64,000 bases of DNA from Lactobacillus pasteurii DSM 23907 = CRBIP 24.76. GTDB lineage: Bacteria > Bacillota > Bacilli > Lactobacillales > Lactobacillaceae. The stretch spans positions 62,001 through 126,000 of the forward strand of contig NZ_CAKD01000001.1 of NCBI RefSeq assembly GCF_000297025.1. The letters run 5' to 3'. Of the stretch, positions 1-64,000 are shown piece by piece. The notes beneath the pieces were generated by a model that was given only the letters and a program-made list of their open reading frames with translations, searched no databases and was not told the DNA's origin. Position numbers and translations under genes: made by a program. Position 1 is the stretch's first letter; every line of letters starts with the position of its first letter.

Positions 1-116
1 AGTCCCATAGCTTGATAAAGGACATTTTCGTATTCTTTTTTCAAGCCATGCTTGATTAAGGCACCAATACTAGTTCCCACCACTAGCGCTAATGTATTAG
101 CAATTGTTCCTAACAT
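1..116 (-). CDS. DUF554 family membrane protein, N-terminal part only
   Basis: Reading the minus strand from an ATG at 116 gives MLGTIANTLALVVGTSIGAL followed by IKHGLKKEYENVLYQAMG, then the window ends. The start of a DUF554 (YdfK/YqgA-type) integral membrane protein typically looks like this: a short glycine-rich membrane helix, then an amphipathic basic stretch. A good ribosome site, AAAAGGAG, lies just upstream (about 121-129). The function of DUF554 proteins is not established. It sits downstream of the LCP gene, behind that gene's terminator, so it probably has its own promoter or depends on read-through. Only about 38 residues are visible. Confidence 0.75.
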   Translation of the reverse strand, partial: MLGTIANTLALVVGTSIGALIKHGLKKEYENVLYQAMG

Positions 117-133
117 TGTTTTCTCCTTTTTTC

Positions 134-164
134 CAAAAAAATATCACGTCAATCGACGTGATAT
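134..164 (-). terminator. Intrinsic terminator after the LCP gene
   Basis: A perfect 10-bp inverted repeat ATATCACGTC / GACGTGATAT (141-164) is followed on the minus strand by a run of seven T. It lies directly behind the LCP stop codon (168-170) and before the DUF554 ribosome site. Confidence 0.85.
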
Positions 165-167
165 TGA

Positions 168-1379
168 CTATTTAAACAAGCCACCAAAAAGACCCCCATT
201 TGATGAGCTGGATGATTGCTCTGCATTTGTATCCGCAGAACTGCCATTAGTATCAGATGAGCTCTTGTCGTAAACCTGATAAGTGGTAAAGGCATTTGGA
301 TCATCCCAGTTTACGTTGTTTTCGTTTAGCTTATTTTGTCTAGTTTCTTCATTATTCAAAGTTTCGGTTTCAAGATTCAAGTTCTTGCGAACCATGTTTG
401 AAATCTTTTGCAATTCAGATGTTGGCGCAACTTGAATCGATGAGCCATCGATCCACGCATCGTGGCCTTGAATGTAGCCGCTCTTCAAGTTCTTCATAAC
501 TCCGCGGTAGTTGAGCGCTAAGAAGATCATATCGTTAAAACTCAAGTTAGTCTTAACGTATTTAGAAAAGATCGTCACAAGCTTGCGGTAATTGCTCAAA
601 GTATTGACTGACATTGCCTTCTTGGCAATAGCTTCAATTACTTGACGCTGGCGCAATTGGCGGCCATAGTCACCACGTGGGTCTTCTTTTCTCATTCTGA
701 CATAAGCTACTGCATGGCGGCCATTTAAGTGCTGCTTACCCTTGTGGAAGTCGCACCAATCATAGCTAAAGTCAAATGGGACCTGAACATCTACCCCGCC
801 AAGCGCATTAACTAGGCTCTTTAGAGCTTTCATGTTAACCTCGACATAATATTGAACTGGCACATTTAACAAACTGGAAACCGTCTTGACAGCGGCTTGG
901 CTGCCGCCAAGTTCATAAGCAGAATTAATTCTAAAAATATAATACTTGTCGCCAGGATCGCCCTTGATATCCGCCAAAGTATCACGAGGAATCGAAGTCA
1001 TCGTGGCAGTATTTTTGCCAGGGTTAGCGGTGGCCAAGATCATCGTGTCGGAATTACCGCGGTCGTGTCTGCCTTCAATTCCTTGATCAACTCCCAAAAC
1101 CAAAATTGAAATCGGCTGCTTGGCTGCAATCCGGGCTGAGGTTGCTGTATGGCCACTTACCTGATCGATTCCGCTATGAATTGCAAAATATAAGTGAGCT
1201 GCCCAAGCAACGGCAAAACTAACTGCTAACACAGCAGTCAAAGCGATTATTCTAGCAACTAAATTCTGTGGTGCTTTCACACCATCAGCAAGAGCAAATG
1301 CCTGATTGCGACTCAGACTAGCTGATGAGCGCAAATGATGTTGCTGTTGATATTCTCTACGTTTAGGATGTTGCTCCAT
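168..1379 (-). CDS. LytR-CpsA-Psr (LCP) family wall-polymer transferase
   Basis: 403 residues. LCP enzymes move undecaprenyl-linked polymers such as teichoic acid or capsule onto peptidoglycan at the outer membrane face. Visible are a basic cytoplasmic N-terminus (1-38), one membrane helix (about 39-61), then an extracellular LCP domain beginning at ISILVLGVDQG. It contains the RGNSDTMILATANP and TMTSIPRDT segments typical of the catalytic pocket, and the RMRKEDPRGDYGRQLRQRQVI block. The C-terminal tail is low-complexity (serine/asparagine-rich, ending GGLFGGLFK) and probably disordered. Start chosen at ATG 1379; the ribosome site is imperfect (GAGAGTAGGT). The gene diverges from pepF and ends in its own terminator, so it is likely monocistronic. 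Which polymer it transfers cannot be told from sequence. Confidence 0.9.
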   Translation of the reverse strand: MEQHPKRREYQQQHHLRSSASLSRNQAFALADGVKAPQNLVARIIALTAVLAVSFAVAWAAHLYFAIHSGIDQVSGHTATSARIAAKQPISILVLGVDQGIEGRHDRGNSDTMILATANPGKNTATMTSIPRDTLADIKGDPGDKYYIFRINSAYELGGSQAAVKTVSSLLNVPVQYYVEVNMKALKSLVNALGGVDVQVPFDFSYDWCDFHKGKQHLNGRHAVAYVRMRKEDPRGDYGRQLRQRQVIEAIAKKAMSVNTLSNYRKLVTIFSKYVKTNLSFNDMIFLALNYRGVMKNLKSGYIQGHDAWIDGSSIQVAPTSELQKISNMVRKNLNLETETLNNEETRQNKLNENNVNWDDPNAFTTYQVYDKSSSDTNGSSADTNAEQSSSSSNGGLFGGLFK

Positions 1380-1480
1380 ACCTACTCTCGTTTCCTTTTA
1401 AAAATTCCATAGATCTATTATTAGCACTTTTAGCGCCATGTTAACAGTTCTACTTGCAAAAATTTACCATTATTTAGATT

Positions 1481-1509
1481 TTGTCTTTTCGATCTCAATC
1501 AATTAGAAT
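1481..1509 (+). promoter_or_regulatory. Promoter for pepF
   Basis: TTGTCT (1481-1486), a 17-bp spacer and TAGAAT (1504-1509) form a sigma-A type promoter 32 bp upstream of the pepF ATG. AAAGGAG follows at 1528-1534. Confidence 0.65.
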
Positions 1510-1541
1510 TAGGTCAAAGACTAATATAAAGGAGATTTTTT

Positions 1542-3341
1542 ATGACTATTCCAACTAGAAATGAAGTTCCAGAAGAATTAACCTGGGATCTTACTCGCAT
1601 CTTCAAAACTGACCAAGATTGGGAAAACGCCTTGGCTGAATCCAAGGATGAAATCGCTGGTCTTAAGGATTTGCAAGCTAATTTTACCCAATCTGGCAAA
1701 CAACTTTACGCAGCACTGACTAAAATTTTAGCAGTTAAGCGCAAATTTGAAAATATCTATGTCTATGCTTCAATGTCAAGCGACGTTGACACTGCTAACA
1801 CCCATTATCTAGGCTACGTAGCTAGAGTGCAATCTTTAGCATCACAATTTGAAGCCAATACTTCTTTTATCAATCCAGAAATCTTGTCTTTGACTAAAGA
1901 ACAACTGGCTGAATTCAAGGATGAAGAACCACGCTTAGCCGAATACGAGCACTTGATCGAACAAATCACTCGCAAAAAGCCACACACTTTAAAGGCTGAA
2001 GAAGAAAGATTGGTTGCCGATGCTAGCGACGCTTTATCCAATGCCGAAAATACTTTTGGCGTTTTGACCAATTCAGATATGGAATATGGCTATGTGCTAG
2101 ATGAAGATGGCGAAATGGTTCAATTATCAGATGGTCTTTACTCACTTTTGATTCAATCACCTAACAGAGAAGTTCGCAAGAATGCCTTTGACGTAATGTA
2201 TGCTTCTTATGACCAATTCCAAAACACTTTGGCTTCAACTTTGTCTGGCGTAGTTAAGGCGCACAACTTCCAAGCTCGCGTCCATAACTACAAGTCAGCT
2301 AGAGAGGCTGCTTTAGATAGCAATGGCATTCCAACTGTGGTTTATGATACTTTGATTGAAGAAGTCAACAAGCATCTAGACTTGCTTCACCGCTACGTAG
2401 CCTTGCGCAAGAAGCTTTTAGGTTTGAAAGACTTGCAAATGTGGGATATGTACACGCCTTTGACTGGTGAGTCTACTCTGACTTATAACTTTGAAGAAGC
2501 TAAGGCTGAAGCTAAAAAGGCCCTGGCACCACTTGGACAAGACTACTTGGAACATGTAGATTACATTTTCAATAATCGAGTAATCGACGTAGTCGAAAGC
2601 AAAAACAAGCGTACTGGTGCATACTCTGGCGGAGCTTACGATACTGATCCATATGAATTGTTGAACTGGGAAGATACTCTCGATAATCTTTATACCCTAG
2701 TTCACGAAACTGGTCACTCCATGCATTCTTGGTACTCTCGCCACTACCAACCATATGTTTATGGCGATTATCCAATTTTTGTGGCTGAAATTGCTTCAAC
2801 TACTAACGAAAACATTTTGACAGAATACTTCTTAGATCACGTAACTGATCCTAAGACCAGAGCCTTCATCTTGAATCACTACTTAGATTCATTCAAGGGA
2901 ACCCTCTTCCGTCAAACTCAATTTGCGGAATTTGAGCAATTCATTCACGAAGCCGATGCAAATGGCGAACCACTTACGGCCGAAGTATTAGATAACTTCT
3001 ATGGCGAATTAAACCAAAGATACTACGGCGATGCGGTTGAACCAGGCGGCGACATTGCGCTTGAATGGTCAAGAATTCCGCACTTCTACTACAACTTCTA
3101 CGTTTACCAATATGCGACTGGCTTTGCAGCAGCTACTGCTTTAGCTAACAAGGTCGTTCACGGCAAGCCTGAAGATGTTGAAGCTTACCTCACTTACCTT
3201 AAATCAGGTTCTAGCGCCTACCCAGTTGACATCATGAAAAAGGCCGGCGTTGATATGACCAAGAAAGACTATCTAGAAGATGCCTTCAAGACCTTTGAAA
3301 AACGATTAAATGAATTTGAATCATTGATTGAAAAGCTTTAA
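1542..3341 (+). CDS. pepF: Oligoendopeptidase F (M3 family)
   Basis: 599 residues, the usual length for PepF. This is a cytoplasmic zinc metallopeptidase that cuts medium-sized peptides internally, part of the proteolytic pathway lactobacilli use on imported milk or host peptides. The zinc motif HETGH is at residues 388-392 (LVHETGHSMHSWYS). The downstream zinc-ligand glutamate lies in the FVAEIASTTNE segment, and the family signature regions PYVYGDYPIF and HFYYNFYVYQYATGFAAA are intact. No signal peptide. ATG 1542 is preceded by AAAGGAG at 8-nt spacing. It is a single gene with its own promoter and a terminator shared with the convergent lactate oxidase gene. Confidence 0.96.
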   Translation: MTIPTRNEVPEELTWDLTRIFKTDQDWENALAESKDEIAGLKDLQANFTQSGKQLYAALTKILAVKRKFENIYVYASMSSDVDTANTHYLGYVARVQSLASQFEANTSFINPEILSLTKEQLAEFKDEEPRLAEYEHLIEQITRKKPHTLKAEEERLVADASDALSNAENTFGVLTNSDMEYGYVLDEDGEMVQLSDGLYSLLIQSPNREVRKNAFDVMYASYDQFQNTLASTLSGVVKAHNFQARVHNYKSAREAALDSNGIPTVVYDTLIEEVNKHLDLLHRYVALRKKLLGLKDLQMWDMYTPLTGESTLTYNFEEAKAEAKKALAPLGQDYLEHVDYIFNNRVIDVVESKNKRTGAYSGGAYDTDPYELLNWEDTLDNLYTLVHETGHSMHSWYSRHYQPYVYGDYPIFVAEIASTTNENILTEYFLDHVTDPKTRAFILNHYLDSFKGTLFRQTQFAEFEQFIHEADANGEPLTAEVLDNFYGELNQRYYGDAVEPGGDIALEWSRIPHFYYNFYVYQYATGFAAATALANKVVHGKPEDVEAYLTYLKSGSSAYPVDIMKKAGVDMTKKDYLEDAFKTFEKRLNEFESLIEKL

Positions 3342-3425
3342 TTTTCAACCTGATAAAAAATTAATTTGACTATCGGCCCAAGTAAATATATAACAGTAAA
3401 GGAAAGAAATTTTCTCACATCACAA

Positions 3426-3458
3426 TAAAAGCTCAGGACATCTATCCTGAGCTTTTTT
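3426..3458. terminator. Bidirectional terminator between pepF and lactate oxidase
   Basis: AAGCTCAGGA / TCCTGAGCTT stem (3429-3454) with A-run before and T-run after, placed between two convergent genes. Confidence 0.85.
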
Positions 3459-3474
3459 GTTTGTTCATGTCAAA

Positions 3475-4707
3475 TTAGTGTTTTGATGCACCTGAAGTTG
3501 CATCTGCATCTGCTTCAACCTTGATTTGGTTTTCAGCAGTCTTTGGATAAGCTTCTCTTCTAGTTGGGTCAGTGTTTGAAGGTAAGTTATCAGCTGTGTA
3601 GCGAATGTTAGAGATTTTTGCATGCTTTACATCTTCAATGGTCTTGCAACCAGTCAATTGCATGTTGATAATCAATTCTTCGTTCAATTCATCAATTACG
3701 CTTTCAACACCCTTAGCGCCACCAAGTGCCAAGCCGTACAAGTAAGGACGACCAATACCTACTAAGTCAGCACCCATAGCTAAAGCCTTGAAAATGTGTG
3801 AACCACGACGTACACCTGAATCAAAGATGATTGGAACGCGGTGGTCAACAGCTGCAGCAATTTCTGGCAAAACGTCGATAGTTGCTGGAGCAGTATCAAC
3901 TTCACGACCACCATGGTTAGTTACGTAAATACCATCTGCGCCGGCACCCATAGCAAGGTAAGCATCTTCTGCACACATTACACCCTTAACAAAGACTGGC
4001 AAGCCTGATTCTTCCTTGATTCTTCTTACATCAGCAGGACCAATCTTTTGAGCTGATGAAGCGTACATTTGGGCAACACTTTGACCTTCGCCCTTGCCAC
4101 CTAAGTAACGAGTAAAGAAGTCTAATGGAACTGGGTAAGTAAAGTTGGTTCTTAAGTTAGCCTCACGGTAACCTGAAATTAAAGCATCAACAGTCAAGAA
4201 GATTCCCTTGTAGCCAGCCTTCTTGATTGCGTCAAAGACCATGCGGTTGAATTCCCAGTCTTTACTCAAGTAAAGTTGGAAAAAGCGTGGTGCTTCAGGA
4301 GCAGCTGCAGCGATTTCTTCAACGCTCTTGTTAGCGTAAGTACTTGATGAGAATAATGCCCCAGCAGCGGCAGCACCTTGTTGAGTAGCTATTTCGGCAT
4401 CTTTATGTGCAATACCATGGCAAGCTATTGGTGAAATCATAATAGGGGTCTTGAGCTTCATACCCATAAATTCAGTTTCAGTTGATGGGTTGTCCATATC
4501 AGTTAAAGCTCTAGGCACGATTTGATAGTGGTTAAAGGCAGCAGTGTTGTTACGCCAAGTCCATTCATTTTCTGAACCTGAAGCAATGTAGTAATATGCA
4601 CCTTCTGGCATGACGTCTTTTACACGTTCTTCAAGTTCTTCAACGTTAACCATGTCAAGTTTTTCATTGCGATCGCTTTGTGGGAAACCATTGTAATAAT
4701 ATGTCAT
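3475..4707 (-). CDS. lctO: FMN-dependent L-lactate oxidase
   Basis: 410 residues, a TIM-barrel alpha-hydroxy-acid oxidase. It would oxidise L-lactate to pyruvate with O2, releasing H2O2. Seven residues that define the Aerococcus viridans lactate oxidase active site occur here at the same numbers: Tyr40, Tyr146, Arg181, Tyr215, Lys241, His265 and Arg268 (segments YYYIASGSENE, QLYLSKD, GYREANLR, MYASS, FVKG, TNHGGR). The FMN phosphate loop DSGVRRG follows. About 20 extra residues form an acidic, Ala/Ser-rich C-terminal tail. ATG 4707 has AGAGG upstream. It is a single gene with a promoter embedded in a strong dyad. Oxidase rather than monooxygenase or dehydrogenase is inferred from the lack of membrane or long loop insertions. 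Confidence 0.9.
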   Translation of the reverse strand: MTYYYNGFPQSDRNEKLDMVNVEELEERVKDVMPEGAYYYIASGSENEWTWRNNTAAFNHYQIVPRALTDMDNPSTETEFMGMKLKTPIMISPIACHGIAHKDAEIATQQGAAAAGALFSSSTYANKSVEEIAAAAPEAPRFFQLYLSKDWEFNRMVFDAIKKAGYKGIFLTVDALISGYREANLRTNFTYPVPLDFFTRYLGGKGEGQSVAQMYASSAQKIGPADVRRIKEESGLPVFVKGVMCAEDAYLAMGAGADGIYVTNHGGREVDTAPATIDVLPEIAAAVDHRVPIIFDSGVRRGSHIFKALAMGADLVGIGRPYLYGLALGGAKGVESVIDELNEELIINMQLTGCKTIEDVKHAKISNIRYTADNLPSNTDPTRREAYPKTAENQIKVEADADATSGASKH

Positions 4708-4741
4708 TTCAAAAACCTCTTTTTACTAAATTTTAGTACCT

Positions 4742-4785
4742 TTCACAAACCATTATACATGAAAGCGGTTATAATAGTTAGTGAA
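4742..4785 (-). promoter_or_regulatory. Lactate oxidase promoter inside a 16-bp inverted repeat
   Basis: Arms TTCACAAACCATTATA (4742-4757) and TATAATAGTTAGTGAA (4770-4785) match at 14 of 16 positions around a 12-bp spacer. The minus-strand -10 TATAAT is the inner end of the left arm (4752-4757), 45 bp before the start codon. The -35 is poor (TAACTA at 17 bp). A mirrored TATAAT lies on the plus strand. This is likely the operator of an unidentified regulator. Confidence 0.55.
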
Positions 4786-4872
4786 ATTATAAAAAAATAT
4801 CTCTTATACTGCGATACTATTTGTTTTATAATTCACAAAATATAGCATAATCTTCGCTATACCACTTTTTAA

Positions 4873-4938
4873 AAATAAAAAAATCGGCTGGAATCATCGG
4901 ATTCACGCAAGCGAACCTATTGATTTTAGTCGATTTTT
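4873..4938 (-). terminator. Terminator of the metal ABC operon
   Basis: The outer stem AAAAATCGGCT (4879-4889) pairs with AGTCGATTTTT (4928-4938) and ends in a T-rich run on the minus strand. The 38-bp loop contains further partial pairing. It lies 13 bp behind the permease stop. Confidence 0.65.
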
Positions 4939-4950
4939 AATTAGTTAACT

Positions 4951-5748
4951 TTATAATTTGTGCCTTATCAAATGAATAAAATAAACTACTAAATAAATTA
5001 CTACTTCGATCATTGCAATAAAGAAAGTTACTGGCCAATTGGTGATAAAGCCAAGATATAATCCTAGCCAAACCCCAACTAAAGCAATTCCTACTGCCCA
5101 AAGCAACATTGAAGGCACCGATTTGCCTAAATAGCGTGCAGATGAAGCTGGCAAAGTTAGCAAAATAAATACCAGCAACGATCCAACAATCTGGGATCCA
5201 ATTGAAACAGCCATTGCCAAAGAGATCAAAAAGACAAAGCTGACTAATCCTACTTTTACGCCATGGGCAACTGCGCCGATGTGATCAAAAGAATCAAAAT
5301 TAAGTTGTCTTTGAACTAGGCCTAACAGCAGCAATACAATGACTGATAAGGCAACTAGTCGAATTACTCCTTCTTTGTCAACGCCGATAATGCTACCAAA
5401 CAAAATACTGGTAGCGTAGCGACTGTTGGCATTGGAGATTGCTAAAAATAGCACACCTAGCCCAATAAATAAAGCAGAAATCGCACTGATTGATGATTCT
5501 TTTTGGTCGCTATGCAAGGACAATTCGCCAACGCTAACTGATCCTAGCAAAGTAAATAAGAGCATCCCCCATAAAGGATCAATCCCTAAAAATACGCCAA
5601 AAGCTGCACCGGCAAAGCCAATTTCTGACAAAGTATGGGCCAAAAAGCTATAGTTGCGCGCAACAACATAAACACCAACTACCCCGCAGGTAATAGCAAT
5701 AAAAGTACTTGCTAAAAAAGCGTACCGCATAAATACAAATTCAAACAT
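4951..5748 (-). CDS. Zn/Mn-type ABC transporter permease
   Basis: 265 residues with 7-8 hydrophobic helices across the whole length, an ABC-3 family (ZnuB/MntB/AdcB) permease. It forms the membrane channel for a divalent metal taken from the lipoprotein encoded at 6417-7304 and driven by the ATPase at 5749-6396. Conserved features seen are the N-terminal segment FMRYAFLASTFIAITCGVVG, the helix LSEIGFAGAAFG and the cytoplasmic coupling region QIVGSLLVFILLTLPASSARYL. Its ATG immediately follows the ATPase stop codon (TAGATG), so the two are translationally coupled. It is the last gene of the three-gene operon. Metal specificity cannot be assigned from the permease. Confidence 0.9.
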   Translation of the reverse strand: MFEFVFMRYAFLASTFIAITCGVVGVYVVARNYSFLAHTLSEIGFAGAAFGVFLGIDPLWGMLLFTLLGSVSVGELSLHSDQKESSISAISALFIGLGVLFLAISNANSRYATSILFGSIIGVDKEGVIRLVALSVIVLLLLGLVQRQLNFDSFDHIGAVAHGVKVGLVSFVFLISLAMAVSIGSQIVGSLLVFILLTLPASSARYLGKSVPSMLLWAVGIALVGVWLGLYLGFITNWPVTFFIAMIEVVIYLVVYFIHLIRHKL

Positions 5749-6396
5749 CTATTCATAATCCCCCACAAAATCGCCCATTTTTCCTTGTTCAATCTTGCCA
5801 TGATTCAAATAAAGATATTCCTTCATGAATCTTTTGGCTAAAGGCAAATCATGAGTCACGAATAAAACAGTCATTTGATGCTTTTGATTTAAATGGGTAA
5901 TCAATTGCATTAATTCTTCTTTAGCAACCGGATCCAAACTAGCTGTTGCTTCGTCCAAGATAATCATGTTTGGCTTGTCTAATAATGCTTGCGCTAGATA
6001 TGCTCTTTGTTTTTGACCACCGGAAGCTTCACCCATTCTGATATTTTGGATATCGGCTAAATGCACTTCTTCTAGTTCTTCTTGAATTGTTTGCTTTACC
6101 TGCTTATTTTTGAAAAATGGCGTATTCAAAGCTACGAAGGACTTGATTGACAGCGGATATTCCGAATCGATATTTCTAAATTGTGGCACATAGCCTAATT
6201 TGACATCATCTGAAAATTTAAAGCTGCCACCAGTTGGAATCAAGAGCTTCATCAAAATATTGATCAAAGTCGTCTTTCCTGTACCGTTTGGGCCAAGCAA
6301 GGCGGTCATTGAACCTGGTTCAAGTTTAAAGTTGATATCTCGAAAAATTTCTTTGTTGTCGAACTTCATCGTTAAATTTTTTACTTCTAGAATCAA
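5749..6396 (-). CDS. Zn/Mn-type ABC transporter ATP-binding protein
   Basis: 215 residues. The order of motifs is standard: Walker A GPNGTGKT at about 35-42, Q-loop YVPQF, signature ASGGQKQR, Walker B MIILDEAT and H-loop VTHDLP. The signature is ASGGQ rather than LSGGQ, as often seen in this metal family. It powers import of Zn2+ or Mn2+ with its operon partners. The start is a TTG at 6396 backed by a GGGGGCTGGAGAG ribosome region. No ATG is available nearby upstream of the conserved MILEVKNLTM start. The lipoprotein gene ends 20 bp upstream. Confidence 0.9.
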   Translation of the reverse strand: MILEVKNLTMKFDNKEIFRDINFKLEPGSMTALLGPNGTGKTTLINILMKLLIPTGGSFKFSDDVKLGYVPQFRNIDSEYPLSIKSFVALNTPFFKNKQVKQTIQEELEEVHLADIQNIRMGEASGGQKQRAYLAQALLDKPNMIILDEATASLDPVAKEELMQLITHLNQKHQMTVLFVTHDLPLAKRFMKEYLYLNHGKIEQGKMGDFVGDYE

Positions 6397-6416
6397 CTCT
6401 CCAGCCCCCTTTCTTG

Positions 6417-7304
6417 CTATTTATGCATCTTTGCAGCTGCTGCCAGATTTTGGTAATTTTGCTTCATCCAAGCCAAATAAGTCGTATTGTTTGGAATGGT
6501 TTCGCGCACGTTTAAAACTGGAATGTCATGTTCTTTGGCCAATTTAACAAAGCTTTTGACAGTTGAACTGCTTGCTTGAACATTGTTAACGAAGAAGGCA
6601 ATCTTTCTTTGCTTAATAGCCTTAGTCATTTGATTGATTACTTTAGCTGATGGGTCGGTTTCTTTTTCGATTGCTTCTTCAAATTCTTGGTTGCCAATCT
6701 TAATGCCAGCTTCTTTTAAGCCATAGTCAAAGACTGGCTCGCTGACAAACACTGGCTTGTTGCCTTTAGTATCGATACCTTGGGCAATTTGCTTAATTTC
6801 GTTAATCTTAGCTAAGTATTTTTGGCCTTGAGCTTCAAAATATGCTCGATGCTTTGGCTGAAGCTTGCTTAATTTCTTTACTAAGTAGTTAACGTACTTG
6901 TCTGGCATACTCAAATTGTACCAAATATGTGGATTGTCACCGGACTTTAAATGCAATAAGTCTTCGCCAACTAACAGTGGCTTCTTATTAACTGAGCTAG
7001 CTAGCTTATTCATCCAAGAATCGTAGCCTAAGCCGTTAGCCACAACTAGATCGGCTTGCGACAAAGTCTTGGCATCATTGCTAGTAGGCTCAAAGTCATG
7101 TGGATCAATGGCGCTATTGTTGATAATTGCGACCGCTGTACCATATTTTCCAACAATATTTTTGGCAATATCAGCATAAACATTAGTTGTAGTTACGACT
7201 GAAATTTTGCCATTACTTGAATTATTTTTAGTTTTGCCACAGGCAGCTAAAGTAAGGCTAATTGCTAGTAGCAATAACAGGGTAAAAATTCTCTTTTTCT
7301 TCAT
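6417..7304 (-). CDS. Metal-binding lipoprotein of the Zn/Mn ABC importer
   Basis: 295 residues. A signal peptide ends in the lipobox LTLAAC with Cys22, so the mature protein is lipid-anchored outside the membrane. It belongs to the cluster A-I (ZnuA/PsaA) solute-binding family. Probable metal ligands by position are His69 (DPHDFEPT), His126 (NPHIWYN), Glu189 (FVSEPVFDY) and Glu269 (NVRETI). A glutamate at the third position is like manganese binders such as PsaA, while zinc binders usually have histidine there. The fourth position is Glu rather than the Asp of PsaA. There is no His-rich loop, which also argues against a classical ZnuA. It is the first gene of the operon, under a TTGACA promoter and a PerR-like box. 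Confidence 0.9.
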   Translation of the reverse strand: MKKKRIFTLLLLLAISLTLAACGKTKNNSSNGKISVVTTTNVYADIAKNIVGKYGTAVAIINNSAIDPHDFEPTSNDAKTLSQADLVVANGLGYDSWMNKLASSVNKKPLLVGEDLLHLKSGDNPHIWYNLSMPDKYVNYLVKKLSKLQPKHRAYFEAQGQKYLAKINEIKQIAQGIDTKGNKPVFVSEPVFDYGLKEAGIKIGNQEFEEAIEKETDPSAKVINQMTKAIKQRKIAFFVNNVQASSSTVKSFVKLAKEHDIPVLNVRETIPNNTTYLAWMKQNYQNLAAAAKMHK

Positions 7305-7329
7305 TGATATAAGAACACCTATTTCTAAT

Positions 7330-7344
7330 TTTTAATGATTATAA
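7330..7344 (-). promoter_or_regulatory. PerR/Fur-type box in the metal operon leader
   Basis: On the minus strand TTATAATCATTAAAA matches the Bacillus PerR box TTATAATNATTATAA at 13 of 14 defined positions. It lies 26-40 bp upstream of the lipoprotein ATG, just downstream of the predicted transcription start, where a bound repressor would block elongation or initiation. Confidence 0.5.
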
Positions 7345-7375
7345 TTTATAAAAAGTGGGCAATATTATAAATTAG

Positions 7376-7405
7376 AATATACCCCCTCTACTTCGGCTCT
7401 GTCAA
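7376..7405 (-). promoter_or_regulatory. Promoter of the metal ABC operon
   Basis: Minus-strand TTGACA (7400-7405), 18-bp spacer and TATATT (7376-7381). The -35 is perfect and the -10 has one mismatch. The transcript would start near 7369 with a leader of about 65 nt. Confidence 0.65.
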
Positions 7406-7417
7406 CTAATTGCATCC

Positions 7418-7446
7418 AAAAAAAATAGCCCGAAGGCTATTTTTTC
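7418..7446. terminator. Terminator of the fructose operon
   Basis: AAAAAATAGCC / GGCTATTTTTT stem with a CGAA tetraloop, 24 bp behind the fruA stop codon. Confidence 0.9.
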
Positions 7447-7469
7447 GATCTAGAGTAATTTAAGTTAAG

Positions 7470-9422
7470 TTATTTTTCAACTGGTTTCTTCCAGAGACTA
7501 AGTACAAGAGCAGCTACGATTGAGCCAATGATAGTTGCTGCAAAGTAAAGGCCAATGTTGTTGGCAAGTGGTGACACCCAAAGTCCACCGTGAGGAGCAG
7601 GAACTTGGATATGCCATAAACCAACTAAAGCACCTGAAACAGCTGAACCAAGAACACATGAAGGAATTACGTGAGCTGGGTCGGCAGCAGCAAATGGAAT
7701 GGCACCTTCAGTAATGAATGAGAAACCTAAGATCCAGTTTGAAACACCTGCACGACGTTCGTCAGCAGTGTACTTGTTCTTAAAGAAAGTAGTACCGATA
7801 GCAGTTGCAAATGGTGGAATCATACCACCTACCATAACTGAAGCCATCAAAACAGCAGCAGTTGCTGAATGTGGATCGTTAGCAAAGGCACCTGAAGCAA
7901 AGACGTAAGCAGCCTTGTTGAAAGGTCCACCCATATCGATTGACATCATACCTGCCAAAACTGCAGTCAAGACTGCTAAGTTAGCAGTACCCATGCCGTT
8001 TAGGAAGTGGCTGATTGCCAAGTTCAATGAACTAAAGATTGGGTTAACGATGTAGAACATGATTGCCGCAATCAAAAGCAAACCTAAGATTGGGTAAATA
8101 AGCATTGGCTTCATACCTTCAACTGACTTAGGCAACTTGCTAAAGAGCTTCTTCAAGCCAACCATTAAGTAACCTGCGATAAAGCCGGCTGCAATACCAC
8201 CTAAGAATCCAGCTGGAGAAGTTGCGTGAGATTGAACGTTAACTTGAACGCCGCCAGCTACGTTAACAATTGAAGCCATGTAACCACCGACTAAACCAGG
8301 CATCAAAGCTGGCAAGTCGCCGATTGATTCAGCGATGTAAGCTGCCAAGATTGGAACCATGAAGGCAAATGACAAGTTACCAGCTGAGTTTAAGAAGATG
8401 AAGGCTGGTGACTTTGGACCACCGGCATAGTTTTCCACGATGAAGGAGATAGCCATCAAGATACCACCACCGATAACGAATGGCAACATGTGACTAATAC
8501 CGCTCATCAAGTTCTTGTAAATTGAACCCCAAACGCCTTGCTTAGTTTCAGTAGCACTTTCGCTTTCTGAAGCGTCTGAGTGGTAAACGCCTGCAGTTTC
8601 ATTAACGATTGAATCGATCAATTCATCTGGCTTGTTGATACCATCTACTACAGGGTGGTTAGTTAAACGCTTGCCGTCAAATCTAGGCATGTCAACCTTC
8701 TTATCTGAAGCAATAACAACACCAATAGAACGCTTGATTTCGTCAGGAGTCAACTTATCCTTAACGCCTTCAGAACCGTTAGTTTCGATTCTTACTTCGA
8801 TGCCGCGCTTTTCACCGGCCTTAATCAAAGCTTCTTGAGCCATGTAAGTGTGGGCAATACCGTTGATACATGCAGTAACACCAACGATAAGTGGCTTTTG
8901 TGAGTCGCTAGCTGCTGCTTTTTCAGCTTCGTGCTTAGCCTTAGCTGCTGCATCTGCTTCATCCTTAGCAGTTTCAGCCTTTTCAAATAAGTCGATAACT
9001 TCTTCTGGCTTGGTTGCTGCCTTCAAAGCTTCAACCAAGTTAGGGTCAATCAACAAACCTGACAATTTTGCCAAAGCTTGCAAGTGAGTGTTGTCTGCGC
9101 CAGCTGGTGCAGTAATCATGAAGAACAAGTTGACTGGAGCGTTATCTAATGAGTTGTAGTCAATTCCCTTGCTACTTTTTGCAAATAAAACTCTAGCCTT
9201 GTTGATGTATTCATTGCGAGCGTGTGGCATCGCAATTCCGCCACCGATACCAGTGGTTGATTCATTTTCACGAGCCCAGATTGACTTAATGAATTCATCT
9301 TCATTGTTGACAATTCCAGTAGCAACTTCCAAATCTGCCATTTCTTTAATGGCTTCTTCTTTGGTTGTTGCTTTCAAATCCATGATCATGGATTCTGTGC
9401 TTAAGATATCCTTGATTCTCAT
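7470..9422 (-). CDS. fruA: PTS fructose-specific EIIABC
   Basis: 650 residues with three fused PTS domains. EIIA (about 1-150) carries phospho-His67 in GGIAMPHARNE. An alanine/lysine/glutamate-rich linker covers 150-175. EIIB (about 177-275) has Cys185 in VGVTACINGIAHTYMAQ. EIIC (about 305-645) has multiple membrane helices. It imports fructose while phosphorylating it to fructose-1-phosphate, the substrate of FruK encoded just upstream (18-bp gap). ATG 9422 follows AGGGGAAG. It is the last gene of fruR-fruK-fruA and is followed by a strong terminator. Domain order A-B-C is the usual one in lactobacilli. Confidence 0.95.
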   Translation of the reverse strand: MRIKDILSTESMIMDLKATTKEEAIKEMADLEVATGIVNNEDEFIKSIWARENESTTGIGGGIAMPHARNEYINKARVLFAKSSKGIDYNSLDNAPVNLFFMITAPAGADNTHLQALAKLSGLLIDPNLVEALKAATKPEEVIDLFEKAETAKDEADAAAKAKHEAEKAAASDSQKPLIVGVTACINGIAHTYMAQEALIKAGEKRGIEVRIETNGSEGVKDKLTPDEIKRSIGVVIASDKKVDMPRFDGKRLTNHPVVDGINKPDELIDSIVNETAGVYHSDASESESATETKQGVWGSIYKNLMSGISHMLPFVIGGGILMAISFIVENYAGGPKSPAFIFLNSAGNLSFAFMVPILAAYIAESIGDLPALMPGLVGGYMASIVNVAGGVQVNVQSHATSPAGFLGGIAAGFIAGYLMVGLKKLFSKLPKSVEGMKPMLIYPILGLLLIAAIMFYIVNPIFSSLNLAISHFLNGMGTANLAVLTAVLAGMMSIDMGGPFNKAAYVFASGAFANDPHSATAAVLMASVMVGGMIPPFATAIGTTFFKNKYTADERRAGVSNWILGFSFITEGAIPFAAADPAHVIPSCVLGSAVSGALVGLWHIQVPAPHGGLWVSPLANNIGLYFAATIIGSIVAALVLSLWKKPVEK

Positions 9423-9440
9423 ATTCGTTCTTCCCCTCTT

Positions 9441-10355
9441 TTAGGAAATTTGTTCTACCTTAATTTGTGGCAAAACAGCTTCGATTTGGCTCTTAACTGC
9501 AATGTCCTTGGTAAATGCAGTAGCTGCGCCACATGCCATTCCGATTCTGAAACTTTCTGCTGGATCGCCAGTCTTGAAGTAAGTTCCCACAAAACCTGCG
9601 ATCATTGAGTCGCCGGCACCAACTGAGTTAACAGCTGTCCCAACAGCACCCTTAGCATGGTAAACGTGGTCCTTAGTAAGCAAGAATCCACCTTCGCCAG
9701 CCATTGAAACCATCACATTTTGTGCACCCATAGTCAAAAGCTTTTGAGCGTATTCAAGCATTACGCTGCTTGAATCAAAGCTAGTGTTGAATAAGTCTGC
9801 AAGTTCATGATGGTTAGGCTTGATTACCAATGGGTGATATTCCAAAGTATCAAGCAAAGCTTGACCAGTTGTATCAACAACAAATTCAGCGCCAGCTTCC
9901 TTGATAGTTGGAAGCATTTCTTGGTAGAAATTGGTTGGCAAGCTTGGCGTAAGCGAACCACTCATTACCACAATGTCGCCTTTCTTTAGATCAGATAAGC
10001 GATCCTTAAAAGCAGTAATTTCTTGCTTGGTAATTTGTGGACCAGCTGCGTTGATTTCAGTTTCCTTTTCAGCGTGAACTTTAACATTAACTCTAGTTAA
10101 ATCTGAAATGGTTACGAAATCATTTACAATTCTCTTTTGGTTTAATTGTCGAACCAATTCCTTGCCTGTAAAGCCCCCTACAAAGCCCCAAGCAGTATTG
10201 TCGATATCTAATTGATTAAGGATTTGTGATACGTTAATTCCTTTACCACCAGCAAGGAAAACGTAATTGTCTGTACGGTTAACTTCTCCTGAATTAACCT
10301 TTTCCAAACTCATTACATAATCCAAAGCTGGATTGACAGTAACGGTGTAAATCAT
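9441..10355 (-). CDS. fruK: 1-phosphofructokinase
   Basis: 304 residues of the PfkB/ribokinase fold. It phosphorylates fructose-1-phosphate to fructose-1,6-bisphosphate, linking FruA import to glycolysis. The first PfkB signature is GGKGINVSQILNQL near residue 37. The C-terminal anion-hole/catalytic motif NSVGAGDSMIAGF carries the base Asp, and VVMSGSLTPSLP lies between. ATG 10355 sits one base after the fruR stop codon. The GGAGGTAAAAGG ribosome site lies inside the last fruR codons, so translation is coupled. Confidence 0.95.
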   Translation of the reverse strand: MIYTVTVNPALDYVMSLEKVNSGEVNRTDNYVFLAGGKGINVSQILNQLDIDNTAWGFVGGFTGKELVRQLNQKRIVNDFVTISDLTRVNVKVHAEKETEINAAGPQITKQEITAFKDRLSDLKKGDIVVMSGSLTPSLPTNFYQEMLPTIKEAGAEFVVDTTGQALLDTLEYHPLVIKPNHHELADLFNTSFDSSSVMLEYAQKLLTMGAQNVMVSMAGEGGFLLTKDHVYHAKGAVGTAVNSVGAGDSMIAGFVGTYFKTGDPAESFRIGMACGAATAFTKDIAVKSQIEAVLPQIKVEQIS

Positions 10356-10356
10356 A

Positions 10357-11115
10357 TTATCCTTTTACCTCCTCTAGTTTGATCATGGCTGGTAATGCCT
10401 TCTTTTGACTTGAATTAAGCTGATTGCTTATCACAACTACATCCCTTGCATCCGCAAAAGCTGCAAAGGATCGCTGCCCGAATTTGCTAGCGTCCGCTAA
10501 GACATATGCGTGTTTAGATTGCATAATCTCTGCTCGCTTGATAGCTGCTTCTTCTGTATCAGGCGTGGTCAATGACCCAGCTTGATCAATTCCGTTCACT
10601 CCAACAAAACATGAATTAAAATTCATCTCCCGGAGTTGATCAATCGCTACTTGCCCAACGACTGCGTGTGTGTCCGTTTTAACTGTTCCACCAATCAAAA
10701 TCGTCTTCAAGCCATGATTCAATCCGTTCAAAGCCGTCTCAACACCATTTGTCACAATCATTAAGTCAGGCACAGCCGCTAGAAAGGGAATCATCTCATA
10801 GGTTGTCGTTCCAGCATCGATAAAGATGTTATCACCCGGATGAACGAAATGTTCCGCAACATATTTGGCAACTGCTACCTTAGCATCATGATTGATACTA
10901 AAACGAACACGTTGTGATATATCTTGTGAAAATTTCTGAATCGATTGCGCTCCACCATGTATACGCTTGATCACCCCAGAATCTTCCATCTGAATCAAGT
11001 CACGTCTGATCGTTGATTCAGAAGTAGAGGTTAACTCACAAAGTTCAGCAATCCGACATAACCCATGTCTATCAACATAGTTGCGGATTATTGAGTGGCG
11101 TGCTTCCGTCAGCAT
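10357..11115 (-). CDS. fruR: DeoR-family regulator of the fructose operon
   Basis: 252 residues from the ATG at 11115 (MLTEARHSIIRNYV). An upstream in-frame start at 11163 exists but would overlap the promoter -35, and 11115 has GAGGTG at proper spacing. The N-terminal HTH (about 18-60, TSTSESTIRRDLIQMEDSGVIKRIHGGA) is the DeoR signature. The C-terminal sugar-phosphate sensor domain carries DAGTTTYEM and LIGGTVKTDTHAVVG. It probably represses its own operon until fructose-1-phosphate binds. TGATCAAAA-type repeats overlap its promoter. Confidence 0.93.
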   Translation of the reverse strand: MLTEARHSIIRNYVDRHGLCRIAELCELTSTSESTIRRDLIQMEDSGVIKRIHGGAQSIQKFSQDISQRVRFSINHDAKVAVAKYVAEHFVHPGDNIFIDAGTTTYEMIPFLAAVPDLMIVTNGVETALNGLNHGLKTILIGGTVKTDTHAVVGQVAIDQLREMNFNSCFVGVNGIDQAGSLTTPDTEEAAIKRAEIMQSKHAYVLADASKFGQRSFAAFADARDVVVISNQLNSSQKKALPAMIKLEEVKG

Positions 11116-11134
11116 ATCTTTCACCTCGATTAAT

Positions 11135-11163
11135 ATTGTATCCGTTTTCTTGATCAAAATCAA
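11135..11163 (-). promoter_or_regulatory. Promoter of fruRKA
   Basis: Minus-strand TTGATT (11158-11163), exactly 17 bp, TACAAT (11135-11140). The predicted start site is near 11128, so the leader before the 11115 ATG is very short and begins near the ribosome site. Confidence 0.7.
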
Positions 11164-11197
11164 TCATTTTTTATCAAAATAATTCATTTTTGATCAT
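11150..11197 (-). promoter_or_regulatory. Array of FruR-type operator half-sites
   Basis: Three copies of a TGATCAAAA-like motif: TTGATCAAAAT at 11150-11160, TTATCAAAAT at 11171-11180, and the inverted TTTTTGATCA at 11186-11195. The first two are 21 bp apart, two helical turns. The array covers the fru -35. The pattern fits a DeoR-family repressor. Assignment to FruR is by position. Confidence 0.55.
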
Positions 11198-11310
11198 AAA
11201 AATGCAAAAAGTCGTCAAATAAACAAAAAAGATTGGTGCAGAATATTCGTTAAACATTGCTACATCAATCTTATTAAGCTTTTTATTCAAAAATTCAATT
11301 TGCTTCAAAT

Positions 11311-13293
11311 TTAATTATGAGCAGTCAAAGCAATCAACTTATCGCCATGCTGGCCACTTGTTTCAGTGATTCTATCTACGCCAGCATAATCAGCTGTGTT
11401 AGTAACAACTACCATTACAGTTGGATCGTAGCCTGCTTCTTTGATAGCTGCCAAATCAACTTCGGCAATCTTTTGACCTTGCTTGACGTGGTCTCCTTGA
11501 CTGACAAAGCTAGTAAAGTGCTTGCCTTCTAAGTTCACCGTATCTAGGCCAATGTGAATCAAAATTTCTGCTCCAAGATCACTCTTAAAGCCATAAGCAT
11601 GCTTACTGTCGTAAGCTACGGTAATTTCACCTGAAACAGGCGCGTAAATATTGCCGTCTGCTGGGACGATTGCTGCGCCATCCCCCATCATCTTAGCGCT
11701 GAAGACCTGATCGTTAACCTTAGTCAAACTTTCGCTTGCACCGTCAACTGGTGCCAAAATAGTTTCATCTTGCAAAGCCAATTGCTTTTGAGCAACTTCA
11801 GTAGCTTTTTGTTCAGTTTCAGTTGCAGTATGTGCATCAACAACTGCAGGTGCTACTTCTTGTGGCATATGATTTTTGCCCCAAAGGTAAGTCAAGGCAA
11901 AAGCTAAGCCAAAGGAAATAAGTTCACTCAAAACATACATTGGAATGGTACGTGGGAAAATTGACAAGAAGCCGATAAATCCGGCTGCACCCATTGAAGC
12001 TGCAATAACATGGGTAAGTCCTGCTACCATACTTGCCACGCCAGAAGCAATCAAAGCGCAAAAGAATGGGAACTTGTACTTCAAGTTAACCCCGAACAAG
12101 GCTGGTTCAGTAATTCCCAATAGGGCAGAAATACCAGCTGAACTTGCTAGACCCTTCATCTTCTTATCCTTAGTCAAGAACCAGATGGCAAAAGTAGCAG
12201 CACCTTGAGCTACGTTAGCCATTGAAGCAACAACAAAGATAAAGTCGCCGGCACCCTTGCCGCTAGCAAAGGCTGAAACCAATTGCGTTTCAATGGCTGG
12301 AAAACTTTGGTGAAGACCAGTCGTAACGATAGCTGAATAAGTCAAACCAAAGATACCCATGCCGATAAAGCTAGTAGCATCGTATAACCAAACAATACCG
12401 TTGGTAATGCAGTCTGAAACGAACTTCAAGACTGGTCCAATAACCGTAAAGGTCAAAAATCCAGTAATCAAAATTGACAATAATGGCGTAAAGGTAAAGT
12501 CAACTGCACTTGGCAACCATTTATGGAATCTCTTTTCAAGAAACGCTAGTAGCCATACAGCTGCCAAAACTGGAATAACTTGGTAAGTATATGAAGTTTG
12601 CGTTACATGCAAACCAAAGATATCCCAGAACTTGGTGTAGCTTGCAATCGTTGCAACCTTGCTCAAATCAGTTGCACCAATAATGTTAGCAGTACCTGGC
12701 GCTACCATAATCATACCGATAGCTGCTGATAGGAACTGGTTAGCGCCAAAGCGCTTGCCGGCACTAATTGCAACTAAAATTGGCAAAAACCAAAATGGCG
12801 CTGCTGACATCAATTGAATCATGTCGCTAAGACCCTTGATCTGTGGGTAAAGCTCTACCAAAGCCTTAGGTCCAAACAAACCACCTTGAGTCAAGAAGTT
12901 GTTAAGTGCCATTAGCAAACCACCCGCAACTAGGGCTGGAATGATTGGAACGAAAATATCGCTTAGCAACTTGATGAAGGCCATAACTGGGTTGGTCTTT
13001 TGCTGACCATTAGCCACATTCTTCAAATCGTCGGTTGACAATTCTTTTAGGCCAGTGATCTTGATAAATTCGTCATAAACGTCATTAACATCCCCTGGTC
13101 CAATGATAATTTGATATTGGCCTTGGGTCTTAAAAGTACCCTTAACATCTGGATCGCCGTCCAATCCAGCTTGATCAATTTTATTATCGTCTTTTAAAAC
13201 CAAACGCAATCTTGTAGCACAGTGGGCGCCGGCAATAATATTGTCGCGTCCCACATATTTTATTACACGCTCGGCAACTGCTCGATGATCCAT
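11311..13293 (-). CDS. scrA: PTS sucrose-specific EIIBCA
   Basis: 660 residues from ATG 13293 ([19 protein letters not shown]). That start has GTGAGGAATG upstream. A further in-frame GTG at 13341 is rejected because it lies within the -10 region. EIIB has Cys25 in [19 protein letters not shown] has about ten membrane helices (roughly 110-470). EIIA of the glucose type at the C-terminus has phospho-His near residue 580 in [14 protein letters not shown]. It takes up sucrose as sucrose-6-phosphate for ScrB, which is divergently encoded. A beta-glucoside PTS of the same family is the alternative; the scrB-scrR context favours sucrose. Confidence 0.92.
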
Positions 13294-13346
13294 CTTACAT
13301 TCCTCACTTTTACTTGAAATCGGTTTAAATATTTTCTTCACGATCT

Positions 13347-13375
13347 ATAATAAGCGCTTTCAAGTTTTCTGTCAA
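13347..13375 (-). promoter_or_regulatory. scrA promoter
   Basis: Minus-strand TTGACA (13370-13375), 17 bp, TATTAT (13347-13352). The -35 lies inside the palindromic operator and the spacer holds a cre-like site. Confidence 0.8.
13348..13362 (-). promoter_or_regulatory. cre-like site in the scrA promoter
   Basis: Minus-strand TGAAAGCGCTTATTA resembles the CcpA cre consensus, with one mismatch when read from the preceding T. It lies between the -35 and -10 of scrA. Confidence 0.6.
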
Positions 13376-13390
13376 ACGTTTGACAGAAAA
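13365..13390. promoter_or_regulatory. Perfect 26-bp palindrome, probable ScrR operator
   Basis: The half TTTTCTGTCAAAC is followed directly by its exact reverse complement, with the central CG typical of LacI-family operators. It overlaps the scrA -35. A CGTTTGACA half of the same kind recurs at 13444-13452 on the scrB side. Confidence 0.7.
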
Positions 13391-13443
13391 TAATTAATTA
13401 TTTTTAGAATGTGATAAAATATAGGTAGCGTTAATCTGCTATT

Positions 13444-13475
13444 CGTTTGACATAAAACTTATTTCATCATAAAAT
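13444..13475 (+). promoter_or_regulatory. scrB promoter with second ScrR half-operator
   Basis: Plus-strand TTGACA (13447-13452), 17 bp, TAAAAT (13470-13475). The -35 is part of CGTTTGACATAAAA (13444-13457), which repeats the right half of the main palindrome 67 bp away. Confidence 0.7.
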
Positions 13476-13485
13476 TAGTTCAAAT

Positions 13486-13500
13486 AGATAACGCTTTCAA
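13486..13500. promoter_or_regulatory. cre site downstream of the scrB transcription start
   Basis: Minus-strand TTGAAAGCGTTATCT fits the cre consensus WTGNAANCGNWNNCW at every defined position. It lies just after the predicted scrB start site and just before its ribosome site, so bound CcpA would act as a roadblock. Confidence 0.75.
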
Positions 13501-13518
13501 CAGAAAGGAAGTTTGCTT

Positions 13519-14949
13519 ATGGAATGGTCAAAAGCCCAGCGCTATTTACCATATGACCAATGGAGCGCGGCTGAGCTACTCAAATTACAGGCTCAAGCCA
13601 CAAATTCTCCATATCAATTGCAATATCATATCAGGCCACAATCAGGATTGCTCAATGATCCTAACGGCTTTTGCTACTTCAATGGAAAGTACCATGTCTT
13701 TTACCAATCTTTTCCATTTGGGGCAGTTCACGGCTTAAAATCCTGGATGCATGAAGCCTCTTCGGATTTGGTCCATTGGGAAAACTTAGGCTTGGCAATT
13801 CTGCCTGATGGAAAATATGACAGCCACGGGGCCTACTCTGGTAGTGCGATTGCCATTGATGACAAGCTATTTTTAATGTACACAGGCAATCATCGCGATC
13901 AAAATTGGCAGCGAACTGCCTATCAGCTTGGAGCATGGATGGATAAACAAAACCAAATCACCAAAGTCGATCAACCATTATTTAAAAACGATCAGGCAGT
14001 GACCGAACATTTCCGCGATCCACAAATTTTGCACCAAAATGGTCGCTATTATGCAATCATCGGTGCCCAAGATGCCCAGACTAAAGCTGGGGAAATTCTG
14101 GTCTATGAAAGCCTAGATCTAAGTAGCTGGCAAAAAGTTGGCCGGCTCAATCTAGATCCTTTAGGTTATATGATCGAGTGTCCTAACTTAGTTTACGTCG
14201 ATGGCCGACCTGTCTTATTTTTTTGTCCACAAGGCTTAGACAAAAAACAAGTCCATTATGACAATATCTACCCTAATATGTACTTAGTGCTTGATGAGAT
14301 CGATCTAGCAACAGCCACAGTTAAGGTAAGCCAGCCATTAAGACAGCTAGATTTTGGCTTTGACGTTTATGCCAGTCAAGCCTTCAATCAAGGTACGGAT
14401 TGTTACCTGATTAGCTGGGCGGGGCTGCCTGATATAACTTATCCAACTGATTCAGAAAACTGGGCCAATTGTCTCAGTCAGGTCAAGGAACTTCATTTAA
14501 AAGACAATCAATTGATTCAAAAACCAGCCAAAGCCATGAAGTCCTTGCGCCAAAATGGGGAAGTTTTCAAAGATCAGACAAGCTTATTCAAACAAACAGA
14601 CAATCAATATGAACTATCCTTAACCATTGATAAAAATCAGCTTGCTAGCTTGGAATTAGCTAAAGATTCTACTAGCAGCCTAAAAGTCAAATTTGATACA
14701 ATAAATGGGAAATTAACTTTGACAAGAGATCAAGGTGCATTTGCTCAAAAATATGGCTTAAATCGAGCTGTCAACTTAGAGGCTAACAGCGACATTAAAG
14801 TCGATATTTTCGTTGACCATTCCTTAATCGAAATTTTTGTTAATGGTGGCCAAGCCGTCCTAACTAGTCGTTTCTTCAATTTGGGAACTGGAATTGAGTT
14901 CTTGGCACCTTGCAAATATCAGGCTACATACTGGCCAATAGTAAAGTAA
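13519..14949 (+). CDS. scrB: Sucrose-6-phosphate hydrolase (GH32)
   Basis: 476 residues from ATG 13519 (AAAGGAAG upstream); an earlier TTG at 13513 lacks spacing. It hydrolyses sucrose-6-phosphate to glucose-6-phosphate and fructose in the cytoplasm. The GH32 catalytic triad is visible: nucleophile Asp47 in LLNDPNG, stabiliser Asp167 in FRDP, acid/base Glu220 in MIECPNL. A five-bladed propeller domain is followed by a C-terminal beta-sandwich (from about 330), ending in the DHSLIEIFVNGG segment usual for the family. No signal peptide, which argues against a secreted levanase or invertase. scrR follows after 10 bp. Confidence 0.95.
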   Translation: MEWSKAQRYLPYDQWSAAELLKLQAQATNSPYQLQYHIRPQSGLLNDPNGFCYFNGKYHVFYQSFPFGAVHGLKSWMHEASSDLVHWENLGLAILPDGKYDSHGAYSGSAIAIDDKLFLMYTGNHRDQNWQRTAYQLGAWMDKQNQITKVDQPLFKNDQAVTEHFRDPQILHQNGRYYAIIGAQDAQTKAGEILVYESLDLSSWQKVGRLNLDPLGYMIECPNLVYVDGRPVLFFCPQGLDKKQVHYDNIYPNMYLVLDEIDLATATVKVSQPLRQLDFGFDVYASQAFNQGTDCYLISWAGLPDITYPTDSENWANCLSQVKELHLKDNQLIQKPAKAMKSLRQNGEVFKDQTSLFKQTDNQYELSLTIDKNQLASLELAKDSTSSLKVKFDTINGKLTLTRDQGAFAQKYGLNRAVNLEANSDIKVDIFVDHSLIEIFVNGGQAVLTSRFFNLGTGIEFLAPCKYQATYWPIVK

Positions 14950-14959
14950 GGTTTTATCA

Positions 14960-15955
14960 ATGAAATTAACTGATGTTGCAAAAGAAGCTGGCGTATCACC
15001 TACTACAGTTTCAAGAGTAATCAATAATCATGGCTATTTAAGCGAGGCTACTAAGACTAAGGTCTTTGCAGCGATGAAAAAATTAAATTACCAGCCTAAT
15101 ACCCTCGCCCGTTCACTTCAGGGAAAACAAACTCATTTCATCGGCGTAATTTTTCCTACCATTAAGAATCCTTTTTTCGCTGAACTAGTCGATGAAATTG
15201 AACGCATTTTGTTTGCTCATGGTTATAAGATTATCCTTTGCAACGCAAATTACGATAAAGAAAAAGAAAGAAATTATATCGGCATGCTGCTGGCTAACCA
15301 AGTTGATGGAATTATTGCCGGTGCGCATAATTTAGGAATTGAAGAATACGAGCAAATAGGTTTACCGATTGTTTCTTTTGACCGTAAGCTTTCCCAGAAT
15401 ATTCCGATCGTTTCTTGCGATAACTACCACGGAATTGAACTTGCTTGTCAAGATCTTTATCAAAATGGCTGCCGGCAGATTTATTTCCTTGGAAATTCTC
15501 ACCGCCAAGGCAATCCAACTGATGAACGTTTGCAGGCTTATGAAGATACCATGCAAAAATTCGGCTTAACTAAGCATGTCCATTCAATTGCCTTTTCTGA
15601 TTCAAGCAACCTAAAGCGGATTGCCATTGACGAGATTCTAAACTCAAAAAAAGCCGATGGCATTGTTGCTACCGACGACTTAACTGCCTTATTGGTCTTA
15701 GAAGAAGCCAAAAAACTTGGCCTAAGCGTGCCGGATGACTTAAAGGTAATCGGCTTTGACGGCACCAATTTGGTGCAAACCTACCATAGCGAATTATCGA
15801 CTGTAGCCCAGCCAATTAGCGATATTGCACAGCTACTGGTTGAGTTATTGCTACACCGGGTTGAAAAACGTGAAGACATCACTCAGCAACATTACAAGCT
15901 GCCAGTTAAATTGATCCACAGTCTAACATCTACCCAAAGTCATCCACAAAAATAA
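14960..15955 (+). CDS. scrR: LacI-family sucrose operon repressor
   Basis: 331 residues. The N-terminal LacI HTH (MKLTDVAKEAGVSPTTVSRVINNHGYLSEATK, with hinge helix RSLQG near 53) is complete. A periplasmic-binding-protein-like effector domain follows (60-330). It lies 10 bp behind scrB, with a ribosome site overlapping the scrB stop. It most likely represses scrA and scrB by binding the palindrome between them. The effector is presumably sucrose-6-phosphate or fructose, by analogy with other ScrR proteins. Confidence 0.92.
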   Translation: MKLTDVAKEAGVSPTTVSRVINNHGYLSEATKTKVFAAMKKLNYQPNTLARSLQGKQTHFIGVIFPTIKNPFFAELVDEIERILFAHGYKIILCNANYDKEKERNYIGMLLANQVDGIIAGAHNLGIEEYEQIGLPIVSFDRKLSQNIPIVSCDNYHGIELACQDLYQNGCRQIYFLGNSHRQGNPTDERLQAYEDTMQKFGLTKHVHSIAFSDSSNLKRIAIDEILNSKKADGIVATDDLTALLVLEEAKKLGLSVPDDLKVIGFDGTNLVQTYHSELSTVAQPISDIAQLLVELLLHRVEKREDITQQHYKLPVKLIHSLTSTQSHPQK

Positions 15956-15962
15956 AGAAAAG

Positions 15963-16001
15963 AAAAATGACTATCAACTTTTTTGCTGGTAGTCATTTTT
16001 T
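15963..16001. terminator. Bidirectional terminator after scrR
   Basis: AAAAATGACTATCA / TGGTAGTCATTTTT stem flanked by A- and T-runs. It also serves the small-gene operon that converges from the right. Confidence 0.85.
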
Positions 16002-16005
16002 ATTC

Positions 16006-16323
16006 CTAAAATGTGCGTTTGCGAACTGTGTCATAAATTAAGCCGCCTAATGACCCTATCCCCAAAGTCAAACCAATCGTCAGCCATAAATTGCGATAAT
16101 TCTTATCGCCAGACACAATCAAGTTATTATGTTTATTAACTTGCTTCACAATCTGCCCAATTTCTTTATTCTGTTGTAACTCATTTCTTCGGCCCACTCG
16201 CTCAGTTGTAGCTGCTTCTACAGGTTGGTTTTGCAGCTGAATTAACGGTATCCCCAGTAAAGACGCAGCCAGCAAAATCGCAGCCATCCAGCTATGGCCA
16301 TAATTCATTATCTTCTTCATCAT
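16006..16323 (-). CDS. Small secreted, C-terminally membrane-anchored protein of unknown function
   Basis: 105 residues. The N-terminus (KKIMNYGHSWMAAILLAASLLG...VEAA) looks like a signal peptide cleaved near residue 38. A charged, Gln/Asn-rich middle follows (TERVGRRNELQQNKEIGQIV). A second hydrophobic helix NLWLTIGLTLGIGSLGGLIY is followed by RKRTF. The topology resembles a surface protein with a membrane tail, but there is no LPXTG motif. ATG 16323 has GAGGGTAAT upstream. It lies 8 bp behind the 64-residue gene, so the two are one operon, probably under the direct-repeat promoter at 16602-16649. I do not recognise the family. A bacteriocin immunity or signalling role is possible only by context. 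Confidence 0.7.
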   Translation of the reverse strand: MMKKIMNYGHSWMAAILLAASLLGIPLIQLQNQPVEAATTERVGRRNELQQNKEIGQIVKQVNKHNNLIVSGDKNYRNLWLTIGLTLGIGSLGGLIYDTVRKRTF

Positions 16324-16331
16324 ATTACCCT

Positions 16332-16526
16332 CTAATCAAACAGATCGCTCATCTTCAAAGGTATGTTGTTATGCAAGACAAAGTACTTGATAAAGCCTTC
16401 TTTGAAGCTAATTTGATCCTGCTTTTGATTAATCAAGGTATCATGAATTGCCCAAAAGCTTGTCACCGCAAGATCGACGATTAAGATAATTAAAAATCCA
16501 ATCAAAATATAAAATAAATATTCCAT
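16332..16526 (-). CDS. 64-residue single-helix membrane protein of unknown function
   Basis: The start is taken at ATG 16526, which has a perfect AGGAGG ribosome site. A longer reading from 16607 would begin inside the -35 element. The product MEYLFYILIGFLIILIVDLA... has one strong N-terminal membrane helix (about 3-28). A short charged loop and an amphipathic C-terminal half (FKEGFIKYFVLHNN) follow. It is the first gene of a two-gene operon. No motif is recognised. Confidence 0.65.
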   Translation of the reverse strand: MEYLFYILIGFLIILIVDLAVTSFWAIHDTLINQKQDQISFKEGFIKYFVLHNNIPLKMSDLFD

Positions 16527-16601
16527 GCCAACCTCCTCCAAAGATTTTGCATTTTCCTTACTGTTATATTCAACTAATACACTAATATAATTAAGGCGTT
16601 T

Positions 16602-16649
16602 TGTCAATACCTTGTACCTAACTGGTTAGTTTTTGTACCTATCTGGTCA
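16602..16649 (-). promoter_or_regulatory. Direct repeats 21 bp apart upstream of a TTGACA element (LytTR-like)
   Basis: On the minus strand GACCAGATAGGTACAA and AACCAGTTAGGTACAA (16612-16648) match at 14 of 16 positions with a period of exactly 21 bp, and the second ends a few bases before TTGACA (16602-16607). The cores CCAGTTAGG and CCAGATAGG resemble LytTR-type 9-bp boxes with 12-bp spacing. No good -10 is seen at 17 bp (TAGTGT), as expected for an activator-dependent promoter. Confidence 0.55.
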
Positions 16650-16655
16650 AAAATA

Positions 16656-16680
16656 AAAAAGCTTCTTGCGAAGCTTTTTC
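16656..16680. terminator. Terminator of the murE-racemase operon
   Basis: AAAAAGCTTC / GAAGCTTTTT stem with a TTGC loop, 10 bp behind the racemase stop. Confidence 0.85.
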
Positions 16681-16689
16681 TTGTTATCT

Positions 16690-17439
16690 TTACTTATATA
16701 GATATTTGCTGCAGGCCTCTTTAGGGTCCATGCCATTACGGATCTTCAAGGCAAGCTCAATTGATACGTCAGCCAAGATGGATTGTGGATCGATCACATT
16801 GTAAGGATGATCTGGAGCCTTTTCTTGGGCTAGAGACAACTCTGTACAACCTAGCAAAATTACATTGCAGCCATATTCATCATGCATCTTTTGCAAAATG
16901 CGATGGTACAACTTGCCATCCACAAAACCTTTTTCTTTAATGTCTGAGTAGATCAATTCATTAACCATTGGCTGTATTTCTGGTCCGCCAAATTCTACTT
17001 CTCGGTCAACGCGGTGGATTTCATCTTCATACAAATGGTCATAAATCGATCCTTCAGTTGCAATCAAGCCAATATTAGTTTCCCCAGGATATTTTTCGAC
17101 AAATTGGTGCACCGCAATTCTCATCATGTTCAAAAATGGAATTGGTGTTAATCTCGACAAATCTTCATAGAAATAATGGGCTGTGTTGCATGGCATGACA
17201 TAAAAGTCAGGTCCCAATTTAGCTTGTCCTAGGACATCGTCGCGCAAATCATAAAAGAAATTAGGCTTGGTATGATCCTTGATATACGAAGTTCTGTCTG
17301 GAACTTGAGCATCATTGACCAAAATGTAGTTTAAATAATCTTGGTCGCGGTTAATTTTTACTCGGTGGTTGAGCAAGCGAACATAGCTTTCAGTCGCAAT
17401 GGTCCCCATCCCACCGATAATACTAAAAAAATGTTTCAT
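16690..17439 (-). CDS. Aspartate/glutamate racemase family protein
   Basis: 249 residues. The two catalytic cysteines of the cofactor-independent Asp/Glu racemase family are present: Cys84 in MPCNTAHYF and Cys198 in LLGCTELS. The N-terminal GGMGTIATESYVRLL is the usual phosphate/carboxylate loop. It probably interconverts L- and D-aspartate or glutamate. The gene follows murE by 8 bp and shares its operon. Acidophilus-group peptidoglycan is known for an L-Lys to D-Asp cross-bridge, so supply of D-Asp to the wall is a reasonable inference. It is distinct from the typical MurI sequence, and D-Glu supply is the alternative. Confidence 0.85.
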   Translation of the reverse strand: MKHFFSIIGGMGTIATESYVRLLNHRVKINRDQDYLNYILVNDAQVPDRTSYIKDHTKPNFFYDLRDDVLGQAKLGPDFYVMPCNTAHYFYEDLSRLTPIPFLNMMRIAVHQFVEKYPGETNIGLIATEGSIYDHLYEDEIHRVDREVEFGGPEIQPMVNELIYSDIKEKGFVDGKLYHRILQKMHDEYGCNVILLGCTELSLAQEKAPDHPYNVIDPQSILADVSIELALKIRNGMDPKEACSKYLYK

Positions 17440-17447
17440 TTTATTTT

Positions 17448-19019
17448 CTATCCATTAAAATGTGCACTCGTACCTTCGATTTCGTTAATTGCGTTTTGGG
17501 CAACTACAATATCTGAAGGATATGGCGTATCAACGCCGCGAATCTTTTGGAAGGAGTCGGCACCTTTTCCACAAATCAAAATTACATCGTCTTTGCCGGC
17601 TTCAGAAATTGCTTCATGAATGGCCTTTTGGCGGTCTAATTCAATTGTGACTTCACATCTTGAATGATCGATTCCGGCGTCAATTTCTTCAGCAATTGAT
17701 TGTGGATCTTCAAAACCAGGGTCATCAGTTGTCAAATATGCCTTGTCCGCATATTCGCTCAAGCTTTCGCTAAAGCCAGGACGCCGTGAAATTCCCTTGT
17801 CTCCAGGAGCACCAACTACGACAATAATTCTTGGATTGTCGAATTCTTTGCGCATGAAGCGCATCAAAGCAGTCATCGAAGCCTTGTTGTGGGCGTAGTC
17901 AACGACTACCATTCCATGCTCTTTGGTCATTTCGGTTTGCATTCTTCCTGGGATAGTCACATTGCGGATACCCTTAGCAGCATCATCATGACCCTCGCCG
18001 GCTAGTCCTGCGCCGATAATAGCTGCAGTACCGTTGGTTTGGTTAAAGTCGCCTAGCATCTTCAAAGTATAGTCGCCGCCAATTGCAAGTGATTGAGCCT
18101 TGTCGCTAGCACTGTAAACCTTGAAGCTAGTTTCGCGCAAATCGCTTTCTCTTGATGCATATCTGAAGTCAATTGACGTCTTTAGGTTAGGATTTTCAAA
18201 GCCTTCTCTAGCAAAAAGATAAATACTATCAGGATTGGTGGTAGTAGTAGCGGCTGCATAAACTTCATCAAAGTGATCAGTTTCGGCATTGATGATGCAC
18301 TTGCGTGAGTTGACTAGCAATTGCAACTTGCAATGCAAGTAGTCCGCAAAGTTAGGGTGCTCATTAGGTCCGATATGATCTGGCGAAATATTTAAGAAAA
18401 AGCCCAAATCATAAGTCAATCCAAAGACTCTGTTCTTCTTATAAGCTTGACTTGAAACTTCCATTACCAAGTGAGTCATGCCATTATCAACTGCTCTACG
18501 CATATCTCTGAACAAGTCTAAGGATTCTGGCGTAGTCAAACTTGACTTAAAGCTATCTTCTGGCTTAGTTCCGACAATGTCATTGACACTTGATAATAAA
18601 GCAGTTCTGCCGCCATTGATTTGATCAAGCATCCCCTTCAAAAAGTATGCTGAAGTAGTCTTTCCCTTAGTTCCAGTAAAGGCCACAACAAACAAGTCAT
18701 CTTGTGGGAAGCGGAAAAAGGCTGCAGATAATAAAGCCATAGCCTTAGCTACATCGCGCACGATCAAAGCGTGCATGCCTTTGCCTTCTGGAAAAGGTTG
18801 TTCTGCTACATAGCAGATTGCGCCATTGTCTTTAGCCATTGATAAATAAGTTGGCCTAAAGCCAGCTCCCTTACAGAAAAACAATGTGTTAGTTTGAATG
18901 TCGCGCGAATCATATGAAACATATTCCATCTTCGTTGCAACGGCATCTTGAACAGCACTAGACTTGAGCAAGTGGTGTTCTTTCAAAATTAAAATACAGG
19001 TATTTAAAGAAATACTCAT
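17448..19019 (-). CDS. murE: UDP-MurNAc-tripeptide synthetase (MurE)
   Basis: 523 residues of the Mur ligase family. It adds the third amino acid of the peptidoglycan stem to UDP-MurNAc-L-Ala-D-Glu using ATP. P-loop TGTKGKT is at 115-121. The probable carbamylated lysine is Lys231 in the DYLHCKLQLL segment, and the VVDYAHN segment is near 373. The position that reads DNPR in diaminopimelate-adding MurE reads DDPGFEDP here (432-439), so the enzyme should not be a DAP ligase. L-lysine is the expected substrate in lactobacilli of this group. ATG 19019 has GAGGGG upstream. The racemase gene follows in the same operon. Confidence 0.9.
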   Translation of the reverse strand: MSISLNTCILILKEHHLLKSSAVQDAVATKMEYVSYDSRDIQTNTLFFCKGAGFRPTYLSMAKDNGAICYVAEQPFPEGKGMHALIVRDVAKAMALLSAAFFRFPQDDLFVVAFTGTKGKTTSAYFLKGMLDQINGGRTALLSSVNDIVGTKPEDSFKSSLTTPESLDLFRDMRRAVDNGMTHLVMEVSSQAYKKNRVFGLTYDLGFFLNISPDHIGPNEHPNFADYLHCKLQLLVNSRKCIINAETDHFDEVYAAATTTTNPDSIYLFAREGFENPNLKTSIDFRYASRESDLRETSFKVYSASDKAQSLAIGGDYTLKMLGDFNQTNGTAAIIGAGLAGEGHDDAAKGIRNVTIPGRMQTEMTKEHGMVVVDYAHNKASMTALMRFMRKEFDNPRIIVVVGAPGDKGISRRPGFSESLSEYADKAYLTTDDPGFEDPQSIAEEIDAGIDHSRCEVTIELDRQKAIHEAISEAGKDDVILICGKGADSFQKIRGVDTPYPSDIVVAQNAINEIEGTSAHFNG

Positions 19020-19069
19020 GTTAACCCCTCGAATAGATAATTATAGTCTCGTCAAAAATTATATCACAG

Positions 19070-20221
19070 CTATGTTAAGCGTGTTTTCTTTGGATCTAAT
19101 GGTAAGCGAATAATGAAGCTGGTCCAATTATCATCGGATTCGCATCTAATCACCCCGTGGTGCAATTCAACGATGCTTTGCGTAATTGACAATCCCAAGC
19201 CGGTCCCACCAGTCAGCTTATTGCGGGATCCTTCAACCCGATAAAAGCGTTCGAAAATCTTTTTGAGAGCTTTTTCAGGAATTCTAGCACCATTATTTTC
19301 GACCCTAAGTTCTACTTCGGTTTTGTTGACTAAATTAGCCACTAGTTTGATTTTATTGGCGCCTTGACCATATTTAAAGGCGTTATTGATCAAATTGTTA
19401 TAAACGCGCACCAACTTTTCTGGGTCGGCCTGAATGGTCAAACTCTTTGGCCGAGCCTCAATTTCAAACTTGATGCCCTTTTTTTCAGCTTCAAGCTCAA
19501 AGCCAGCTTCAACTTGCTCAAGCATCGAATAGATGTGAAGCGGAACTAGCTGCAACTTGGTACTATTGGATTTCAAAGTCGTATATTCCAGCAAATCATT
19601 GGCCAAAGACTTCATCTGTTCTGCTTTGGTATAGGCAATATCGATGTATTTTTGGGAGTCTTCTGGACTAACGTTGCCTGTTTTAAGCAAACCCAAATAA
19701 CCAATAATTGATGTTAACGGCGTTCTAATATCATGAGAAACATTCGTTATCAGTTCGTCCTTGGACTTCTCGATTGCCCGCTCTTCATTGATCGAATTCA
19801 CCGTACTATCAACTAAAGAATTAATCGAATCGATCACCCTTTGCAAGTCCGTTCTAACTGCAAAAGAAATTCGATGATCAAAATGGCCATCAGCTATATA
19901 GTGAAGTTCTGAAATAACATGCCTTAATTGCATCTGATGATAGCGTCTGATTAAACGCCAATAAACGACAATCACGTCCGCAATAGCCATCATCATAATA
20001 AAAATTCGCTGCCAAGACCAAATATGATAGTTGCCAGCAAAGGTCATATTCATCTTGATGAAATAAATCCCATTGACCAAATTTTCATCTTGAAGAATTG
20101 CCAGGTGAATCAAAATAATGATCGACAAATTTAGCAATAACAAAAGAACAACGGTAATTACGCCCTCCGCAAACAGCTCGCTTTTTTCGGCGGCGGTTAA
20201 TTTTACTCGTTCTTTCTTCAT
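19070..20221 (-). CDS. Sensor histidine kinase (OmpR/PhoR-VanS type)
   Basis: 383 residues. Two membrane helices (about 20-42 and 72-92) enclose a short extracellular loop of about 30 residues, so it probably senses at or in the membrane. A HAMP-like region follows (93-150). The dimerisation H-box has phospho-His163 in NVSHDIRTPLT. N-box NNLINNAFKYG, G1 RVENNGARIP and G2 GGTGLGLSI are present. The gene starts 3 bp behind its response regulator. The VanS/PhoR-like layout with a minimal sensor loop is common in cell-envelope stress systems. The stimulus is unknown. Confidence 0.93.
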   Translation of the reverse strand: MKKERVKLTAAEKSELFAEGVITVVLLLLLNLSIIILIHLAILQDENLVNGIYFIKMNMTFAGNYHIWSWQRIFIMMMAIADVIVVYWRLIRRYHQMQLRHVISELHYIADGHFDHRISFAVRTDLQRVIDSINSLVDSTVNSINEERAIEKSKDELITNVSHDIRTPLTSIIGYLGLLKTGNVSPEDSQKYIDIAYTKAEQMKSLANDLLEYTTLKSNSTKLQLVPLHIYSMLEQVEAGFELEAEKKGIKFEIEARPKSLTIQADPEKLVRVYNNLINNAFKYGQGANKIKLVANLVNKTEVELRVENNGARIPEKALKKIFERFYRVEGSRNKLTGGTGLGLSITQSIVELHHGVIRCESDDNWTSFIIRLPLDPKKTRLT

Positions 20222-20224
20222 CTT

Positions 20225-20914
20225 CTAGGCCTCAACCTTGTAGCCAACTCCCCATACAGTTTGGATTACATCTTCGCCATCGGTGGCTTTTTGAATCTTA
20301 TCACGCAAGTGAGAAACGTGAACCATAACCGTCTTTGCGGAAACAATTGATTCTTGTTGCCATACGCGTTCAAAAATTTCATCAGCTGAAAATACTCGAT
20401 TTGGATGGCTAGCAAGCAAATACAAAATACCAAACTCTAAGGCAGTCAATTGGATCATCTTGCCATCTAAAGTCTTGACTTCATGTGAGTCGCGGTTGAC
20501 TACCAATGGTCCTACTTCCAAAACGTCTGGTTTTTCGTCTCGAACTTGCTTTTGGCTGCGGCGCAAAAGCGAACGAACTCTAGCCATAACTTCTAATGGG
20601 TTGAATGGCTTGGAAACATAGTCATCTGCTCCAGTAATCAAGCCTTGGATCTTATCCATATCGCCAGTCTTGGCAGATACGATAATAATTGGAATATCGG
20701 AATCTTTTCTAACTTCTTTGATTACATCTATTCCTGACATATTTGGCATCATTACGTCTAAGATCATCAATGCAACATCAGGAGTAGTGGTTAATTTAGT
20801 AATTGCTTCTTTACCACTGTATGCCGCGATTGGTTCATAGCCTTCGTTTTTAAGGTAGATACTTAATAATTCTACGATTTCTTTATCATCGTCAACAACT
20901 AAGATTTTCACCAT
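20225..20914 (-). CDS. OmpR-family response regulator
   Basis: 229 residues. The receiver domain has acidic pocket Asp8-Asp10 and phospho-acceptor Asp53 (LMILDVMMP). The switch Thr/Ser (VSAK) and Lys (YVSKPFNP) are present. A C-terminal winged helix follows (about 130-228, ending QTVWGVGYKVEA). It is the first gene of a two-gene operon with the kinase, ATG 20914 preceded by GAGAGGGG. Nearby candidate targets are the ABC exporter and the murE operon, but no shared box was found. Confidence 0.94.
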   Translation of the reverse strand: MVKILVVDDDKEIVELLSIYLKNEGYEPIAAYSGKEAITKLTTTPDVALMILDVMMPNMSGIDVIKEVRKDSDIPIIIVSAKTGDMDKIQGLITGADDYVSKPFNPLEVMARVRSLLRRSQKQVRDEKPDVLEVGPLVVNRDSHEVKTLDGKMIQLTALEFGILYLLASHPNRVFSADEIFERVWQQESIVSAKTVMVHVSHLRDKIQKATDGEDVIQTVWGVGYKVEA

Positions 20915-21044
20915 GAAAACCCCTCTCTTGATAATTGTTAGTAATAATTTTTTGCATACTACTTATAGTTTACTACTTGTCTTATATTTTAACTATTGTC
21001 AGTTATTTTAGACTATGCTTTTTGACAATTTTTAGAAAAAATAC

Positions 21045-21074
21045 AAAAAATCTCAAGACTTTCGCCTTGAGATT
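21045..21074. terminator. Terminator after the ABC exporter operon
   Basis: AATCTCAAG / CTTGAGATT stem, followed on the minus strand by TTTTTTG. Confidence 0.8.
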
Positions 21075-21079
21075 AAGCA

Positions 21080-22942
21080 TTATTCGATTTCTTTTTTGCC
21101 AGTATAGAGTTCGTAGTAGTAGCCCTTCTTGGCTAGCAATTGTTCATGGTTACCAGCTTCAATAATGTGACCATGATCAAGTACTAGGATCAAGTCTGAG
21201 TTAACGATTGTGGATAATCTGTGAGCAATAACAAAACTAGTTCGGCCTGCTAGTAAGTTATCCATACCAGCTTGAACCATCTTTTCAGTTCGAGTATCGA
21301 TACTTGAAGTTGCTTCATCCAAAATCATCACTGGTTCATCAGCGATCATCGCTCTAGCAATACTTAACAATTGCATCTGACCTTGAGACAAGTCGCCACC
21401 ATTACCGTCGATAACAGTTTCATAACCGTCATCTAATTCATGGATAAATTCATCTGCGTGCGACAATCTAGCTGCTTGATAGACATCATCATCGCTTGCT
21501 TCTGGATTGCCCAAGCGAATGTTTTCCATAATGGTCCCAGTAAACATGTGCGTTTCTTGCAAGACAATCGACAAGGATCTACGCAAGTCGTCCTTCTTGA
21601 TCTCCTTAAGTGGAATGCCATCGTAAGTAATAGTTCCAGAATCGATTTCGTAGAAACGGTTAAGCATGTTGGAAATAGTCGTCTTGCCGGCTCCAGTTTC
21701 ACCAACTAAGGCTACCTTCATACCTGGCTTAGCATCAATTGAAATATGGTGCAAGATTTGATGACCAGGCACATAAGAGAAGTTCACGTGATCAAACACA
21801 ATATGACCACGAACTGGCACCTTCTTAACTTGGCCATTCTCAGTTACGTTCCAATCCCATGCACCCTTGACTTTAGGATTGCGCGAAATAGTAACTGTAC
21901 CCTCATCAACTTCAACCGCTTGATCTTGCAATTCGAAGATTCTTTGAGCACCAGCAATTGCCATAACGATTGAGTTCAATTGTTGAGAAATTTGCGCAAT
22001 TGGCATACTGAACTGCTTAGACAATTGCAAGAATGATGCAATTGCCCCTAAAGTTAGTGGAGCCCAGCCATTAATGGCAACCATACCACCAACAAAGGCA
22101 ATCAAAACGTAAAGCAAGTTACCCATATTACCCATAATTGGGAACAAAATTGTCGCAAAGGTGTTAGCATTGCCTGAAGCTTTGCGCAATTCTTCATTAT
22201 ACTTATTGAAGTCTTCTTTGATCTGCTCTTCGTGAGAAAATACCTTGATAACTTTCAAACCACTGAGCATTTCTTCGTTGTAACCGTTGATCTTACCAAG
22301 TTCTTTTTGTTGGAGCTTGAAGTAGTGACTTGACTTAGTCGTCAAATAGCGCACGATTCCAAATGACATCGCAAAAATGATCATTGAAAAAAGCGTCAAC
22401 TGCCAACTAAGCGAAATCATTGCTGTAACAACAAAGACCAAGGTCAAAGCCGAATTGACAAATTGCGGAATTGACTGCGAAATCATTTGCATCAAGGTAT
22501 CAATATCGTTAGTGTAGCGCGACATGATATCGCCGTAGTCGTTTTGGTCAAAATATGAAATTGGCAAACTTTCCATATGGGTAAACATGTTGTTACGTAC
22601 CCGGTATTGAACTTTTTGAGCCAAAATTGCCATAATTACCGTAAATAGATAATTTGAAATAAAGCCAATTGCATAAACACCTAACATTACTAAAATGGCA
22701 TAGGTTAATGGACCATAATCAGGACTTTTGCCGTTTTGAACCTGTTTAACTAGTGGAACAATATAATTATTTATCAATCTCTCAATAAACAAAGTTCCAG
22801 CGACATTAGCACCAGCAGCAAGGATAATAGTAATTGCCGAAACAATTAACATCCATGGACTAGTTGATAAAACCAATTTAAACAGTCTGGTTAAAGTCTT
22901 TGATTTATGAGGCTTAGTTGTCATTTGTTCAACTTGATCCAA
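21080..22942 (-). CDS. ABC exporter half-transporter with intact catalytic site (LmrD/BmrD-like)
   Basis: 620 residues if started at the TTG at 22942, which has AGAGGTG seven bases upstream and directly follows the partner's stop. An ATG at 22924 lacks a ribosome site, and the longer frame from 23002 would overlap the partner by 59 bp. The membrane domain (about 30-330) has six helices. The nucleotide-binding domain has Walker A GETGAGKTT, signature LSQGQMQ and Walker B MILDEATSSID with the catalytic Glu, plus H-loop IAHRLS. Paired with the upstream gene it should form a heterodimeric drug or lipid exporter. Confidence 0.88.
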   Translation of the reverse strand: MDQVEQMTTKPHKSKTLTRLFKLVLSTSPWMLIVSAITIILAAGANVAGTLFIERLINNYIVPLVKQVQNGKSPDYGPLTYAILVMLGVYAIGFISNYLFTVIMAILAQKVQYRVRNNMFTHMESLPISYFDQNDYGDIMSRYTNDIDTLMQMISQSIPQFVNSALTLVFVVTAMISLSWQLTLFSMIIFAMSFGIVRYLTTKSSHYFKLQQKELGKINGYNEEMLSGLKVIKVFSHEEQIKEDFNKYNEELRKASGNANTFATILFPIMGNMGNLLYVLIAFVGGMVAINGWAPLTLGAIASFLQLSKQFSMPIAQISQQLNSIVMAIAGAQRIFELQDQAVEVDEGTVTISRNPKVKGAWDWNVTENGQVKKVPVRGHIVFDHVNFSYVPGHQILHHISIDAKPGMKVALVGETGAGKTTISNMLNRFYEIDSGTITYDGIPLKEIKKDDLRRSLSIVLQETHMFTGTIMENIRLGNPEASDDDVYQAARLSHADEFIHELDDGYETVIDGNGGDLSQGQMQLLSIARAMIADEPVMILDEATSSIDTRTEKMVQAGMDNLLAGRTSFVIAHRLSTIVNSDLILVLDHGHIIEAGNHEQLLAKKGYYYELYTGKKEIE

Positions 22943-22943
22943 A

Positions 22944-24677
22944 TTATTCACCTCTACTTCCTTGTTCGGCTTGGAATTTAGCAATTGAACTATAAAGTTC
23001 ATTTCTTTGCATCAATTCTTCGTGATTGCCGATATCTTCAATCTTGCCGTGATTCATAACGATAATTCTGTCAGCATCTTTAATTGACACGATTCTTTGC
23101 GAAATAATAATCTTAGTAGTTTCAGGCAAATCTCTTGCAAGTGATTCGCGAATTTCGCGTTCTGTACTGGTATCAACAGCTGAAGTTGAATCATCCAAAA
23201 TCAAAATCTTTGGCTTCTTGAGCAAAGCACGGGCAATTGTTAGACGTTGCTTTTGACCACCAGATACGTTGTTACCACCTTGTTCAATCATGGTGTCGTA
23301 GCCATCTGGCATTTCTCTAACAAAGCCATCTGCATGGGCAATCTTAGCAGCTGCAATAACTTCTTCATCAGTTGCGTTCTCATTACCCCACTTCAAGTTT
23401 TCTTTGATGGTTCCTGAGAACAAGACATTCTTTTGCAAAACAACCGCTACATTATCGCGCAAAGTCTTCAAATCGTATGACTTAACATTGTGACCAGCAA
23501 CTCTGACTGCACCGGCAGTTACGTCATACAATCTTGGAATCATCGAAACTAAAGTTGACTTTGAAGAACCAGTTTCACCGATAATTCCGATCGTCTCACC
23601 TGGACGGATATGCAAGTTAATATCATGCAAAGCTTCAACGCGATCAGCTGGATCGTATTTGAAGCTAACGTGATCAAATAAGATTTCGCCGTTAGTAAGA
23701 TGATCAAGCGGCTTGCGCGGATTTTCGATGGCAGGCTTTTCGTTGATTACGTCGGCAATTCTGCGACCACTAGCACCAGAAATAATGATCTGAGTTGAGA
23801 TCATGGCCAAAATGTTCAAACTAAACAAAACAGAGTTTGAGTATGAGAACATGGAAATCAATTGACCAGTTTGCAAGCTGCCGCCAACTATTTCATGTGC
23901 ACCAAACCAGCAAATTGCCAAAGTAGCAATGTTCAAAACTGCCATCACAACCAAGGCGTTCAATGAGATCAACTTTTGAGCAGTTGCGAACAACTTGTAG
24001 ATAAAGCCAGATGCCTGCTCAAATTTCTCAATTTGTGCATCTTCTTGTACATAAGTCTTCACTTCGCGAATACCACGAACGTTTTCGCGGACAACTTGGT
24101 TCATGCGGTCATATCCCTTGAAGATCTTAGGGAAGTATGGATATGCACTCTTGATAATCAAAACAAGAAGCAAAACAAAAACAGGTGCAATTACCAGGAA
24201 GATCAAGGACAATCTAGGGCTGATAATGACTGACATTATCACTGATACGACTAGCATCATCGGTGCTCTAACGGCAATTCTGATCAACATCTGATATGAC
24301 AATTGTACGTTGTTGACATCAGTTGTCAAACGAGTTACCAAACTTGAACTTGAAAATTTATCGATATTTTCAAAAGCGTAATCTTGCATATGATAGAACA
24401 TATCCTGACGCAAGTTAGCTGCAAAGCCGGCTGCTGCGTGTGCAGATACGTAACTGGCTGAAGCACCTAAAGCAAGAGAAATAATCGTCAAGACAAATAA
24501 AATTAGCCCCCACTTGTTAATGTAGGTCATATTTCCCTTCATAATTCCTTCGTCGACCAATAAACCAACTAGATAAGGAATCAGCATTTCTATTATTACT
24601 TCGCAAATAACGAATAATGGAGATAGAAGCGACAATTTCTTATATTGGCGGATCGACTTACTAAGCGTTTTTATCAC
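22944..24677 (-). CDS. ABC exporter half-transporter with degenerate ATP site (LmrC/BmrC-like)
   Basis: 577 residues from a GTG at 24677 with AAGGGGG upstream. An earlier TTG in frame is poorly placed. There are six membrane helices (about 15-300) and then an ATPase domain. Walker A reads GETGSSKST, signature NVSGGQKQR, and Walker B ILILDDSTSAVD has Asp instead of the catalytic Glu. The switch region IISQRIV replaces the usual His with Gln. Loss of these two residues marks the non-hydrolysing site of heterodimeric exporters such as LmrCD, BmrCD and TM287/288. It is cotranscribed with the intact partner. Confidence 0.88.
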   Translation of the reverse strand: MIKTLSKSIRQYKKLSLLSPLFVICEVIIEMLIPYLVGLLVDEGIMKGNMTYINKWGLILFVLTIISLALGASASYVSAHAAAGFAANLRQDMFYHMQDYAFENIDKFSSSSLVTRLTTDVNNVQLSYQMLIRIAVRAPMMLVVSVIMSVIISPRLSLIFLVIAPVFVLLLVLIIKSAYPYFPKIFKGYDRMNQVVRENVRGIREVKTYVQEDAQIEKFEQASGFIYKLFATAQKLISLNALVVMAVLNIATLAICWFGAHEIVGGSLQTGQLISMFSYSNSVLFSLNILAMISTQIIISGASGRRIADVINEKPAIENPRKPLDHLTNGEILFDHVSFKYDPADRVEALHDINLHIRPGETIGIIGETGSSKSTLVSMIPRLYDVTAGAVRVAGHNVKSYDLKTLRDNVAVVLQKNVLFSGTIKENLKWGNENATDEEVIAAAKIAHADGFVREMPDGYDTMIEQGGNNVSGGQKQRLTIARALLKKPKILILDDSTSAVDTSTEREIRESLARDLPETTKIIISQRIVSIKDADRIIVMNHGKIEDIGNHEELMQRNELYSSIAKFQAEQGSRGE

Positions 24678-24702
24678 CTGAAAGCCCCCTTCGTACAACT
24701 AT

Positions 24703-24739
24703 AAAAAAGGATAAATGGGTCTAGACTCATTTATCCTTT
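24703..24739 (-). terminator. Terminator hairpin directly upstream of the exporter ribosome site
   Basis: Arms 24706-24721 and 24724-24739 pair at 15 of 16 positions (AAAGGATAAATG core) and are followed on the minus strand by TTTTTT. It ends the DUF1129 transcript, but it also lies inside the exporter leader because the only good promoter is upstream of it and the start codon is 26 bp downstream. Confidence 0.8.
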
Positions 24740-24752
24740 AAAACTAGTAACT

Positions 24753-24781
24753 ATTGTAAATAAATTTGACAAGAATTGCAA
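24753..24781 (-). promoter_or_regulatory. Probable promoter of the ABC exporter operon
   Basis: Minus-strand TTGCAA (24776-24781), exactly 17 bp, TACAAT (24753-24758). The start site would be near 24746, about seven bases before the terminator hairpin. Confidence 0.6.
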
Positions 24782-24782
24782 A

Positions 24783-25559
24783 TTATTTGTTCTGTCCGCC
24801 TTGTGTAGTAGTTGATGAAAAGGCTGAACCAACAATATGATATTGCTTTCTGAACCAGTAACGGATTCCGTAAGTTGCAACAGCAATAATCAAGTAAACC
24901 ATTCCTGGAAGAACTGGGTTTAGCATGCTTAAGCCTGGCAAAGTAAGTAGCCAAATAATTGCAACTAAGCCCAAAATAAAGGCCAAACTGATCAAGATCA
25001 TCTTCAAGACCTGTGGACGAGCGCCCTTAGCAGGATCAAGCCATTCATTATATTTAGCCATTGAAATACCAAAGAGAGTTGAAACAACCAAAATTACCAA
25101 AATACCATTTTGGCCAGTAGTATTCTTGGTATCAAACAAGCCCATTACCCCGTACAAACCTGTGAAAATCACAATCATGAGCAAGGCGTTGTCGACTGCT
25201 TTTTGCCAAAAGGCAGTTTCCTTTGGTGGAACATATGGATGCAATAATTCATCAGCCTTAACCTTAGGCGAAGCGTTGAACAAGCTATTAGCAGGTTGAC
25301 CCTTTCTTTGAGCAATTACGATTTCTGGCAACAAGTCCGCAATCTTGGCAAAAGCTGCATCAGCAGTTAGCTTGCCTTGAGTTTCTAATTCTTTTTGCAA
25401 ACGAAAAACGTAATCTGCGTTCTTGTTACTAAGCATTGAGCGCAATTCTTCAATGCTAGCATTCTTTAGTTCTTCTTCTTGCGTATTTTTGATTGCAATA
25501 TTCTTTAATTTTTCTTGTTTGTTATTATCAATCTTATTTTCTTTTGTTTCTTCAGTCAT
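24783..25559 (-). CDS. DUF1129 family membrane protein
   Basis: 258 residues. A long charged, coiled-coil-prone cytoplasmic N-terminus (1-120, rich in Lys, Glu, Asn) precedes four or five membrane helices (about 125-240). It belongs to the DUF1129 family common in lactobacilli, whose function is not known. ATG 25559 has GAGGTTCTAA upstream. It starts 9 bp behind ychF and is part of the noc-to-DUF1129 gene string, ending at the terminator at 24703-24739. Confidence 0.85.
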   Translation of the reverse strand: MTEETKENKIDNNKQEKLKNIAIKNTQEEELKNASIEELRSMLSNKNADYVFRLQKELETQGKLTADAAFAKIADLLPEIVIAQRKGQPANSLFNASPKVKADELLHPYVPPKETAFWQKAVDNALLMIVIFTGLYGVMGLFDTKNTTGQNGILVILVVSTLFGISMAKYNEWLDPAKGARPQVLKMILISLAFILGLVAIIWLLTLPGLSMLNPVLPGMVYLIIAVATYGIRYWFRKQYHIVGSAFSSTTTQGGQNK

Positions 25560-25568
25560 TTAGAACCT

Positions 25569-26669
25569 CTAAACGTTAAATCTAAATTCGATAATATCGC
25601 CATCTTGAACTTCGTATTCCTTACCTTCAAGACGAACGCGACCTGCTTCTTTTACCTTTTGCATTGTTTCGTACTTGTCTAAGTCTTCGTATGAAACAAC
25701 TTCTGCTCTAATGAATCCACGTTCAAAGTCAGAGTGGATAACACCGGCAACTTGTGGGGCCTTCATGCCTTCGTGGAAAGTCCAAGCACGAGTTTCAGTT
25801 CCACCTGCTGTAAAGAATGTTCTCAAGCCCAAAATGTGGTAAGCAGCTCTAATCAAACGGTCAAGACCAGATTCTTCTACGCCTTCAGCTTCAAGAAATT
25901 CTTGCTTTTCATCATCGTCTAAGCCAGCGATTTCTTCTTCAGTCGCTGCTGAAATACCCAAGCATTCAGCACCTTCTTTTTCAGCGTGAGCCTTAACGAT
26001 TTGGTAGTACTTGTCGCTTTCTGGATCAGCCATTGAGTCTTCAGCAATGTTAGCTACATAGATGATTGGCTTAGAAGTCAATAAGAACAAGCCCTTAACG
26101 ATCTTTTGTTCGTCAGCGTTAAACTTGATTGAACGAGCTGCGCCACCTTCTTCAAGGACTGGTTGCAATTTTTCAAGTACGGCTAATTCTGCCTTAGCTT
26201 CCTTATCGCCTTGCTGAGCAACCTTCTTCACCTTGCCAATGCGGCGGTTAACTGCATCTAAGTCGGCAATCGTCAATTCAAGGTTGATGGTGTTGATATC
26301 TTCCTCAGGGTCAACTTTGCCAGTAACTGAGGTAATATTGTCATCGTCAAAAGCTCTAACTACGTGAACAATCGCATCAGTTTGACGGATATTTTCTAGG
26401 AACTTGTTACCAAGACCTTCACCCTTAGAAGCACCCTTAACAAGACCAGCAATATCAGTAAATTCGAAAGTAGTGTGTACAACCTTCTTGGCTGGAATCA
26501 ATTCTTGGATTCTAGCTAAACGACTATCTGGCACTTCAACCATTCCAACATTTGGTTCAATGGTAGCAAATGGATAGTTGGCCATTTCAGCTCCAGCTTT
26601 AGTAATTGCATTAAATAGAGTTGACTTACCAACGTTTGGCAAACCAACAATACCAGCAGTTAATGACAT
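25569..26669 (-). CDS. ychF: Redox-regulated ATPase YchF (Obg-like)
   Basis: 366 residues, the standard length. G1 is GLPNVGKST at about 8-16, switch TFEFTDIAGL, and the C-terminal TGS domain ends VQDGDIIEFRFNV. YchF is a universally conserved ribosome-associated P-loop enzyme that prefers ATP to GTP and is linked to stress and translation control. ATG 26669 has AAAAGGGG upstream. It follows the DUF951 gene with a one-base gap, an arrangement common in Firmicutes chromosomes next to parB. Confidence 0.96.
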   Translation of the reverse strand: MSLTAGIVGLPNVGKSTLFNAITKAGAEMANYPFATIEPNVGMVEVPDSRLARIQELIPAKKVVHTTFEFTDIAGLVKGASKGEGLGNKFLENIRQTDAIVHVVRAFDDDNITSVTGKVDPEEDINTINLELTIADLDAVNRRIGKVKKVAQQGDKEAKAELAVLEKLQPVLEEGGAARSIKFNADEQKIVKGLFLLTSKPIIYVANIAEDSMADPESDKYYQIVKAHAEKEGAECLGISAATEEEIAGLDDDEKQEFLEAEGVEESGLDRLIRAAYHILGLRTFFTAGGTETRAWTFHEGMKAPQVAGVIHSDFERGFIRAEVVSYEDLDKYETMQKVKEAGRVRLEGKEYEVQDGDIIEFRFNV

Positions 26670-26670
26670 A

Positions 26671-26961
26671 TTATTCCCCTTTTTCTTTATCTAAATTATT
26701 AACAACTTTTGGACGAGCAATCTGATCCTTAGGCAAATAGAATTCCTTCTTTGCATTTACCGGATCATTTGCTTTGGCAAGAACTTTCTTCACCTTTCGG
26801 TTAAATTCTGAACGTGGAAGCATCACTACTCGACCGCATCCCATACATTTTAACCGAATATCCGCGCCTAGTCGCAAAATTTCCCAATCATTTTTTTGAC
26901 AGGCGTGGGGCTTTTTCATCTGAACAGTATCAGCTAAATTATAATCTTCATTCTTAATCAT
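26671..26961 (-). CDS. DUF951 zinc-ribbon-like small protein
   Basis: 96 residues from ATG 26961. An earlier TTG in frame (26970) is less likely. The start overlaps the parB stop by eight bases (ATGATTAA), so translation is coupled. The sequence MKKPHACQKNDWEILRLGADIRLKCMGCGRVVMLPRSEF is the DUF951 core, with CMGC and an upstream HAC that could bind zinc. DUF951 proteins are usually about 65 residues, so the basic tail here (70-96) is an extension. Function is unknown; linkage to parB and ychF is conserved in many Firmicutes. Confidence 0.85.
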   Translation of the reverse strand: MIKNEDYNLADTVQMKKPHACQKNDWEILRLGADIRLKCMGCGRVVMLPRSEFNRKVKKVLAKANDPVNAKKEFYLPKDQIARPKVVNNLDKEKGE

Positions 26962-27838
26962 CGAGATCAACGCCTAAAATATCTAAAATTCGGTTAAGGT
27001 CTTCAATTGAGGCAAAGTCAATCGAAACATGTCCCTTACCTTGCTTGCTTTCAGAAATATTGACATTAGCACCAAACTTATCAGCCAATCTGCTTTCGCT
27101 TGCTCTAATAAAGGCAGACTTCTTAGCAACCTTTTTGCGCGGCTTTTTAGCGTTAATTGCAGCTACTAAGGCTTCAACCTTGCGAACAGGCATCCCTTCC
27201 TTGACTACGCGCTTGGCAATTTCATCAATTCGGTCCTTATCTTTTAAACCAAGAAGCGTTCTAGCTTGTCCCATTGACAACTCTCCATGTTGAAGCAAGC
27301 GCTTGGTCTTGCTTGGTAAGGTCAACAAGCGCAAGTAGTTGGCAATATATGGACGAGACTTGCCCATACGCTTAGAAACTTCTTCTTGAGTAAGACCCAA
27401 GTTCTTTTGAAGCATTTCATAAGCTTGTGCTTCTTCAAGTGGAGTCAAATCTTCACGTTGCAAGTTTTCTAGGACTGCAACTTCCATCATTTGACTTTCA
27501 TCGAATTTGCGCACGATCGCCGGAATATTTTGCTTTTTGGCTAATTTTGATGCTCTAAAACGTCTTTCACCAGCAATAATTTCATAGCCAGTAATCGATT
27601 TGCGCACAATAATTGGCTGAAACACGCCATTTTCGCGAATTGAATCAGCCAATTCCTTTAAGCTTTTATCGTCAAAAGTCTTTCTAGGTTGGTAAGGATT
27701 AGGACGAATTTCAGACAAATCAATTTCTTGAATTTCTTCAGTTTCATCAATTTGTGGCTCATCTTCAAATAAAGCTTCGATTCCTCTACCAAGACCACCC
27801 TTTTTTCTTGGTTCTTTACTTCTTGAGTCTCTTGCCAT
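26954..27838 (-). CDS. parB: Chromosome partitioning protein ParB (Spo0J)
   Basis: 294 residues. The ParB/Srx CTPase domain includes NPYQPRKTFDD and the GERRFRASKLAKK box (about 80-95). A central HTH (LTQEEVSKRMGKSRPYIANYLRLL) is followed by a C-terminal dimerisation segment. It binds parS and loads SMC to organise the origin region. ATG 27838 lies inside the parA end (23-bp overlap) with AAGAGGTG upstream. It is one of two ParB-like proteins in the cluster; the more upstream one is Noc. Confidence 0.94.
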   Translation of the reverse strand: MARDSRSKEPRKKGGLGRGIEALFEDEPQIDETEEIQEIDLSEIRPNPYQPRKTFDDKSLKELADSIRENGVFQPIIVRKSITGYEIIAGERRFRASKLAKKQNIPAIVRKFDESQMMEVAVLENLQREDLTPLEEAQAYEMLQKNLGLTQEEVSKRMGKSRPYIANYLRLLTLPSKTKRLLQHGELSMGQARTLLGLKDKDRIDEIAKRVVKEGMPVRKVEALVAAINAKKPRKKVAKKSAFIRASESRLADKFGANVNISESKQGKGHVSIDFASIEDLNRILDILGVDLDD

Positions 27839-28595
27839 GAGCTTTCAACACCTCTTTTGCCAAATCATCGTAAACCTTCGCTCCGCGAGAGCGTGGTGCG
27901 TATTCATTAATTGGTTGACCATAGCTTGGCGCTTCTGCCAGCTTGGTTATTCTAGGGATAATTGTCTTGTAAACCTTCTTGTCAAAATAAGCCTGAACTT
28001 CTTTGACAACTTCGGCCCCTAGATTTGTTCTTGCATCAAGCATTGTCAGCAAGACGCCTTCAACTCCAAGATCCTTGTTGAAGTGCTTTTGCACTAAGCG
28101 AATTGTGTTCAATAATTGGCTTAGACCTTCCATTGCGTAGTATTCACTTTGAACTGGGATCAAAATTGAGTCAGAAGCAGTAAAGGCATTGATTGAAAGT
28201 TGGCCTAATGACGGCGGACAATCAATGAAGACAAAATCGTATTTGTCACTAACTGTATCTAAAGCTGACTTCAATCTAGTCTCACGTGCTATCATGCTGA
28301 TCAATTCTGTTTCTGCCCCAGACAAGTTGATGGTGGCTGGAACAGCATCTAACCGCTTAACAGAAGTATGGTGGATAGTTTCTTCAAGCGGAACTTCATC
28401 GATCAACACATTGTAAATGTCCTGGTCAATCTCTGATTTTTCAATTCCTAAACCAGAGGTGGCGTTGCCTTGCGGATCTATATCAACAATTAAAACGCGG
28501 TAACCACGGTCGGCAATCGAGGCTGCTAAGTTAATAGTCGTCGTAGTTTTACCTACTCCTCCTTTTTGGTTAGCAACCGAAATTACATTTACCAT
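27816..28595 (-). CDS. parA: Chromosome partitioning ATPase ParA (Soj)
   Basis: 259 residues of the MinD/ParA family. Deviant Walker A is KGGVGKTTT at about 11-19, Walker A' VLIVDIDPQGNAT and Walker B FVFIDCPPSLG. It works with ParB in origin segregation and can influence DnaA. ATG 28595 has GGAGAAAAAC upstream and follows noc by 12 bp. Confidence 0.95.
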   Translation of the reverse strand: MVNVISVANQKGGVGKTTTTINLAASIADRGYRVLIVDIDPQGNATSGLGIEKSEIDQDIYNVLIDEVPLEETIHHTSVKRLDAVPATINLSGAETELISMIARETRLKSALDTVSDKYDFVFIDCPPSLGQLSINAFTASDSILIPVQSEYYAMEGLSQLLNTIRLVQKHFNKDLGVEGVLLTMLDARTNLGAEVVKEVQAYFDKKVYKTIIPRITKLAEAPSYGQPINEYAPRSRGAKVYDDLAKEVLKAHGKRLKK

Positions 28596-28607
28596 ATGTT
28601 TTTCTCC

Positions 28608-29444
28608 TTACTTTCTCTTCAATTCAATCGTAATCCGATAATCATCAGGATCGTTATTTTCCTGAACCTTTACCTTGATACCTGAATCTTTAGCTAATTT
28701 AATTGCTTGCTTGATGGTATTGATTTGAACTTTCAGATCCTTTGGAATGCGGTTGACAACCCGCTTCTTGCGTTCTTTAGTAGCAAGATCCTTGGCCTTT
28801 TTGGCAAAGTAGCCATCGACATCAAGGGCGATCTGTTCTGTTTCTTTAACCGTTAAGCTATTGGCTAAAATTTCATCGACTACTCGGCCTTGATCCTTTT
28901 CGCTTAGCCCAATTAAAGCTCGGCCGTGGCGAGCCGTAATTTGCTTGCTAGCCAAGTAGTTCTGTACCTTAGGAGTCAATTTGAGTAGACGCAATTTGTT
29001 AGCAACGTAAGATTGCGACTTACCCACATTCTTAGCTAATTCTGACTGAGTCAAGTTGTTGAGCTTCATCAAGTTGCTGTAGGCGTTAGCTTCGTCAATT
29101 GGGTTGAGGTCTTCACGCTGCAAATTTTCGATCAAAGCTAAAGATGCTGCTTGATCGTCGCTCATATTATTGATAATAGCAGGGATCTTTTCCCAGTTTA
29201 AAACTTGAGCTGCTCTAAAACGACGCTCACCAGCGATGATTTCGTATTTATCGTCTTTTTGTCTTACAACGATTGGCTGCAATAGCCCTTCCTTGTCAAG
29301 AGTCTGGGCCAATTCGTTGATTGACTCTTCAGAAAATTGGCGCCGAGGTTGATAAGGATTAGCTACCAACTGACTAAGTGGTAAATCCTGAATTTGTTTA
29401 TCTTTAGGTATCTCTTCATGGTGTCGATTGAAAAAGAATGCCAT
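28608..29444 (-). CDS. noc: Nucleoid occlusion protein Noc
   Basis: 278 residues, a ParB paralogue. The order rsmG-noc-parA-parB is typical for Noc. The N-terminal amphipathic stretch MAFFFNRHHEEIPKD fits the membrane-targeting helix of Noc. NPYQPRRQFSEE, GERRFRAAQVLNW and the HTH LTQSELAKNVGKSQSYVANKLRLL follow. In Bacillus, Noc binds NBS sites and blocks FtsZ assembly over the nucleoid. ATG 29444 has GAGGAAGTG upstream. Confidence 0.9.
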   Translation of the reverse strand: MAFFFNRHHEEIPKDKQIQDLPLSQLVANPYQPRRQFSEESINELAQTLDKEGLLQPIVVRQKDDKYEIIAGERRFRAAQVLNWEKIPAIINNMSDDQAASLALIENLQREDLNPIDEANAYSNLMKLNNLTQSELAKNVGKSQSYVANKLRLLKLTPKVQNYLASKQITARHGRALIGLSEKDQGRVVDEILANSLTVKETEQIALDVDGYFAKKAKDLATKERKKRVVNRIPKDLKVQINTIKQAIKLAKDSGIKVKVQENNDPDDYRITIELKRK

Positions 29445-29461
29445 AATAATTCACTTCCTCA

Positions 29462-30184
29462 CTACTGAATTGGTTTGCGTCTAGGCATCCCAGCCTGTCT
29501 TGGGTATTTCTTTGGCGTAGCCTTGATCTTTTTGAAGATTAATAAGCTACGATCTTCCTGACTAAGCGGCAAGGTAAGTTCTTTAGACGCTACTAGTTCT
29601 GCTCCTAGAACATCGACTGCTTTTTGGCTTTCCTTTAACTCATCTTGAGCCTTAGGACCCTTTAAAGCAACAAAATAGCCACCTTCTTTAACCAAAGGTA
29701 GACAATATTCGCTTAAAACAGTCATATTTGCAACTGCTCTAGCTGTAACTATGTCAAATTGCTGACGATACTTAGGGTTTTGACCAATATCTTCGGCTCG
29801 GCCATGAACTAGCTCTACTCCATCAAGGCCCAACTTTTTGGTTAAATTGTCTAAAAAAGTCAATCGCTTGGCCAAAGAATCGACAATCGTCACCTTAAAA
29901 TCTGGCCGCAAAATCTTGAGCGGAATTGATGGAAAGCCTGCCCCGGCACCTACATCGCATAAGCTAGCATCTTGACCAAAGAATTGGGCAAAATGAAGCA
30001 GCGGCGTTACACTATCATAAAAATGTTTGAGATAAACTTCTTCTTTTGAAGTGATTCTAGTCAAATTGACATGCTTGTTAGTCTCAATCAAATCTTCAAA
30101 ATAAAGATTAAATTGTTCGAGTTGCTGATCGCTTAAAATAATATTTTCTTTTTTTAGTTCTTCTACAAATTGTTCAGGATTCAT
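29462..30184 (-). CDS. rsmG: 16S rRNA (guanine527-N7)-methyltransferase RsmG
   Basis: 240 residues, standard size. The SAM-binding motif is [15 protein letters not shown] (about 77-91). The substrate segment includes GRAEDI and [23 protein letters not shown]. The C-terminal tail is basic ([20 protein letters not shown]), as usual for rRNA binding. It is the first gene of the rsmG-noc-parA-parB string. A parS-like hairpin covers its leader and ribosome site. Confidence 0.95.
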
Positions 30185-30193
30185 TTTTCACCC

Positions 30194-30210
30194 GTGAAAC
30201 CGTGTTTCAC
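30194..30210 (-). repeat. parS-like inverted repeat in the rsmG leader
   Basis: GTGAAAC / GTTTCAC arms around a CGT centre (30194-30210), next to a further TTTCAC half at 30186-30191. These are parS half-sites (consensus TGTTTCACGTGAAACA) but spaced differently. The element ends ten bases before the rsmG ATG, so it could also be an RNA hairpin near the ribosome site. Confidence 0.5.
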
Positions 30211-30337
30211 ACCTTATAATTCTACGCTAAAATGTGCATTAGTAAAGTTAATCATCCCTACAATTATGAAGTATTTTTGTTTAATCGTCAAAGCTTAGTT
30301 GCCGTGGTATAATTTTAAACAATCAAAGGAGATATAT

Positions 30338-30874
30338 ATGATTGTAACTTTAATTGTTTTAGCCTATTTGGCTTTGCAAGCTTATAAGGGCTTCCAGACA
30401 GGCTTTACCCGCTACATCGTTAATTTAGTTTTTGGGGCAATTGTCTTTATCATTGCGATTTTCTTCCAAAATGATCTGGGCAACTGGCTTTATAGCGAGA
30501 TTTCTGGTCAGCAAATTCAAACCAATTTAACCACGCAAACTGATCTAATGCTGTACCGCTTTGCAGCTTTCTTTATCATTTTGTTCGTTGGGCGAATGGT
30601 CGTTAAAATTTTCAAAAGTTGGATGCCAAGCAAAAATCCTCACTCTACTAGTCTAGGTAGCATTCTAGACAGCGTGCTTGGGGCAATTGCTTCATTTGTG
30701 GCGGGATATTTCTTCGTTTACGTAGTTTTATCGATGTTAAACGCCTTGCAAAATCAATGGTTCATCCAGCAAACCATCGATTCTAGTTTCTTGCGCTTCA
30801 TTATCTATGATACGCCGGGACTATCAAACGGAATCTTCAATAGTATTTTTAATATTTCAAGAACAGCTGCTTAG
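30338..30874 (+). CDS. CvpA family membrane protein
   Basis: 178 residues from ATG 30338, which has AAAGGAG. A longer frame from 30299 has no ribosome site. Four membrane helices are evident (about 3-20, 25-45, 65-90, 105-130), then a short C-terminal tail. The glycine-rich segments YKGFQTGFTRYIVNLVFG and HSTSLGSILDSVLGAIASFVAGY fit CvpA/colicin V production family members, linked to envelope homeostasis. It is divergent from rsmG. Confidence 0.85.
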   Translation: MIVTLIVLAYLALQAYKGFQTGFTRYIVNLVFGAIVFIIAIFFQNDLGNWLYSEISGQQIQTNLTTQTDLMLYRFAAFFIILFVGRMVVKIFKSWMPSKNPHSTSLGSILDSVLGAIASFVAGYFFVYVVLSMLNALQNQWFIQQTIDSSFLRFIIYDTPGLSNGIFNSIFNISRTAA

Positions 30875-30877
30875 GCA

Positions 30878-30914
30878 AAAAAGGGATGTAACTTTTCGTT
30901 ACATCCTCTTTTGT
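30878..30914. terminator. Bidirectional terminator between cvpA and apbE
   Basis: GGATGTAAC / GTTACATCC stem with a TTTTC loop, A-run before and CTCTTTT after, between convergent genes. Confidence 0.85.
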
Positions 30915-31859
30915 TTATTTCTTAAAATTGTCGTATTCAACGTGCTCATCATTGTAAACAAAGACTGCGCCAATTCGATCCGGATCCTTGCTCCAATCAA
31001 TAATTGGATGACCAGCAAAGAATAATCTCTTACATTCAATCTCTGCATCAACGCTTCGTCTAGTAAAAGTGGTTACCCCAGCCAATTCTGTTTCAACTGG
31101 GTAGCCTGTTCTTGGATCGATTAAGTGGTGATACTTCTTGCCGTTAACTTCTAAATAGCGCTCATATACCCCACTAGTTACAGCTGAACATTCCTTGACC
31201 ATAACTGAGGTAATATTGCCGCCGCGCTTGGCCTTAGGGTCTTGCACGCCAATTGCCCAAAGGCCGCTAGCACGCTTAGGCGAATCGCCAACCAGCAAAA
31301 TGTTCCCACCTAAGTTGATAATGCCGGCTCTAACTCCGCAGCTTAACCAAAAGTCGCGAATTCGATCAGCAATCCAGCCCTTGGCAATACCGCCAAGATC
31401 TAGTTCCATGCCTTCTTTAGTCAAGAAGACTGTTTGATCATTGTCATTTAATTCCACATCAAATGGATCAGTTAGCGCCATCTTTGCCTTGATTTCATCA
31501 TCAGTTGGGACATGGGCACCCTTAAAGCCAATGTGCCATAATTTTACAACTGGGCCAATCAAAGCATTAAAGCCGAAGTTTTCGCGGCTCTTTTCAACGG
31601 CCAGCTTAACCAAGCTATAAGTTGGACTAGAAACTTGAACTGCGTGCTTGCCAGCAGCATGGTTAATATCCATTACTTCAGACACATCCCGATTAACAGT
31701 CAAAAGGTCCTCATAATGATCGATCAGCTCAAAAGATTTATTGATTACATAATCATCTTTTGCGCCAAAAATCTGTAAAGTAATCGTTGTTCCCAGAGCA
31801 TGGTGCGTACCTACTCTAGACTCTAAAGCTAAATCTTTAACTATTGTATTATTTTCCAT
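30915..31859 (-). CDS. apbE: FAD:protein FMN transferase (ApbE)
   Basis: 314 residues. ApbE covalently attaches FMN from FAD to a Ser/Thr of target flavoproteins using Mg2+. Visible motifs are GTTITLQIFG, DLGGIAKGWIADRI, INLGGNILLVGDSP, AVTSGVYERYLE and HHLIDPRTGYPVE. There is no signal peptide or lipobox, so this is a cytoplasmic form rather than the usual lipoprotein. No obvious flavinylation target is encoded in the window. It lies 2 bp behind the phosphatase gene and in the same operon direction as the two flavin reductases upstream. Confidence 0.92.
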   Translation of the reverse strand: MENNTIVKDLALESRVGTHHALGTTITLQIFGAKDDYVINKSFELIDHYEDLLTVNRDVSEVMDINHAAGKHAVQVSSPTYSLVKLAVEKSRENFGFNALIGPVVKLWHIGFKGAHVPTDDEIKAKMALTDPFDVELNDNDQTVFLTKEGMELDLGGIAKGWIADRIRDFWLSCGVRAGIINLGGNILLVGDSPKRASGLWAIGVQDPKAKRGGNITSVMVKECSAVTSGVYERYLEVNGKKYHHLIDPRTGYPVETELAGVTTFTRRSVDAEIECKRLFFAGHPIIDWSKDPDRIGAVFVYNDEHVEYDNFKK

Positions 31860-31861
31860 GA

Positions 31862-32656
31862 TTAGTTCTTTTCTAAATATAAATCTTGCAAAGCAGCCTG
31901 AAAATCAGCTGATACATCAAGCTGGTTGCGAATAAAGGCATCTAGGCCCCCGAATTCTTCATTAATCGTGATCAAGGTCGTATCCAAAAAGGCATCAGAA
32001 ACTGACCCAAGTACTCGCATGTTGGCACGGAACTTGTCATTTTCGCCTTCAAGGGCAAATTGCTTGTCTCTTTTTGCGCGGTAGTCGCTCAAGACCAAGT
32101 TGGAATATAGATAGTCTTGGCGAATCACTTCTAAATCAACACCCAAAATGTAAAGCAAAATCAAAGTTACAAAGCCAGTCCGATCCTTGCCTTCTGAGCA
32201 GTGATACAAAGTAGCGCCTTGACGATTATTGACTAGGGATTCCAAGATCTTATGCATTGAATTTTGCGAATGTTCTTTTAAAACATAATCACGGTAGCGT
32301 TGGCACATCAAATGAAAGCCTGCGTATTGATCTTGGCGGTACATCTTAAAGGCCTTCTCCAAATCATTGATACCGCCTTTAGTATTGTCTTCATTAGAAA
32401 CAGAATAGTCAAAATGTTCAACTTGCTCAATTGCGTCATCTGGACAATTTTTGCGTTCCATTGGCGAACGCAAGTCGATAATCGTATTCAAGCCATATTC
32501 GCGTAAAACTCGCTTATCTTCAGCTGAAATTCCATTGACCTTGCCTGATCTAATCAAACGGTGAGCCTTAATCTTTCGACCGTCTAAGCCAATGTAGCCA
32601 CCTAAGTCTCGTGGATTGCGTACAGTTCTAAGTGGTAGAACGATTGGTTTAACCAT
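31862..32656 (-). CDS. Tyrosine/phosphoinositide-type protein phosphatase
   Basis: 264 residues from ATG 32656 with AAAGGTG. An upstream frame to 32725 runs through the terminator and is rejected. The P-loop signature HCSEGKDRTG has nucleophile Cys153 and Arg159, matching the C-x5-R rule. The EGKDRTG variant is typical of the Y_phosphatase3/LipA-like family that includes dual-specificity and lipid phosphatases. N-terminal NPRDLGGY and DLRSPMER are also family signatures. Substrate unknown. Confidence 0.9.
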   Translation of the reverse strand: MVKPIVLPLRTVRNPRDLGGYIGLDGRKIKAHRLIRSGKVNGISAEDKRVLREYGLNTIIDLRSPMERKNCPDDAIEQVEHFDYSVSNEDNTKGGINDLEKAFKMYRQDQYAGFHLMCQRYRDYVLKEHSQNSMHKILESLVNNRQGATLYHCSEGKDRTGFVTLILLYILGVDLEVIRQDYLYSNLVLSDYRAKRDKQFALEGENDKFRANMRVLGSVSDAFLDTTLITINEEFGGLDAFIRNQLDVSADFQAALQDLYLEKN

Positions 32657-32680
32657 TAAACGAATCACCTTTTCTAAAAT

Positions 32681-32715
32681 AAAAAAGTCCAAGACGATAG
32701 TCTCAGACTTAATTT
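32681..32715 (-). terminator. Terminator after the flavin reductase pair
   Basis: AAGTCCAAGAC / GTCTCAGACTT, 9 of 11 paired, followed on the minus strand by TTTTTTATTTT. It sits only 12 bp ahead of the phosphatase ribosome site, so that gene is read through it or from a promoter before it. Confidence 0.7.
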
Positions 32716-32751
32716 TACAACTCAATTGTATATAATAGCAAAATTATTTGC

Positions 32752-33288
32752 CTACTTAACAAAGTTAATGAAGTTATCCATCATTGCATCCAATTGCTTG
32801 ATGTAAGCTTCGTTAGTCAATTCGTGACTTTCCTTGTCAAAGTTAGCAGCAGCGCCACCGATCAAAACTTCGTTGCCTGGCAAAACATTAGCGCTCATAT
32901 CAGGTGAAAGCAAAATTTCGCGTGCCTCTTCTTGAGCTCTTGATGAACCTTGAATACCATATGAAGTTCCGACTACAGCAACTGGCTTCATCTTCATTAC
33001 ATCAGGACCTGCGTGCGAACCTAGCCATTCAAGCGCACTCTTTAAGGCAGCCGGAATACCATGGTCATATTCAGGCGTGGTCAAAATTACGCCATCTGCT
33101 TCTTTAACTGCTTGAATCCATTCCTTAGTAACTTCATCAGCTTCTTGTGAACGACTAAAAGGCTTGATTGGGTCAATTTCTACTACTTCAATATCTGCCT
33201 TATCGCTGTATCTCTTAGCGATATATTGTGCCAAAAAGCGATTGAAAGAAAATTCAGCATTAGTACCTACAACAGCTAATAATTTCAT
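32752..33288 (-). CDS. NADH-dependent FMN reductase, second subunit
   Basis: 178 residues from ATG 33288 (AAGGGG upstream); a GTG nine bases earlier is weaker. Flavodoxin-like NADPH-dependent FMN reductase family: FMN phosphate loop VGTNAEFSFNRFL and the [19 protein letters not shown] segment. It lies 12 bp behind a diverged paralogue. In L. johnsonii a two-gene flavin reductase (NFR) of this type is the main aerobic H2O2 source, and this pair has the same size and arrangement. Both subunits are needed there, so a heteromer is likely here. Confidence 0.88.
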   Translation of the reverse strand: MKLLAVVGTNAEFSFNRFLAQYIAKRYSDKADIEVVEIDPIKPFSRSQEADEVTKEWIQAVKEADGVILTTPEYDHGIPAALKSALEWLGSHAGPDVMKMKPVAVVGTSYGIQGSSRAQEEAREILLSPDMSANVLPGNEVLIGGAAANFDKESHELTNEAYIKQLDAMMDNFINFVK

Positions 33289-33300
33289 CAATTCCACCCC

Positions 33301-33840
33301 TTACTTAGTAATTTGTGCATACCAGCTATCAACTTCGTCAAAGAAGTGATCCAAGAATTCAACTGTCTTGACATTAGTCAAGTTGCCTTCTTCATCGAAT
33401 TGACTTGGAGCTGTTCCCATCATGAATTCATCACCATTGAAAATTTCAGCGCTAAATCCTGGTGCAGTCATAATGCTCTTCAAGCGGCTCTGTGAACGAG
33501 CTGCACCTTGAGGCATTGGTGAAGTGGAAATGATAACAACTGGTTTGCCTTTGAATGGGTGAACTACACTTGAAAGCCATTCTAAAGCACTCTTAAGTGA
33601 ACTTGCGACAGAGTGTTGTTGTTCAGGACTTGCAATAAGCACCATGTCGCTTTCTTCGATCTTCTTGCTTAAGGCTAACACATCAGCTGGTGCATCAACA
33701 CCTTCTTTGTAAAGCGGTAAACCTTTTACTGTTTCAATTTCAAAATCATACTTACCAGCAAAGTGCTTAGCAACAAATTGCAACAATGCCATATTAAATG
33801 ATTTATCAGCATTTGAACCTGATAATGCTAGAATCTTCAT
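33301..33840 (-). CDS. NADH-dependent FMN reductase, first subunit
   Basis: 179 residues from ATG 33840 with AAAGGTGG; an upstream in-frame start lacks a ribosome site. Same fold as its neighbour: [15 protein letters not shown] at the phosphate loop. [19 protein letters not shown] stands where the paralogue has TPEYDHG, so the Tyr that usually stacks on FMN is replaced by Gln. That suggests divided roles between subunits. It reduces FMN with NADH; the reduced flavin then reacts with O2 to give H2O2. The gene is preceded by a minus-strand TATAAT (33877-33882) with a poor -35, and by the TetR gene. Confidence 0.88.
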
Positions 33841-33916
33841 AAAAAACCACCTTTCAAAAACCGTTATGAGTTTCATTATACCCCAATGTTGGAATAAATG
33901 TATGCACTTTCATAAA

Positions 33917-34507
33917 TTAGCTGAGGTTAAGGGGGTTGCTTTCGTCAACTGCAAATTCATCGTTATTTATTGCTTGGCTTATTTGTGATTGCAAGACGTT
34001 GATAACTTGTTCTTGTTCAAAATGCGCAATCTCATTAACAATCAAAGCAGTCAAACCAATTGTGTTGATCCAGTTAAACACAATGATCTGGTGCAATTTT
34101 TCATCATCGAAATTCCTGTCTGGGTATTGTTCTTTGAACTTTTCAGTTCCAAGTTCCAGCAAAGTTCCTTCAATAATTTCGCTACCAAATTTACCATCGA
34201 CAAACATCGCCTTGAAGAGCTTAGTATGTTGCTTCGAAAAATTAATATAAGACAAATCCAAATCAATCAAAGGCTTGCCGGTAAATTTCTTTTGCAAAGT
34301 ATGTTCCTTTAGATCAGTTGAAATTCGTCGAAGAATTTCGCTTTTGATCTCATCCATATTTTCGAATTCTAAGTATAATGGTTGAGTAGAGAAGTGACCT
34401 GCCTTTGCAATATTTCGAGCTGTAATGCCATCCAAACCGTCATTGATGGCCATCTTATAAGCAATATCTAAAATTTTCTCTCTACTTACCTCTTTTTTTC
34501 TAGCCAT
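33917..34507 (-). CDS. TetR/AcrR-family regulator
   Basis: 196 residues from ATG 34507. The N-terminal HTH (ILDIAYKMAINDGLDGITARNIAKAGHFSTQPLYLEFENMDEI) is the TetR fold with the usual YxxFxN-like ending. The C-terminal helical ligand domain is not recognisable by sequence. It lies 76 bp upstream of the flavin reductase pair on the same strand and probably controls it or itself. No clear palindromic operator was seen in the gap. Confidence 0.85.
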   Translation of the reverse strand: MARKKEVSREKILDIAYKMAINDGLDGITARNIAKAGHFSTQPLYLEFENMDEIKSEILRRISTDLKEHTLQKKFTGKPLIDLDLSYINFSKQHTKLFKAMFVDGKFGSEIIEGTLLELGTEKFKEQYPDRNFDDEKLHQIIVFNWINTIGLTALIVNEIAHFEQEQVINVLQSQISQAINNDEFAVDESNPLNLS

Positions 34508-34611
34508 TCCTAATTCGCCCAACTCTCACAAATAAATTCTTCACATCTACTACTATTATCATAAAAGCCTTGGATCATAAAAACAAGGATATCGCCTTAT
34601 ATCGTTACTAT

Positions 34612-34818
34612 TTATTTTTGATCAGCTATTTGATCGTAGTAATCATTAACCATATTCATAACATCTTCCTTGCTTAAGCCCTTTGAAGCTGAATAAGAAA
34701 GAAAGGCTGCTGACAAGATGTAGCCTCTTTCTTCGTCCTTGGTTAAATTATCTGAAAAGGCCATATTCAATTCGCCATTGTCAAAATTCAAATCAATCTT
34801 GATTGATTTAGTGTTCAT
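34612..34818 (-). CDS. Small acidic protein of unknown function
   Basis: 68 residues from ATG 34818 with AAGGGG nine bases upstream; the TTG at 34827 is less likely. Sequence MNTKSIKIDLNFDNGELNMAFSD then LTKDEERGYILSAAFLSYSASKGLSKEDVMNMVNDYYDQI. It has a beta-rich N-terminus, helical C-terminus, net negative charge and no membrane segment. It is divergent from pepD. No known family is recognised. Coding support is the good ribosome site, complete frame and normal codon use. Confidence 0.6.
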   Translation of the reverse strand: MNTKSIKIDLNFDNGELNMAFSDNLTKDEERGYILSAAFLSYSASKGLSKEDVMNMVNDYYDQIADQK

Positions 34819-34946
34819 TTTCAACATCCCCTTATTTTAAAAAATATCGTCATTAATTACAGATTATATTACTTACCATGCTAAAATTATTCTATCAGAT
34901 TTTGAGGGATATTTATATTTTTTAACAGAAAAGGAAGTTATTTTTT

Positions 34947-36353
34947 ATGTCAAAAATTGGAAGATCATCCTGCACATCAATTCTTATTGGCAAAAAAGCA
35001 TCTGCTACTGGTAGCGTTATTATTGGCCGCAACGAAGATGCCAAAACTGCCTGGCCAAAACACCTTGCTTTCAATCCGCACCGTACAATTGAAAACAACC
35101 ATTTCAAGTCAAAAGACAACAAGTTCGAAATGGACTTGCCTGCAACTTTATTTGCTTATTCATCAACGCCTGAATGGACTAACAAATATGGCGAGTTTGA
35201 AGAAGATGGAATCAATGAATATCATGTTGCTATGAGTGCCACCGAAAGTGCCTATGCTAACGATCGCGTTTTGGCAGCTGACCCATTTGAAACTGAAACT
35301 GGCATTTTAGAAGAAGCAATGGTAACAGTTGTCTTGCCATACATTAAAACTGCTAAAGAAGGCGTGCTTCGTTTAGGCAAGATCGTTGAAGAGCACGGCG
35401 CAGCAGAAGCTGACGGAATTTTATTTGCTGACCGGGATGAAGCTTGGTATTTAGAAATTGGTTCTGGTCACCACTGGGTAGCCATGCGCATCCCTGACGA
35501 CTCATACGCAGTCGTAGCTAACCAATTATCAATTCAAGAAATCGACTTTGACAGCGATATCTTCTTGACTTCGCCTAACATTCGCGAATTCGTCTACGAC
35601 AACAAGCTCTGGCCAAAAGATGCTCCATTCAACTTTAGAGAAATCTTTGGTACTCGCTCAGATAGCGACTTGCACTACAATACGCCAAGAGTCTGGATCG
35701 GCCAAAAGCTCTTGACCCCATCAGTCAAGCAAGAACCTCAATCTTTCAACTTGCCATTTGCTCGTCAAGCTGATAAGCCAATCACGATTCAAGATGCGCA
35801 AGACGTCTTGACCAACCACTACCAAAATACGCCTTACGATTTGACCAATCCAAAGAATAAGTCAAATGCGACCTTCCGTCCAATTGGCGTAGCAACTTGC
35901 CAAGAATCACACTTACTTGAATTAAACAGCGAAAAGATGGTTCACTGGCTAGCCATGGGAATTGGCGGTCAAAGCGTTTATGTTCCATTTTATCCACAGG
36001 GAACCAAAGTTCCGACTATGTACAAGTACGGCAAAGAAACTTATTCGGCTAACTCTGCCTACTGGGTCTTCAAACTGGCTAGCACCTTGGTTGACCGCGA
36101 TTGGGGTAAGTATGGCAGCTTGCTAACCAATGCTCAAACTGATGCCAAGGAAAAGGTTCTTCGCATTCGCTATCAAGCTGATCAAAAACTTACAAAAGAA
36201 ACTGATAGCCAAAAACAGCTAGCAATCGTTGATCAAGCCAACTTAGATATGGCTGATGCGGCTATTAAGATTTATCAAAAACTTATCGCTGAAGTGATTA
36301 CTTTACAAACTGCTGATTCTCCATTGAAATTTAAGATGGATCCTAATTTATAA
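34947..36353 (+). CDS. pepD: Dipeptidase, C69 family
   Basis: 468 residues. The N-terminal nucleophile Cys9 lies in SSCTSILIGKKASATGS, followed by IIGRNEDAKTAWPKHL, the family hallmark. PepD-type enzymes are cytoplasmic broad-specificity dipeptidases with Ntn-hydrolase fold. The segment DGILFADRDEAWYLEIGSGHHWVAMRIPDDSYAVVANQLSI is also typical. ATG 34947 has AAAGGAAG. It is a single gene ended by a strong terminator. Lactobacilli carry several PepD paralogues, so the exact member (PepDA/PepDB) is not assigned. Confidence 0.92.
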   Translation: MSKIGRSSCTSILIGKKASATGSVIIGRNEDAKTAWPKHLAFNPHRTIENNHFKSKDNKFEMDLPATLFAYSSTPEWTNKYGEFEEDGINEYHVAMSATESAYANDRVLAADPFETETGILEEAMVTVVLPYIKTAKEGVLRLGKIVEEHGAAEADGILFADRDEAWYLEIGSGHHWVAMRIPDDSYAVVANQLSIQEIDFDSDIFLTSPNIREFVYDNKLWPKDAPFNFREIFGTRSDSDLHYNTPRVWIGQKLLTPSVKQEPQSFNLPFARQADKPITIQDAQDVLTNHYQNTPYDLTNPKNKSNATFRPIGVATCQESHLLELNSEKMVHWLAMGIGGQSVYVPFYPQGTKVPTMYKYGKETYSANSAYWVFKLASTLVDRDWGKYGSLLTNAQTDAKEKVLRIRYQADQKLTKETDSQKQLAIVDQANLDMADAAIKIYQKLIAEVITLQTADSPLKFKMDPNL

Positions 36354-36366
36354 AATTCTTATCATC

Positions 36367-36394
36367 GAGCAATGTTTTTTCATTGCTCTTTTTT
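36367..36394 (+). terminator. pepD terminator
   Basis: GAGCAATG / CATTGCTC stem with a T6 loop and T6 tail, 14 bp after the stop codon. Confidence 0.9.
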
Positions 36395-36405
36395 GTTGGG
36401 CTAGC

Positions 36406-36442
36406 AAAAAGAATCAAGTCGCTAGCAACTTGATTCTTTGAT
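36406..36442. terminator. Hairpin at the end of the decayed ABC operon
   Basis: AAAGAATCAAGT / ACTTGATTCTTT, a 12-bp perfect stem with A- and T-rich flanks, immediately behind the recovered stop of the last pseudogene (36446). Probably the remnant operon's terminator. Confidence 0.6.
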
Positions 36443-36445
36443 TCT

Positions 36446-36950
36446 TTAATTGTCCTGATTTAAAAATTTTCGATTCAACAATTTAATTGAAATAAAGCAG
36501 ATTAATGTCCAAATCAAACTCTTAGCAATACAAAATAATAAGCTAGGACTTAAAAAATTTGGGCTAGAAATCACATCCAATAGATCATTGACTGGAAATA
36601 AAATCGCCAGCTAAAATAAGCACTTCAATTGCAGAAACCACACCGGCAATTATTAGCTTGGGAAGCCAATATTTAGAAAACCTTGGTCTAATTGATAAAA
36701 TATCATCATAAATACCAATGTTCTGATCATAAACTGATGACGCATTAACAATTCCCATGCTCGTTGCAATGCCGGAAGTGGTAATTGTTCCTAGCAGAAT
36801 TCGGGAATAACTTTGATGAGAATCAAAAGCTATCAGCAAAAACATGATCAGAGAAATAAGTGGCAGGGCAAAATAATGCAGCAAAATAATTTGTAGACCA
36901 CTTAGATTATAAATTGAGCTGAGTACAACTCGATAGGTCGAAGGTTTCAA
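36446..36950 (-). pseudogene. ABC-2 permease remnant 2 (frameshifted)
   Basis: A frame beginning at TTG 36950 encodes four or so membrane helices (VVLSSIYNLSGLQIILLHYF...LLIAFDSHQSYSRILLGTITT) and stops at 36585. The next frame continues the same protein from about 36603 with AILFPVNDLLDVISSPNFL and ends at 36446 with LLNRKFLNQDN. A single frameshift near 36600-36612 therefore separates the two parts. There is no ATG at the start, only a TTG overlapping the upstream stop. It is part of a decayed three-gene transporter. Confidence 0.7.
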
Positions 36951-37641
36951 AAGATATTCAACCTTCCCTCTTTAAAAGCCCTTTTAATGACGATATTGGT
37001 CAACAATTTTGAAATGACAACAAACAACAAAACAATTAGTAAGTATGAAATCATAAAATCTCATCGAAAATTATGATGATAGATAATCCTAATTGGGAAA
37101 CTTAATGGGCTAAATAACCGAATTGGTTTGATAAAAGCAGAATTGGCAATAAAATTAATTCTTCGTATTCAAGAGCATTTCTACTCAAAATAAATAGTAG
37201 GCTAATAAAATAACTCAAAACTGTTGATGCAAACCAAAATAAGATAATACCTATTAATAATTGCAGATCGAAATAATCAACAGGAATATTTAAAATTTTA
37301 ACTTCTAATCCTGCAATCGGAAAAGAAATCAACCCATACAAGGCAGCTGGCGATAGGACGGAAATTAGCACTTTCACTGAAGAAAGACCAGAATTCAACA
37401 AATGGGCCAAGGTTCCCTGCCACTGCTAAAAACCTAAGGCTCCAGCACTAGTTGTACAAGAAGCCCACATCCCCATAATTCCAGCTATCAGCCACTCTTT
37501 TCCAGAATAGGACTGGTTGGTGAAATTTGCCAAATATTGGTATAGTAGCATTGAACTTGTTTCGATCAAAACTAAACTAACGAAATAAGAGTTTTTCACA
37601 TAGAGCTTCAGTTGAAACAAAATCATCCTCAATAGCTTCAT
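36947..37641 (-). pseudogene. ABC-2 permease remnant 1 (nonsense and frameshift)
   Basis: ATG 37641 with AGGGTG opens a frame of membrane helices (LLRMILFQLKLYVKNSYFVSLV). It is interrupted by TAG at 37426-37428 in the context GALGF-stop-QWQGTLAHLL. The same frame reads on to 37102 (LLILPILLL-like). The protein then appears to continue in another frame (SPLSFPIRIIYHH) through a TGA at 37061-37063, and ends KRAFKEGRLNIF at 36947. At least three lesions are therefore present. The original product was likely an ABC-2 type permease of about 230 residues. Confidence 0.75.
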
Positions 37642-37647
37642 CAATAA

Positions 37648-37989
37648 TCACCCTAACTTTCGCTTTAAAGTAGGTGCGATTGCTAGATATGCATCAGCTA
37701 AGGAAGCACTATCTGGTACTGCAGCATACTTTTTTACATCTGAAACAGAACCACGGTAATGTATTCTGCCATTACCAATTAAATATATACGATCAGCCGG
37801 GGTTTCAATATCTGTCATGTTGTGACTAGTAAGAACAATTGCTCGTCCACTTTCAGCTAATCTTTTAATCAACTTTCGGACTGCAATCACAGACTCAACG
37901 TCCAAGCCCACAGTTGGCTCATCCAGCATTAAGATTTGAGGTCGGTTAATGTATGCAATAAAAAAAGCTACCTTTATAGGTAACCGTTT
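37648..37989 (-). pseudogene. C-terminal fragment of an ABC ATPase
   Basis: The readable frame contains FFIAYINRPQILMLDEPTVGLD (Walker B), D-loop, and H-loop LTSHNMTDIE, ending LAIAPTLKRKLG. Walker A and a proper LSGGQ signature are absent. Reading upstream meets a TGA at 37990-37992, and before that lies the hrtA stop. The first two thirds of the gene have been deleted. The fragment is followed by the two broken permeases, so the whole transporter is dead. The family is the lantibiotic/bacteriocin-immunity-like ABC-2 group, by general resemblance only. Confidence 0.8.
37958..37984 (-). terminator. Terminator of the hrt operon
   Basis: Minus-strand GTTACC-TATAAA-GGTAGC followed by seven T, 40 bp behind the hrtA stop. 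It overlaps the 5' edge of the ATPase remnant. Confidence 0.65.
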
Positions 37990-38023
37990 TCACTGAAATT
38001 CAGGAGATTAGGTATAACTTCTT

Positions 38024-38698
38024 TTAAGCCTCCTTACTCAACTGACCATCCATCATCTCATAAATGTGATCCGCATATTCCTTAAGTCGTGGATCATGCG
38101 TCACTAAGATGACAGCCTTATTCCTCTCTTTAGCCATTGTCTTAAATAGCTGACCTACTTCTTTGACTTTCTCACTGTCTAAGGAAGCAGTTGGCTCATC
38201 TGCCAAGATAATTGCCGGATCAGCATACAAAGCCCGCGCAATCGCTACTCTTTGCTTTTGACCACCTGACAATTCGCCTGGATACTTTTTGGCTAAGTCG
38301 CTGATGCCTAATTGCTCCATCAGCTTGGCTAACTCTTCTTTGCTCAGGTTGCCTTGCCTTTTTACCTTATCAACCAAGACAAATTGATCTTGCACTGTTA
38401 AATAAGGTACTAAGTTGTAAGCTTGCAAGATAAAGCCTATCTTGTTCAAACGCAAGGCACCAGTCTTTTTAGCAGATAGCTGACTGATTTCTTCTCCATC
38501 AACTTTAACGCTACCAGAAGTTGGCTTTTGCAAAGAACCAATAATTGTTAAAAATGTACTCTTGCCCGCACCTGATGGTCCCATAATCAAGACAACTTCG
38601 CCACTTTCTGCTTCAAAGTCAACGTCCTTCAAGGCTCTTACCTGAGCGCCGCCTTTGCCATAAACTTTATTTATCTTTTCTAATTGAATTGCTGCCAT
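38024..38698 (-). CDS. hrtA: Heme efflux ABC transporter ATP-binding protein
   Basis: 224 residues of the MacB/LolD-type ATPase family. Walker A GPSGAGKST is at 40-48, Q-loop ILQAYNL, signature ELSGGQKQR, Walker B AIILADEPTASLD, H-loop VTHD. It is encoded 2 bp behind the HrtB-like permease and third in a tetR-permease-ATPase operon. This is the gene order of Lactococcus lactis hrtRBA. It would supply energy for expelling toxic heme from the membrane. Assignment rests mainly on the operator and regulator. Confidence 0.85.
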   Translation of the reverse strand: MAAIQLEKINKVYGKGGAQVRALKDVDFEAESGEVVLIMGPSGAGKSTFLTIIGSLQKPTSGSVKVDGEEISQLSAKKTGALRLNKIGFILQAYNLVPYLTVQDQFVLVDKVKRQGNLSKEELAKLMEQLGISDLAKKYPGELSGGQKQRVAIARALYADPAIILADEPTASLDSEKVKEVGQLFKTMAKERNKAVILVTHDPRLKEYADHIYEMMDGQLSKEA

Positions 38699-38700
38699 AC

Positions 38701-39762
38701 TTATTCACCAATCGCCTTTACTGGATCTACTTTCAAAATAGATCTTACTGGAATCAAACTTCCGATAATTCCCATCAATAACATGCCACCTACTCCTGCA
38801 AGCATAATCGCTGGCGTAAAGTCCATTGGCACGCTCTTTGGCATCATTAAAATTGTCAATTCCATCAACAACAAACCAATGACTGCGCCTGTGACAACCA
38901 AAATTACTGCCTGGCCAATCGTAGCTGCTACCAAGGTCTTAGCTGGAATGCCTTGTGCGCGCATAACTGCATAATTCTGCATCTTCTGCATAGTCAAAAT
39001 GTATAAAAAGACTGCAATGATAATCAGCGAAATAATAAACAAGAAGCCAATCATCAATTCAAAAGTCATATTCTGAGCCGTGTAGCCTGGCAACTTGTTG
39101 ATAAAGGTCTTAACATCATAAGTTTTGGCATTTTTATGATTTAACTTGTAATCAGCATTCTTAGAAATTATTCCTGAAGCAACAACGTTAGGCATGGCTA
39201 CCTTTAGCTTTTTCCAAGTCGCTAAATCTCCATAGATAATTGGCGCAATATTGATTTTGGCATTTTTGACAAAACCAACAATTGTGTACTTTTGCTTTGA
39301 ATCATTTAGCTTGATCTTGTCGCCTAATTTGTAGCCTTTCAATTGCAAGGCTTGATCGGCGGTAACTTCGCTCTTATTCTTAGATTTGCGACCAGCAATC
39401 AGTTCTTGATCTTGATAGATAAATTGATCGCGCTTGACGCCTAAAAATTGGGCCGAAATCGAGCTACGCTTGTTAGCCTTGACTACTACTGGGACTTGCC
39501 CTAAGTAAGCTTCATTTTTGCTTAAAGAAGCATTCTTTAGGTCATCTTTATTTAGGACTGACTGACTCAAACTAATGTTGGCATTTTTATTCAAAACAAC
39601 CTTCTGAGTCTGCCAAGATTCAAGCGCTTGCGTATTTTCCTCAGCTAGGCCAATTGCTAGCGATGACAACATGAAAATCAAGTAGCTAATCAAAAAGATC
39701 ATCATAACGATCAAGCCATAGCGTATTTTCTCATGTTTAATTTCTTTAAATGCTAAAAACAT
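38701..39762 (-). CDS. hrtB: Heme efflux ABC permease (FtsX/MacB-like)
   Basis: 353 residues. The first membrane helix is at about 16-38 (GLIVMMIFLISYLIFMLSSL). A large extracellular domain follows (about 40-235). Three C-terminal helices (about 240-350) carry the FtsX core (YAVMRAQGIPAKTLVAATIGQA). Length, topology and the N-terminus MFLAFKEIKHEKIRYGL fit HrtB permeases. ATG 39762 lies just after the regulator's stop codon (TAGAATG). With HrtA it should extrude heme; other FtsX-type exporters are the alternative. Confidence 0.85.
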   Translation of the reverse strand: MFLAFKEIKHEKIRYGLIVMMIFLISYLIFMLSSLAIGLAEENTQALESWQTQKVVLNKNANISLSQSVLNKDDLKNASLSKNEAYLGQVPVVVKANKRSSISAQFLGVKRDQFIYQDQELIAGRKSKNKSEVTADQALQLKGYKLGDKIKLNDSKQKYTIVGFVKNAKINIAPIIYGDLATWKKLKVAMPNVVASGIISKNADYKLNHKNAKTYDVKTFINKLPGYTAQNMTFELMIGFLFIISLIIIAVFLYILTMQKMQNYAVMRAQGIPAKTLVAATIGQAVILVVTGAVIGLLLMELTILMMPKSVPMDFTPAIMLAGVGGMLLMGIIGSLIPVRSILKVDPVKAIGE

Positions 39763-39763
39763 T

Positions 39764-40288
39764 CTACTTCATTCCTTTAGCTATTAATTCTAAACTAGTT
39801 CTTAATCGCTCAAGGATTTCATTGGTGTGATCAGGATCATTGAAGCAGGCATTGATTGCATCATGGCTTAAGACCATGGCACTCCACATCTGTGGCGGCA
39901 TTTTCAGCATCTGTCCAGGATTGCCTTGCATCGTACCCAAAACTATTTCATTGCGGGTCATATGCAATTTCATCAAGGGCCAATATTGACTATTTTGGGC
40001 CTTTTCGACAAAATTCTTCACCCTTTGATAGTAGAAATCTGGATCGAATCCACTTGATGGCCTGATCCCCGTATGAATTTCCTTGATTGCGATCTTATAA
40101 ACGTACATATAAGCATCTGTTAAATCATCGAAATATTTATAAAAAGCTCCCCGAGCGATTTCGGCATCTTTGACGATTCGACTAACTTGGGCGTCAGTTA
40201 AAGGGTACGTACTAAATTCCTTTAAGACGGCTTGCGTTATTCTTTGCTTTTTTTCGTCCGGTAAATTTAAAAATGTTGATTTAACCAT
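39764..40288 (-). CDS. hrtR: TetR-family heme-sensing repressor
   Basis: 174 residues from ATG 40288 with AAAGGAAG; a longer frame to 40351 would run across the operators. The HTH is QRITQAVLKEFSTYPLTDAQVSRIVKDAEIARGAFYKYFDD. In L. lactis HrtR heme is held by two histidines, His72 and His149. Here His72 is at the same number (EIHTG) and a second candidate is His142 (LSHDAINA). Two copies of the TGACAC-N-GTGTCA palindrome flank its promoter, which matches the HrtR operator core as I recall it. It represses its own operon until heme accumulates. Confidence 0.85.
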   Translation of the reverse strand: MVKSTFLNLPDEKKQRITQAVLKEFSTYPLTDAQVSRIVKDAEIARGAFYKYFDDLTDAYMYVYKIAIKEIHTGIRPSSGFDPDFYYQRVKNFVEKAQNSQYWPLMKLHMTRNEIVLGTMQGNPGQMLKMPPQMWSAMVLSHDAINACFNDPDHTNEILERLRTSLELIAKGMK

Positions 40289-40304
40289 ATTCTTCCTTTC
40301 CAAG

Positions 40305-40359
40305 TAACACAGTGTCACTTGACGGTATAAATAATATAACCTTGGTGACACTGTGTCAA
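40305..40359 (-). promoter_or_regulatory. hrt promoter with two HrtR-type operators
   Basis: Minus-strand TTGACA (40354-40359), 17 bp, TATTAT (40331-40336). Palindrome TGACACTGTGTCA (40346-40358, perfect) covers the -35. TAACACAGTGTCA (40305-40317, one mismatch) lies between the start site and the ribosome site. Centres are 41 bp apart. Confidence 0.85.
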
Positions 40360-40384
40360 CTTTAAAACTCTATTTTTTAAAAAA

Positions 40385-40984
40385 TTATGCTAAAACGCGG
40401 TTGTAATAAAGCATTCTGCTGGTATTTTTCTTTACTTCGAACTTAGCTAAGCCGCAATTGTCCATAGTCTGGAAATTGCTCATCTTGCCCGCTTCAACTA
40501 AACAAGCAGCCATCATTCTAATCAAAGTTCCATGCGCTACTACCAATACTTTGCCATCAGGGTACTTCTGCCTTAATTCATCAATAAACTCTTGGCAGCG
40601 TTGACCTAAATGCACTTGGCTTTCGGCATCAGTAGCATAAGTCAGATACTTGTCTGTGACCTTGCCCCATTCATCAAAGGCATCTGGGTAATTTGCTCTT
40701 AACTCGCTAATTAATTGTGCATCCCAGCTGCCAAAATCAAACTCCTTAATTCGCTCGTCAGTAATCAATTCCTTTTGACCCTTAGTGAAAATTTTGGCTG
40801 TTTCTTGGGCTCTAGCCAAAGGGCTGACAAAGACCACATCATACTGACTAGGGTCAAAATTAGCAGCTGCAGCTTGCGCCTGACTTCTTCCTTCTTCATC
40901 CAAAGGATAGTTGGTTGCTGAACCTTGAATGCGATTTTCCTTATTTAAACCAGTTTGTCCGTGACGAATAAAAGTTAACTCCAT
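40385..40984 (-). CDS. Histidine phosphatase (phosphoglycerate mutase-like)
   Basis: 199 residues. The catalytic motif is TFIRHGQTGLNKENRIQG with phospho-His8, and the second His in VVAHGTLIRMM (about 150). The family includes cofactor-dependent phosphoglycerate mutases and broad phosphatases. The short length and lack of the mutase insertions favour a phosphatase. ATG 40984 has GAGGAAG upstream. It lies 17 bp behind yaaA. Confidence 0.88.
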   Translation of the reverse strand: MELTFIRHGQTGLNKENRIQGSATNYPLDEEGRSQAQAAAANFDPSQYDVVFVSPLARAQETAKIFTKGQKELITDERIKEFDFGSWDAQLISELRANYPDAFDEWGKVTDKYLTYATDAESQVHLGQRCQEFIDELRQKYPDGKVLVVAHGTLIRMMAACLVEAGKMSNFQTMDNCGLAKFEVKKNTSRMLYYNRVLA

Positions 40985-41001
40985 ATTTACTTCCTCAAAA
41001 A

Positions 41002-41763
41002 TTATTTCCTAGTAAAATCAAAATCTGTCCGAAAGACATAATTGTCTTCGCTACTCTCTTCTTCATTATAACTGAAAGCAAAATCATTAAAATCCTTCAA
41101 GCCATCTAAGCTATCAATTTGGTTTTGGCAGATGAAACGGGTCATTTCGCCTCTAGCCATTTTGGCGTGAACGCCAACTGTCTTCCACTTGCCGGCCTTT
41201 AATTCTTGAAAATCTATCGTGACCATTTTTCGATTTTCAGTTAAATATGGGGCAATCATGCGCGAATATTCTTTTGAAGCTAAATTGATGATGGTGGTTT
41301 CATCTTTGAACAATTCATCAGCCACTTGTCCTGCCCAAAAATGATAAAGATTGCCATCTTGAAAGCCTGCCACTTTATTTTTGACTTCTAGCCGGTAGGG
41401 CTGCACCCCATCAAAGGGACGCAAAATACCATAAAGGCCTGATAGAATTCTTACATGTTCTTGCAAAAAGTCCAAAGCTTCCTTAGATAGTAAATCCGCT
41501 GCCATGTACTGATATTGGATTCCCTGATAGGACATAATTGCTGGCGTTAATTGCCGTTCAAAATCTAGCTGCTCTAGCTGCTTTTGCCCTTGGGCTACAA
41601 TCCGGTCGCTTGCCTCCCAGATTTCCTTTAACTCTTTGGCAGTTCTACTCTTTAAAAAATCAGCCAAAATCCTGGCCTGCTCAAGCATCACAGCTTGAGT
41701 CAACACTGGAAAGGCATCCTGATCAACGACCATTTTTTTGGCGGGAGAGATAATTATTTTCAT
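41002..41763 (-). CDS. yaaA: Peroxide stress protein YaaA
   Basis: 253 residues from ATG 41763 (MKIIISPAKKM, AAAGGAAAAA upstream). The longer frame to 41868 crosses the divergent gene's start. YaaA (DUF328/UPF0246) limits free iron and oxidative DNA damage during H2O2 stress in E. coli, with a DNA-binding fold. Family signatures IISPAKKM, YQGIQYQYM, ILSGLYGILRPFDGVQPYRLEV and NLASKEYS are all present. Its presence fits an organism that makes H2O2. It is divergent from the fucosidase-like gene. Confidence 0.92.
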   Translation of the reverse strand: MKIIISPAKKMVVDQDAFPVLTQAVMLEQARILADFLKSRTAKELKEIWEASDRIVAQGQKQLEQLDFERQLTPAIMSYQGIQYQYMAADLLSKEALDFLQEHVRILSGLYGILRPFDGVQPYRLEVKNKVAGFQDGNLYHFWAGQVADELFKDETTIINLASKEYSRMIAPYLTENRKMVTIDFQELKAGKWKTVGVHAKMARGEMTRFICQNQIDSLDGLKDFNDFAFSYNEEESSEDNYVFRTDFDFTRK

Positions 41764-41818
41764 AATTTTTCCTTTTACTGTACAATTTGATAAGTTACTA
41801 ATAGAGAGGACCAATAAA

Positions 41819-42460
41819 ATGAATCCTGATTTTGCAATCATTTTAAATTTCGACTTAAAAACTAGCAATGTCGATCAAGACTACTTGGTAAAAGAAGCTC
41901 GCAACATTGGCGTGCGTGCAATCATGGCTGATGACAGCTTCTTAGAAGCTTGTCAAAAATACAGCATTGCCTTGTTAGACAAGCAAGCTGGCCTTGATTT
42001 AACTGCTGAAAACGTCATCGACACCATCGTCGAAAATCGCATCAAAGGCCAAGCAACCATCATCAATCTTGCAGTTGAAGCTGATGGCAAACTAGCTGAT
42101 GACAATTTGAAGATGCTATCAGCAATCAACGATTGGATGCACTTGTTCGGCCATGCTTTAAACGAAAGCGAGCCTAGTGAGCTTAAGACTAGCTATGGCT
42201 ATATTTTAACCAATCGTCACGCCACTTATCAAAAATATATTTTCGTCAAAACTCCTCTACCAGACAAACTAACTGTTTCTGGTTTAAAGCAAGCACCAAA
42301 CCGCGTGGAATGGATTGCAGACCGCACTGAAGCTAAATTTAGCTACGACAAGCAAGAATTGACGATTGATTTATCTGCTTCTAATAGCGAATTTGCTTGG
42401 GAAATCATCCGCATTCAAGCTCACCGCCCTGAAGACGACTTAGGCGAAACTAAATTCTAA
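41819..42460 (+). CDS. Alpha-L-fucosidase-like protein lacking most of the catalytic barrel
   Basis: 213 residues from ATG 41819 with GAGAGGA; the upstream extension has no ribosome site. Residues 20-60 (DYLVKEARNIGVRAIMADDSFLEACQKYSI) resemble an early GH29 barrel strand. The stretch ATIINLAVEADGKLADDNLKMLSAINDWMHLFGHAL resembles the end of the GH29 barrel, and the rest resembles its C-terminal beta-sandwich. The central part with the catalytic nucleophile is missing. It is therefore probably not a glycosidase. The frame is intact and codon use normal, so it may be a kept, repurposed protein. Family assignment is by my reading of the pattern. Confidence 0.55.
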   Translation: MNPDFAIILNFDLKTSNVDQDYLVKEARNIGVRAIMADDSFLEACQKYSIALLDKQAGLDLTAENVIDTIVENRIKGQATIINLAVEADGKLADDNLKMLSAINDWMHLFGHALNESEPSELKTSYGYILTNRHATYQKYIFVKTPLPDKLTVSGLKQAPNRVEWIADRTEAKFSYDKQELTIDLSASNSEFAWEIIRIQAHRPEDDLGETKF

Positions 42461-42482
42461 ACTAGCTAAGGCTAGTTTTTTT
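42460..42482. terminator. Terminator between convergent genes
   Basis: AACTAGC / GCTAGTT stem with TAAG loop and T7 tail, starting at the stop codon of the fucosidase-like gene and overlapping the end of the DUF4931 gene. Confidence 0.8.
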
Positions 42483-43265
42483 ATTTTGCTCAAAAAACTC
42501 CCTAAAACGCTTGGCTTCTTTCACTAAAGCTTCATCATCATTGACTTGCGATAACTTATAGCCAACAAAATAAGGCGGTGCATCATAGCGCGTAATGTAC
42601 TTGGCACAAATTCCCCCATCTGCGCGCGGGTAAAAGAACAAGTTATATGATTTAAAGCGGCCATTGTACATCACGTTTAGCAAATACTCAGCCCCAGCCT
42701 GAATCCAATCAGCCCATAGGTCTAGATCAGATAGTTCTAGGGCATTGATATTGATTTCGGTGTAGCCTTGCACCGGATGAGTAGCAATATTAACTTCAAC
42801 TTGATCATTTTTGAATAAGCTATGCCCTTCAAAATTGTTTTGATGAAGATACTTGTAGGCATCTTCTTTTTTGAAGCCAACAATCTGCATATGCGGATGA
42901 ATCAAGGAGCCTCCTGAATGGGGGCCATAATTTTTGTACCAGACAACCGAGCGATATTGCTTATCCTTTGCCATCTCCAAATACGCATCCAGGGCAAAGC
43001 GCATCAACTTGCGATTATGCTCTTTAGAATAAGTGGAAATATCCCCCAAATGATCATGCGATTCAATCAAAACGGTTTGCGTCGTGTCTCTAAGCGTTGG
43101 GAACTTATTATGCAGCCAGATGAATTCTCCATCTTGACGGTAAATATCCGTTAAATGCTCCGTATCACAAAAAGGACAAACCTTGACTTTAGGCTTATCT
43201 TTGCGATAAGAGTGCGGCTTATTTTTGGCAATACTCAATTCAAAAACTATCGGATCATTGTTCAA
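42462..43265 (-). CDS. DUF4931 protein, GalT/HIT-like fold
   Basis: 267 residues from a TTG at 43265 with AAGAGGG at 8-nt spacing (MNNDPIVFELSIAKNKPHSYR). A second TTG 18 bases earlier is possible. A zinc-type CPFC knuckle is near residue 31 and an HPHMQ nucleotide-transferase-like motif near 125 (GGSLIHPHMQIVGF). These resemble galactose-1-phosphate uridylyltransferase, as does the DUF4931 family. Activity is unknown: it lacks a galK/galE neighbourhood. It ends inside the terminator stem. Confidence 0.75.
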   Translation of the reverse strand: MNNDPIVFELSIAKNKPHSYRKDKPKVKVCPFCDTEHLTDIYRQDGEFIWLHNKFPTLRDTTQTVLIESHDHLGDISTYSKEHNRKLMRFALDAYLEMAKDKQYRSVVWYKNYGPHSGGSLIHPHMQIVGFKKEDAYKYLHQNNFEGHSLFKNDQVEVNIATHPVQGYTEININALELSDLDLWADWIQAGAEYLLNVMYNGRFKSYNLFFYPRADGGICAKYITRYDAPPYFVGYKLSQVNDDEALVKEAKRFREFFEQNKKTSLS

Positions 43266-43358
43266 TCTTTTCGCCCTCTTCAATCAAAAAATTCTAGGAG
43301 CCTTCATTATACCGCTAATAGACTCAAATCTTTACTAATTAACTTATAGATGATAAGC

Positions 43359-43384
43359 TTACATGTAAATGGACACTTTTTACA
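43359..43384 (+). promoter_or_regulatory. Clustered TTACAT/TGTAAA repeats upstream of the L,D-transpeptidase gene
   Basis: A TTACATGTAA palindrome (43359-43368) overlaps TGTAAA-N9-TTTACA (43364-43384), 27 bp before the start codon. It could be a response-regulator site for this cell-wall gene. The half-sites resemble TGTWA-type wall-stress boxes but the spacing does not fit WalR. Confidence 0.35.
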
Positions 43385-43410
43385 TTCATCAGAATAAGGG
43401 TTGATTTATT

Positions 43411-44619
43411 ATGGAATCTAGAAGAAATTTACATAAACGCAACAACCGCAACAATATCATCTTGGTCCTAGTTGGCCTGGTTGCGGTCCTTGCATTGATC
43501 TTCGGCGTAGTTGCCCATAATAAGCGCGTTCAAGGCGAGGCCCGGGCACGCAAGTTTGCTACAACTCACTTCAATCCCAACGTTACAATCTATGGGGTTA
43601 AAGTTGGCAATTTAACTGTAGCTAAGGCAACTAAGAAGATTAACGAAAAAGCTAATAACACTGCAAGCTTAGTCGATAACAAGGTTGTCTTATCAAGAAA
43701 TGCTGCTAAGACAACGATTAGTTCGGCCGAAGTTGCCAAATACTTCAAAAAGCAGCACACTGAATCACCAAATAACAAGACCTACACTTACGAATCAGCT
43801 AGCTTAAATGAAGCTAAAAGCAAGCTAACCGCTCTTGATCAAGCAAGCGTAGAATTCAAGGTTAACGGCAAAACTTACGACTTGAAAGCTAAAGACTTAG
43901 TCAACAAGGTCGAATACCAAGATGGCAAGTTCAACTTCAAGGATGACAAGAAGTTAGCTAACAAGCTTGAACAGATCGATCGCGAAAATACCACGATCAA
44001 AAAGAGCTATAAGTTTACTGTTCCATCCGGCAGTTCTGTCAAGGGCAAGACCATCACCGTCAAAAACGAAAGCTACGGCTGGGGCGTTTACGTTAAAAAA
44101 GCCCGCGAGGCAGTCAAGGAAGCTTTTGCTAATGGAACTAAGCAGTTAGATGGTGGAAACTACCTCTATGGCTTAGGCTACAGTACTTATCCACACGGTT
44201 ATCAAGAATCTAACCACGGCATTGGTCAAAACTATGTCGTTGTTTCGCTCAAAAAACAAGAGCTTTGGGTTGTTCGCCATGGCCAAGTTGCTGTCCATCT
44301 AACAGATGTCGTTACTGGAACTATGACTGGCGACAAGAGCGATCAAACTCCAAAGGGCGTATGGTACATCCACTATAAGGAGTCCCCAAGCGTACTTAGA
44401 GGCTACAATGACGATGGTTCAAAATACGCTTCTAAAGTTCAATACTGGATGCCATTTACTTTAAGTGGCTGCGGCTTGCATGATGCTAGCTGGAGAACTG
44501 ACTGGTCCAAGACTGCCTACCTCAAGGGTGGTTCACATGGATGTGTCAACATTAAGCCAGGCGAAGTTAAGAAGGTCTGGGATAACGTAATCAAGAACGA
44601 ACCTGTCATCGTTTACTAG
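43411..44619 (+). CDS. L,D-transpeptidase (YkuD) with membrane anchor
   Basis: 402 residues. A basic N-terminus and one membrane helix (about 16-36) leave the rest outside. A putative peptidoglycan-binding domain follows (about 50-230, starting FNPNVTIYGVKVGNLTVAKATKKI). The YkuD catalytic domain (about 270-402) ends with the motif GSHGCVNI, Cys378. This enzyme class forms 3-3 peptidoglycan cross-links or attaches proteins and is insensitive to most penicillins. ATG 43411 has AAGGG at a longish 12 nt. It is a single gene with a strong terminator. Confidence 0.93.
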   Translation: MESRRNLHKRNNRNNIILVLVGLVAVLALIFGVVAHNKRVQGEARARKFATTHFNPNVTIYGVKVGNLTVAKATKKINEKANNTASLVDNKVVLSRNAAKTTISSAEVAKYFKKQHTESPNNKTYTYESASLNEAKSKLTALDQASVEFKVNGKTYDLKAKDLVNKVEYQDGKFNFKDDKKLANKLEQIDRENTTIKKSYKFTVPSGSSVKGKTITVKNESYGWGVYVKKAREAVKEAFANGTKQLDGGNYLYGLGYSTYPHGYQESNHGIGQNYVVVSLKKQELWVVRHGQVAVHLTDVVTGTMTGDKSDQTPKGVWYIHYKESPSVLRGYNDDGSKYASKVQYWMPFTLSGCGLHDASWRTDWSKTAYLKGGSHGCVNIKPGEVKKVWDNVIKNEPVIVY

Positions 44620-44630
44620 AAATAAGTACT

Positions 44631-44664
44631 AAAAAAGGAGATATCGGCGATATCTCCTTTTTTG
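44631..44664. terminator. Bidirectional terminator between ldt and dtpT
   Basis: AAAAAAGGAGATATC / GATATCTCCTTTTTT perfect 15-bp stem with a GGC loop. Confidence 0.92.
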
Positions 44665-44674
44665 ATAGTCAATT

Positions 44675-46168
44675 TTAGTTAATTCCGGCCATCAAAGCAT
44701 GAATTCTCTTGCTTAATACAAGCATAATCAAACCAAAGACTACGCTGACAATTCCAACAATCAAGAAATATTGAACTTCTGTATTTGCGGAATAGTACTT
44801 AACGATCTGAGAGTTGACTGCTTGACCTGTTGCATCAGCTAAGAACCACATACTCATCATCTGAGATTGGAAGGCTTTTGGCGCTAATTTAGTTGTTACA
44901 GATAAACCGATTGGAGAAATTAGCATTTCGGCAATTTCAACGATAAACCATGAACCAACTAGCCATAATGGACTAACTCGACCACTTGTACCATAAAGCA
45001 TCCCTGGCAAAGCCATCCAAGCATATGAAAGTCCGGCAAAGACTAAACCAATAGCAAACTTCTTTGGTGCAGTTGGTTGACCCTTCCAGTGTTCCCAAAG
45101 CCAAACAAATAATGGCGTCAAGATCATGATAAAGACTGGGTTCAAGGTCTGGAAGTTGGCTGCTGCAAAGTGCCATGAGCCAATATGCAAGATAGTTCTT
45201 TGTTCGGCAAAAAGTGCTAAAACTACGGAACCTGATTCTTCAATTCCCCAGAAAATAGCCCCAGCGATAAATAATGGAATATAAGCCAAAACTCTAGAAC
45301 GTTCTGTCTTAGTTACCTTGTCGCTTTTAAGCATAATGGCAAAGTAGTAAATTGGAATCGCAATAGCCAAAATGGTAATCAAAGAAATAATGTTGTTGAT
45401 GTTCAACTTGCCCAAAAGCTGCATTGCTACTAAGACAATTGCCAAAATCACAAGTGCTACAACTATCTTCTTAATGATTGATTGCAATTCTTCCTTGCTG
45501 ATTGGATCGTTAGGCTTATTGCTATCTTTAGATAGGTGCTTTCTACCACCGTAGTAGTATTGGATAAGTCCTAATAACATACCAAAGGCTGCTAAAGAGA
45601 AGCCAGCGTGGAAGTTAGTAGTATTGCCAAAAGCATGGAAACCAAAACCATCAGCTGCCCAAGGAACTAACCAAGGTGCAATTGCTGACCCTAAGTTGAT
45701 TCCAAATACAAACATACTAAAACCGGCATCTCTCCGGCGATCTTCTGGACTATAAAGTCCACCAACCATATCTGAGACATTTGGCTTAAGCAAACCTGTT
45801 CCGGCAACAATCAAAGCAATTGAACAGTACAAAGCAGCTGTACCTAGTGGCAATGATAAGACAATATGACCAAACATGATCAAGACGCCACCAATAAAGA
45901 CTGTCTTGCGCGAACCCCAGATTCGATCTGATAGCCAGCCACCTACAGTACTTGATAGATAAACCAAGGAACCATAGATAGACATAATTGAGGCGGCGGT
46001 AACCTCATCCATTCCCAAACCGCCTTTATCTACTGCATAATAAATGTAAAAGAGCAGGATCGCTCTCATGCCGTAGTAACTGAAACGCTCCCACATTTCA
46101 GTGAAAAATAGAGTCGATAAGCCTTTAGGTTGTCCAAAAAAGGCTGTATCTTCACTTTTTTGCTTCAT
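44675..46168 (-). CDS. dtpT: Proton-coupled di-/tripeptide transporter (POT family)
   Basis: 497 residues with 12-14 membrane helices. The N-terminal FTEMWERFSYYGMRAILLFY carries the ExxER proton-coupling motif of POT transporters. GGWLSDRIWGSRKTVFIGG and VFGINLGSAIAPWLVP are further family signatures. It imports small peptides with protons, feeding PepD and other peptidases. ATG 46168 has GGAAGGAAAA. It has its own TTGACT promoter and ends at the shared terminator. Confidence 0.95.
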   Translation of the reverse strand: MKQKSEDTAFFGQPKGLSTLFFTEMWERFSYYGMRAILLFYIYYAVDKGGLGMDEVTAASIMSIYGSLVYLSSTVGGWLSDRIWGSRKTVFIGGVLIMFGHIVLSLPLGTAALYCSIALIVAGTGLLKPNVSDMVGGLYSPEDRRRDAGFSMFVFGINLGSAIAPWLVPWAADGFGFHAFGNTTNFHAGFSLAAFGMLLGLIQYYYGGRKHLSKDSNKPNDPISKEELQSIIKKIVVALVILAIVLVAMQLLGKLNINNIISLITILAIAIPIYYFAIMLKSDKVTKTERSRVLAYIPLFIAGAIFWGIEESGSVVLALFAEQRTILHIGSWHFAAANFQTLNPVFIMILTPLFVWLWEHWKGQPTAPKKFAIGLVFAGLSYAWMALPGMLYGTSGRVSPLWLVGSWFIVEIAEMLISPIGLSVTTKLAPKAFQSQMMSMWFLADATGQAVNSQIVKYYSANTEVQYFLIVGIVSVVFGLIMLVLSKRIHALMAGIN

Positions 46169-46210
46169 TTAAAAATTTTCCTTCCTAGTCAAATAAGAAC
46201 ACAATTAAGT

Positions 46211-46240
46211 ATTTTATAATTTTTTATCGACTCTAGTCAA
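46211..46240 (-). promoter_or_regulatory. dtpT promoter
   Basis: Minus-strand TTGACT (46235-46240), 18 bp, TAAAAT (46211-46216), 43 bp before the start codon. Confidence 0.6.
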
Positions 46241-46249
46241 ATTATGACA

Positions 46250-46284
46250 AGAAAAAATCCCTAAGTGTTATAGCACTTAAGGAT
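46250..46284 (-). terminator. Terminator of the carrier/condensation gene
   Basis: Minus-strand ATCCTTAAGTG / CACTTAGGGAT (one G-U pair) then TTTTTTC, 26 bp behind the stop codon. Confidence 0.8.
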
Positions 46285-46309
46285 CTAGCTCTCTTAATTT
46301 TATTTTTAA

Positions 46310-47758
46310 TTAGCTATGCCGACTAGCTGTCGTAATAGTGACTATCTCATCACCAAGCTTAACTTTATATTCCTTCTTTCTCAACAATTGACCATAGGAA
46401 ATACAGTATAAAATACCATTTTTGCTAACCAGCGTAACGTAATTTGCCTTAAACGGTAACCGCAAAATTTCTGCTATAATTGCATCCACGTCTTCAACTT
46501 CACCAAGATAATTTGGTGAAATATTCATACTTTTCCACTTCTTATCTAATTCAGGTAAGTATTGCAAATTCTTACCTACAGCGTTAAAAATGCAATAACG
46601 ATAATCTATTCCCTTTGTATAAATATTTAGCCAATCTTTATAGCTATTGGCAAAATCAGTAAAACTATCCTGCTTGTTAACCTGCCAAGGCAGAGTAGCA
46701 TGAACATCACCAATAACATTATTAGCATCAAATTTGTCAAAACTTCTAATATTCAAGGCAATTTTACCAGTGATCTTATGCATCTTATGATCTTGCATCA
46801 TAGCTTGTGAAAGCAGATAGATTCCTTGTGTATATACCTGATCTGTTGTCTTAGCAGAGCAAGCAAATTTGCTAATGTATACATAGGTATCCTTTTTCGT
46901 CAACTGCAAGCTTTGCTCAGTCTCAGAAATTAAACTAATTGCCTTTTTTACATCTGTATTTTGATTAGTTTCGCGTATAAAATCCATGAAATCAGCATAT
47001 GAACTCGGTTTGATTTGGTCAATGGATAAATTTTGCTGATATAAGTCAACAAATAGCTGTTTGAACTTGTTAGATGACGATGCATCCAGCGTGTGATGTG
47101 AAAATACGATCTCCAACTGGCATCTATTTAGGTTAAAGATTAAACAATATATTGGTCTGCCTTGTTTAGAATACATCACTTGCTCTAAATTATCATTAGA
47201 GAACCCATTCAATGAAACAAAAGAAATCGGATAAACATTTTTTGCTTTTTTAAAATATAGTCTATCTTGTTCATCTCTAAACCAAGTAAAAGTCAGCAAA
47301 TCGATTTTAGTAGTCAAATCTACAAAAATCTTTTTAATCTTTTCTATTTCTTGGTAGTTTATTGTTGGCATAGCTATGCACAAACGATCAAATGAGGTTT
47401 TTCCCTGCAAAAATAAGCTTTGCTGAGTAGATGATGCTGTAATCTTATATTGTTCATATTGACTTTCAAAATCATCAAATAGCATCTTAAAATTCATCAA
47501 TTCTGCTTCAATAGTTTGTTGATCTATTGAAGAATCAACCGTTTTTGACCACTTTTTATGTTTGATAAAATCAGCCAAACGTTTAGTTGTAGTTAATAAT
47601 GCTAATTGTTCATCATTAATATGTATAGTAAAAGCATTTTCTACTTCAATGATAAAACGAACTAAATCAAGAGAATCCAGTTGTGCAATCTCATTGACAT
47701 GATACTTTGTCAAAAGATTTCTAAGTTTATCGAAAATACCTTCATCACTTTTTCTCAT
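46310..47758 (-). CDS. Acyl/peptidyl carrier domain fused to an NRPS-type condensation domain
   Basis: 482 residues. Residues 1-70 look like a carrier protein: KYHVNEIAQLDSLDLVRFIIEVENAF, with Ser29 in the DSL phosphopantetheine site and a helix IHINDEQLALL after it. Residues about 110-470 look like a condensation/acyltransferase domain: SHHTLDASS has the HxxxD core (His221, Asp225). ALNIRSFDKF..VIGDVHATLPW fits the NxR and latch regions, and ISPNYLGEV fits the late core motif. No adenylation or thioesterase domain is present. ATG 47758 overlaps the stop of a short upstream frame (ATGA) and lacks a clear ribosome site. The region is AT-richer than its neighbours, suggesting transfer. Substrate and product are unknown. 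Confidence 0.7.
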   Translation of the reverse strand: MRKSDEGIFDKLRNLLTKYHVNEIAQLDSLDLVRFIIEVENAFTIHINDEQLALLTTTKRLADFIKHKKWSKTVDSSIDQQTIEAELMNFKMLFDDFESQYEQYKITASSTQQSLFLQGKTSFDRLCIAMPTINYQEIEKIKKIFVDLTTKIDLLTFTWFRDEQDRLYFKKAKNVYPISFVSLNGFSNDNLEQVMYSKQGRPIYCLIFNLNRCQLEIVFSHHTLDASSSNKFKQLFVDLYQQNLSIDQIKPSSYADFMDFIRETNQNTDVKKAISLISETEQSLQLTKKDTYVYISKFACSAKTTDQVYTQGIYLLSQAMMQDHKMHKITGKIALNIRSFDKFDANNVIGDVHATLPWQVNKQDSFTDFANSYKDWLNIYTKGIDYRYCIFNAVGKNLQYLPELDKKWKSMNISPNYLGEVEDVDAIIAEILRLPFKANYVTLVSKNGILYCISYGQLLRKKEYKVKLGDEIVTITTASRHS

Positions 47759-47787
47759 TCAGTCATTATTTTGGCAATTCCAATCAT

Positions 47788-48051
47788 TTTATTTGATTTC
47801 TTTTGTCGATCTTTAACATTCAATTTATGACCTTTGTTCAAACAAATACTGACCTAAATTACATCGGTAGAGTCTTTGGCATTATTTTTTCAGTTGCCAT
47901 CTTATTCATGCCGTTTGGTACTTTCTTCTTCCAACGGATCTTTAATTTGAAGAATCCATTCAATTATTCAATTATTGGTCTTGTTCTGATCACTGTATCA
48001 CTAGTTACACTACTTTTAAATATTGCTCTTTCAGCTACTACTAAAGATTAA
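47788..48051 (+). pseudogene. C-terminal fragment of an MFS transporter
   Basis: The plus frame FNIQFMTFVQTNTDLNYIGRVFGIIFSVAILFMPFGTFFFQRIF... ends after one more helix at 48051. The QT..D...GRVFG motif and the two following helices match the last third of MFS efflux proteins of the MefA-like type. The rest is absent: upstream the sequence belongs to the oppositely oriented carrier/condensation gene. A TGA lies in frame near 47793, so no start is obvious. It is a truncated remnant marking a rearrangement junction around 47.76-47.80 kb. Confidence 0.7.
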
Positions 48052-48121
48052 TAGATCTCATTAAATTAAGTACTTGATAATTGTTCAACTCAAGAAGCAA
48101 ATTGTTTTTCTAATTCCACAC

Positions 48122-48150
48122 AAAAAAGCGACTCAAACGAGTCGCTTTTT
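48122..48150. terminator. pepN terminator
   Basis: AAAAAGCGACTC / GAGTCGCTTTTT perfect stem with AAAC loop, 9 bp behind the pepN stop. Confidence 0.92.
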
Positions 48151-48158
48151 CTGATACA

Positions 48159-50684
48159 TTATAAACTTGCTTCGACAGCCTTGTTAACAGCTGCTTTTTC
48201 GCTTTCAATCAAGTCAACGCGAGCAGCGATAAACTTAATATCCATCTTAATTTCACGAGTAAGCATAGCTTGTGACAATTTTGGTTCAAAGAATTCCTTG
48301 AATTCTGCTAGACGCTTAGCGGTTCTGAATTGACGAGCTACTACTGTAATGAAGGTAGCAAATTCCATGTCGCCACCGATCTTTTCATCTAGCCAGCTCC
48401 ATTCATCGCGGATCCAAGTCCAAGCTGCTTCTTCTGATGCATCATTTGCAAGCATTCCTGCAAACCAACCGCGAAGGTCTTGTGGCTTAACTACGTCTGC
48501 ATCCTTGAAGTAGCCGATAATCTTAGCAATTTCAGCTTCATCCTTGGTCTTAGTAATTGCAACGCGCAAGTCTAACTTGTATGAAGCATCTGAAGTCTTC
48601 TTGTATTCGTCAATCAATTGATCAATTAAACCAGCTGCTGGGAAGTTCTTGACTTCGTTCATGATGACATGAGCACGAACATCAGCATTCAAGCTGTACA
48701 AGTCATCCTTGTGTGCTTCAAATAATTCATGAGCTTCCTTAATTGAGGCAGCATTTTCAGCGTAAAGGCTAGCGCTTAAAACGTCTTGACGAACTTGTTG
48801 GTCATCATCGCTGTCGCTATCCTTAACTTCCCAACCAAGGCGTGCAACTTGACCTGCAGAAAGCTTGTCGTACAACTTCTTCAAGTTCTTTTCTTCATCG
48901 CTACCAACTTCAACGAATTGACGCAACTTAGCAGCAGTAGTGTATAAAGCATCGTTTACTAAACCTGACTTGTCATCTGCAAGCTTAGTCAACAATGGCA
49001 CGATTTCAGCGTATGAAATTTGACGACCTTCAGCAAGCAAGCGCAAGTCTTGAAGCAATTGCAACTTAGCGATTGGGTCAAGGCTGGCTACATCAGCTAA
49101 AATATCCTTCATTAAAGTATCGTCGTACTTAACGATGAAGTGTGAGCTGTTGCCTACGTTCAAGCGCAAAGCTTCACCTGCTTGCTTACGCAAGTCTTCG
49201 TAGTTGCCAAGGTCAAGTTCAGTTTCAGACATGATTTGTGGTGCATCAAAGTTAGCGTTCAATGGAATAGCCCACTTGCGGCCTACTTCTTCGCCTTCAC
49301 CAACGAAGAATTGCTTTTGAGTCAACTTCAAGTGACCATCTTCAACAAAGGCATTAACTACTGGGTAACCTGGTTGGTTAAGCCAAGTATGCATAATTTC
49401 GCCAATGTTAAGGTCAGTAGCAGTTGATAAAGCATCCCATAAGTCGTCACCAGTAGTGTTGCCGAACTTGTGGTGGTCGAAGTAGTACTTAAGGCCCTTA
49501 CGTAAAGCTTCATCGCCAAGCAAAGCTCTAACCATAACCAACATTCTTGAACCCTTTGCGTAAACGATCGCGCCATCAAAGAGGGCATCAATTTCTGCTG
49601 GGTCGTTAACTTCAACGTAAACTGATTGTACGCCGTCAGTTGCATCCCTAGTCAAAGCTTGAGCAGCTTCGCTAGATTGGAACATTTCCCAAATGTGCCA
49701 GTCTGGTTCAATTGCGTCAATTGCTACATATTCCATCATGTTGGCGAAACTTTCGTTAAGCCATAAGTTGTCCCACCACTTCATGGTTACTAAGTCACCG
49801 AACCATTGGTGAGCTAATTCGTGGGCAATTACAGTCGCAACTAACTTCTTCATTTGCAATGAAGTGTTATCTGGGTCAAGGGTTAAGTATGCTTCACGGT
49901 AAGTTACCAGACCCCAGTTTTCCATGGCACCAGCTGAGAAGTCTGGCAAGGCCAATTGCCATGAGTGTGGCAATGGGTATGGAGTTTGGTAGAAGTCTTC
50001 GTAGAATTCGATTGAGCGCTTAGCAATATCAAGGGCAAAATCTAATTCCTTAGCTTGGTGAGCCTTAGTAGCAAAGACGCCAATCTTAACGCCGCTCTTA
50101 GTTTCAGTCATCTTTGATTGCAAATCACCAAAGGCAAAAGCAACAAGGTAGCTGGACATGCGAACAGTTTCTTCGAAGTAGTGAACGCCATCTTCAACCT
50201 TGATTTCTGGCATGTTGGCAAGAGCAATTTCGCCTTCTTCTTCATCCCACTTAAGCGCTAAAGTGAAAGTAGCCTTAGCTTCTGGTTCGTCAATACTTGG
50301 GAAAGCTTGACGAGCAAAAGTAGTTTCGAATTGCGTACCGATAATTTGCTTCTTTTCGCCATTAAGTTCGTAATATGAAGGGTAAATTCCCATCATTGTA
50401 TCAGTAAGTGGTGCAGAGTAGTCAATTGCTACAGTAGTCTTGCCAGTCTTTGGCAAGTCAATCTTGATAACTTCATCAGCGTCAATTACTTCAAAAGGTA
50501 CATCTTGACCATCAGCTTTAACAGCCTTGATTGTCATGTACTTTTCATTGACGAAGATAGTAGTTTCCATAGCTTCACCAGTGATGGTTGAAGTACCAGT
50601 GATCAACTTTTCTTTACGGTTGACATCGATAAACAAATCATAGTGTTCTGGATGAAATGTTTCATAAATACGTTTTACTGCCAT
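48159..50684 (-). CDS. pepN: Aminopeptidase N (M1 family)
   Basis: 841 residues, usual for lactobacillus PepN (about 844). It is a cytoplasmic zinc aminopeptidase that removes single residues from peptides, central to amino-acid supply. The substrate-anchoring motif GAMENWG and the zinc motif HELAHQWFGD (His near residue 288, with the second Glu in WLNESFANMMEY) are intact. The C-terminal helical ERAP1-like domain is full length. ATG 50684 has AGGAGG. It is a single gene with its own terminator. Confidence 0.97.
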   Translation of the reverse strand: MAVKRIYETFHPEHYDLFIDVNRKEKLITGTSTITGEAMETTIFVNEKYMTIKAVKADGQDVPFEVIDADEVIKIDLPKTGKTTVAIDYSAPLTDTMMGIYPSYYELNGEKKQIIGTQFETTFARQAFPSIDEPEAKATFTLALKWDEEEGEIALANMPEIKVEDGVHYFEETVRMSSYLVAFAFGDLQSKMTETKSGVKIGVFATKAHQAKELDFALDIAKRSIEFYEDFYQTPYPLPHSWQLALPDFSAGAMENWGLVTYREAYLTLDPDNTSLQMKKLVATVIAHELAHQWFGDLVTMKWWDNLWLNESFANMMEYVAIDAIEPDWHIWEMFQSSEAAQALTRDATDGVQSVYVEVNDPAEIDALFDGAIVYAKGSRMLVMVRALLGDEALRKGLKYYFDHHKFGNTTGDDLWDALSTATDLNIGEIMHTWLNQPGYPVVNAFVEDGHLKLTQKQFFVGEGEEVGRKWAIPLNANFDAPQIMSETELDLGNYEDLRKQAGEALRLNVGNSSHFIVKYDDTLMKDILADVASLDPIAKLQLLQDLRLLAEGRQISYAEIVPLLTKLADDKSGLVNDALYTTAAKLRQFVEVGSDEEKNLKKLYDKLSAGQVARLGWEVKDSDSDDDQQVRQDVLSASLYAENAASIKEAHELFEAHKDDLYSLNADVRAHVIMNEVKNFPAAGLIDQLIDEYKKTSDASYKLDLRVAITKTKDEAEIAKIIGYFKDADVVKPQDLRGWFAGMLANDASEEAAWTWIRDEWSWLDEKIGGDMEFATFITVVARQFRTAKRLAEFKEFFEPKLSQAMLTREIKMDIKFIAARVDLIESEKAAVNKAVEASL

Positions 50685-50870
50685 ATTTTTCCTCCTAATT
50701 AAGGTATTACAATTAACTAAATTTTACCAAAAACGGCCAAATATTACATTAAAATTAGCTTTTCTGCGGAGATTGTAAGAGCTACGTTTTTGTTTTGTAA
50801 CAGAGCTGAAACATTCGCCAGGTAGTATATGGCTTGTAAGGTTTAAGAGATTAATAATTAAGTATAGGGA

Positions 50871-51236
50871 ATGAAAACATTGAATAATTTGAAATCAACT
50901 TTCGTAAAATTTATCGTGGCTTTAGCCTTAGTCTTAACTGGTGCTTCTGCTACTCAAACTATTGCTACTAACGTAGCTGGTCAAAACAATACTGTTCAAG
51001 CAGCTATGTCTAAGAGCGAAAAGGCTGCTAAGCGCTGGATCGCAATGCGCGAATCTGGTGGTAGCTACTACGCTAGAAACGGCGTTTGTTACGGTCGTTA
51101 CCAATTAAACATCGCTTACTTGCACGGTAACTACTCTCCAGCCAACCAAGAAAGAACCGCTGACAGATATGTTTACGGTCGTTACGGCTCATGGGTTAAC
51201 GCTAAGAGATTTTGGTTAGCTCACCACTGGTACTAA
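50871..51236 (+). CDS. Apf-like secreted protein with lysozyme-like C-terminal domain
   Basis: 121 residues. Signal peptide of about 45 residues (FVKFIVALALVLTG..., cleavage near VQAA). A single domain resembling the C-terminus of aggregation-promoting factors follows: AAKRWIAMRESGGSYYARNGVCYGRYQLN ... ADRYVYGRYGSWVNAKRFWLAHHWY. The RESGGSY glutamate matches the transglycosylase-like catalytic Glu of this fold. The middle repeat region of full-length Apf is missing, so this is a minimal version. ATG 50871 is taken; a TTG at 50880 with AGGGAATG spacing is an alternative. Confidence 0.82.
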   Translation: MKTLNNLKSTFVKFIVALALVLTGASATQTIATNVAGQNNTVQAAMSKSEKAAKRWIAMRESGGSYYARNGVCYGRYQLNIAYLHGNYSPANQERTADRYVYGRYGSWVNAKRFWLAHHWY

Positions 51237-51274
51237 TATTCCAAAGTATCCAATATTTTCCCCAGATATAAAAG

Positions 51275-51315
51275 AATACCGATTAGGATAATCCTTCCTA
51301 GTCGGTATTTATTTT
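51275..51315. terminator. Bidirectional terminator after the Apf-like gene
   Basis: AATACCGATTAGGA / TCCTAGTCGGTATT stem (one G-U) with TTATTTT tail, between convergent genes. Confidence 0.85.
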
Positions 51316-51319
51316 GCTT

Positions 51320-52276
51320 TTATTCGAATTGATCTTTTTTGATGAAGCGGTATAAAGAAATGCCCATCACCAAGATGGCGCATCCCATCGCTACATAGGC
51401 CATCGTGCCGATATTGACGGCATTACTTGCTGCTTGCTGGGACATTTGATTTTCTATAGCATACTCTACAACCCACTTCTTCATTAAGCCAGGCGTCAAA
51501 ATAAAGCTAATCATTGCAATTAGTGAACTAATTAAGCTGCAGTTGCGCGAATATGGCTCTCTAAAAAATTGGGCCAACACGCAAAAGGCTGGTGCAATCA
51601 TCAAGAGCAAGACCCAGACCACGATATTTCTACCTGAATCAGAGCTCATCATTTGAGCGCTATTAGTCGCATAGCGGTAAGAACTCCATAAGCTTCCACC
51701 GGTAACTGTGTTCAACAAGCTCAAAAAGTATGACCCTTGCTGGCCATAATAGCCATGATTGGACAAAACGCCCTCGATTATTTGCAAACTATCGGTTGAA
51801 CCAGCAGATGAAAAGTCAACTGAAACTACCTGCTTCATATAAGTAGACAAAAACATCAATAGCGATCCCCCTAGTTGCAAGGAGCGCAGCATGCTCAATT
51901 TTCTTGAGGCCTTGAGCCTAAATTCAATACTAAGAATCTGATCTGGGTGGTGGGATTTAGCAATTACATAAATACCAATTGCCACAATAATTCCTAAAAT
52001 TAGTAGCCCGACCCAGAACTTGATCATCACTAAAAAAATCGCCAAGACAATAATGGCTACTGAAACATATGGTCGGTCTGAGAAGATCTTCCAGAAATTC
52101 AAGTTAGTATGAGTATATTCAATTCTTGAGGTATCAATCTGCGGCGCCCGCAAGGGATCCGGCTTTCTCAATTCATCGCGATTAAGTTCTTTTTTGGAAT
52201 AGCGGCGCCTTCTTTGCATGCTTTCTTTAGCCTTTTGGCTTCTCATGCGATATTCGCGCCGGGACATATTAGTCAT
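51320..52276 (-). CDS. Multi-helix membrane protein of unknown function
   Basis: 318 residues. A very basic cytoplasmic N-terminus (1-40, SRREYRMRSQKAKESMQRRRRYSKK) precedes two close helices (about 72-108). Another is near 133-150. A polar extracellular region rich in Ser/Tyr/Gly follows (150-215). Two or three helices (about 217-310) end the protein. No family motif is recognised. ATG 52276 has AAAGGGG. It is divergent from the MFS transporter at 52404. Confidence 0.75.
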   Translation of the reverse strand: MTNMSRREYRMRSQKAKESMQRRRRYSKKELNRDELRKPDPLRAPQIDTSRIEYTHTNLNFWKIFSDRPYVSVAIIVLAIFLVMIKFWVGLLILGIIVAIGIYVIAKSHHPDQILSIEFRLKASRKLSMLRSLQLGGSLLMFLSTYMKQVVSVDFSSAGSTDSLQIIEGVLSNHGYYGQQGSYFLSLLNTVTGGSLWSSYRYATNSAQMMSSDSGRNIVVWVLLLMIAPAFCVLAQFFREPYSRNCSLISSLIAMISFILTPGLMKKWVVEYAIENQMSQQAASNAVNIGTMAYVAMGCAILVMGISLYRFIKKDQFE

Positions 52277-52403
52277 AAATTTACCCCTTTCTCTAAGTTA
52301 TCCTAGCACAATTTTTTAAAAGTAAACTAAAGATCTTGCTAGTTTCAATAAAATTTACAAATCCTTGTGCTAAAATAACGAAGAAAGAAAGGCGATGCAT
52401 TTA

Positions 52404-53633
52404 ATGGAAAAATCGACAAAATTATCAGCTAACTGGTATCGGGCATTTTATACCCTTTGGGCAGGCTGCTTTATTACTGGAATGGGATATTCAATGACCA
52501 TGCCCTTTATCTCACTTTTTATTGCTGACTTAGGCAATTACAGCAAGCTAGAAATCAGTTTGTATTCAGGACTAGCCTTTGCCATGACTTTTGTCGCTCA
52601 AGCGATTGTTTCTCCTTACTGGGGCAACTTAGCTGACCGCAAAGGCCGAAAATTGATGTGCATGCGCGCGTCTGGCGTTATGGCTTTAACCATCACTTTA
52701 ACTGGTTTTGCACCAAACGCCATCTATATCGTTATCATGCGCTTTATTCAGGGCTCTTTTTCAGGCTATATCAACAACGCTACTGCGCTAATGGCTAGCG
52801 AAACTCCCCATAATAAAAGTGGCTGGGTAATGAGTCAAATGATGACTGCCGGAACTGCTGGCAACTTAATCGGCCCACTACTTGGCGGGGCACTATCTAG
52901 CTACTTTGGCAATTTATTAGGCGGAGCCTGGGGCTATCGAATTCCCTTCTTCATCACTGGGGCATTGATGTTTATTACCTTCTTAGGTACTACTTTCTTA
53001 GTTCATGAAGACTTCACGCCTATTTCTCGCGAAGAAATGAAGCCAATGAAAGAAATCATGGCCGACTTGCCTAATATCAAATTAATCATCGGCATGTTCA
53101 TTACTACCCTGATCGTTCAAGCATCGACTTTATCAATTGATCCAATTGTTTCCTTATATGTTAAGTCCATGATGCCGGGCGCAAAAAACGTTGCCTTCAT
53201 CGCCGGAATTGTTGCTGCTACGCCTGGTCTTGGAACTTTAATTGCTGCTTCAAAGATTGGCCATAAGATGGACGAAGTTGGGCCATTGAAGGTTTTGCGA
53301 ATCGGATTGATTGTTGGATTTGTTTTATTTGTTCCAATGGCTTTGACCAATTCTCCATGGATATTAGCTGGACTTAGATTCTTGCTTGGAATGGCTAGTG
53401 CAGGGATGATGCCAGCTGCTCAAGCAGTCTTAACCTTGAATACTCCAGCAGAAAGTTTCGGCCGTATCTTCAGCTACAATCAATCCTTCCAGGCCTTTGG
53501 CGCTATGGCGGGCTCAATGATTGGCTCGACCATCTCTGGTGTATTTGACTATGCGGCCGTCTTTTGGATTACTGGCCTTACCTTGTTAATTAACTTTATA
53601 ATCGTTATGGCACTTGGCCAAAGTAAAAAATAA
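52404..53633 (+). CDS. MFS multidrug-type efflux transporter
   Basis: 409 residues from the ATG at 52404, nine bases after AAAGGCG; the ATG at 52395 is too close. There are twelve helices. The MFS signature between helices 2 and 3 reads YWGNLADRKGRKLM, and motif C of drug/H+ antiporters appears as GTAGNLIGPLLGGALSSYFG. It resembles PmrA/TetA(like) 12-helix exporters. Substrate unknown. It is a single gene, with a hairpin terminator shared with the small ORF on the opposite strand. Confidence 0.88.
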   Translation: MEKSTKLSANWYRAFYTLWAGCFITGMGYSMTMPFISLFIADLGNYSKLEISLYSGLAFAMTFVAQAIVSPYWGNLADRKGRKLMCMRASGVMALTITLTGFAPNAIYIVIMRFIQGSFSGYINNATALMASETPHNKSGWVMSQMMTAGTAGNLIGPLLGGALSSYFGNLLGGAWGYRIPFFITGALMFITFLGTTFLVHEDFTPISREEMKPMKEIMADLPNIKLIIGMFITTLIVQASTLSIDPIVSLYVKSMMPGAKNVAFIAGIVAATPGLGTLIAASKIGHKMDEVGPLKVLRIGLIVGFVLFVPMALTNSPWILAGLRFLLGMASAGMMPAAQAVLTLNTPAESFGRIFSYNQSFQAFGAMAGSMIGSTISGVFDYAAVFWITGLTLLINFIIVMALGQSKK

Positions 53634-53644
53634 TTTACATGCAA

Positions 53645-53687
53645 AAAATGCTTGATAAGTTCGTTGCCTATCAAGCATTTTATTTTT
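53645..53687. terminator. Bidirectional terminator after the MFS gene
   Basis: AAAATGCTTGATA / TATCAAGCATTTT stem with an 11-bp loop and T-rich tails on both strands. Confidence 0.85.
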
Positions 53688-53805
53688 ATCCTAAATGAAT
53701 TTCTCGATCAAACATTTGATGCATTTCTTCAGCAACTATTGTTAGTAATAAAAATATTAAAGAAAATCTCAGCTTATTACTTTTAACAAGTCCACTTGGT
53801 GTCAT
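53686..53805 (-). CDS. 39-residue membrane peptide ORF
   Basis: On the minus strand an ATG at 53805 follows AGGCGAAAG and encodes MTPSGLVKSNKLRFSLIFLL then LTIVAEEMHQMFDREIHLG, ending at TAA 53686-53688. It has one hydrophobic helix (about 14-24) between a basic N-terminus and an acidic, His-containing tail. A TACAAT lies upstream (about 53849-53854) with a possible TTTAAA at 17 bp, and the MFS terminator would end it. It fills most of an otherwise empty 360-bp gap. No family is recognised. Confidence 0.45.
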   Translation of the reverse strand: MTPSGLVKSNKLRFSLIFLLLTIVAEEMHQMFDREIHLG

Positions 53806-53952
53806 TTCTTTCGCCTACTTTGTATTCATTTAACATTATCTTTATTGTAATCATACTTCTCATAAATTTAAATATTTTTAAATAAAATATCATTTTTATA
53901 AAAAATTCGAGATAAATAATATTTTAACTAACTTTATGCTGTCAAAATTACA

Positions 53953-53992
53953 AAAAAATACCGATAAATTCGATAGAATTCATCGGTATTTC
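53953..53992. terminator. Terminator of the DUF4097 gene
   Basis: AAATACCGAT / ATCGGTATTT stem with inner GAATT pairing, directly behind the stop codon at 53997. Confidence 0.8.
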
Positions 53993-53996
53993 CAGA

Positions 53997-54743
53997 CTAA
54001 TTCACCCTAATATCGCCATCTGCCGTCGAGATATGCAAGACGTTGCGGCTATTGATCTTTTTCTTAACTGTGCCTGAATCAAAGCTTGATACACGCTTAC
54101 CCTTGAAATCAAGATCACCATCCGTAGTCGTCAAGTAATACCCTGTCGCATTATTCTGACTAACTGAAATATCGCCATCAGCTGAAGAAATACTAAAGCC
54201 AGTCTTAGATGCTAGATCTAGTATATCTACATCCCCATCAGAACTGCTTAGCTTACCGCTATCTGCGACTAATTTCCGAGCTGATACATCTCCATCTGCC
54301 AAATCAACAATCATTTGCCCAACCTTAAGATCATCAATATCTAAATCGCCATCGCTATTCTTAACGGTCAAACTAGTTAGCTTTTTAGGCACATAGACAA
54401 TAATCTTTGGCTCTTCTTCAACATAGACTCCACTCTTCTTAGAATCTGTAATCTTCAAAGTTTGGCCAATAACTTTTGCATTTATGCGTGAATCTTTTAC
54501 ACCCTTATAAAGCACTTCTGCCTTATTTGATTTTCTGATTTCAACGTCCAAATCACTAACATTAATGTCGATCTTGTTAAAGGTCTTCTCAGTCAAAGTC
54601 TTAGTAATTCTGGTTTTAGCCTTATTTGTCTGGCTTGATTCACTTGCTGGCTTTTGCACTACAACTTTATAACATCCAGATAAACTTGCACCTATACCAG
54701 CAATTAAGATAGCTGATAGGATTTTTGTTTTGAATTTAGTCAT
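53997..54743 (-). CDS. DUF4097 lipoprotein
   Basis: 248 residues. The signal peptide has lipobox ASLSGC with Cys23, so it is anchored outside. The rest (from about 50) is a beta-solenoid-like DUF4097 domain. Its repeated units end in SDGD/SADGD/TADGD, for example NSDGDLDIDDL, SSDGDVDILD, SSADGDISVS, TTDGDLDFKG and STADGDIRV. DUF4097 proteins often occur with envelope-stress regulators, but none is adjacent. A lipid anchor is unusual for this family, many members being membrane or soluble. ATG 54743 has GGAGGGAAAT. Confidence 0.82.
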   Translation of the reverse strand: MTKFKTKILSAILIAGIGASLSGCYKVVVQKPASESSQTNKAKTRITKTLTEKTFNKIDINVSDLDVEIRKSNKAEVLYKGVKDSRINAKVIGQTLKITDSKKSGVYVEEEPKIIVYVPKKLTSLTVKNSDGDLDIDDLKVGQMIVDLADGDVSARKLVADSGKLSSSDGDVDILDLASKTGFSISSADGDISVSQNNATGYYLTTTDGDLDFKGKRVSSFDSGTVKKKINSRNVLHISTADGDIRVN

Positions 54744-54791
54744 GATTTCCCTCCGAATCTATCTAACTCATCACTATCATTTTATAACAAG

Positions 54792-54820
54792 AAAACACCC
54801 CATGCATAGCATGAGGTGTT
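54792..54820 (-). terminator. Terminator of the maltose operon
   Basis: Minus-strand AACACCTCATG / CATGGGGTGTT (one G-U pair) followed by TTCTTGTT, behind malG (stop at 54843). Confidence 0.75.
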
Positions 54821-54842
54821 ATTAGCATAAGCAAATATTCGA

Positions 54843-55700
54843 CTAACCCTTGTCAGCACCAGCAGTAATTCCGTTTACATAGAACTTCTGCATGAAGATG
54901 AACAAGATTGTAATAGGGATAGCAATGATTACACATCCAGCAACGAATTGTGCAAAGTATGCAGTGGCGTTACCTTTAGCTGTGTGAACCATGTTGTAAA
55001 GTCCATAGGCAATGGTGTAGTTCTTAGCATTACCTGAAGTTGATAAGATAATACCTGAGAAAATGAAGTCTGTCCATGGTCCGATGAAAGCTGTCAAAGC
55101 AGTGTAAACGATCATTGGCTTGGATAGGGGTAAACCAATGTTCCAGAATACTTGCCACTTGGTAGCTCCGTCGATTTCGGCAGCTTCATCTATTGCCCGG
55201 GGAATAGTGTCAAAGAATCCTTTGGCAACGTAGAAACCAAGTCCGGCACCACCTACATAAACAAGGAGCAAACCGCCTAAGTTAAGCATGTTCAAACCTT
55301 TTAAGATGTAGTACAAAGCGATCATAGACATGAAGCCTGGGAACATTCCTAAAACCAAAGCAATTTGCAAGAATGGCTTTCTAAGCTTGAAACGTAATCT
55401 TGATAATACGTAGGCAACTGTGATTGTTAAGAATGTTGAAATTACCATTGAAGCTAAAGAGATAATCAAAGTATTGATAATCCAGTTGACGAATGGATAC
55501 TGAGGATTAGTAAAGATTCCAACATAGTTTTTCAGAGTGAATTGTTCAGGCCAGAAGGTTGAAACAAATCCAGTGTCGTTATATGAAAAGCTGGCTAAGA
55601 TGATCCATACAATTGGTAAAATCCAAAGAACTGCCAAAATAGTTAAGAGGATATACCGGAAGATCAGTGAGAGCCGTCTTTGATTTGAATATGACTTCAT
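54843..55700 (-). CDS. malG: Maltodextrin ABC permease MalG
   Basis: 285 residues, six membrane helices. The inner-membrane coupling motif of binding-protein-dependent sugar permeases reads EAAEIDGATKWQVFWNIGLPLSKP at about 190-213. It forms the translocation pore with MalF for maltose and maltodextrins bound by MalE. ATG 55700 has AAGGAGG and lies 6 bp behind malF. It is the last gene of the operon, followed by a terminator. Confidence 0.93.
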   Translation of the reverse strand: MKSYSNQRRLSLIFRYILLTILAVLWILPIVWIILASFSYNDTGFVSTFWPEQFTLKNYVGIFTNPQYPFVNWIINTLIISLASMVISTFLTITVAYVLSRLRFKLRKPFLQIALVLGMFPGFMSMIALYYILKGLNMLNLGGLLLVYVGGAGLGFYVAKGFFDTIPRAIDEAAEIDGATKWQVFWNIGLPLSKPMIVYTALTAFIGPWTDFIFSGIILSTSGNAKNYTIAYGLYNMVHTAKGNATAYFAQFVAGCVIIAIPITILFIFMQKFYVNGITAGADKG

Positions 55701-55706
55701 GTTCTA

Positions 55707-57065
55707 TTAGCCCTCCTTGAAAGCATTAGTACGTCTATATGCGATTAATGAGAATGTCGCACTAATGATAAAGATTAAAATACCTAATACCGCAGATGCG
55801 TTGTAACGTTGTTCCTGACCGAATGTCAAGTTGTACAACCACGTTACTAGCAAGTCGGTTGAACCCGCACCGTTGTAGTTATTGTTCATTGGTGCACCAC
55901 CAGTCAACAGGAAGATAACATTGAAGTTGTTGATGTTACCGATGAATTGTTGAATCAATGATGGAGCCATTACGAATAGAATTTGTGGGAAAGTGATTGA
56001 ACGGAAAATTTGTACGGCGTTGGCACCATCGATTCTTGCAGCTTCAATTTGATCTTGGGGTAAGTTTTGAATAATCGCAGTTGAAACTAACATAGAAACT
56101 GGGATACCAATCCACATGTTAACAATAATTACCGTAATACGAGCCATCAATGGTGAAGCTTGGTTATCAATAAAGTGAATTGGGTGGCTAATCCAACCAA
56201 GGTTCATCAAAATACCGTTTAAAGCACCTTGGTAGTCCAAGAATTGTGCCATCATCAATAAGGAGACAAATTGAGGCACAGCCCAAACAATAACGAATAT
56301 TGTTCTCCAAAATCCCTTATGCTTAATACCCTTAGATTCGATCAAGAGAGCTAACAACACGCCAAAGAAGAAAGTGGTTGCTGTAGCAGCTACGGCCCAA
56401 ATTAGAGTCCATCCTAATACTGGGAAGAAAGTACCTGCTAATTCACCATTAAGCACGTTTCCAAATGCCTTGAAGGCAGTCCATGAAAAGGCGATTGGGT
56501 GTTGGCGATCGTAGTTAGTGAAGGCCATTGAAATCATGAACAGAGTTGGCAAAATGTTGAAGAATAAGATACCTAATACAGGCAATACCATCAAAGTGGT
56601 ATGTAATCTACCATCAAACAAGCTTGCTAATTCTTCACGGTTAGTTGCAAGATGTTCACCATCACGCTGCAGAATGTAGTTGTGACGTGTTGAACGCAAG
56701 TTGACAATGTAAAGGTAAATCATACCAATACAGATCATAATTGCTAACACACCAAAGAGCAGAATCAAAACTGAGTTAGATGGTTGTTTAGTTATATAAA
56801 CGCCTTGCGCAGCGTCATATACAACTTTCTTTTCTTTAATTGTTCCTAATGTGGTTAACATGCTCAAAGCTGACGTACCACTAAAGATAAACCAAAGAAT
56901 GAAGACGATTTCTGATAATAAAAGTGAAATTCCTTTTACCCATTGTTTATTGGCAAGGGCTTGACTACCCATTATGATAAAAGATAATTTGGTAGCTGCA
57001 TTTCCTTTAGTCCATACCTCTCGATAAGTCGCTTTAGGAGCTACATGCTTTTTCTTTTTAAACAT
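55707..57065 (-). CDS. malF: Maltodextrin ABC permease MalF
   Basis: 452 residues from ATG 57065 (MFKKKKHVAPK, AGAAGGAG upstream); the frame to 57113 would enter the intercistronic hairpin. There are eight helices, with a long N-terminal extension. The EAA loop reads QIEAARIDGANAVQIFRSITFPQI near 335-360. It pairs with MalG. It is 72 bp behind malE, and that gap holds a strong hairpin. Confidence 0.93.
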   Translation of the reverse strand: MFKKKKHVAPKATYREVWTKGNAATKLSFIIMGSQALANKQWVKGISLLLSEIVFILWFIFSGTSALSMLTTLGTIKEKKVVYDAAQGVYITKQPSNSVLILLFGVLAIMICIGMIYLYIVNLRSTRHNYILQRDGEHLATNREELASLFDGRLHTTLMVLPVLGILFFNILPTLFMISMAFTNYDRQHPIAFSWTAFKAFGNVLNGELAGTFFPVLGWTLIWAVAATATTFFFGVLLALLIESKGIKHKGFWRTIFVIVWAVPQFVSLLMMAQFLDYQGALNGILMNLGWISHPIHFIDNQASPLMARITVIIVNMWIGIPVSMLVSTAIIQNLPQDQIEAARIDGANAVQIFRSITFPQILFVMAPSLIQQFIGNINNFNVIFLLTGGAPMNNNYNGAGSTDLLVTWLYNLTFGQEQRYNASAVLGILIFIISATFSLIAYRRTNAFKEG

Positions 57066-57081
57066 AACTTCTCCTTCTCTT

Positions 57082-57120
57082 AAGCGAAAAGGTTGGACTA
57101 AATATTTGACCAACCTTTGC
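57082..57120 (-). repeat. Intercistronic hairpin between malE and malF
   Basis: AAAGGTTGG / CCAACCTTT (57088-57096 and 57110-57118), 9-bp perfect stem with a 13-nt AT-rich loop, extended outward by GC/GC. There is no long T-run, so it is more likely a 3' mRNA stabiliser or partial terminator than a full stop. Confidence 0.7.
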
Positions 57121-57137
57121 TTATGCTTTAAAACTTA

Positions 57138-58358
57138 CTATTTCTTTTCGATGTTCTTAGCAAATTTTTCAAGTTGAGCCTTGTATTGTGCAGGCTTAAT
57201 CTTGCCATCGTAAGCACCACTGATTAATGGAGCTGCACCGTTCCAGAAGGCAGCCATTTGTGGAAGCTTAGGCATCAATACTGAGTTCTTACCTTGTTCG
57301 ATAACTGCTTCTGCAACTGGGTCACTCTTAACTGCGCTTGATTCAACTGCTGACTTAAGAACAGGAATTTGACCAGCGTGTTCGTGAACGATCAATTGTG
57401 CCTTCTTGTTAGTAATGTATGAAGCTAATTCTGAAGCAGCCTTAGCACTCTTAGTGTGTGAGTTAACTGCGAAGCCTTCGATACCAAGGAATGCTTGCAT
57501 TTGAACCTTCTTACCAGCAATAGTGATAGTTGGGTACTTAGCAACTGCAAAGTCCTTGCCCAAGATCTTCTTGATGTTAGCAGCGTTCCAAGGACCATCT
57601 AAGATAGCTTGAGCGTTGCCCTTCTTCAATTGGTTCAAAGCGTTTGAAGTTTGCATTACACCCTTGTTGTTCTTTTGAGCTGCGAACCACTTCAAACCGT
57701 TGATACCTTCTTGTGAGTTGATAGTTGAACCCTTAAGGTCTTCACCGTTGTCACCGTACAACTTAGTACCTGCTGAGAAGAATACTGGGTACATTACGTA
57801 AGCATTAGTAAAGTCAGTAGCAACTACACCCTTCTTAGTCAAAGTGTCCCAATCCTTAACATCGCTAGCTGAAAGCTTGGACTTGTTGTAGTAGATAGTT
57901 TGTGCTTGTTGTGCGTATGGGAATGCGTAAACCTTGCCCTTCCAAGTTACACCCTTAACAGCAACATCTACGTAGTTAGCTTTAATGTCCTTAGTAGCAT
58001 CTGGTGAAAGTGGGTTGATGTAACCAGCTTCAGCCATTTGACCTAATTGGTCGTTAGGAACTTCAAATACGTCTGCGGCCTTTGAAGGGTCCTTACCAAC
58101 GTCAGTCTTAGCGTTTGCTGAACCGTTAGGACTTTGAGTTACGCGAACCTTAATGTTCTTGTGAGTCTTTTGGAAGTCCTTTACGATGTCCTTGTAGTAT
58201 GATACTTGTTCAGTATCTACCCAAAGAGTCAAGTTTGCCTTTTCATCACTGCTCTTGCTGCTTGATGATGAATCTGATGATCCATTTGAACAAGCTGCTA
58301 ATGAAAGTGCTGCTAATGCAGCTGTACTACCCAAAGCTAATTTTTTCCAAAACTTCAT
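57138..58358 (-). CDS. malE: Maltose/maltodextrin-binding lipoprotein MalE
   Basis: 406 residues from ATG 58358 with AGGAGG. The signal peptide has lipobox LSLAAC, Cys23, followed by a Ser-rich linker. The solute-binding domain has the MalE-like segments NLTLWVDTEQVSYYKDIVKDF, YAFPYAQQAQTIYYNKS and AILDGPWN. It captures maltose and maltodextrins for MalFG. The 89-bp gap to msmK upstream has no terminator and may contain an internal promoter or processing site. Confidence 0.93.
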   Translation of the reverse strand: MKFWKKLALGSTAALAALSLAACSNGSSDSSSSSKSSDEKANLTLWVDTEQVSYYKDIVKDFQKTHKNIKVRVTQSPNGSANAKTDVGKDPSKAADVFEVPNDQLGQMAEAGYINPLSPDATKDIKANYVDVAVKGVTWKGKVYAFPYAQQAQTIYYNKSKLSASDVKDWDTLTKKGVVATDFTNAYVMYPVFFSAGTKLYGDNGEDLKGSTINSQEGINGLKWFAAQKNNKGVMQTSNALNQLKKGNAQAILDGPWNAANIKKILGKDFAVAKYPTITIAGKKVQMQAFLGIEGFAVNSHTKSAKAASELASYITNKKAQLIVHEHAGQIPVLKSAVESSAVKSDPVAEAVIEQGKNSVLMPKLPQMAAFWNGAAPLISGAYDGKIKPAQYKAQLEKFAKNIEKK

Positions 58359-58447
58359 GATTTTCCTCCTAAAAATCAATAAATATTCTTACTCTTACTA
58401 ACGCAGTTACATTCTGCTATTTGTAAGCTTTAATTAAATACCTCGGC

Positions 58448-59554
58448 TTAGTTTACGATTGCCTCGGTGGTATCCTTGTCGAAGAAGTGAGCCTTGTTAA
58501 CATCAAAGCCCATCTTCACCTTGTCGCCAGGCTTGTGGTAATCACGAGCGTTCACAATAGCAACAAATTCAGTTCCGTTGATCTTTTGGTAGAGCTGAAT
58601 AGTTGCACCCAAAAGTTCTGAAACGACAACTTCTGATTCAATTACAGCGTCTGGCCAAGTTTCAAGGAAGGCCTCTTCGGAGTGAATGTCTTCTGGACGA
58701 ATTCCGAATACTAGATCCTTGTCAGCGTAACCCTTGTCTTCAAGCATTTTGGCCTTACCAGATGGGATAGCGATATCTAATCCCTTACCGTCAGAAATGC
58801 GACCGTCTTTGTAGTGAACGTTAAAGAAGTTCATTTGTGGCGATCCGATAAAGCCGGCTACGAACATGTTTACTGGCTTGTTGTAAACTTCAAGCGGGGT
58901 GCCGATTTGTTGTACCTTACCTACTGACATAACGACAACTCTGTCTGCCAAAGTCATGGCTTCAGTTTGGTCGTGAGTTACGTAGATAGTAGTAGTTCCA
59001 AGTCTTTGGTGAAGCTTGGCAATTTCAGCACGCATTGATACACGAAGCTTTGCATCTAGGTTTGACAAAGGTTCGTCCATCAAGAAGATAGGTGCGTCAC
59101 GCACGATCGCACGTCCCAAAGCTACACGCTGTCTTTGACCACCGGAAAGTTCACCTGGCTTTTTGTCAAGGTAATCTTCCAAGCCTAAGATCTTAGCAGC
59201 ATTCTTCACTCTCTTGTCGATTTCATCTTTTGCGTAGTGACGAAGCTTCAAACCAAAGGCCATGTTGTCGTAAATGGTCATGTGTGGGTACAAAGCGTAG
59301 TTCTGGAATACCATCGCAATGTCGCGGTCCTTTGGAGCCACATCGTTCATTACTTTGTGGTCAATTTCCAAAGTACCTTCTGAGATGTCTTCAAGTCCAG
59401 CAACCATTCTCAAGGTAGTTGACTTACCACAACCGGAAGGACCAACGAAAACGATGAATTCCTTTTCCTTAATGTGCAAATCAAAGTCATTTACTGAGTT
59501 TCTGTCATTTCCTGGATATCGTTTATAGATATGATTTAAATCAACTTCAACCAT
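58448..59554 (-). CDS. msmK: Sugar ABC transporter ATPase MsmK/MalK
   Basis: 368 residues. Walker [11 protein letters not shown]-loop [11 protein letters not shown], signature [14 protein letters not shown], Walker [19 protein letters not shown]-loop [10 protein letters not shown], and a C-terminal OB-type regulatory domain (from about 240). It energises MalEFG and, as in other lactic acid bacteria, may serve several sugar transporters. ATG 59554 has AGGGAG. It lies between pgmB and malE in the same operon. Confidence 0.94.
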
Positions 59555-59561
59555 AGGCTCC

Positions 59562-60230
59562 CTACTTTCTCTTACTACTAAATACTTCCGTTATTTGCTT
59601 TAAGTCTAGTTCAGCCGTAGTTGGAACAATGTAGTCGGCTTCTTTCAAAAGTTCGCTGTCACCAATTCCAACTGCAAATTGCTTAGCTGCCTTGATTGAT
59701 GCAACACCAGCTGCTGCATCTTCAAAGCTGACCACTTCGTCTGCTTCAAGGCCTAAGATTTCTTGTGCCTTGATGTAGATTTCTGGATCTGGCTTACCCT
59801 TGCTTAAGGTTGCTGGATCAACAATGCCATCGAATTGTCCCATGATTCCCAACTTGTTAAGAATCTTTGGTGCATTCTTAGAAGCTGACGCAATTGCCAT
59901 CTTCAATCCTTGCTCTTTAGCATCTGCCAATAATTTAGGAATTCCTGGCAAAATATCTTCAGGAGTCATTGTTTCAACTTGTTCGAGGAACTTAGCATTC
60001 TTTTCAGCTGCAAACTTTTCTTTTTCTGCTTCTGAATACTTGTCTTCTTGACCGCCATATTTCAAGATCAATTCCAATGAATCCATTCTTGAAAGTCCTC
60101 GTAAGCCATCAAGTTGAGCATCAGTTAAAGTAATGCCTAATTCTTTGGCTAAGTTGTTCCATGCCCCTAGATGGAATTTAGCTGAGTTAGTCAAAACTCC
60201 ATCAAGATCGAATAACAATCCTTTAAGCAT
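59562..60230 (-). CDS. pgmB: Beta-phosphoglucomutase
   Basis: 222 residues from ATG 60230, which overlaps the mapA stop (ATGCTTAA). A GTG at 60242 is less likely because AAGGTG then falls on it. HAD superfamily: catalytic Asp8-x-Asp10 in [16 protein letters not shown], motif [11 protein letters not shown], motif III Lys in [11 protein letters not shown], and acidic FEDAAAG. It converts beta-glucose-1-phosphate from MapA into glucose-6-phosphate for glycolysis. Confidence 0.95.
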
Positions 60231-62490
60231 TGATTGTTTCACCTTCCTTAAGTTCTACTTCCTTACCGCTTACTAGAACTGGTAAGTTTTCACCCTTGAT
60301 CAAAGTCAACTTGCTGCCAGCTTGATCAACTTCTACTTGGATCAAACGATCGCGGTAGTTAATCTTAAAGCTGTACTTATTCCAGTCATCAGGAATAAAT
60401 GGCTTGAAGCTCAATTGGTCGTTGTTGTAACGCATTCCAGCAAAACCTTGAACGATTGCCAACCATGAACCACTCATAGAAGTGATATGCAAGCCATCAA
60501 CAGTATCGTTATTGTAGTTGTCAAGGTCAAGACGAGCTGTTCTTTGGTACAATTCAACAGCCTTTTCCTTCTTGCCAAGTTCTGCTGCCAAGATTGAGTG
60601 AATACATGGAGAAAGTGAACTTTCGTGAACTGTCAATGGTTCGTAGAAGTCGAAGTTCTTTTCCTTTTGTTCCATAGTGTATTCATCATTCAAGAAGTAG
60701 ATACCTTGCAAAACATCAGCTTGCTTGATAAATGGTGATCTCAAGATCTTGTCCCATGACCAGTGTTGGTTAATTGGACGTTGACCTTCAGGAATTGAGC
60801 TTACTGGACGAATGTCTTTGTCTAAGAAGTCATCTTGTTGCAAGAAGATTCCTAAGTTCTTGTCTTCGCCCAAGTACATGTTGTCAACAATGTCTTGCCA
60901 CTTAGCCTTTTCTTCTTCAGTTACGTTTACTCTCTTTTGAGCTTCTTCAGTAGCCTTAGGCAAACGTTCCAAAGTGTACTTGATCAACCATCTTGCCATG
61001 GTGTTAGTGAACCAGTTGTTGTTGACGTTGTTTTCGTATTCATTTGGACCAGTTACGCCGTGAATTACGTACTTGTTGCGCCACTTAGAGAAGTGAACGC
61101 GGTCTGCCCAAAAGCGTGCAGTTCCAACCAAGACGTCCATACCTTCATCTTTGACGTAAGATTCATCACCAGTGTAGTTAGTGTATTGGTAGATGGCAAA
61201 TGGGATATCTGCGTTACGGTGAATTTCTTCAAAAGTAATTTCCCATTCGTTGTGGCATTCAACACCAGTGAAAGTTACCATTGGGAACAATGCACCTGCT
61301 AAGCCCTGTTGCTTAGCGTTGTGGTAAGCACCTTCCAATTGGTCGTGACGGTATTGAAGCAAAGCCTTAGTTACTTCTGGCTTAGTGATGCCTAAGTACA
61401 TTGGAACAATGTAAGCTTCTGTATCCCAGTAAGTTGCACCGCCGTACTTTTCACCAGTAAAGCCCTTAGGGCCAACGTTAAGTCTTTCGTCTTCGCCGTA
61501 GTAAGTCATGAAGAGTTGCAAGATGTTGAAGCGGATACCTTGTTGAGCAGCTTCGTCACCTGCGATTACTACATCACTCATGTCCCAACGCTTTTGCCAT
61601 GCTGCAGTATGGTCTGCCAAGTTTTCTTCAAAAGTCTTGCTTTGCAATTGAGCCATCAATTCTGAAGCCTTAGCCTTTTGATCTTCATCTGCTACATCGC
61701 GGCTAGTAACAACAATTACGTCCTTTTCAACTTCGTAGCTTTCGCCTTCTGCTAAGTGGATTGCAAAAGTTTCTGCTAATTTTGCTTCTTGGCTAGCTAC
61801 TTCAGTAGTAACTGCTTGACCTTCATGACGCAAGCTTTCCTTAAGCAAAACTGTAAATTGTGGAACGCCAAAGTTGTTTTCCTTAGTCTTGACTTGGATA
61901 GTTCTTGCTTCTTGATCTTCTTCAATTGGCAGCCAGAAGTATTCATCGTAGTTACTGTCTTCGTTGACAACCTTGCCATCTAAAGTAGATTTGTATTCGA
62001 TGTGTGCTTCACCTGAAAGAACAGTGGCCTTAACCTTGATTAAAGCTGCTTCTTTCAAAGTAATATGAAGGAATCTTTCAAATTCAAATTTTACTTTGAC
62101 ATCTTTGCCTTCATAAATGAAGCTTCTAGTCAACAAACCTTGGTGCATATCAAGTGACAATTCAAAGTCGCTGAAGTTAACCTTAGCTAAGTCTAACTTT
62201 TCGTCATTGATTGTGATTTCCAAACCAATAAAGCTTGGGGCGTTGATACTTTTACCAAAGTATTCTGGATAACCATTCTTCCACCAACCAACACGAGTCT
62301 TGTCAGGGAACCAAACACCTGCTAGGTAAGTTCCTTGAAGGCTGTCGCCTGAGTAGCCTTCTTCGAAGTTTCCTCTAAGACCCATATAGTCGTTACCAAT
62401 TGCAGTCATACTCTCTTGCAATCGTTTGTCTTCTTCTTTAAATTGATGAGTTACAACCCGCCAAGGGTCGATTTCAAAAATTCGTTTCAT
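60223..62490 (-). CDS. mapA: Maltose phosphorylase (GH65)
   Basis: 755 residues from ATG 62490 ([17 protein letters not shown]), with GGAG 12 nt upstream; two earlier ATGs have no ribosome site. It splits cytoplasmic maltose with phosphate into glucose and beta-glucose-1-phosphate. The GH65 catalytic acid lies in [18 protein letters not shown]. The phosphate-binding and barrel segments THWDT-like [10 protein letters not shown] and FHESSL-like [12 protein letters not shown] are present. It is the first gene of the mapA-pgmB-msmK-malEFG operon. Confidence 0.95.
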
Positions 62491-62531
62491 TATATCTTTA
62501 TTCTCCATCGGACTCATTTGTTTACGGTTTT

Positions 62532-62560
62532 ATTATGTACTAGCTGAAAACGCTTTACAA
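62532..62560 (-). promoter_or_regulatory. mapA promoter with overlapping LacI-type operator
   Basis: Minus-strand TTGTAA (62555-62560), 17 bp, CATAAT (62532-62537). TGAAAACGCTTTACA (62545-62559) covers the -35 and spacer and resembles a MalR/CcpA site. Confidence 0.65.
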
Positions 62561-62587
62561 TAGGAAAACGACTGTTACCGGTATCAG

Positions 62588-62602
62588 AAAAAAGCGTTTA
62601 CA
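62588..62602 (-). promoter_or_regulatory. Upstream cre/MalR-like site of the mal operon
   Basis: Minus-strand TGTAAACGCTTTTTT, preceded by T, fits WTGNAANCGNWNNCW with one mismatch. It lies 43 bp upstream of the site covering the promoter. Confidence 0.5.
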
Positions 62603-62614
62603 AAAGATAAGTGC

Positions 62615-62641
62615 AAAAAAAGGCGCTGTGGCGCCTTTTCT
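62615..62641. terminator. Terminator of the neopullulanase gene
   Basis: AAAAGGCGC / GCGCCTTTT perfect stem with TGTG loop, 7 bp behind the stop codon. Confidence 0.9.
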
Positions 62642-62647
62642 GCATTT

Positions 62648-64000
62648 TTATTCAAATACAATGGCAAAACCATCACAAGCTAGCTTGCCATCAACCAAGT
62701 TCTGACTCAAAACGGCGTTTTCCTTGAATTCATGGGCTTTGTCGGTGGTATTGAAGTAAGCAGTGATCTTTTCATCACCGGTTCTTTCTACCTTAATTAG
62801 GCCTGAATTTGTTACAGACATAACAATGTCGCCATGACCTAAGGTTGAGTGACTATTTCTGAATTCAATCAAGTCGTGAACACGATGCCATACTGGTCCA
62901 TCGATCTTGTCCCAGTCCATTGGCTTGCGGCAGTCTGGATCGTTATCGCCGCTCATACCCATTTCTGTACCATAGTAGATACATGGAGAGCCTGGTTGCA
63001 TAAACATGAAGCAGACAGCTTGCAAGGCTAAATCTTGATTGCCATTAGCAACAGTCAAGATTCTGGCTGTATCATGTGAGTCAAGCATGTTCATCATTGC
63101 ATGGTTAGTGTTGTCGCGGTAGAGCATTAATTGATCAGTTAAATGTTCAGTCAAATCTTGAGCTGACATCTTCTTTTGGAAGAAGTGATCTTCAATTTGC
63201 AAAGTATATGGGTAATTCATTACGCCAGTAAATTCATCCCCATTAAGCCAAGGTCTAGCTGAGTGCCAAATTTCCCCAACAATATAGAAGTCTGGCTTGA
63301 TTGCAACTAGAGCATCGTGGAATTTTCTCCAGAAGTGGTGGTCGACTTCGTTAGCAACATCAAGTCTCCAAGCGTCAATGTCAAAGTACTTCACCCAGTA
63401 AGTTGCAATGTTTAATAGGAAGTCTTGCACCTCCTTGTTAGCAGTATTGAGCTTAGGCATATGTGGCTCAAAGGCAAAAGTTTCAAATGGTGCATCGCCT
63501 TCGCCCTTGCTTGGATCGCGGTATGGCTCAACTGGGAAGGAATTGATGTGGAACCAATCTACAAAGCGAGACTTTTCGCCATTTTCTACAACATCTTGCC
63601 ATTGCATTGACTTATAGCCTAAGTGATTAAAGACTGCGTCAAGCATTACTTTCATTCCACGCTTGTGGGCTTCACTGACCAACTTGCTAAACAAGTCCTT
63701 GTCGCCGAAGTTTGGATCGATTTCCAAGTAGTCGATTGTGTCGTACTTGTGGTTGGAGCTAGCCTTAAAGACAGGGCAGAAGTAAATACCGCTAACGCCT
63801 AAACTCTTAAGGTAGTCCAAGTGATCAATCACCCCTTGCAAGTCTCCTCCATAGTAGTCTTCTCTGCCAGGATGGTCTTCTGGATTCCAAGCCTTAACAC
63901 CTGCTGGGTCATTAGACTTGTCGCCATTAGCAAAACGTTCTGGGAAAATTTGGTACCAAACAGTATCGCTAACCCAGCTAGGAGTCTTGACCATATCAAT
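62648..64000 (-). CDS. Neopullulanase/cyclomaltodextrinase-type GH13 enzyme, 5' end missing
   Basis: About 450 residues are visible and the frame runs off the window. The ATG at 63994 is internal: family members have roughly 120 more residues (a CBM34-like domain) before the WVSDTVWYQIFPERFANGD segment. GH13 motifs: DAVFNHLG (I), WRLDVANEVDH with the nucleophile Asp (II), IVGEIWH with the acid Glu (III), LDSHDT with the third Asp (IV). There is no signal peptide in the visible part, so a cytoplasmic enzyme trimming maltodextrins to maltose for MapA is likely. Confidence 0.9.
   Translation of the reverse strand: MDMVKTPSWVSDTVWYQIFPERFANGDKSNDPAGVKAWNPEDHPGREDYYGGDLQGVIDHLDYLKSLGVSGIYFCPVFKASSNHKYDTIDYLEIDPNFGDKDLFSKLVSEAHKRGMKVMLDAVFNHLGYKSMQWQDVVENGEKSRFVDWFHINSFPVEPYRDPSKGEGDAPFETFAFEPHMPKLNTANKEVQDFLLNIATYWVKYFDIDAWRLDVANEVDHHFWRKFHDALVAIKPDFYIVGEIWHSARPWLNGDEFTGVMNYPYTLQIEDHFFQKKMSAQDLTEHLTDQLMLYRDNTNHAMMNMLDSHDTARILTVANGNQDLALQAVCFMFMQPGSPCIYYGTEMGMSGDNDPDCRKPMDWDKIDGPVWHRVHDLIEFRNSHSTLGHGDIVMSVTNSGLIKVERTGDEKITAYFNTTDKAHEFKENAVLSQNLVDGKLACDGFAIVFE

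Follow-up and report, generated by a model that had tools for sequence, protein, structure and literature searches.

A carrier-condensation reading frame of Lactobacillus pasteurii as the probable remnant of a single-module NRPS gene

The 482-residue frame and its two domains

The window, meaning the whole 64,000-nucleotide stretch analysed (positions 62,001 to 126,000 of contig NZ_CAKD01000001.1 of Lactobacillus pasteurii DSM 23907), harbors on its minus strand an open reading frame of 482 codons running from ATG to stop. It lies at a pepN/dtpT-like site, next to the end of a gene of the MFS exporter type. The features of the locus are as follows.

46310 to 47758, minus strand: 482-residue ORF, read as the 3' half (carrier plus condensation-type domain) of an A-PCP-C NRPS gene
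47756 to 47758, minus strand: ATG of this ORF, antisense to a His codon (CAT) in the MFS gene
47672 to 47674, minus strand: Ser29 codon, expected phosphopantetheine site (DSL), identical in 14 of 14 aligned proteins
47084 to 47098, minus strand: His221-x-x-x-Asp225, condensation active-site motif, both residues identical in 14 of 14 and aligned with the HxxxD of PF00668-positive proteins
47746 to 47753, no strand assigned: deletion junction
47753 to 48051, plus strand: MFS exporter stump of some 100 C-terminal codons, lacking 1 nt (intact frame part 47803 to 48051, 82 residues)
48122 to 48151, minus strand: terminator-like hairpin and T-run separating pepN from the remnant, read in the sequence and folded, missed by the pattern scan
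46255 to 46286, minus strand: terminator-like hairpin just downstream of the remnant, from the pattern scan

Matches to carrier models cover residues ~16 to 69 of the ORF, all of them under the curated cut-offs. The window carrier matches PF00550 with E = 0.0012 and the best NCBIfam ACP model with 1.5e-7, both sub-cut-off, and PF00550 is found at E <= 1 in nine of nine aligned family members. Searched against solved structures, the window protein gave 37 matches, 36 to carrier proteins and one to an unrelated avirulence protein. Asp28-Ser29-Leu30, His221 and Asp225 are identical in all 14 aligned proteins, ~20%-identical ones among them; the conservation of Ser29, His221 and Asp225 had been proposed beforehand as a check. 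This set comprises the window protein and 13 others (G057 as its C-terminal frame only), and leaves out G056, which has an internal TAG, the partial match G009:C5, and the partial or distant G017, G155, G197, G459, G476 and G748.

The second His and the Asp of the HHxxxDG motif are conserved in all 14 proteins; the first His occurs in none of them (S, N, T or D instead), and A, Q or K stands in place of the Gly. The later Ser of xHxxxDxxS is kept in 13 of 14. No PF00668 match was reported for the window protein or across its genome. Three of nine aligned members match PF00668, with a best E of 3.5e-4 that is below the cut-off, and three single-relative PF00668 reports were likewise under the Pfam cut-off. 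A profile-profile comparison of the family with 14 PF00668-positive lactobacillar proteins gave a pairwise E of 2.4e-4 and a probability of 44% over 236 columns, with HxxxD and NIR in register, and the reversed control gave E 0.34. A plain profile search of the same 14 proteins placed six past the HMMER inclusion threshold and eight short of it. Among the 60 listed of 124 PDB matches of profile A1, all carrier proteins or mitochondrial carrier subunits, no condensation domain occurs. AlphaFold2, run from two sequences (window and L. gigeriorum), gave a mean pLDDT of 35 and was uninformative on the fold. The original prediction of a 482-residue ORF with a carrier (Ser29 in DSL) followed by a condensation-type domain is thus confirmed in its coordinates, and both domains appear to be present, the condensation-type one with moderate, not decisive, support. 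Judged by its sequence, the latter domain is divergent from PF00668.

As also predicted, no A, KS or TE domain was seen in the window when its ORF list was read by eye, some of the ORFs being scanned in addition. Elsewhere in the window, three short minus-strand ORFs (36585-36950, 37102-37410 and 37648-37929) resemble, by eye, fragments of the ATPase and permease of an ABC transporter in decay; a sub-cut-off AAA match in the third was all that Pfam reported for them.

Full-length relatives and the deletion junction

We performed a search for relatives of the ORF in 75 Lactobacillus genomes, the window's own included, at E <= 0.001, and ten of them contain a match. Seven places hold close relatives (42-100% identity). 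The window frame has 482 residues and the other six have 958-972, at 42-78% identity to the window. One of the six, in G056, is interrupted by a TAG. Among the close relatives of this search, only the window frame is short. PF00501 and a carrier were matched in five of five full-length relatives scanned, the adenylation domain preceding the carrier, and among NCBIfam models TIGR01733 scored best, though under its cut-off, in all four relatives scanned. By tblastn, the window ORF aligns to residues 488-957 of the 960-residue protein of genome G024.

The closest comparison is provided by L. gigeriorum, which carries at the same pepN/dtpT-like site an orthologue of 956 residues (L001:8567-11437), 78% identical in protein sequence over the carrier-condensation part, beside a divergent MFS exporter gene. 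Unlike the window ORF, the L. gigeriorum gene has an adenylation domain, and its MFS neighbour (L001:7144-8375) is present but split over two frames. The window site keeps PCP-C and about the last 100 codons of the divergent exporter. NRPS homology spans 46310 to ~47746 (L001 10001) and MFS homology begins at ~47753 (L001 ~7447), so that about 2.55 kb of the L. gigeriorum arrangement is absent from the window. Both genes are cut at this one junction of a few bases, at which the ~20% divergence between the window and L. gigeriorum obscures any microhomology. Relative to the window, L. gigeriorum has in addition an extra segment of ~1.2 kb beside its MFS gene (L001 ~5958-7144).

The MFS protein of G024 was searched at eight loci. 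A full or near-full MFS gene is found at four of them (L001, L014, L018 and L043), and the window has the stump; no match was obtained at L015, L016 and L017, where the NRPS genes lie near contig ends. A full-length 12-helix exporter (TIGR00900-like) is absent from the window, which holds ~100 frameshifted C-terminal codons. The intact G024 relative matches TIGR00900 at 5e-47, below its cut-off.

The small carrier-then-condensation architecture, originally considered rare, is therefore a short form produced by deletion of the adenylation domain. The ancestral state would have been an A-PCP-C gene (~956 residues when intact) divergent from an MFS exporter gene. One deletion would have taken the entire adenylation domain, the intergenic region between the two genes and roughly three quarters of the exporter gene, with the open 482-residue frame as its leftover. 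That the short form is instead ancestral, the adenylation domain having been gained by fusion in the relatives, is hardly credible. Nothing was found in favour of it, relatives as distant as ~20% identity still have A and carrier domains, and the exporter is cut at the same joint, its antisense strand providing the ATG; the chimeric junction contradicts it.

The genome (1.9 Mb) has single matches to PF00501 and PF01648 and none to PF00668. The order and sizes of the genes around the sole PF00501 gene suggest a dltABCD-like operon. Searched against this genome, the A domain of L. gigeriorum finds the dlt-like ligase only (32%), and the MFS protein finds the stump only. The lost A domain and MFS part are thus absent elsewhere in the genome, and an NRPS-module adenylation domain is missing from the window ORF and, the dlt-like ligase aside, from the genome. 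An assembly error, with the strain really carrying full A-PCP-C and MFS genes, might be imagined in a draft of 30 contigs. It is nevertheless very improbable, as the junction is deep within a contig of 162,943 bases, the missing parts do not turn up at any other place in the assembly, whose completeness is rated at 99.7%, and the MFS stump has a frameshift of its own.

The original prediction saw no PPTase in the window; the one PF01648 match lies elsewhere in the genome. Exactly one such match was found in 12 of the 12 genomes checked, ten of which, the window's included, carry the A-PCP-C family. With a single match per genome, AcpS presumably charges the carrier in the intact enzymes, and the ACP-like DSL sequence of this carrier would fit such a partner.

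Expression signals, selection and age

The CAT codon whose reverse complement serves as ATG is found in the window and in all three MFS relatives aligned. The longest exact Shine-Dalgarno match before the window ATG is 3 nt. The NRPS starts of L001 and L014 are preceded by AGGTGA and AGGTGAT, respectively, and that of L018 by a 4-nt exact match only (L016 was not counted). A promoter-like site with 11 of 12 matches lies at 48187-48158, on the same strand as the ORF and upstream of the hairpin behind pepN; promoter-like sites in the region number 11, versus 11.2 in shuffles, and are thus not in excess. The start codon being fortuitous, the window ORF is probably not, or barely, translated.

Between the window and L. 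gigeriorum, dS is ~1.09 and dN ~0.12. Codons were compared over 478 positions in the window, L001, G024, G022 and G009. With changes polarised by G024, the window branch has 24 replacement and 38 silent changes and the L. gigeriorum branch 32 and 28 (Fisher p = 0.15), and a further 48 amino-acid and 26 silent differences are not assignable to a branch. Three outgroups are in agreement at 139 columns; the window differs from them at 12 of these and L. gigeriorum at 13. Replacements are thus not in excess on the window branch, with no sign of relaxed constraint, and this is the main evidence against a relic. The frame open over 482 codons, the kept Ser29, His221 and Asp225, and the terminator-like hairpin behind the frame point the same way. 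With an intact frame and no replacement excess, the deletion must have come late compared with the species split, or else selection still acts on the stump. We prefer a recent deletion, because the start signals are missing and the exporter is broken.

The open frame, the conserved active-site residues and the lack of excess replacements would be accounted for if the stump were still expressed and acted on its own as a carrier-condensation enzyme, either charged in trans by another ligase, perhaps the dlt-like one, or loaded with an acyl group. Such an enzyme could also find a precedent in fungal AneB, of which, according to the available text of PMC10720950, a T-C fragment supplied with an aminoacyl-SNAC still yields ester. 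We consider such an enzyme unlikely given a fortuitous ATG without Shine-Dalgarno, an intergenic region that is gone, an exporter that is destroyed and a genome without any other NRPS-type adenylation gene. The substrate loading in trans originally suggested is likewise unsupported, since the short form goes back to a deletion of the adenylation domain. It is quite improbable, in particular, that the deletion made a minimal carrier-condensation protein that is still produced and is charged in trans by an unrelated ligase, for instance that of the dlt-like operon; if so, it would be a natural NRPS that shed its adenylation domain and borrowed its charging from cell-wall metabolism.

We therefore read the window ORF as very probably the 3' half of a single-module NRPS gene that has been degraded and was once paired with a divergent MFS exporter gene. 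With its front half and most of the exporter deleted, it is most likely a dead remnant, and the earlier guess of an orphan or relic holds in the form of a 5'-truncated NRPS gene. The apparent two-domain enzyme then illustrates how annotation can be misled by a deletion scar that happens to have a start codon. Given the split MFS gene of L. gigeriorum and the TAG that interrupts the G056 NRPS frame (L015:14302-17193), loss of parts of the locus may recur, though sequencing errors in the draft genomes may also be the cause.

The intact family and comparison with known systems

The intact A-PCP-C family is a better lead than the window relic, of moderate interest. At E <= 1e-8, profile A1 has matches in 9 of 397 Lactobacillaceae genomes and in 6 of 395 order-level genomes, two sets that overlap, and some of the matches are partial. 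The family is thus sporadic. No relative of the window ORF was found in a scan of viral contigs. Among the papers listed in literature searches, no title or displayed abstract opening describes the Lactobacillus family, which does not prove it unpublished. The adenylation pocket letters, at the positions of GrsA, are DVTSMALVYK in L. gigeriorum, G024 and G009, and DVTSMALIYK in G035 and G022. They match no specificity that we can name, and we therefore claim no substrate.

In G024 (by Pfam) and G095 (by eye), the genes before the NRPS gene encode a family-2 glycosyltransferase and a P-loop kinase. In G022 a glycosyltransferase lies at the contig start, and G009 has only a glycosyltransferase tail. 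No glycosyltransferase or kinase remnant was found near the L. gigeriorum and window genes at E <= 0.01. At L014:8411-14610 and L043:6811-12898, the intact NRPS gene together with the glycosyltransferase, the kinase and the MFS gene may form a small biosynthetic cluster. Distant (~20%) A-PCP-C genes at L020:7384-13649 and L021:550-6816 are accompanied by an MFS gene, a PLP-dependent enzyme (PF00291 in L020), a 394-residue protein and, by eye, a helix-turn-helix regulator. Genome G035 has both this distant type and the window's type (L018). In another family of the order, an A-PCP-C gene (L044:1284-6569) is followed by an ATP-grasp ligase-like gene and, by eye, an MFS-like one.

Judging from its core motifs, the A domain of an intact enzyme would adenylate an alpha-amino acid, which would then be loaded onto the carrier through the phosphopantetheine on its Ser; AcpS, the only PPTase found, would attach this group. 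The C-terminal condensation domain might, via its His and Asp and as in fungal AneB, let a free amine or alcohol attack the thioester, so that the product would be formed and released without a thioesterase and could be exported by the MFS protein. Intact family members may thus make small exported amino-acid conjugates.

The HxxxD and NIR regions of the PF00668 condensation family are those aligned with the Lactobacillus family above. A likeness to DltA and DltC is seen in the ACP-like carrier and in the A domains of the intact relatives, for which DltA models give the next-best score or close to it. In Dlt, unlike in the A-PCP-C family, ligase and carrier are separate and no condensation domain follows. 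Fungal AneB and ThmA are, as far as the available text of PMC10720950 describes them, single-module A-T-C NRPSs without a thioesterase, and in the QHxxxDxxS motif of AneB the His and Asp are needed and the first position is dispensable. The window copy, unlike these enzymes, has no A domain, and the likeness to them is one of domain order and motif. On the same source, the Lactobacillus family resembles AneB and ThmA in its A-PCP-C order, in having no thioesterase and in an xHxxxDxxS motif with a non-His first position. By analogy, the intact Lactobacillus enzyme would couple a free amine or alcohol with an activated amino acid.
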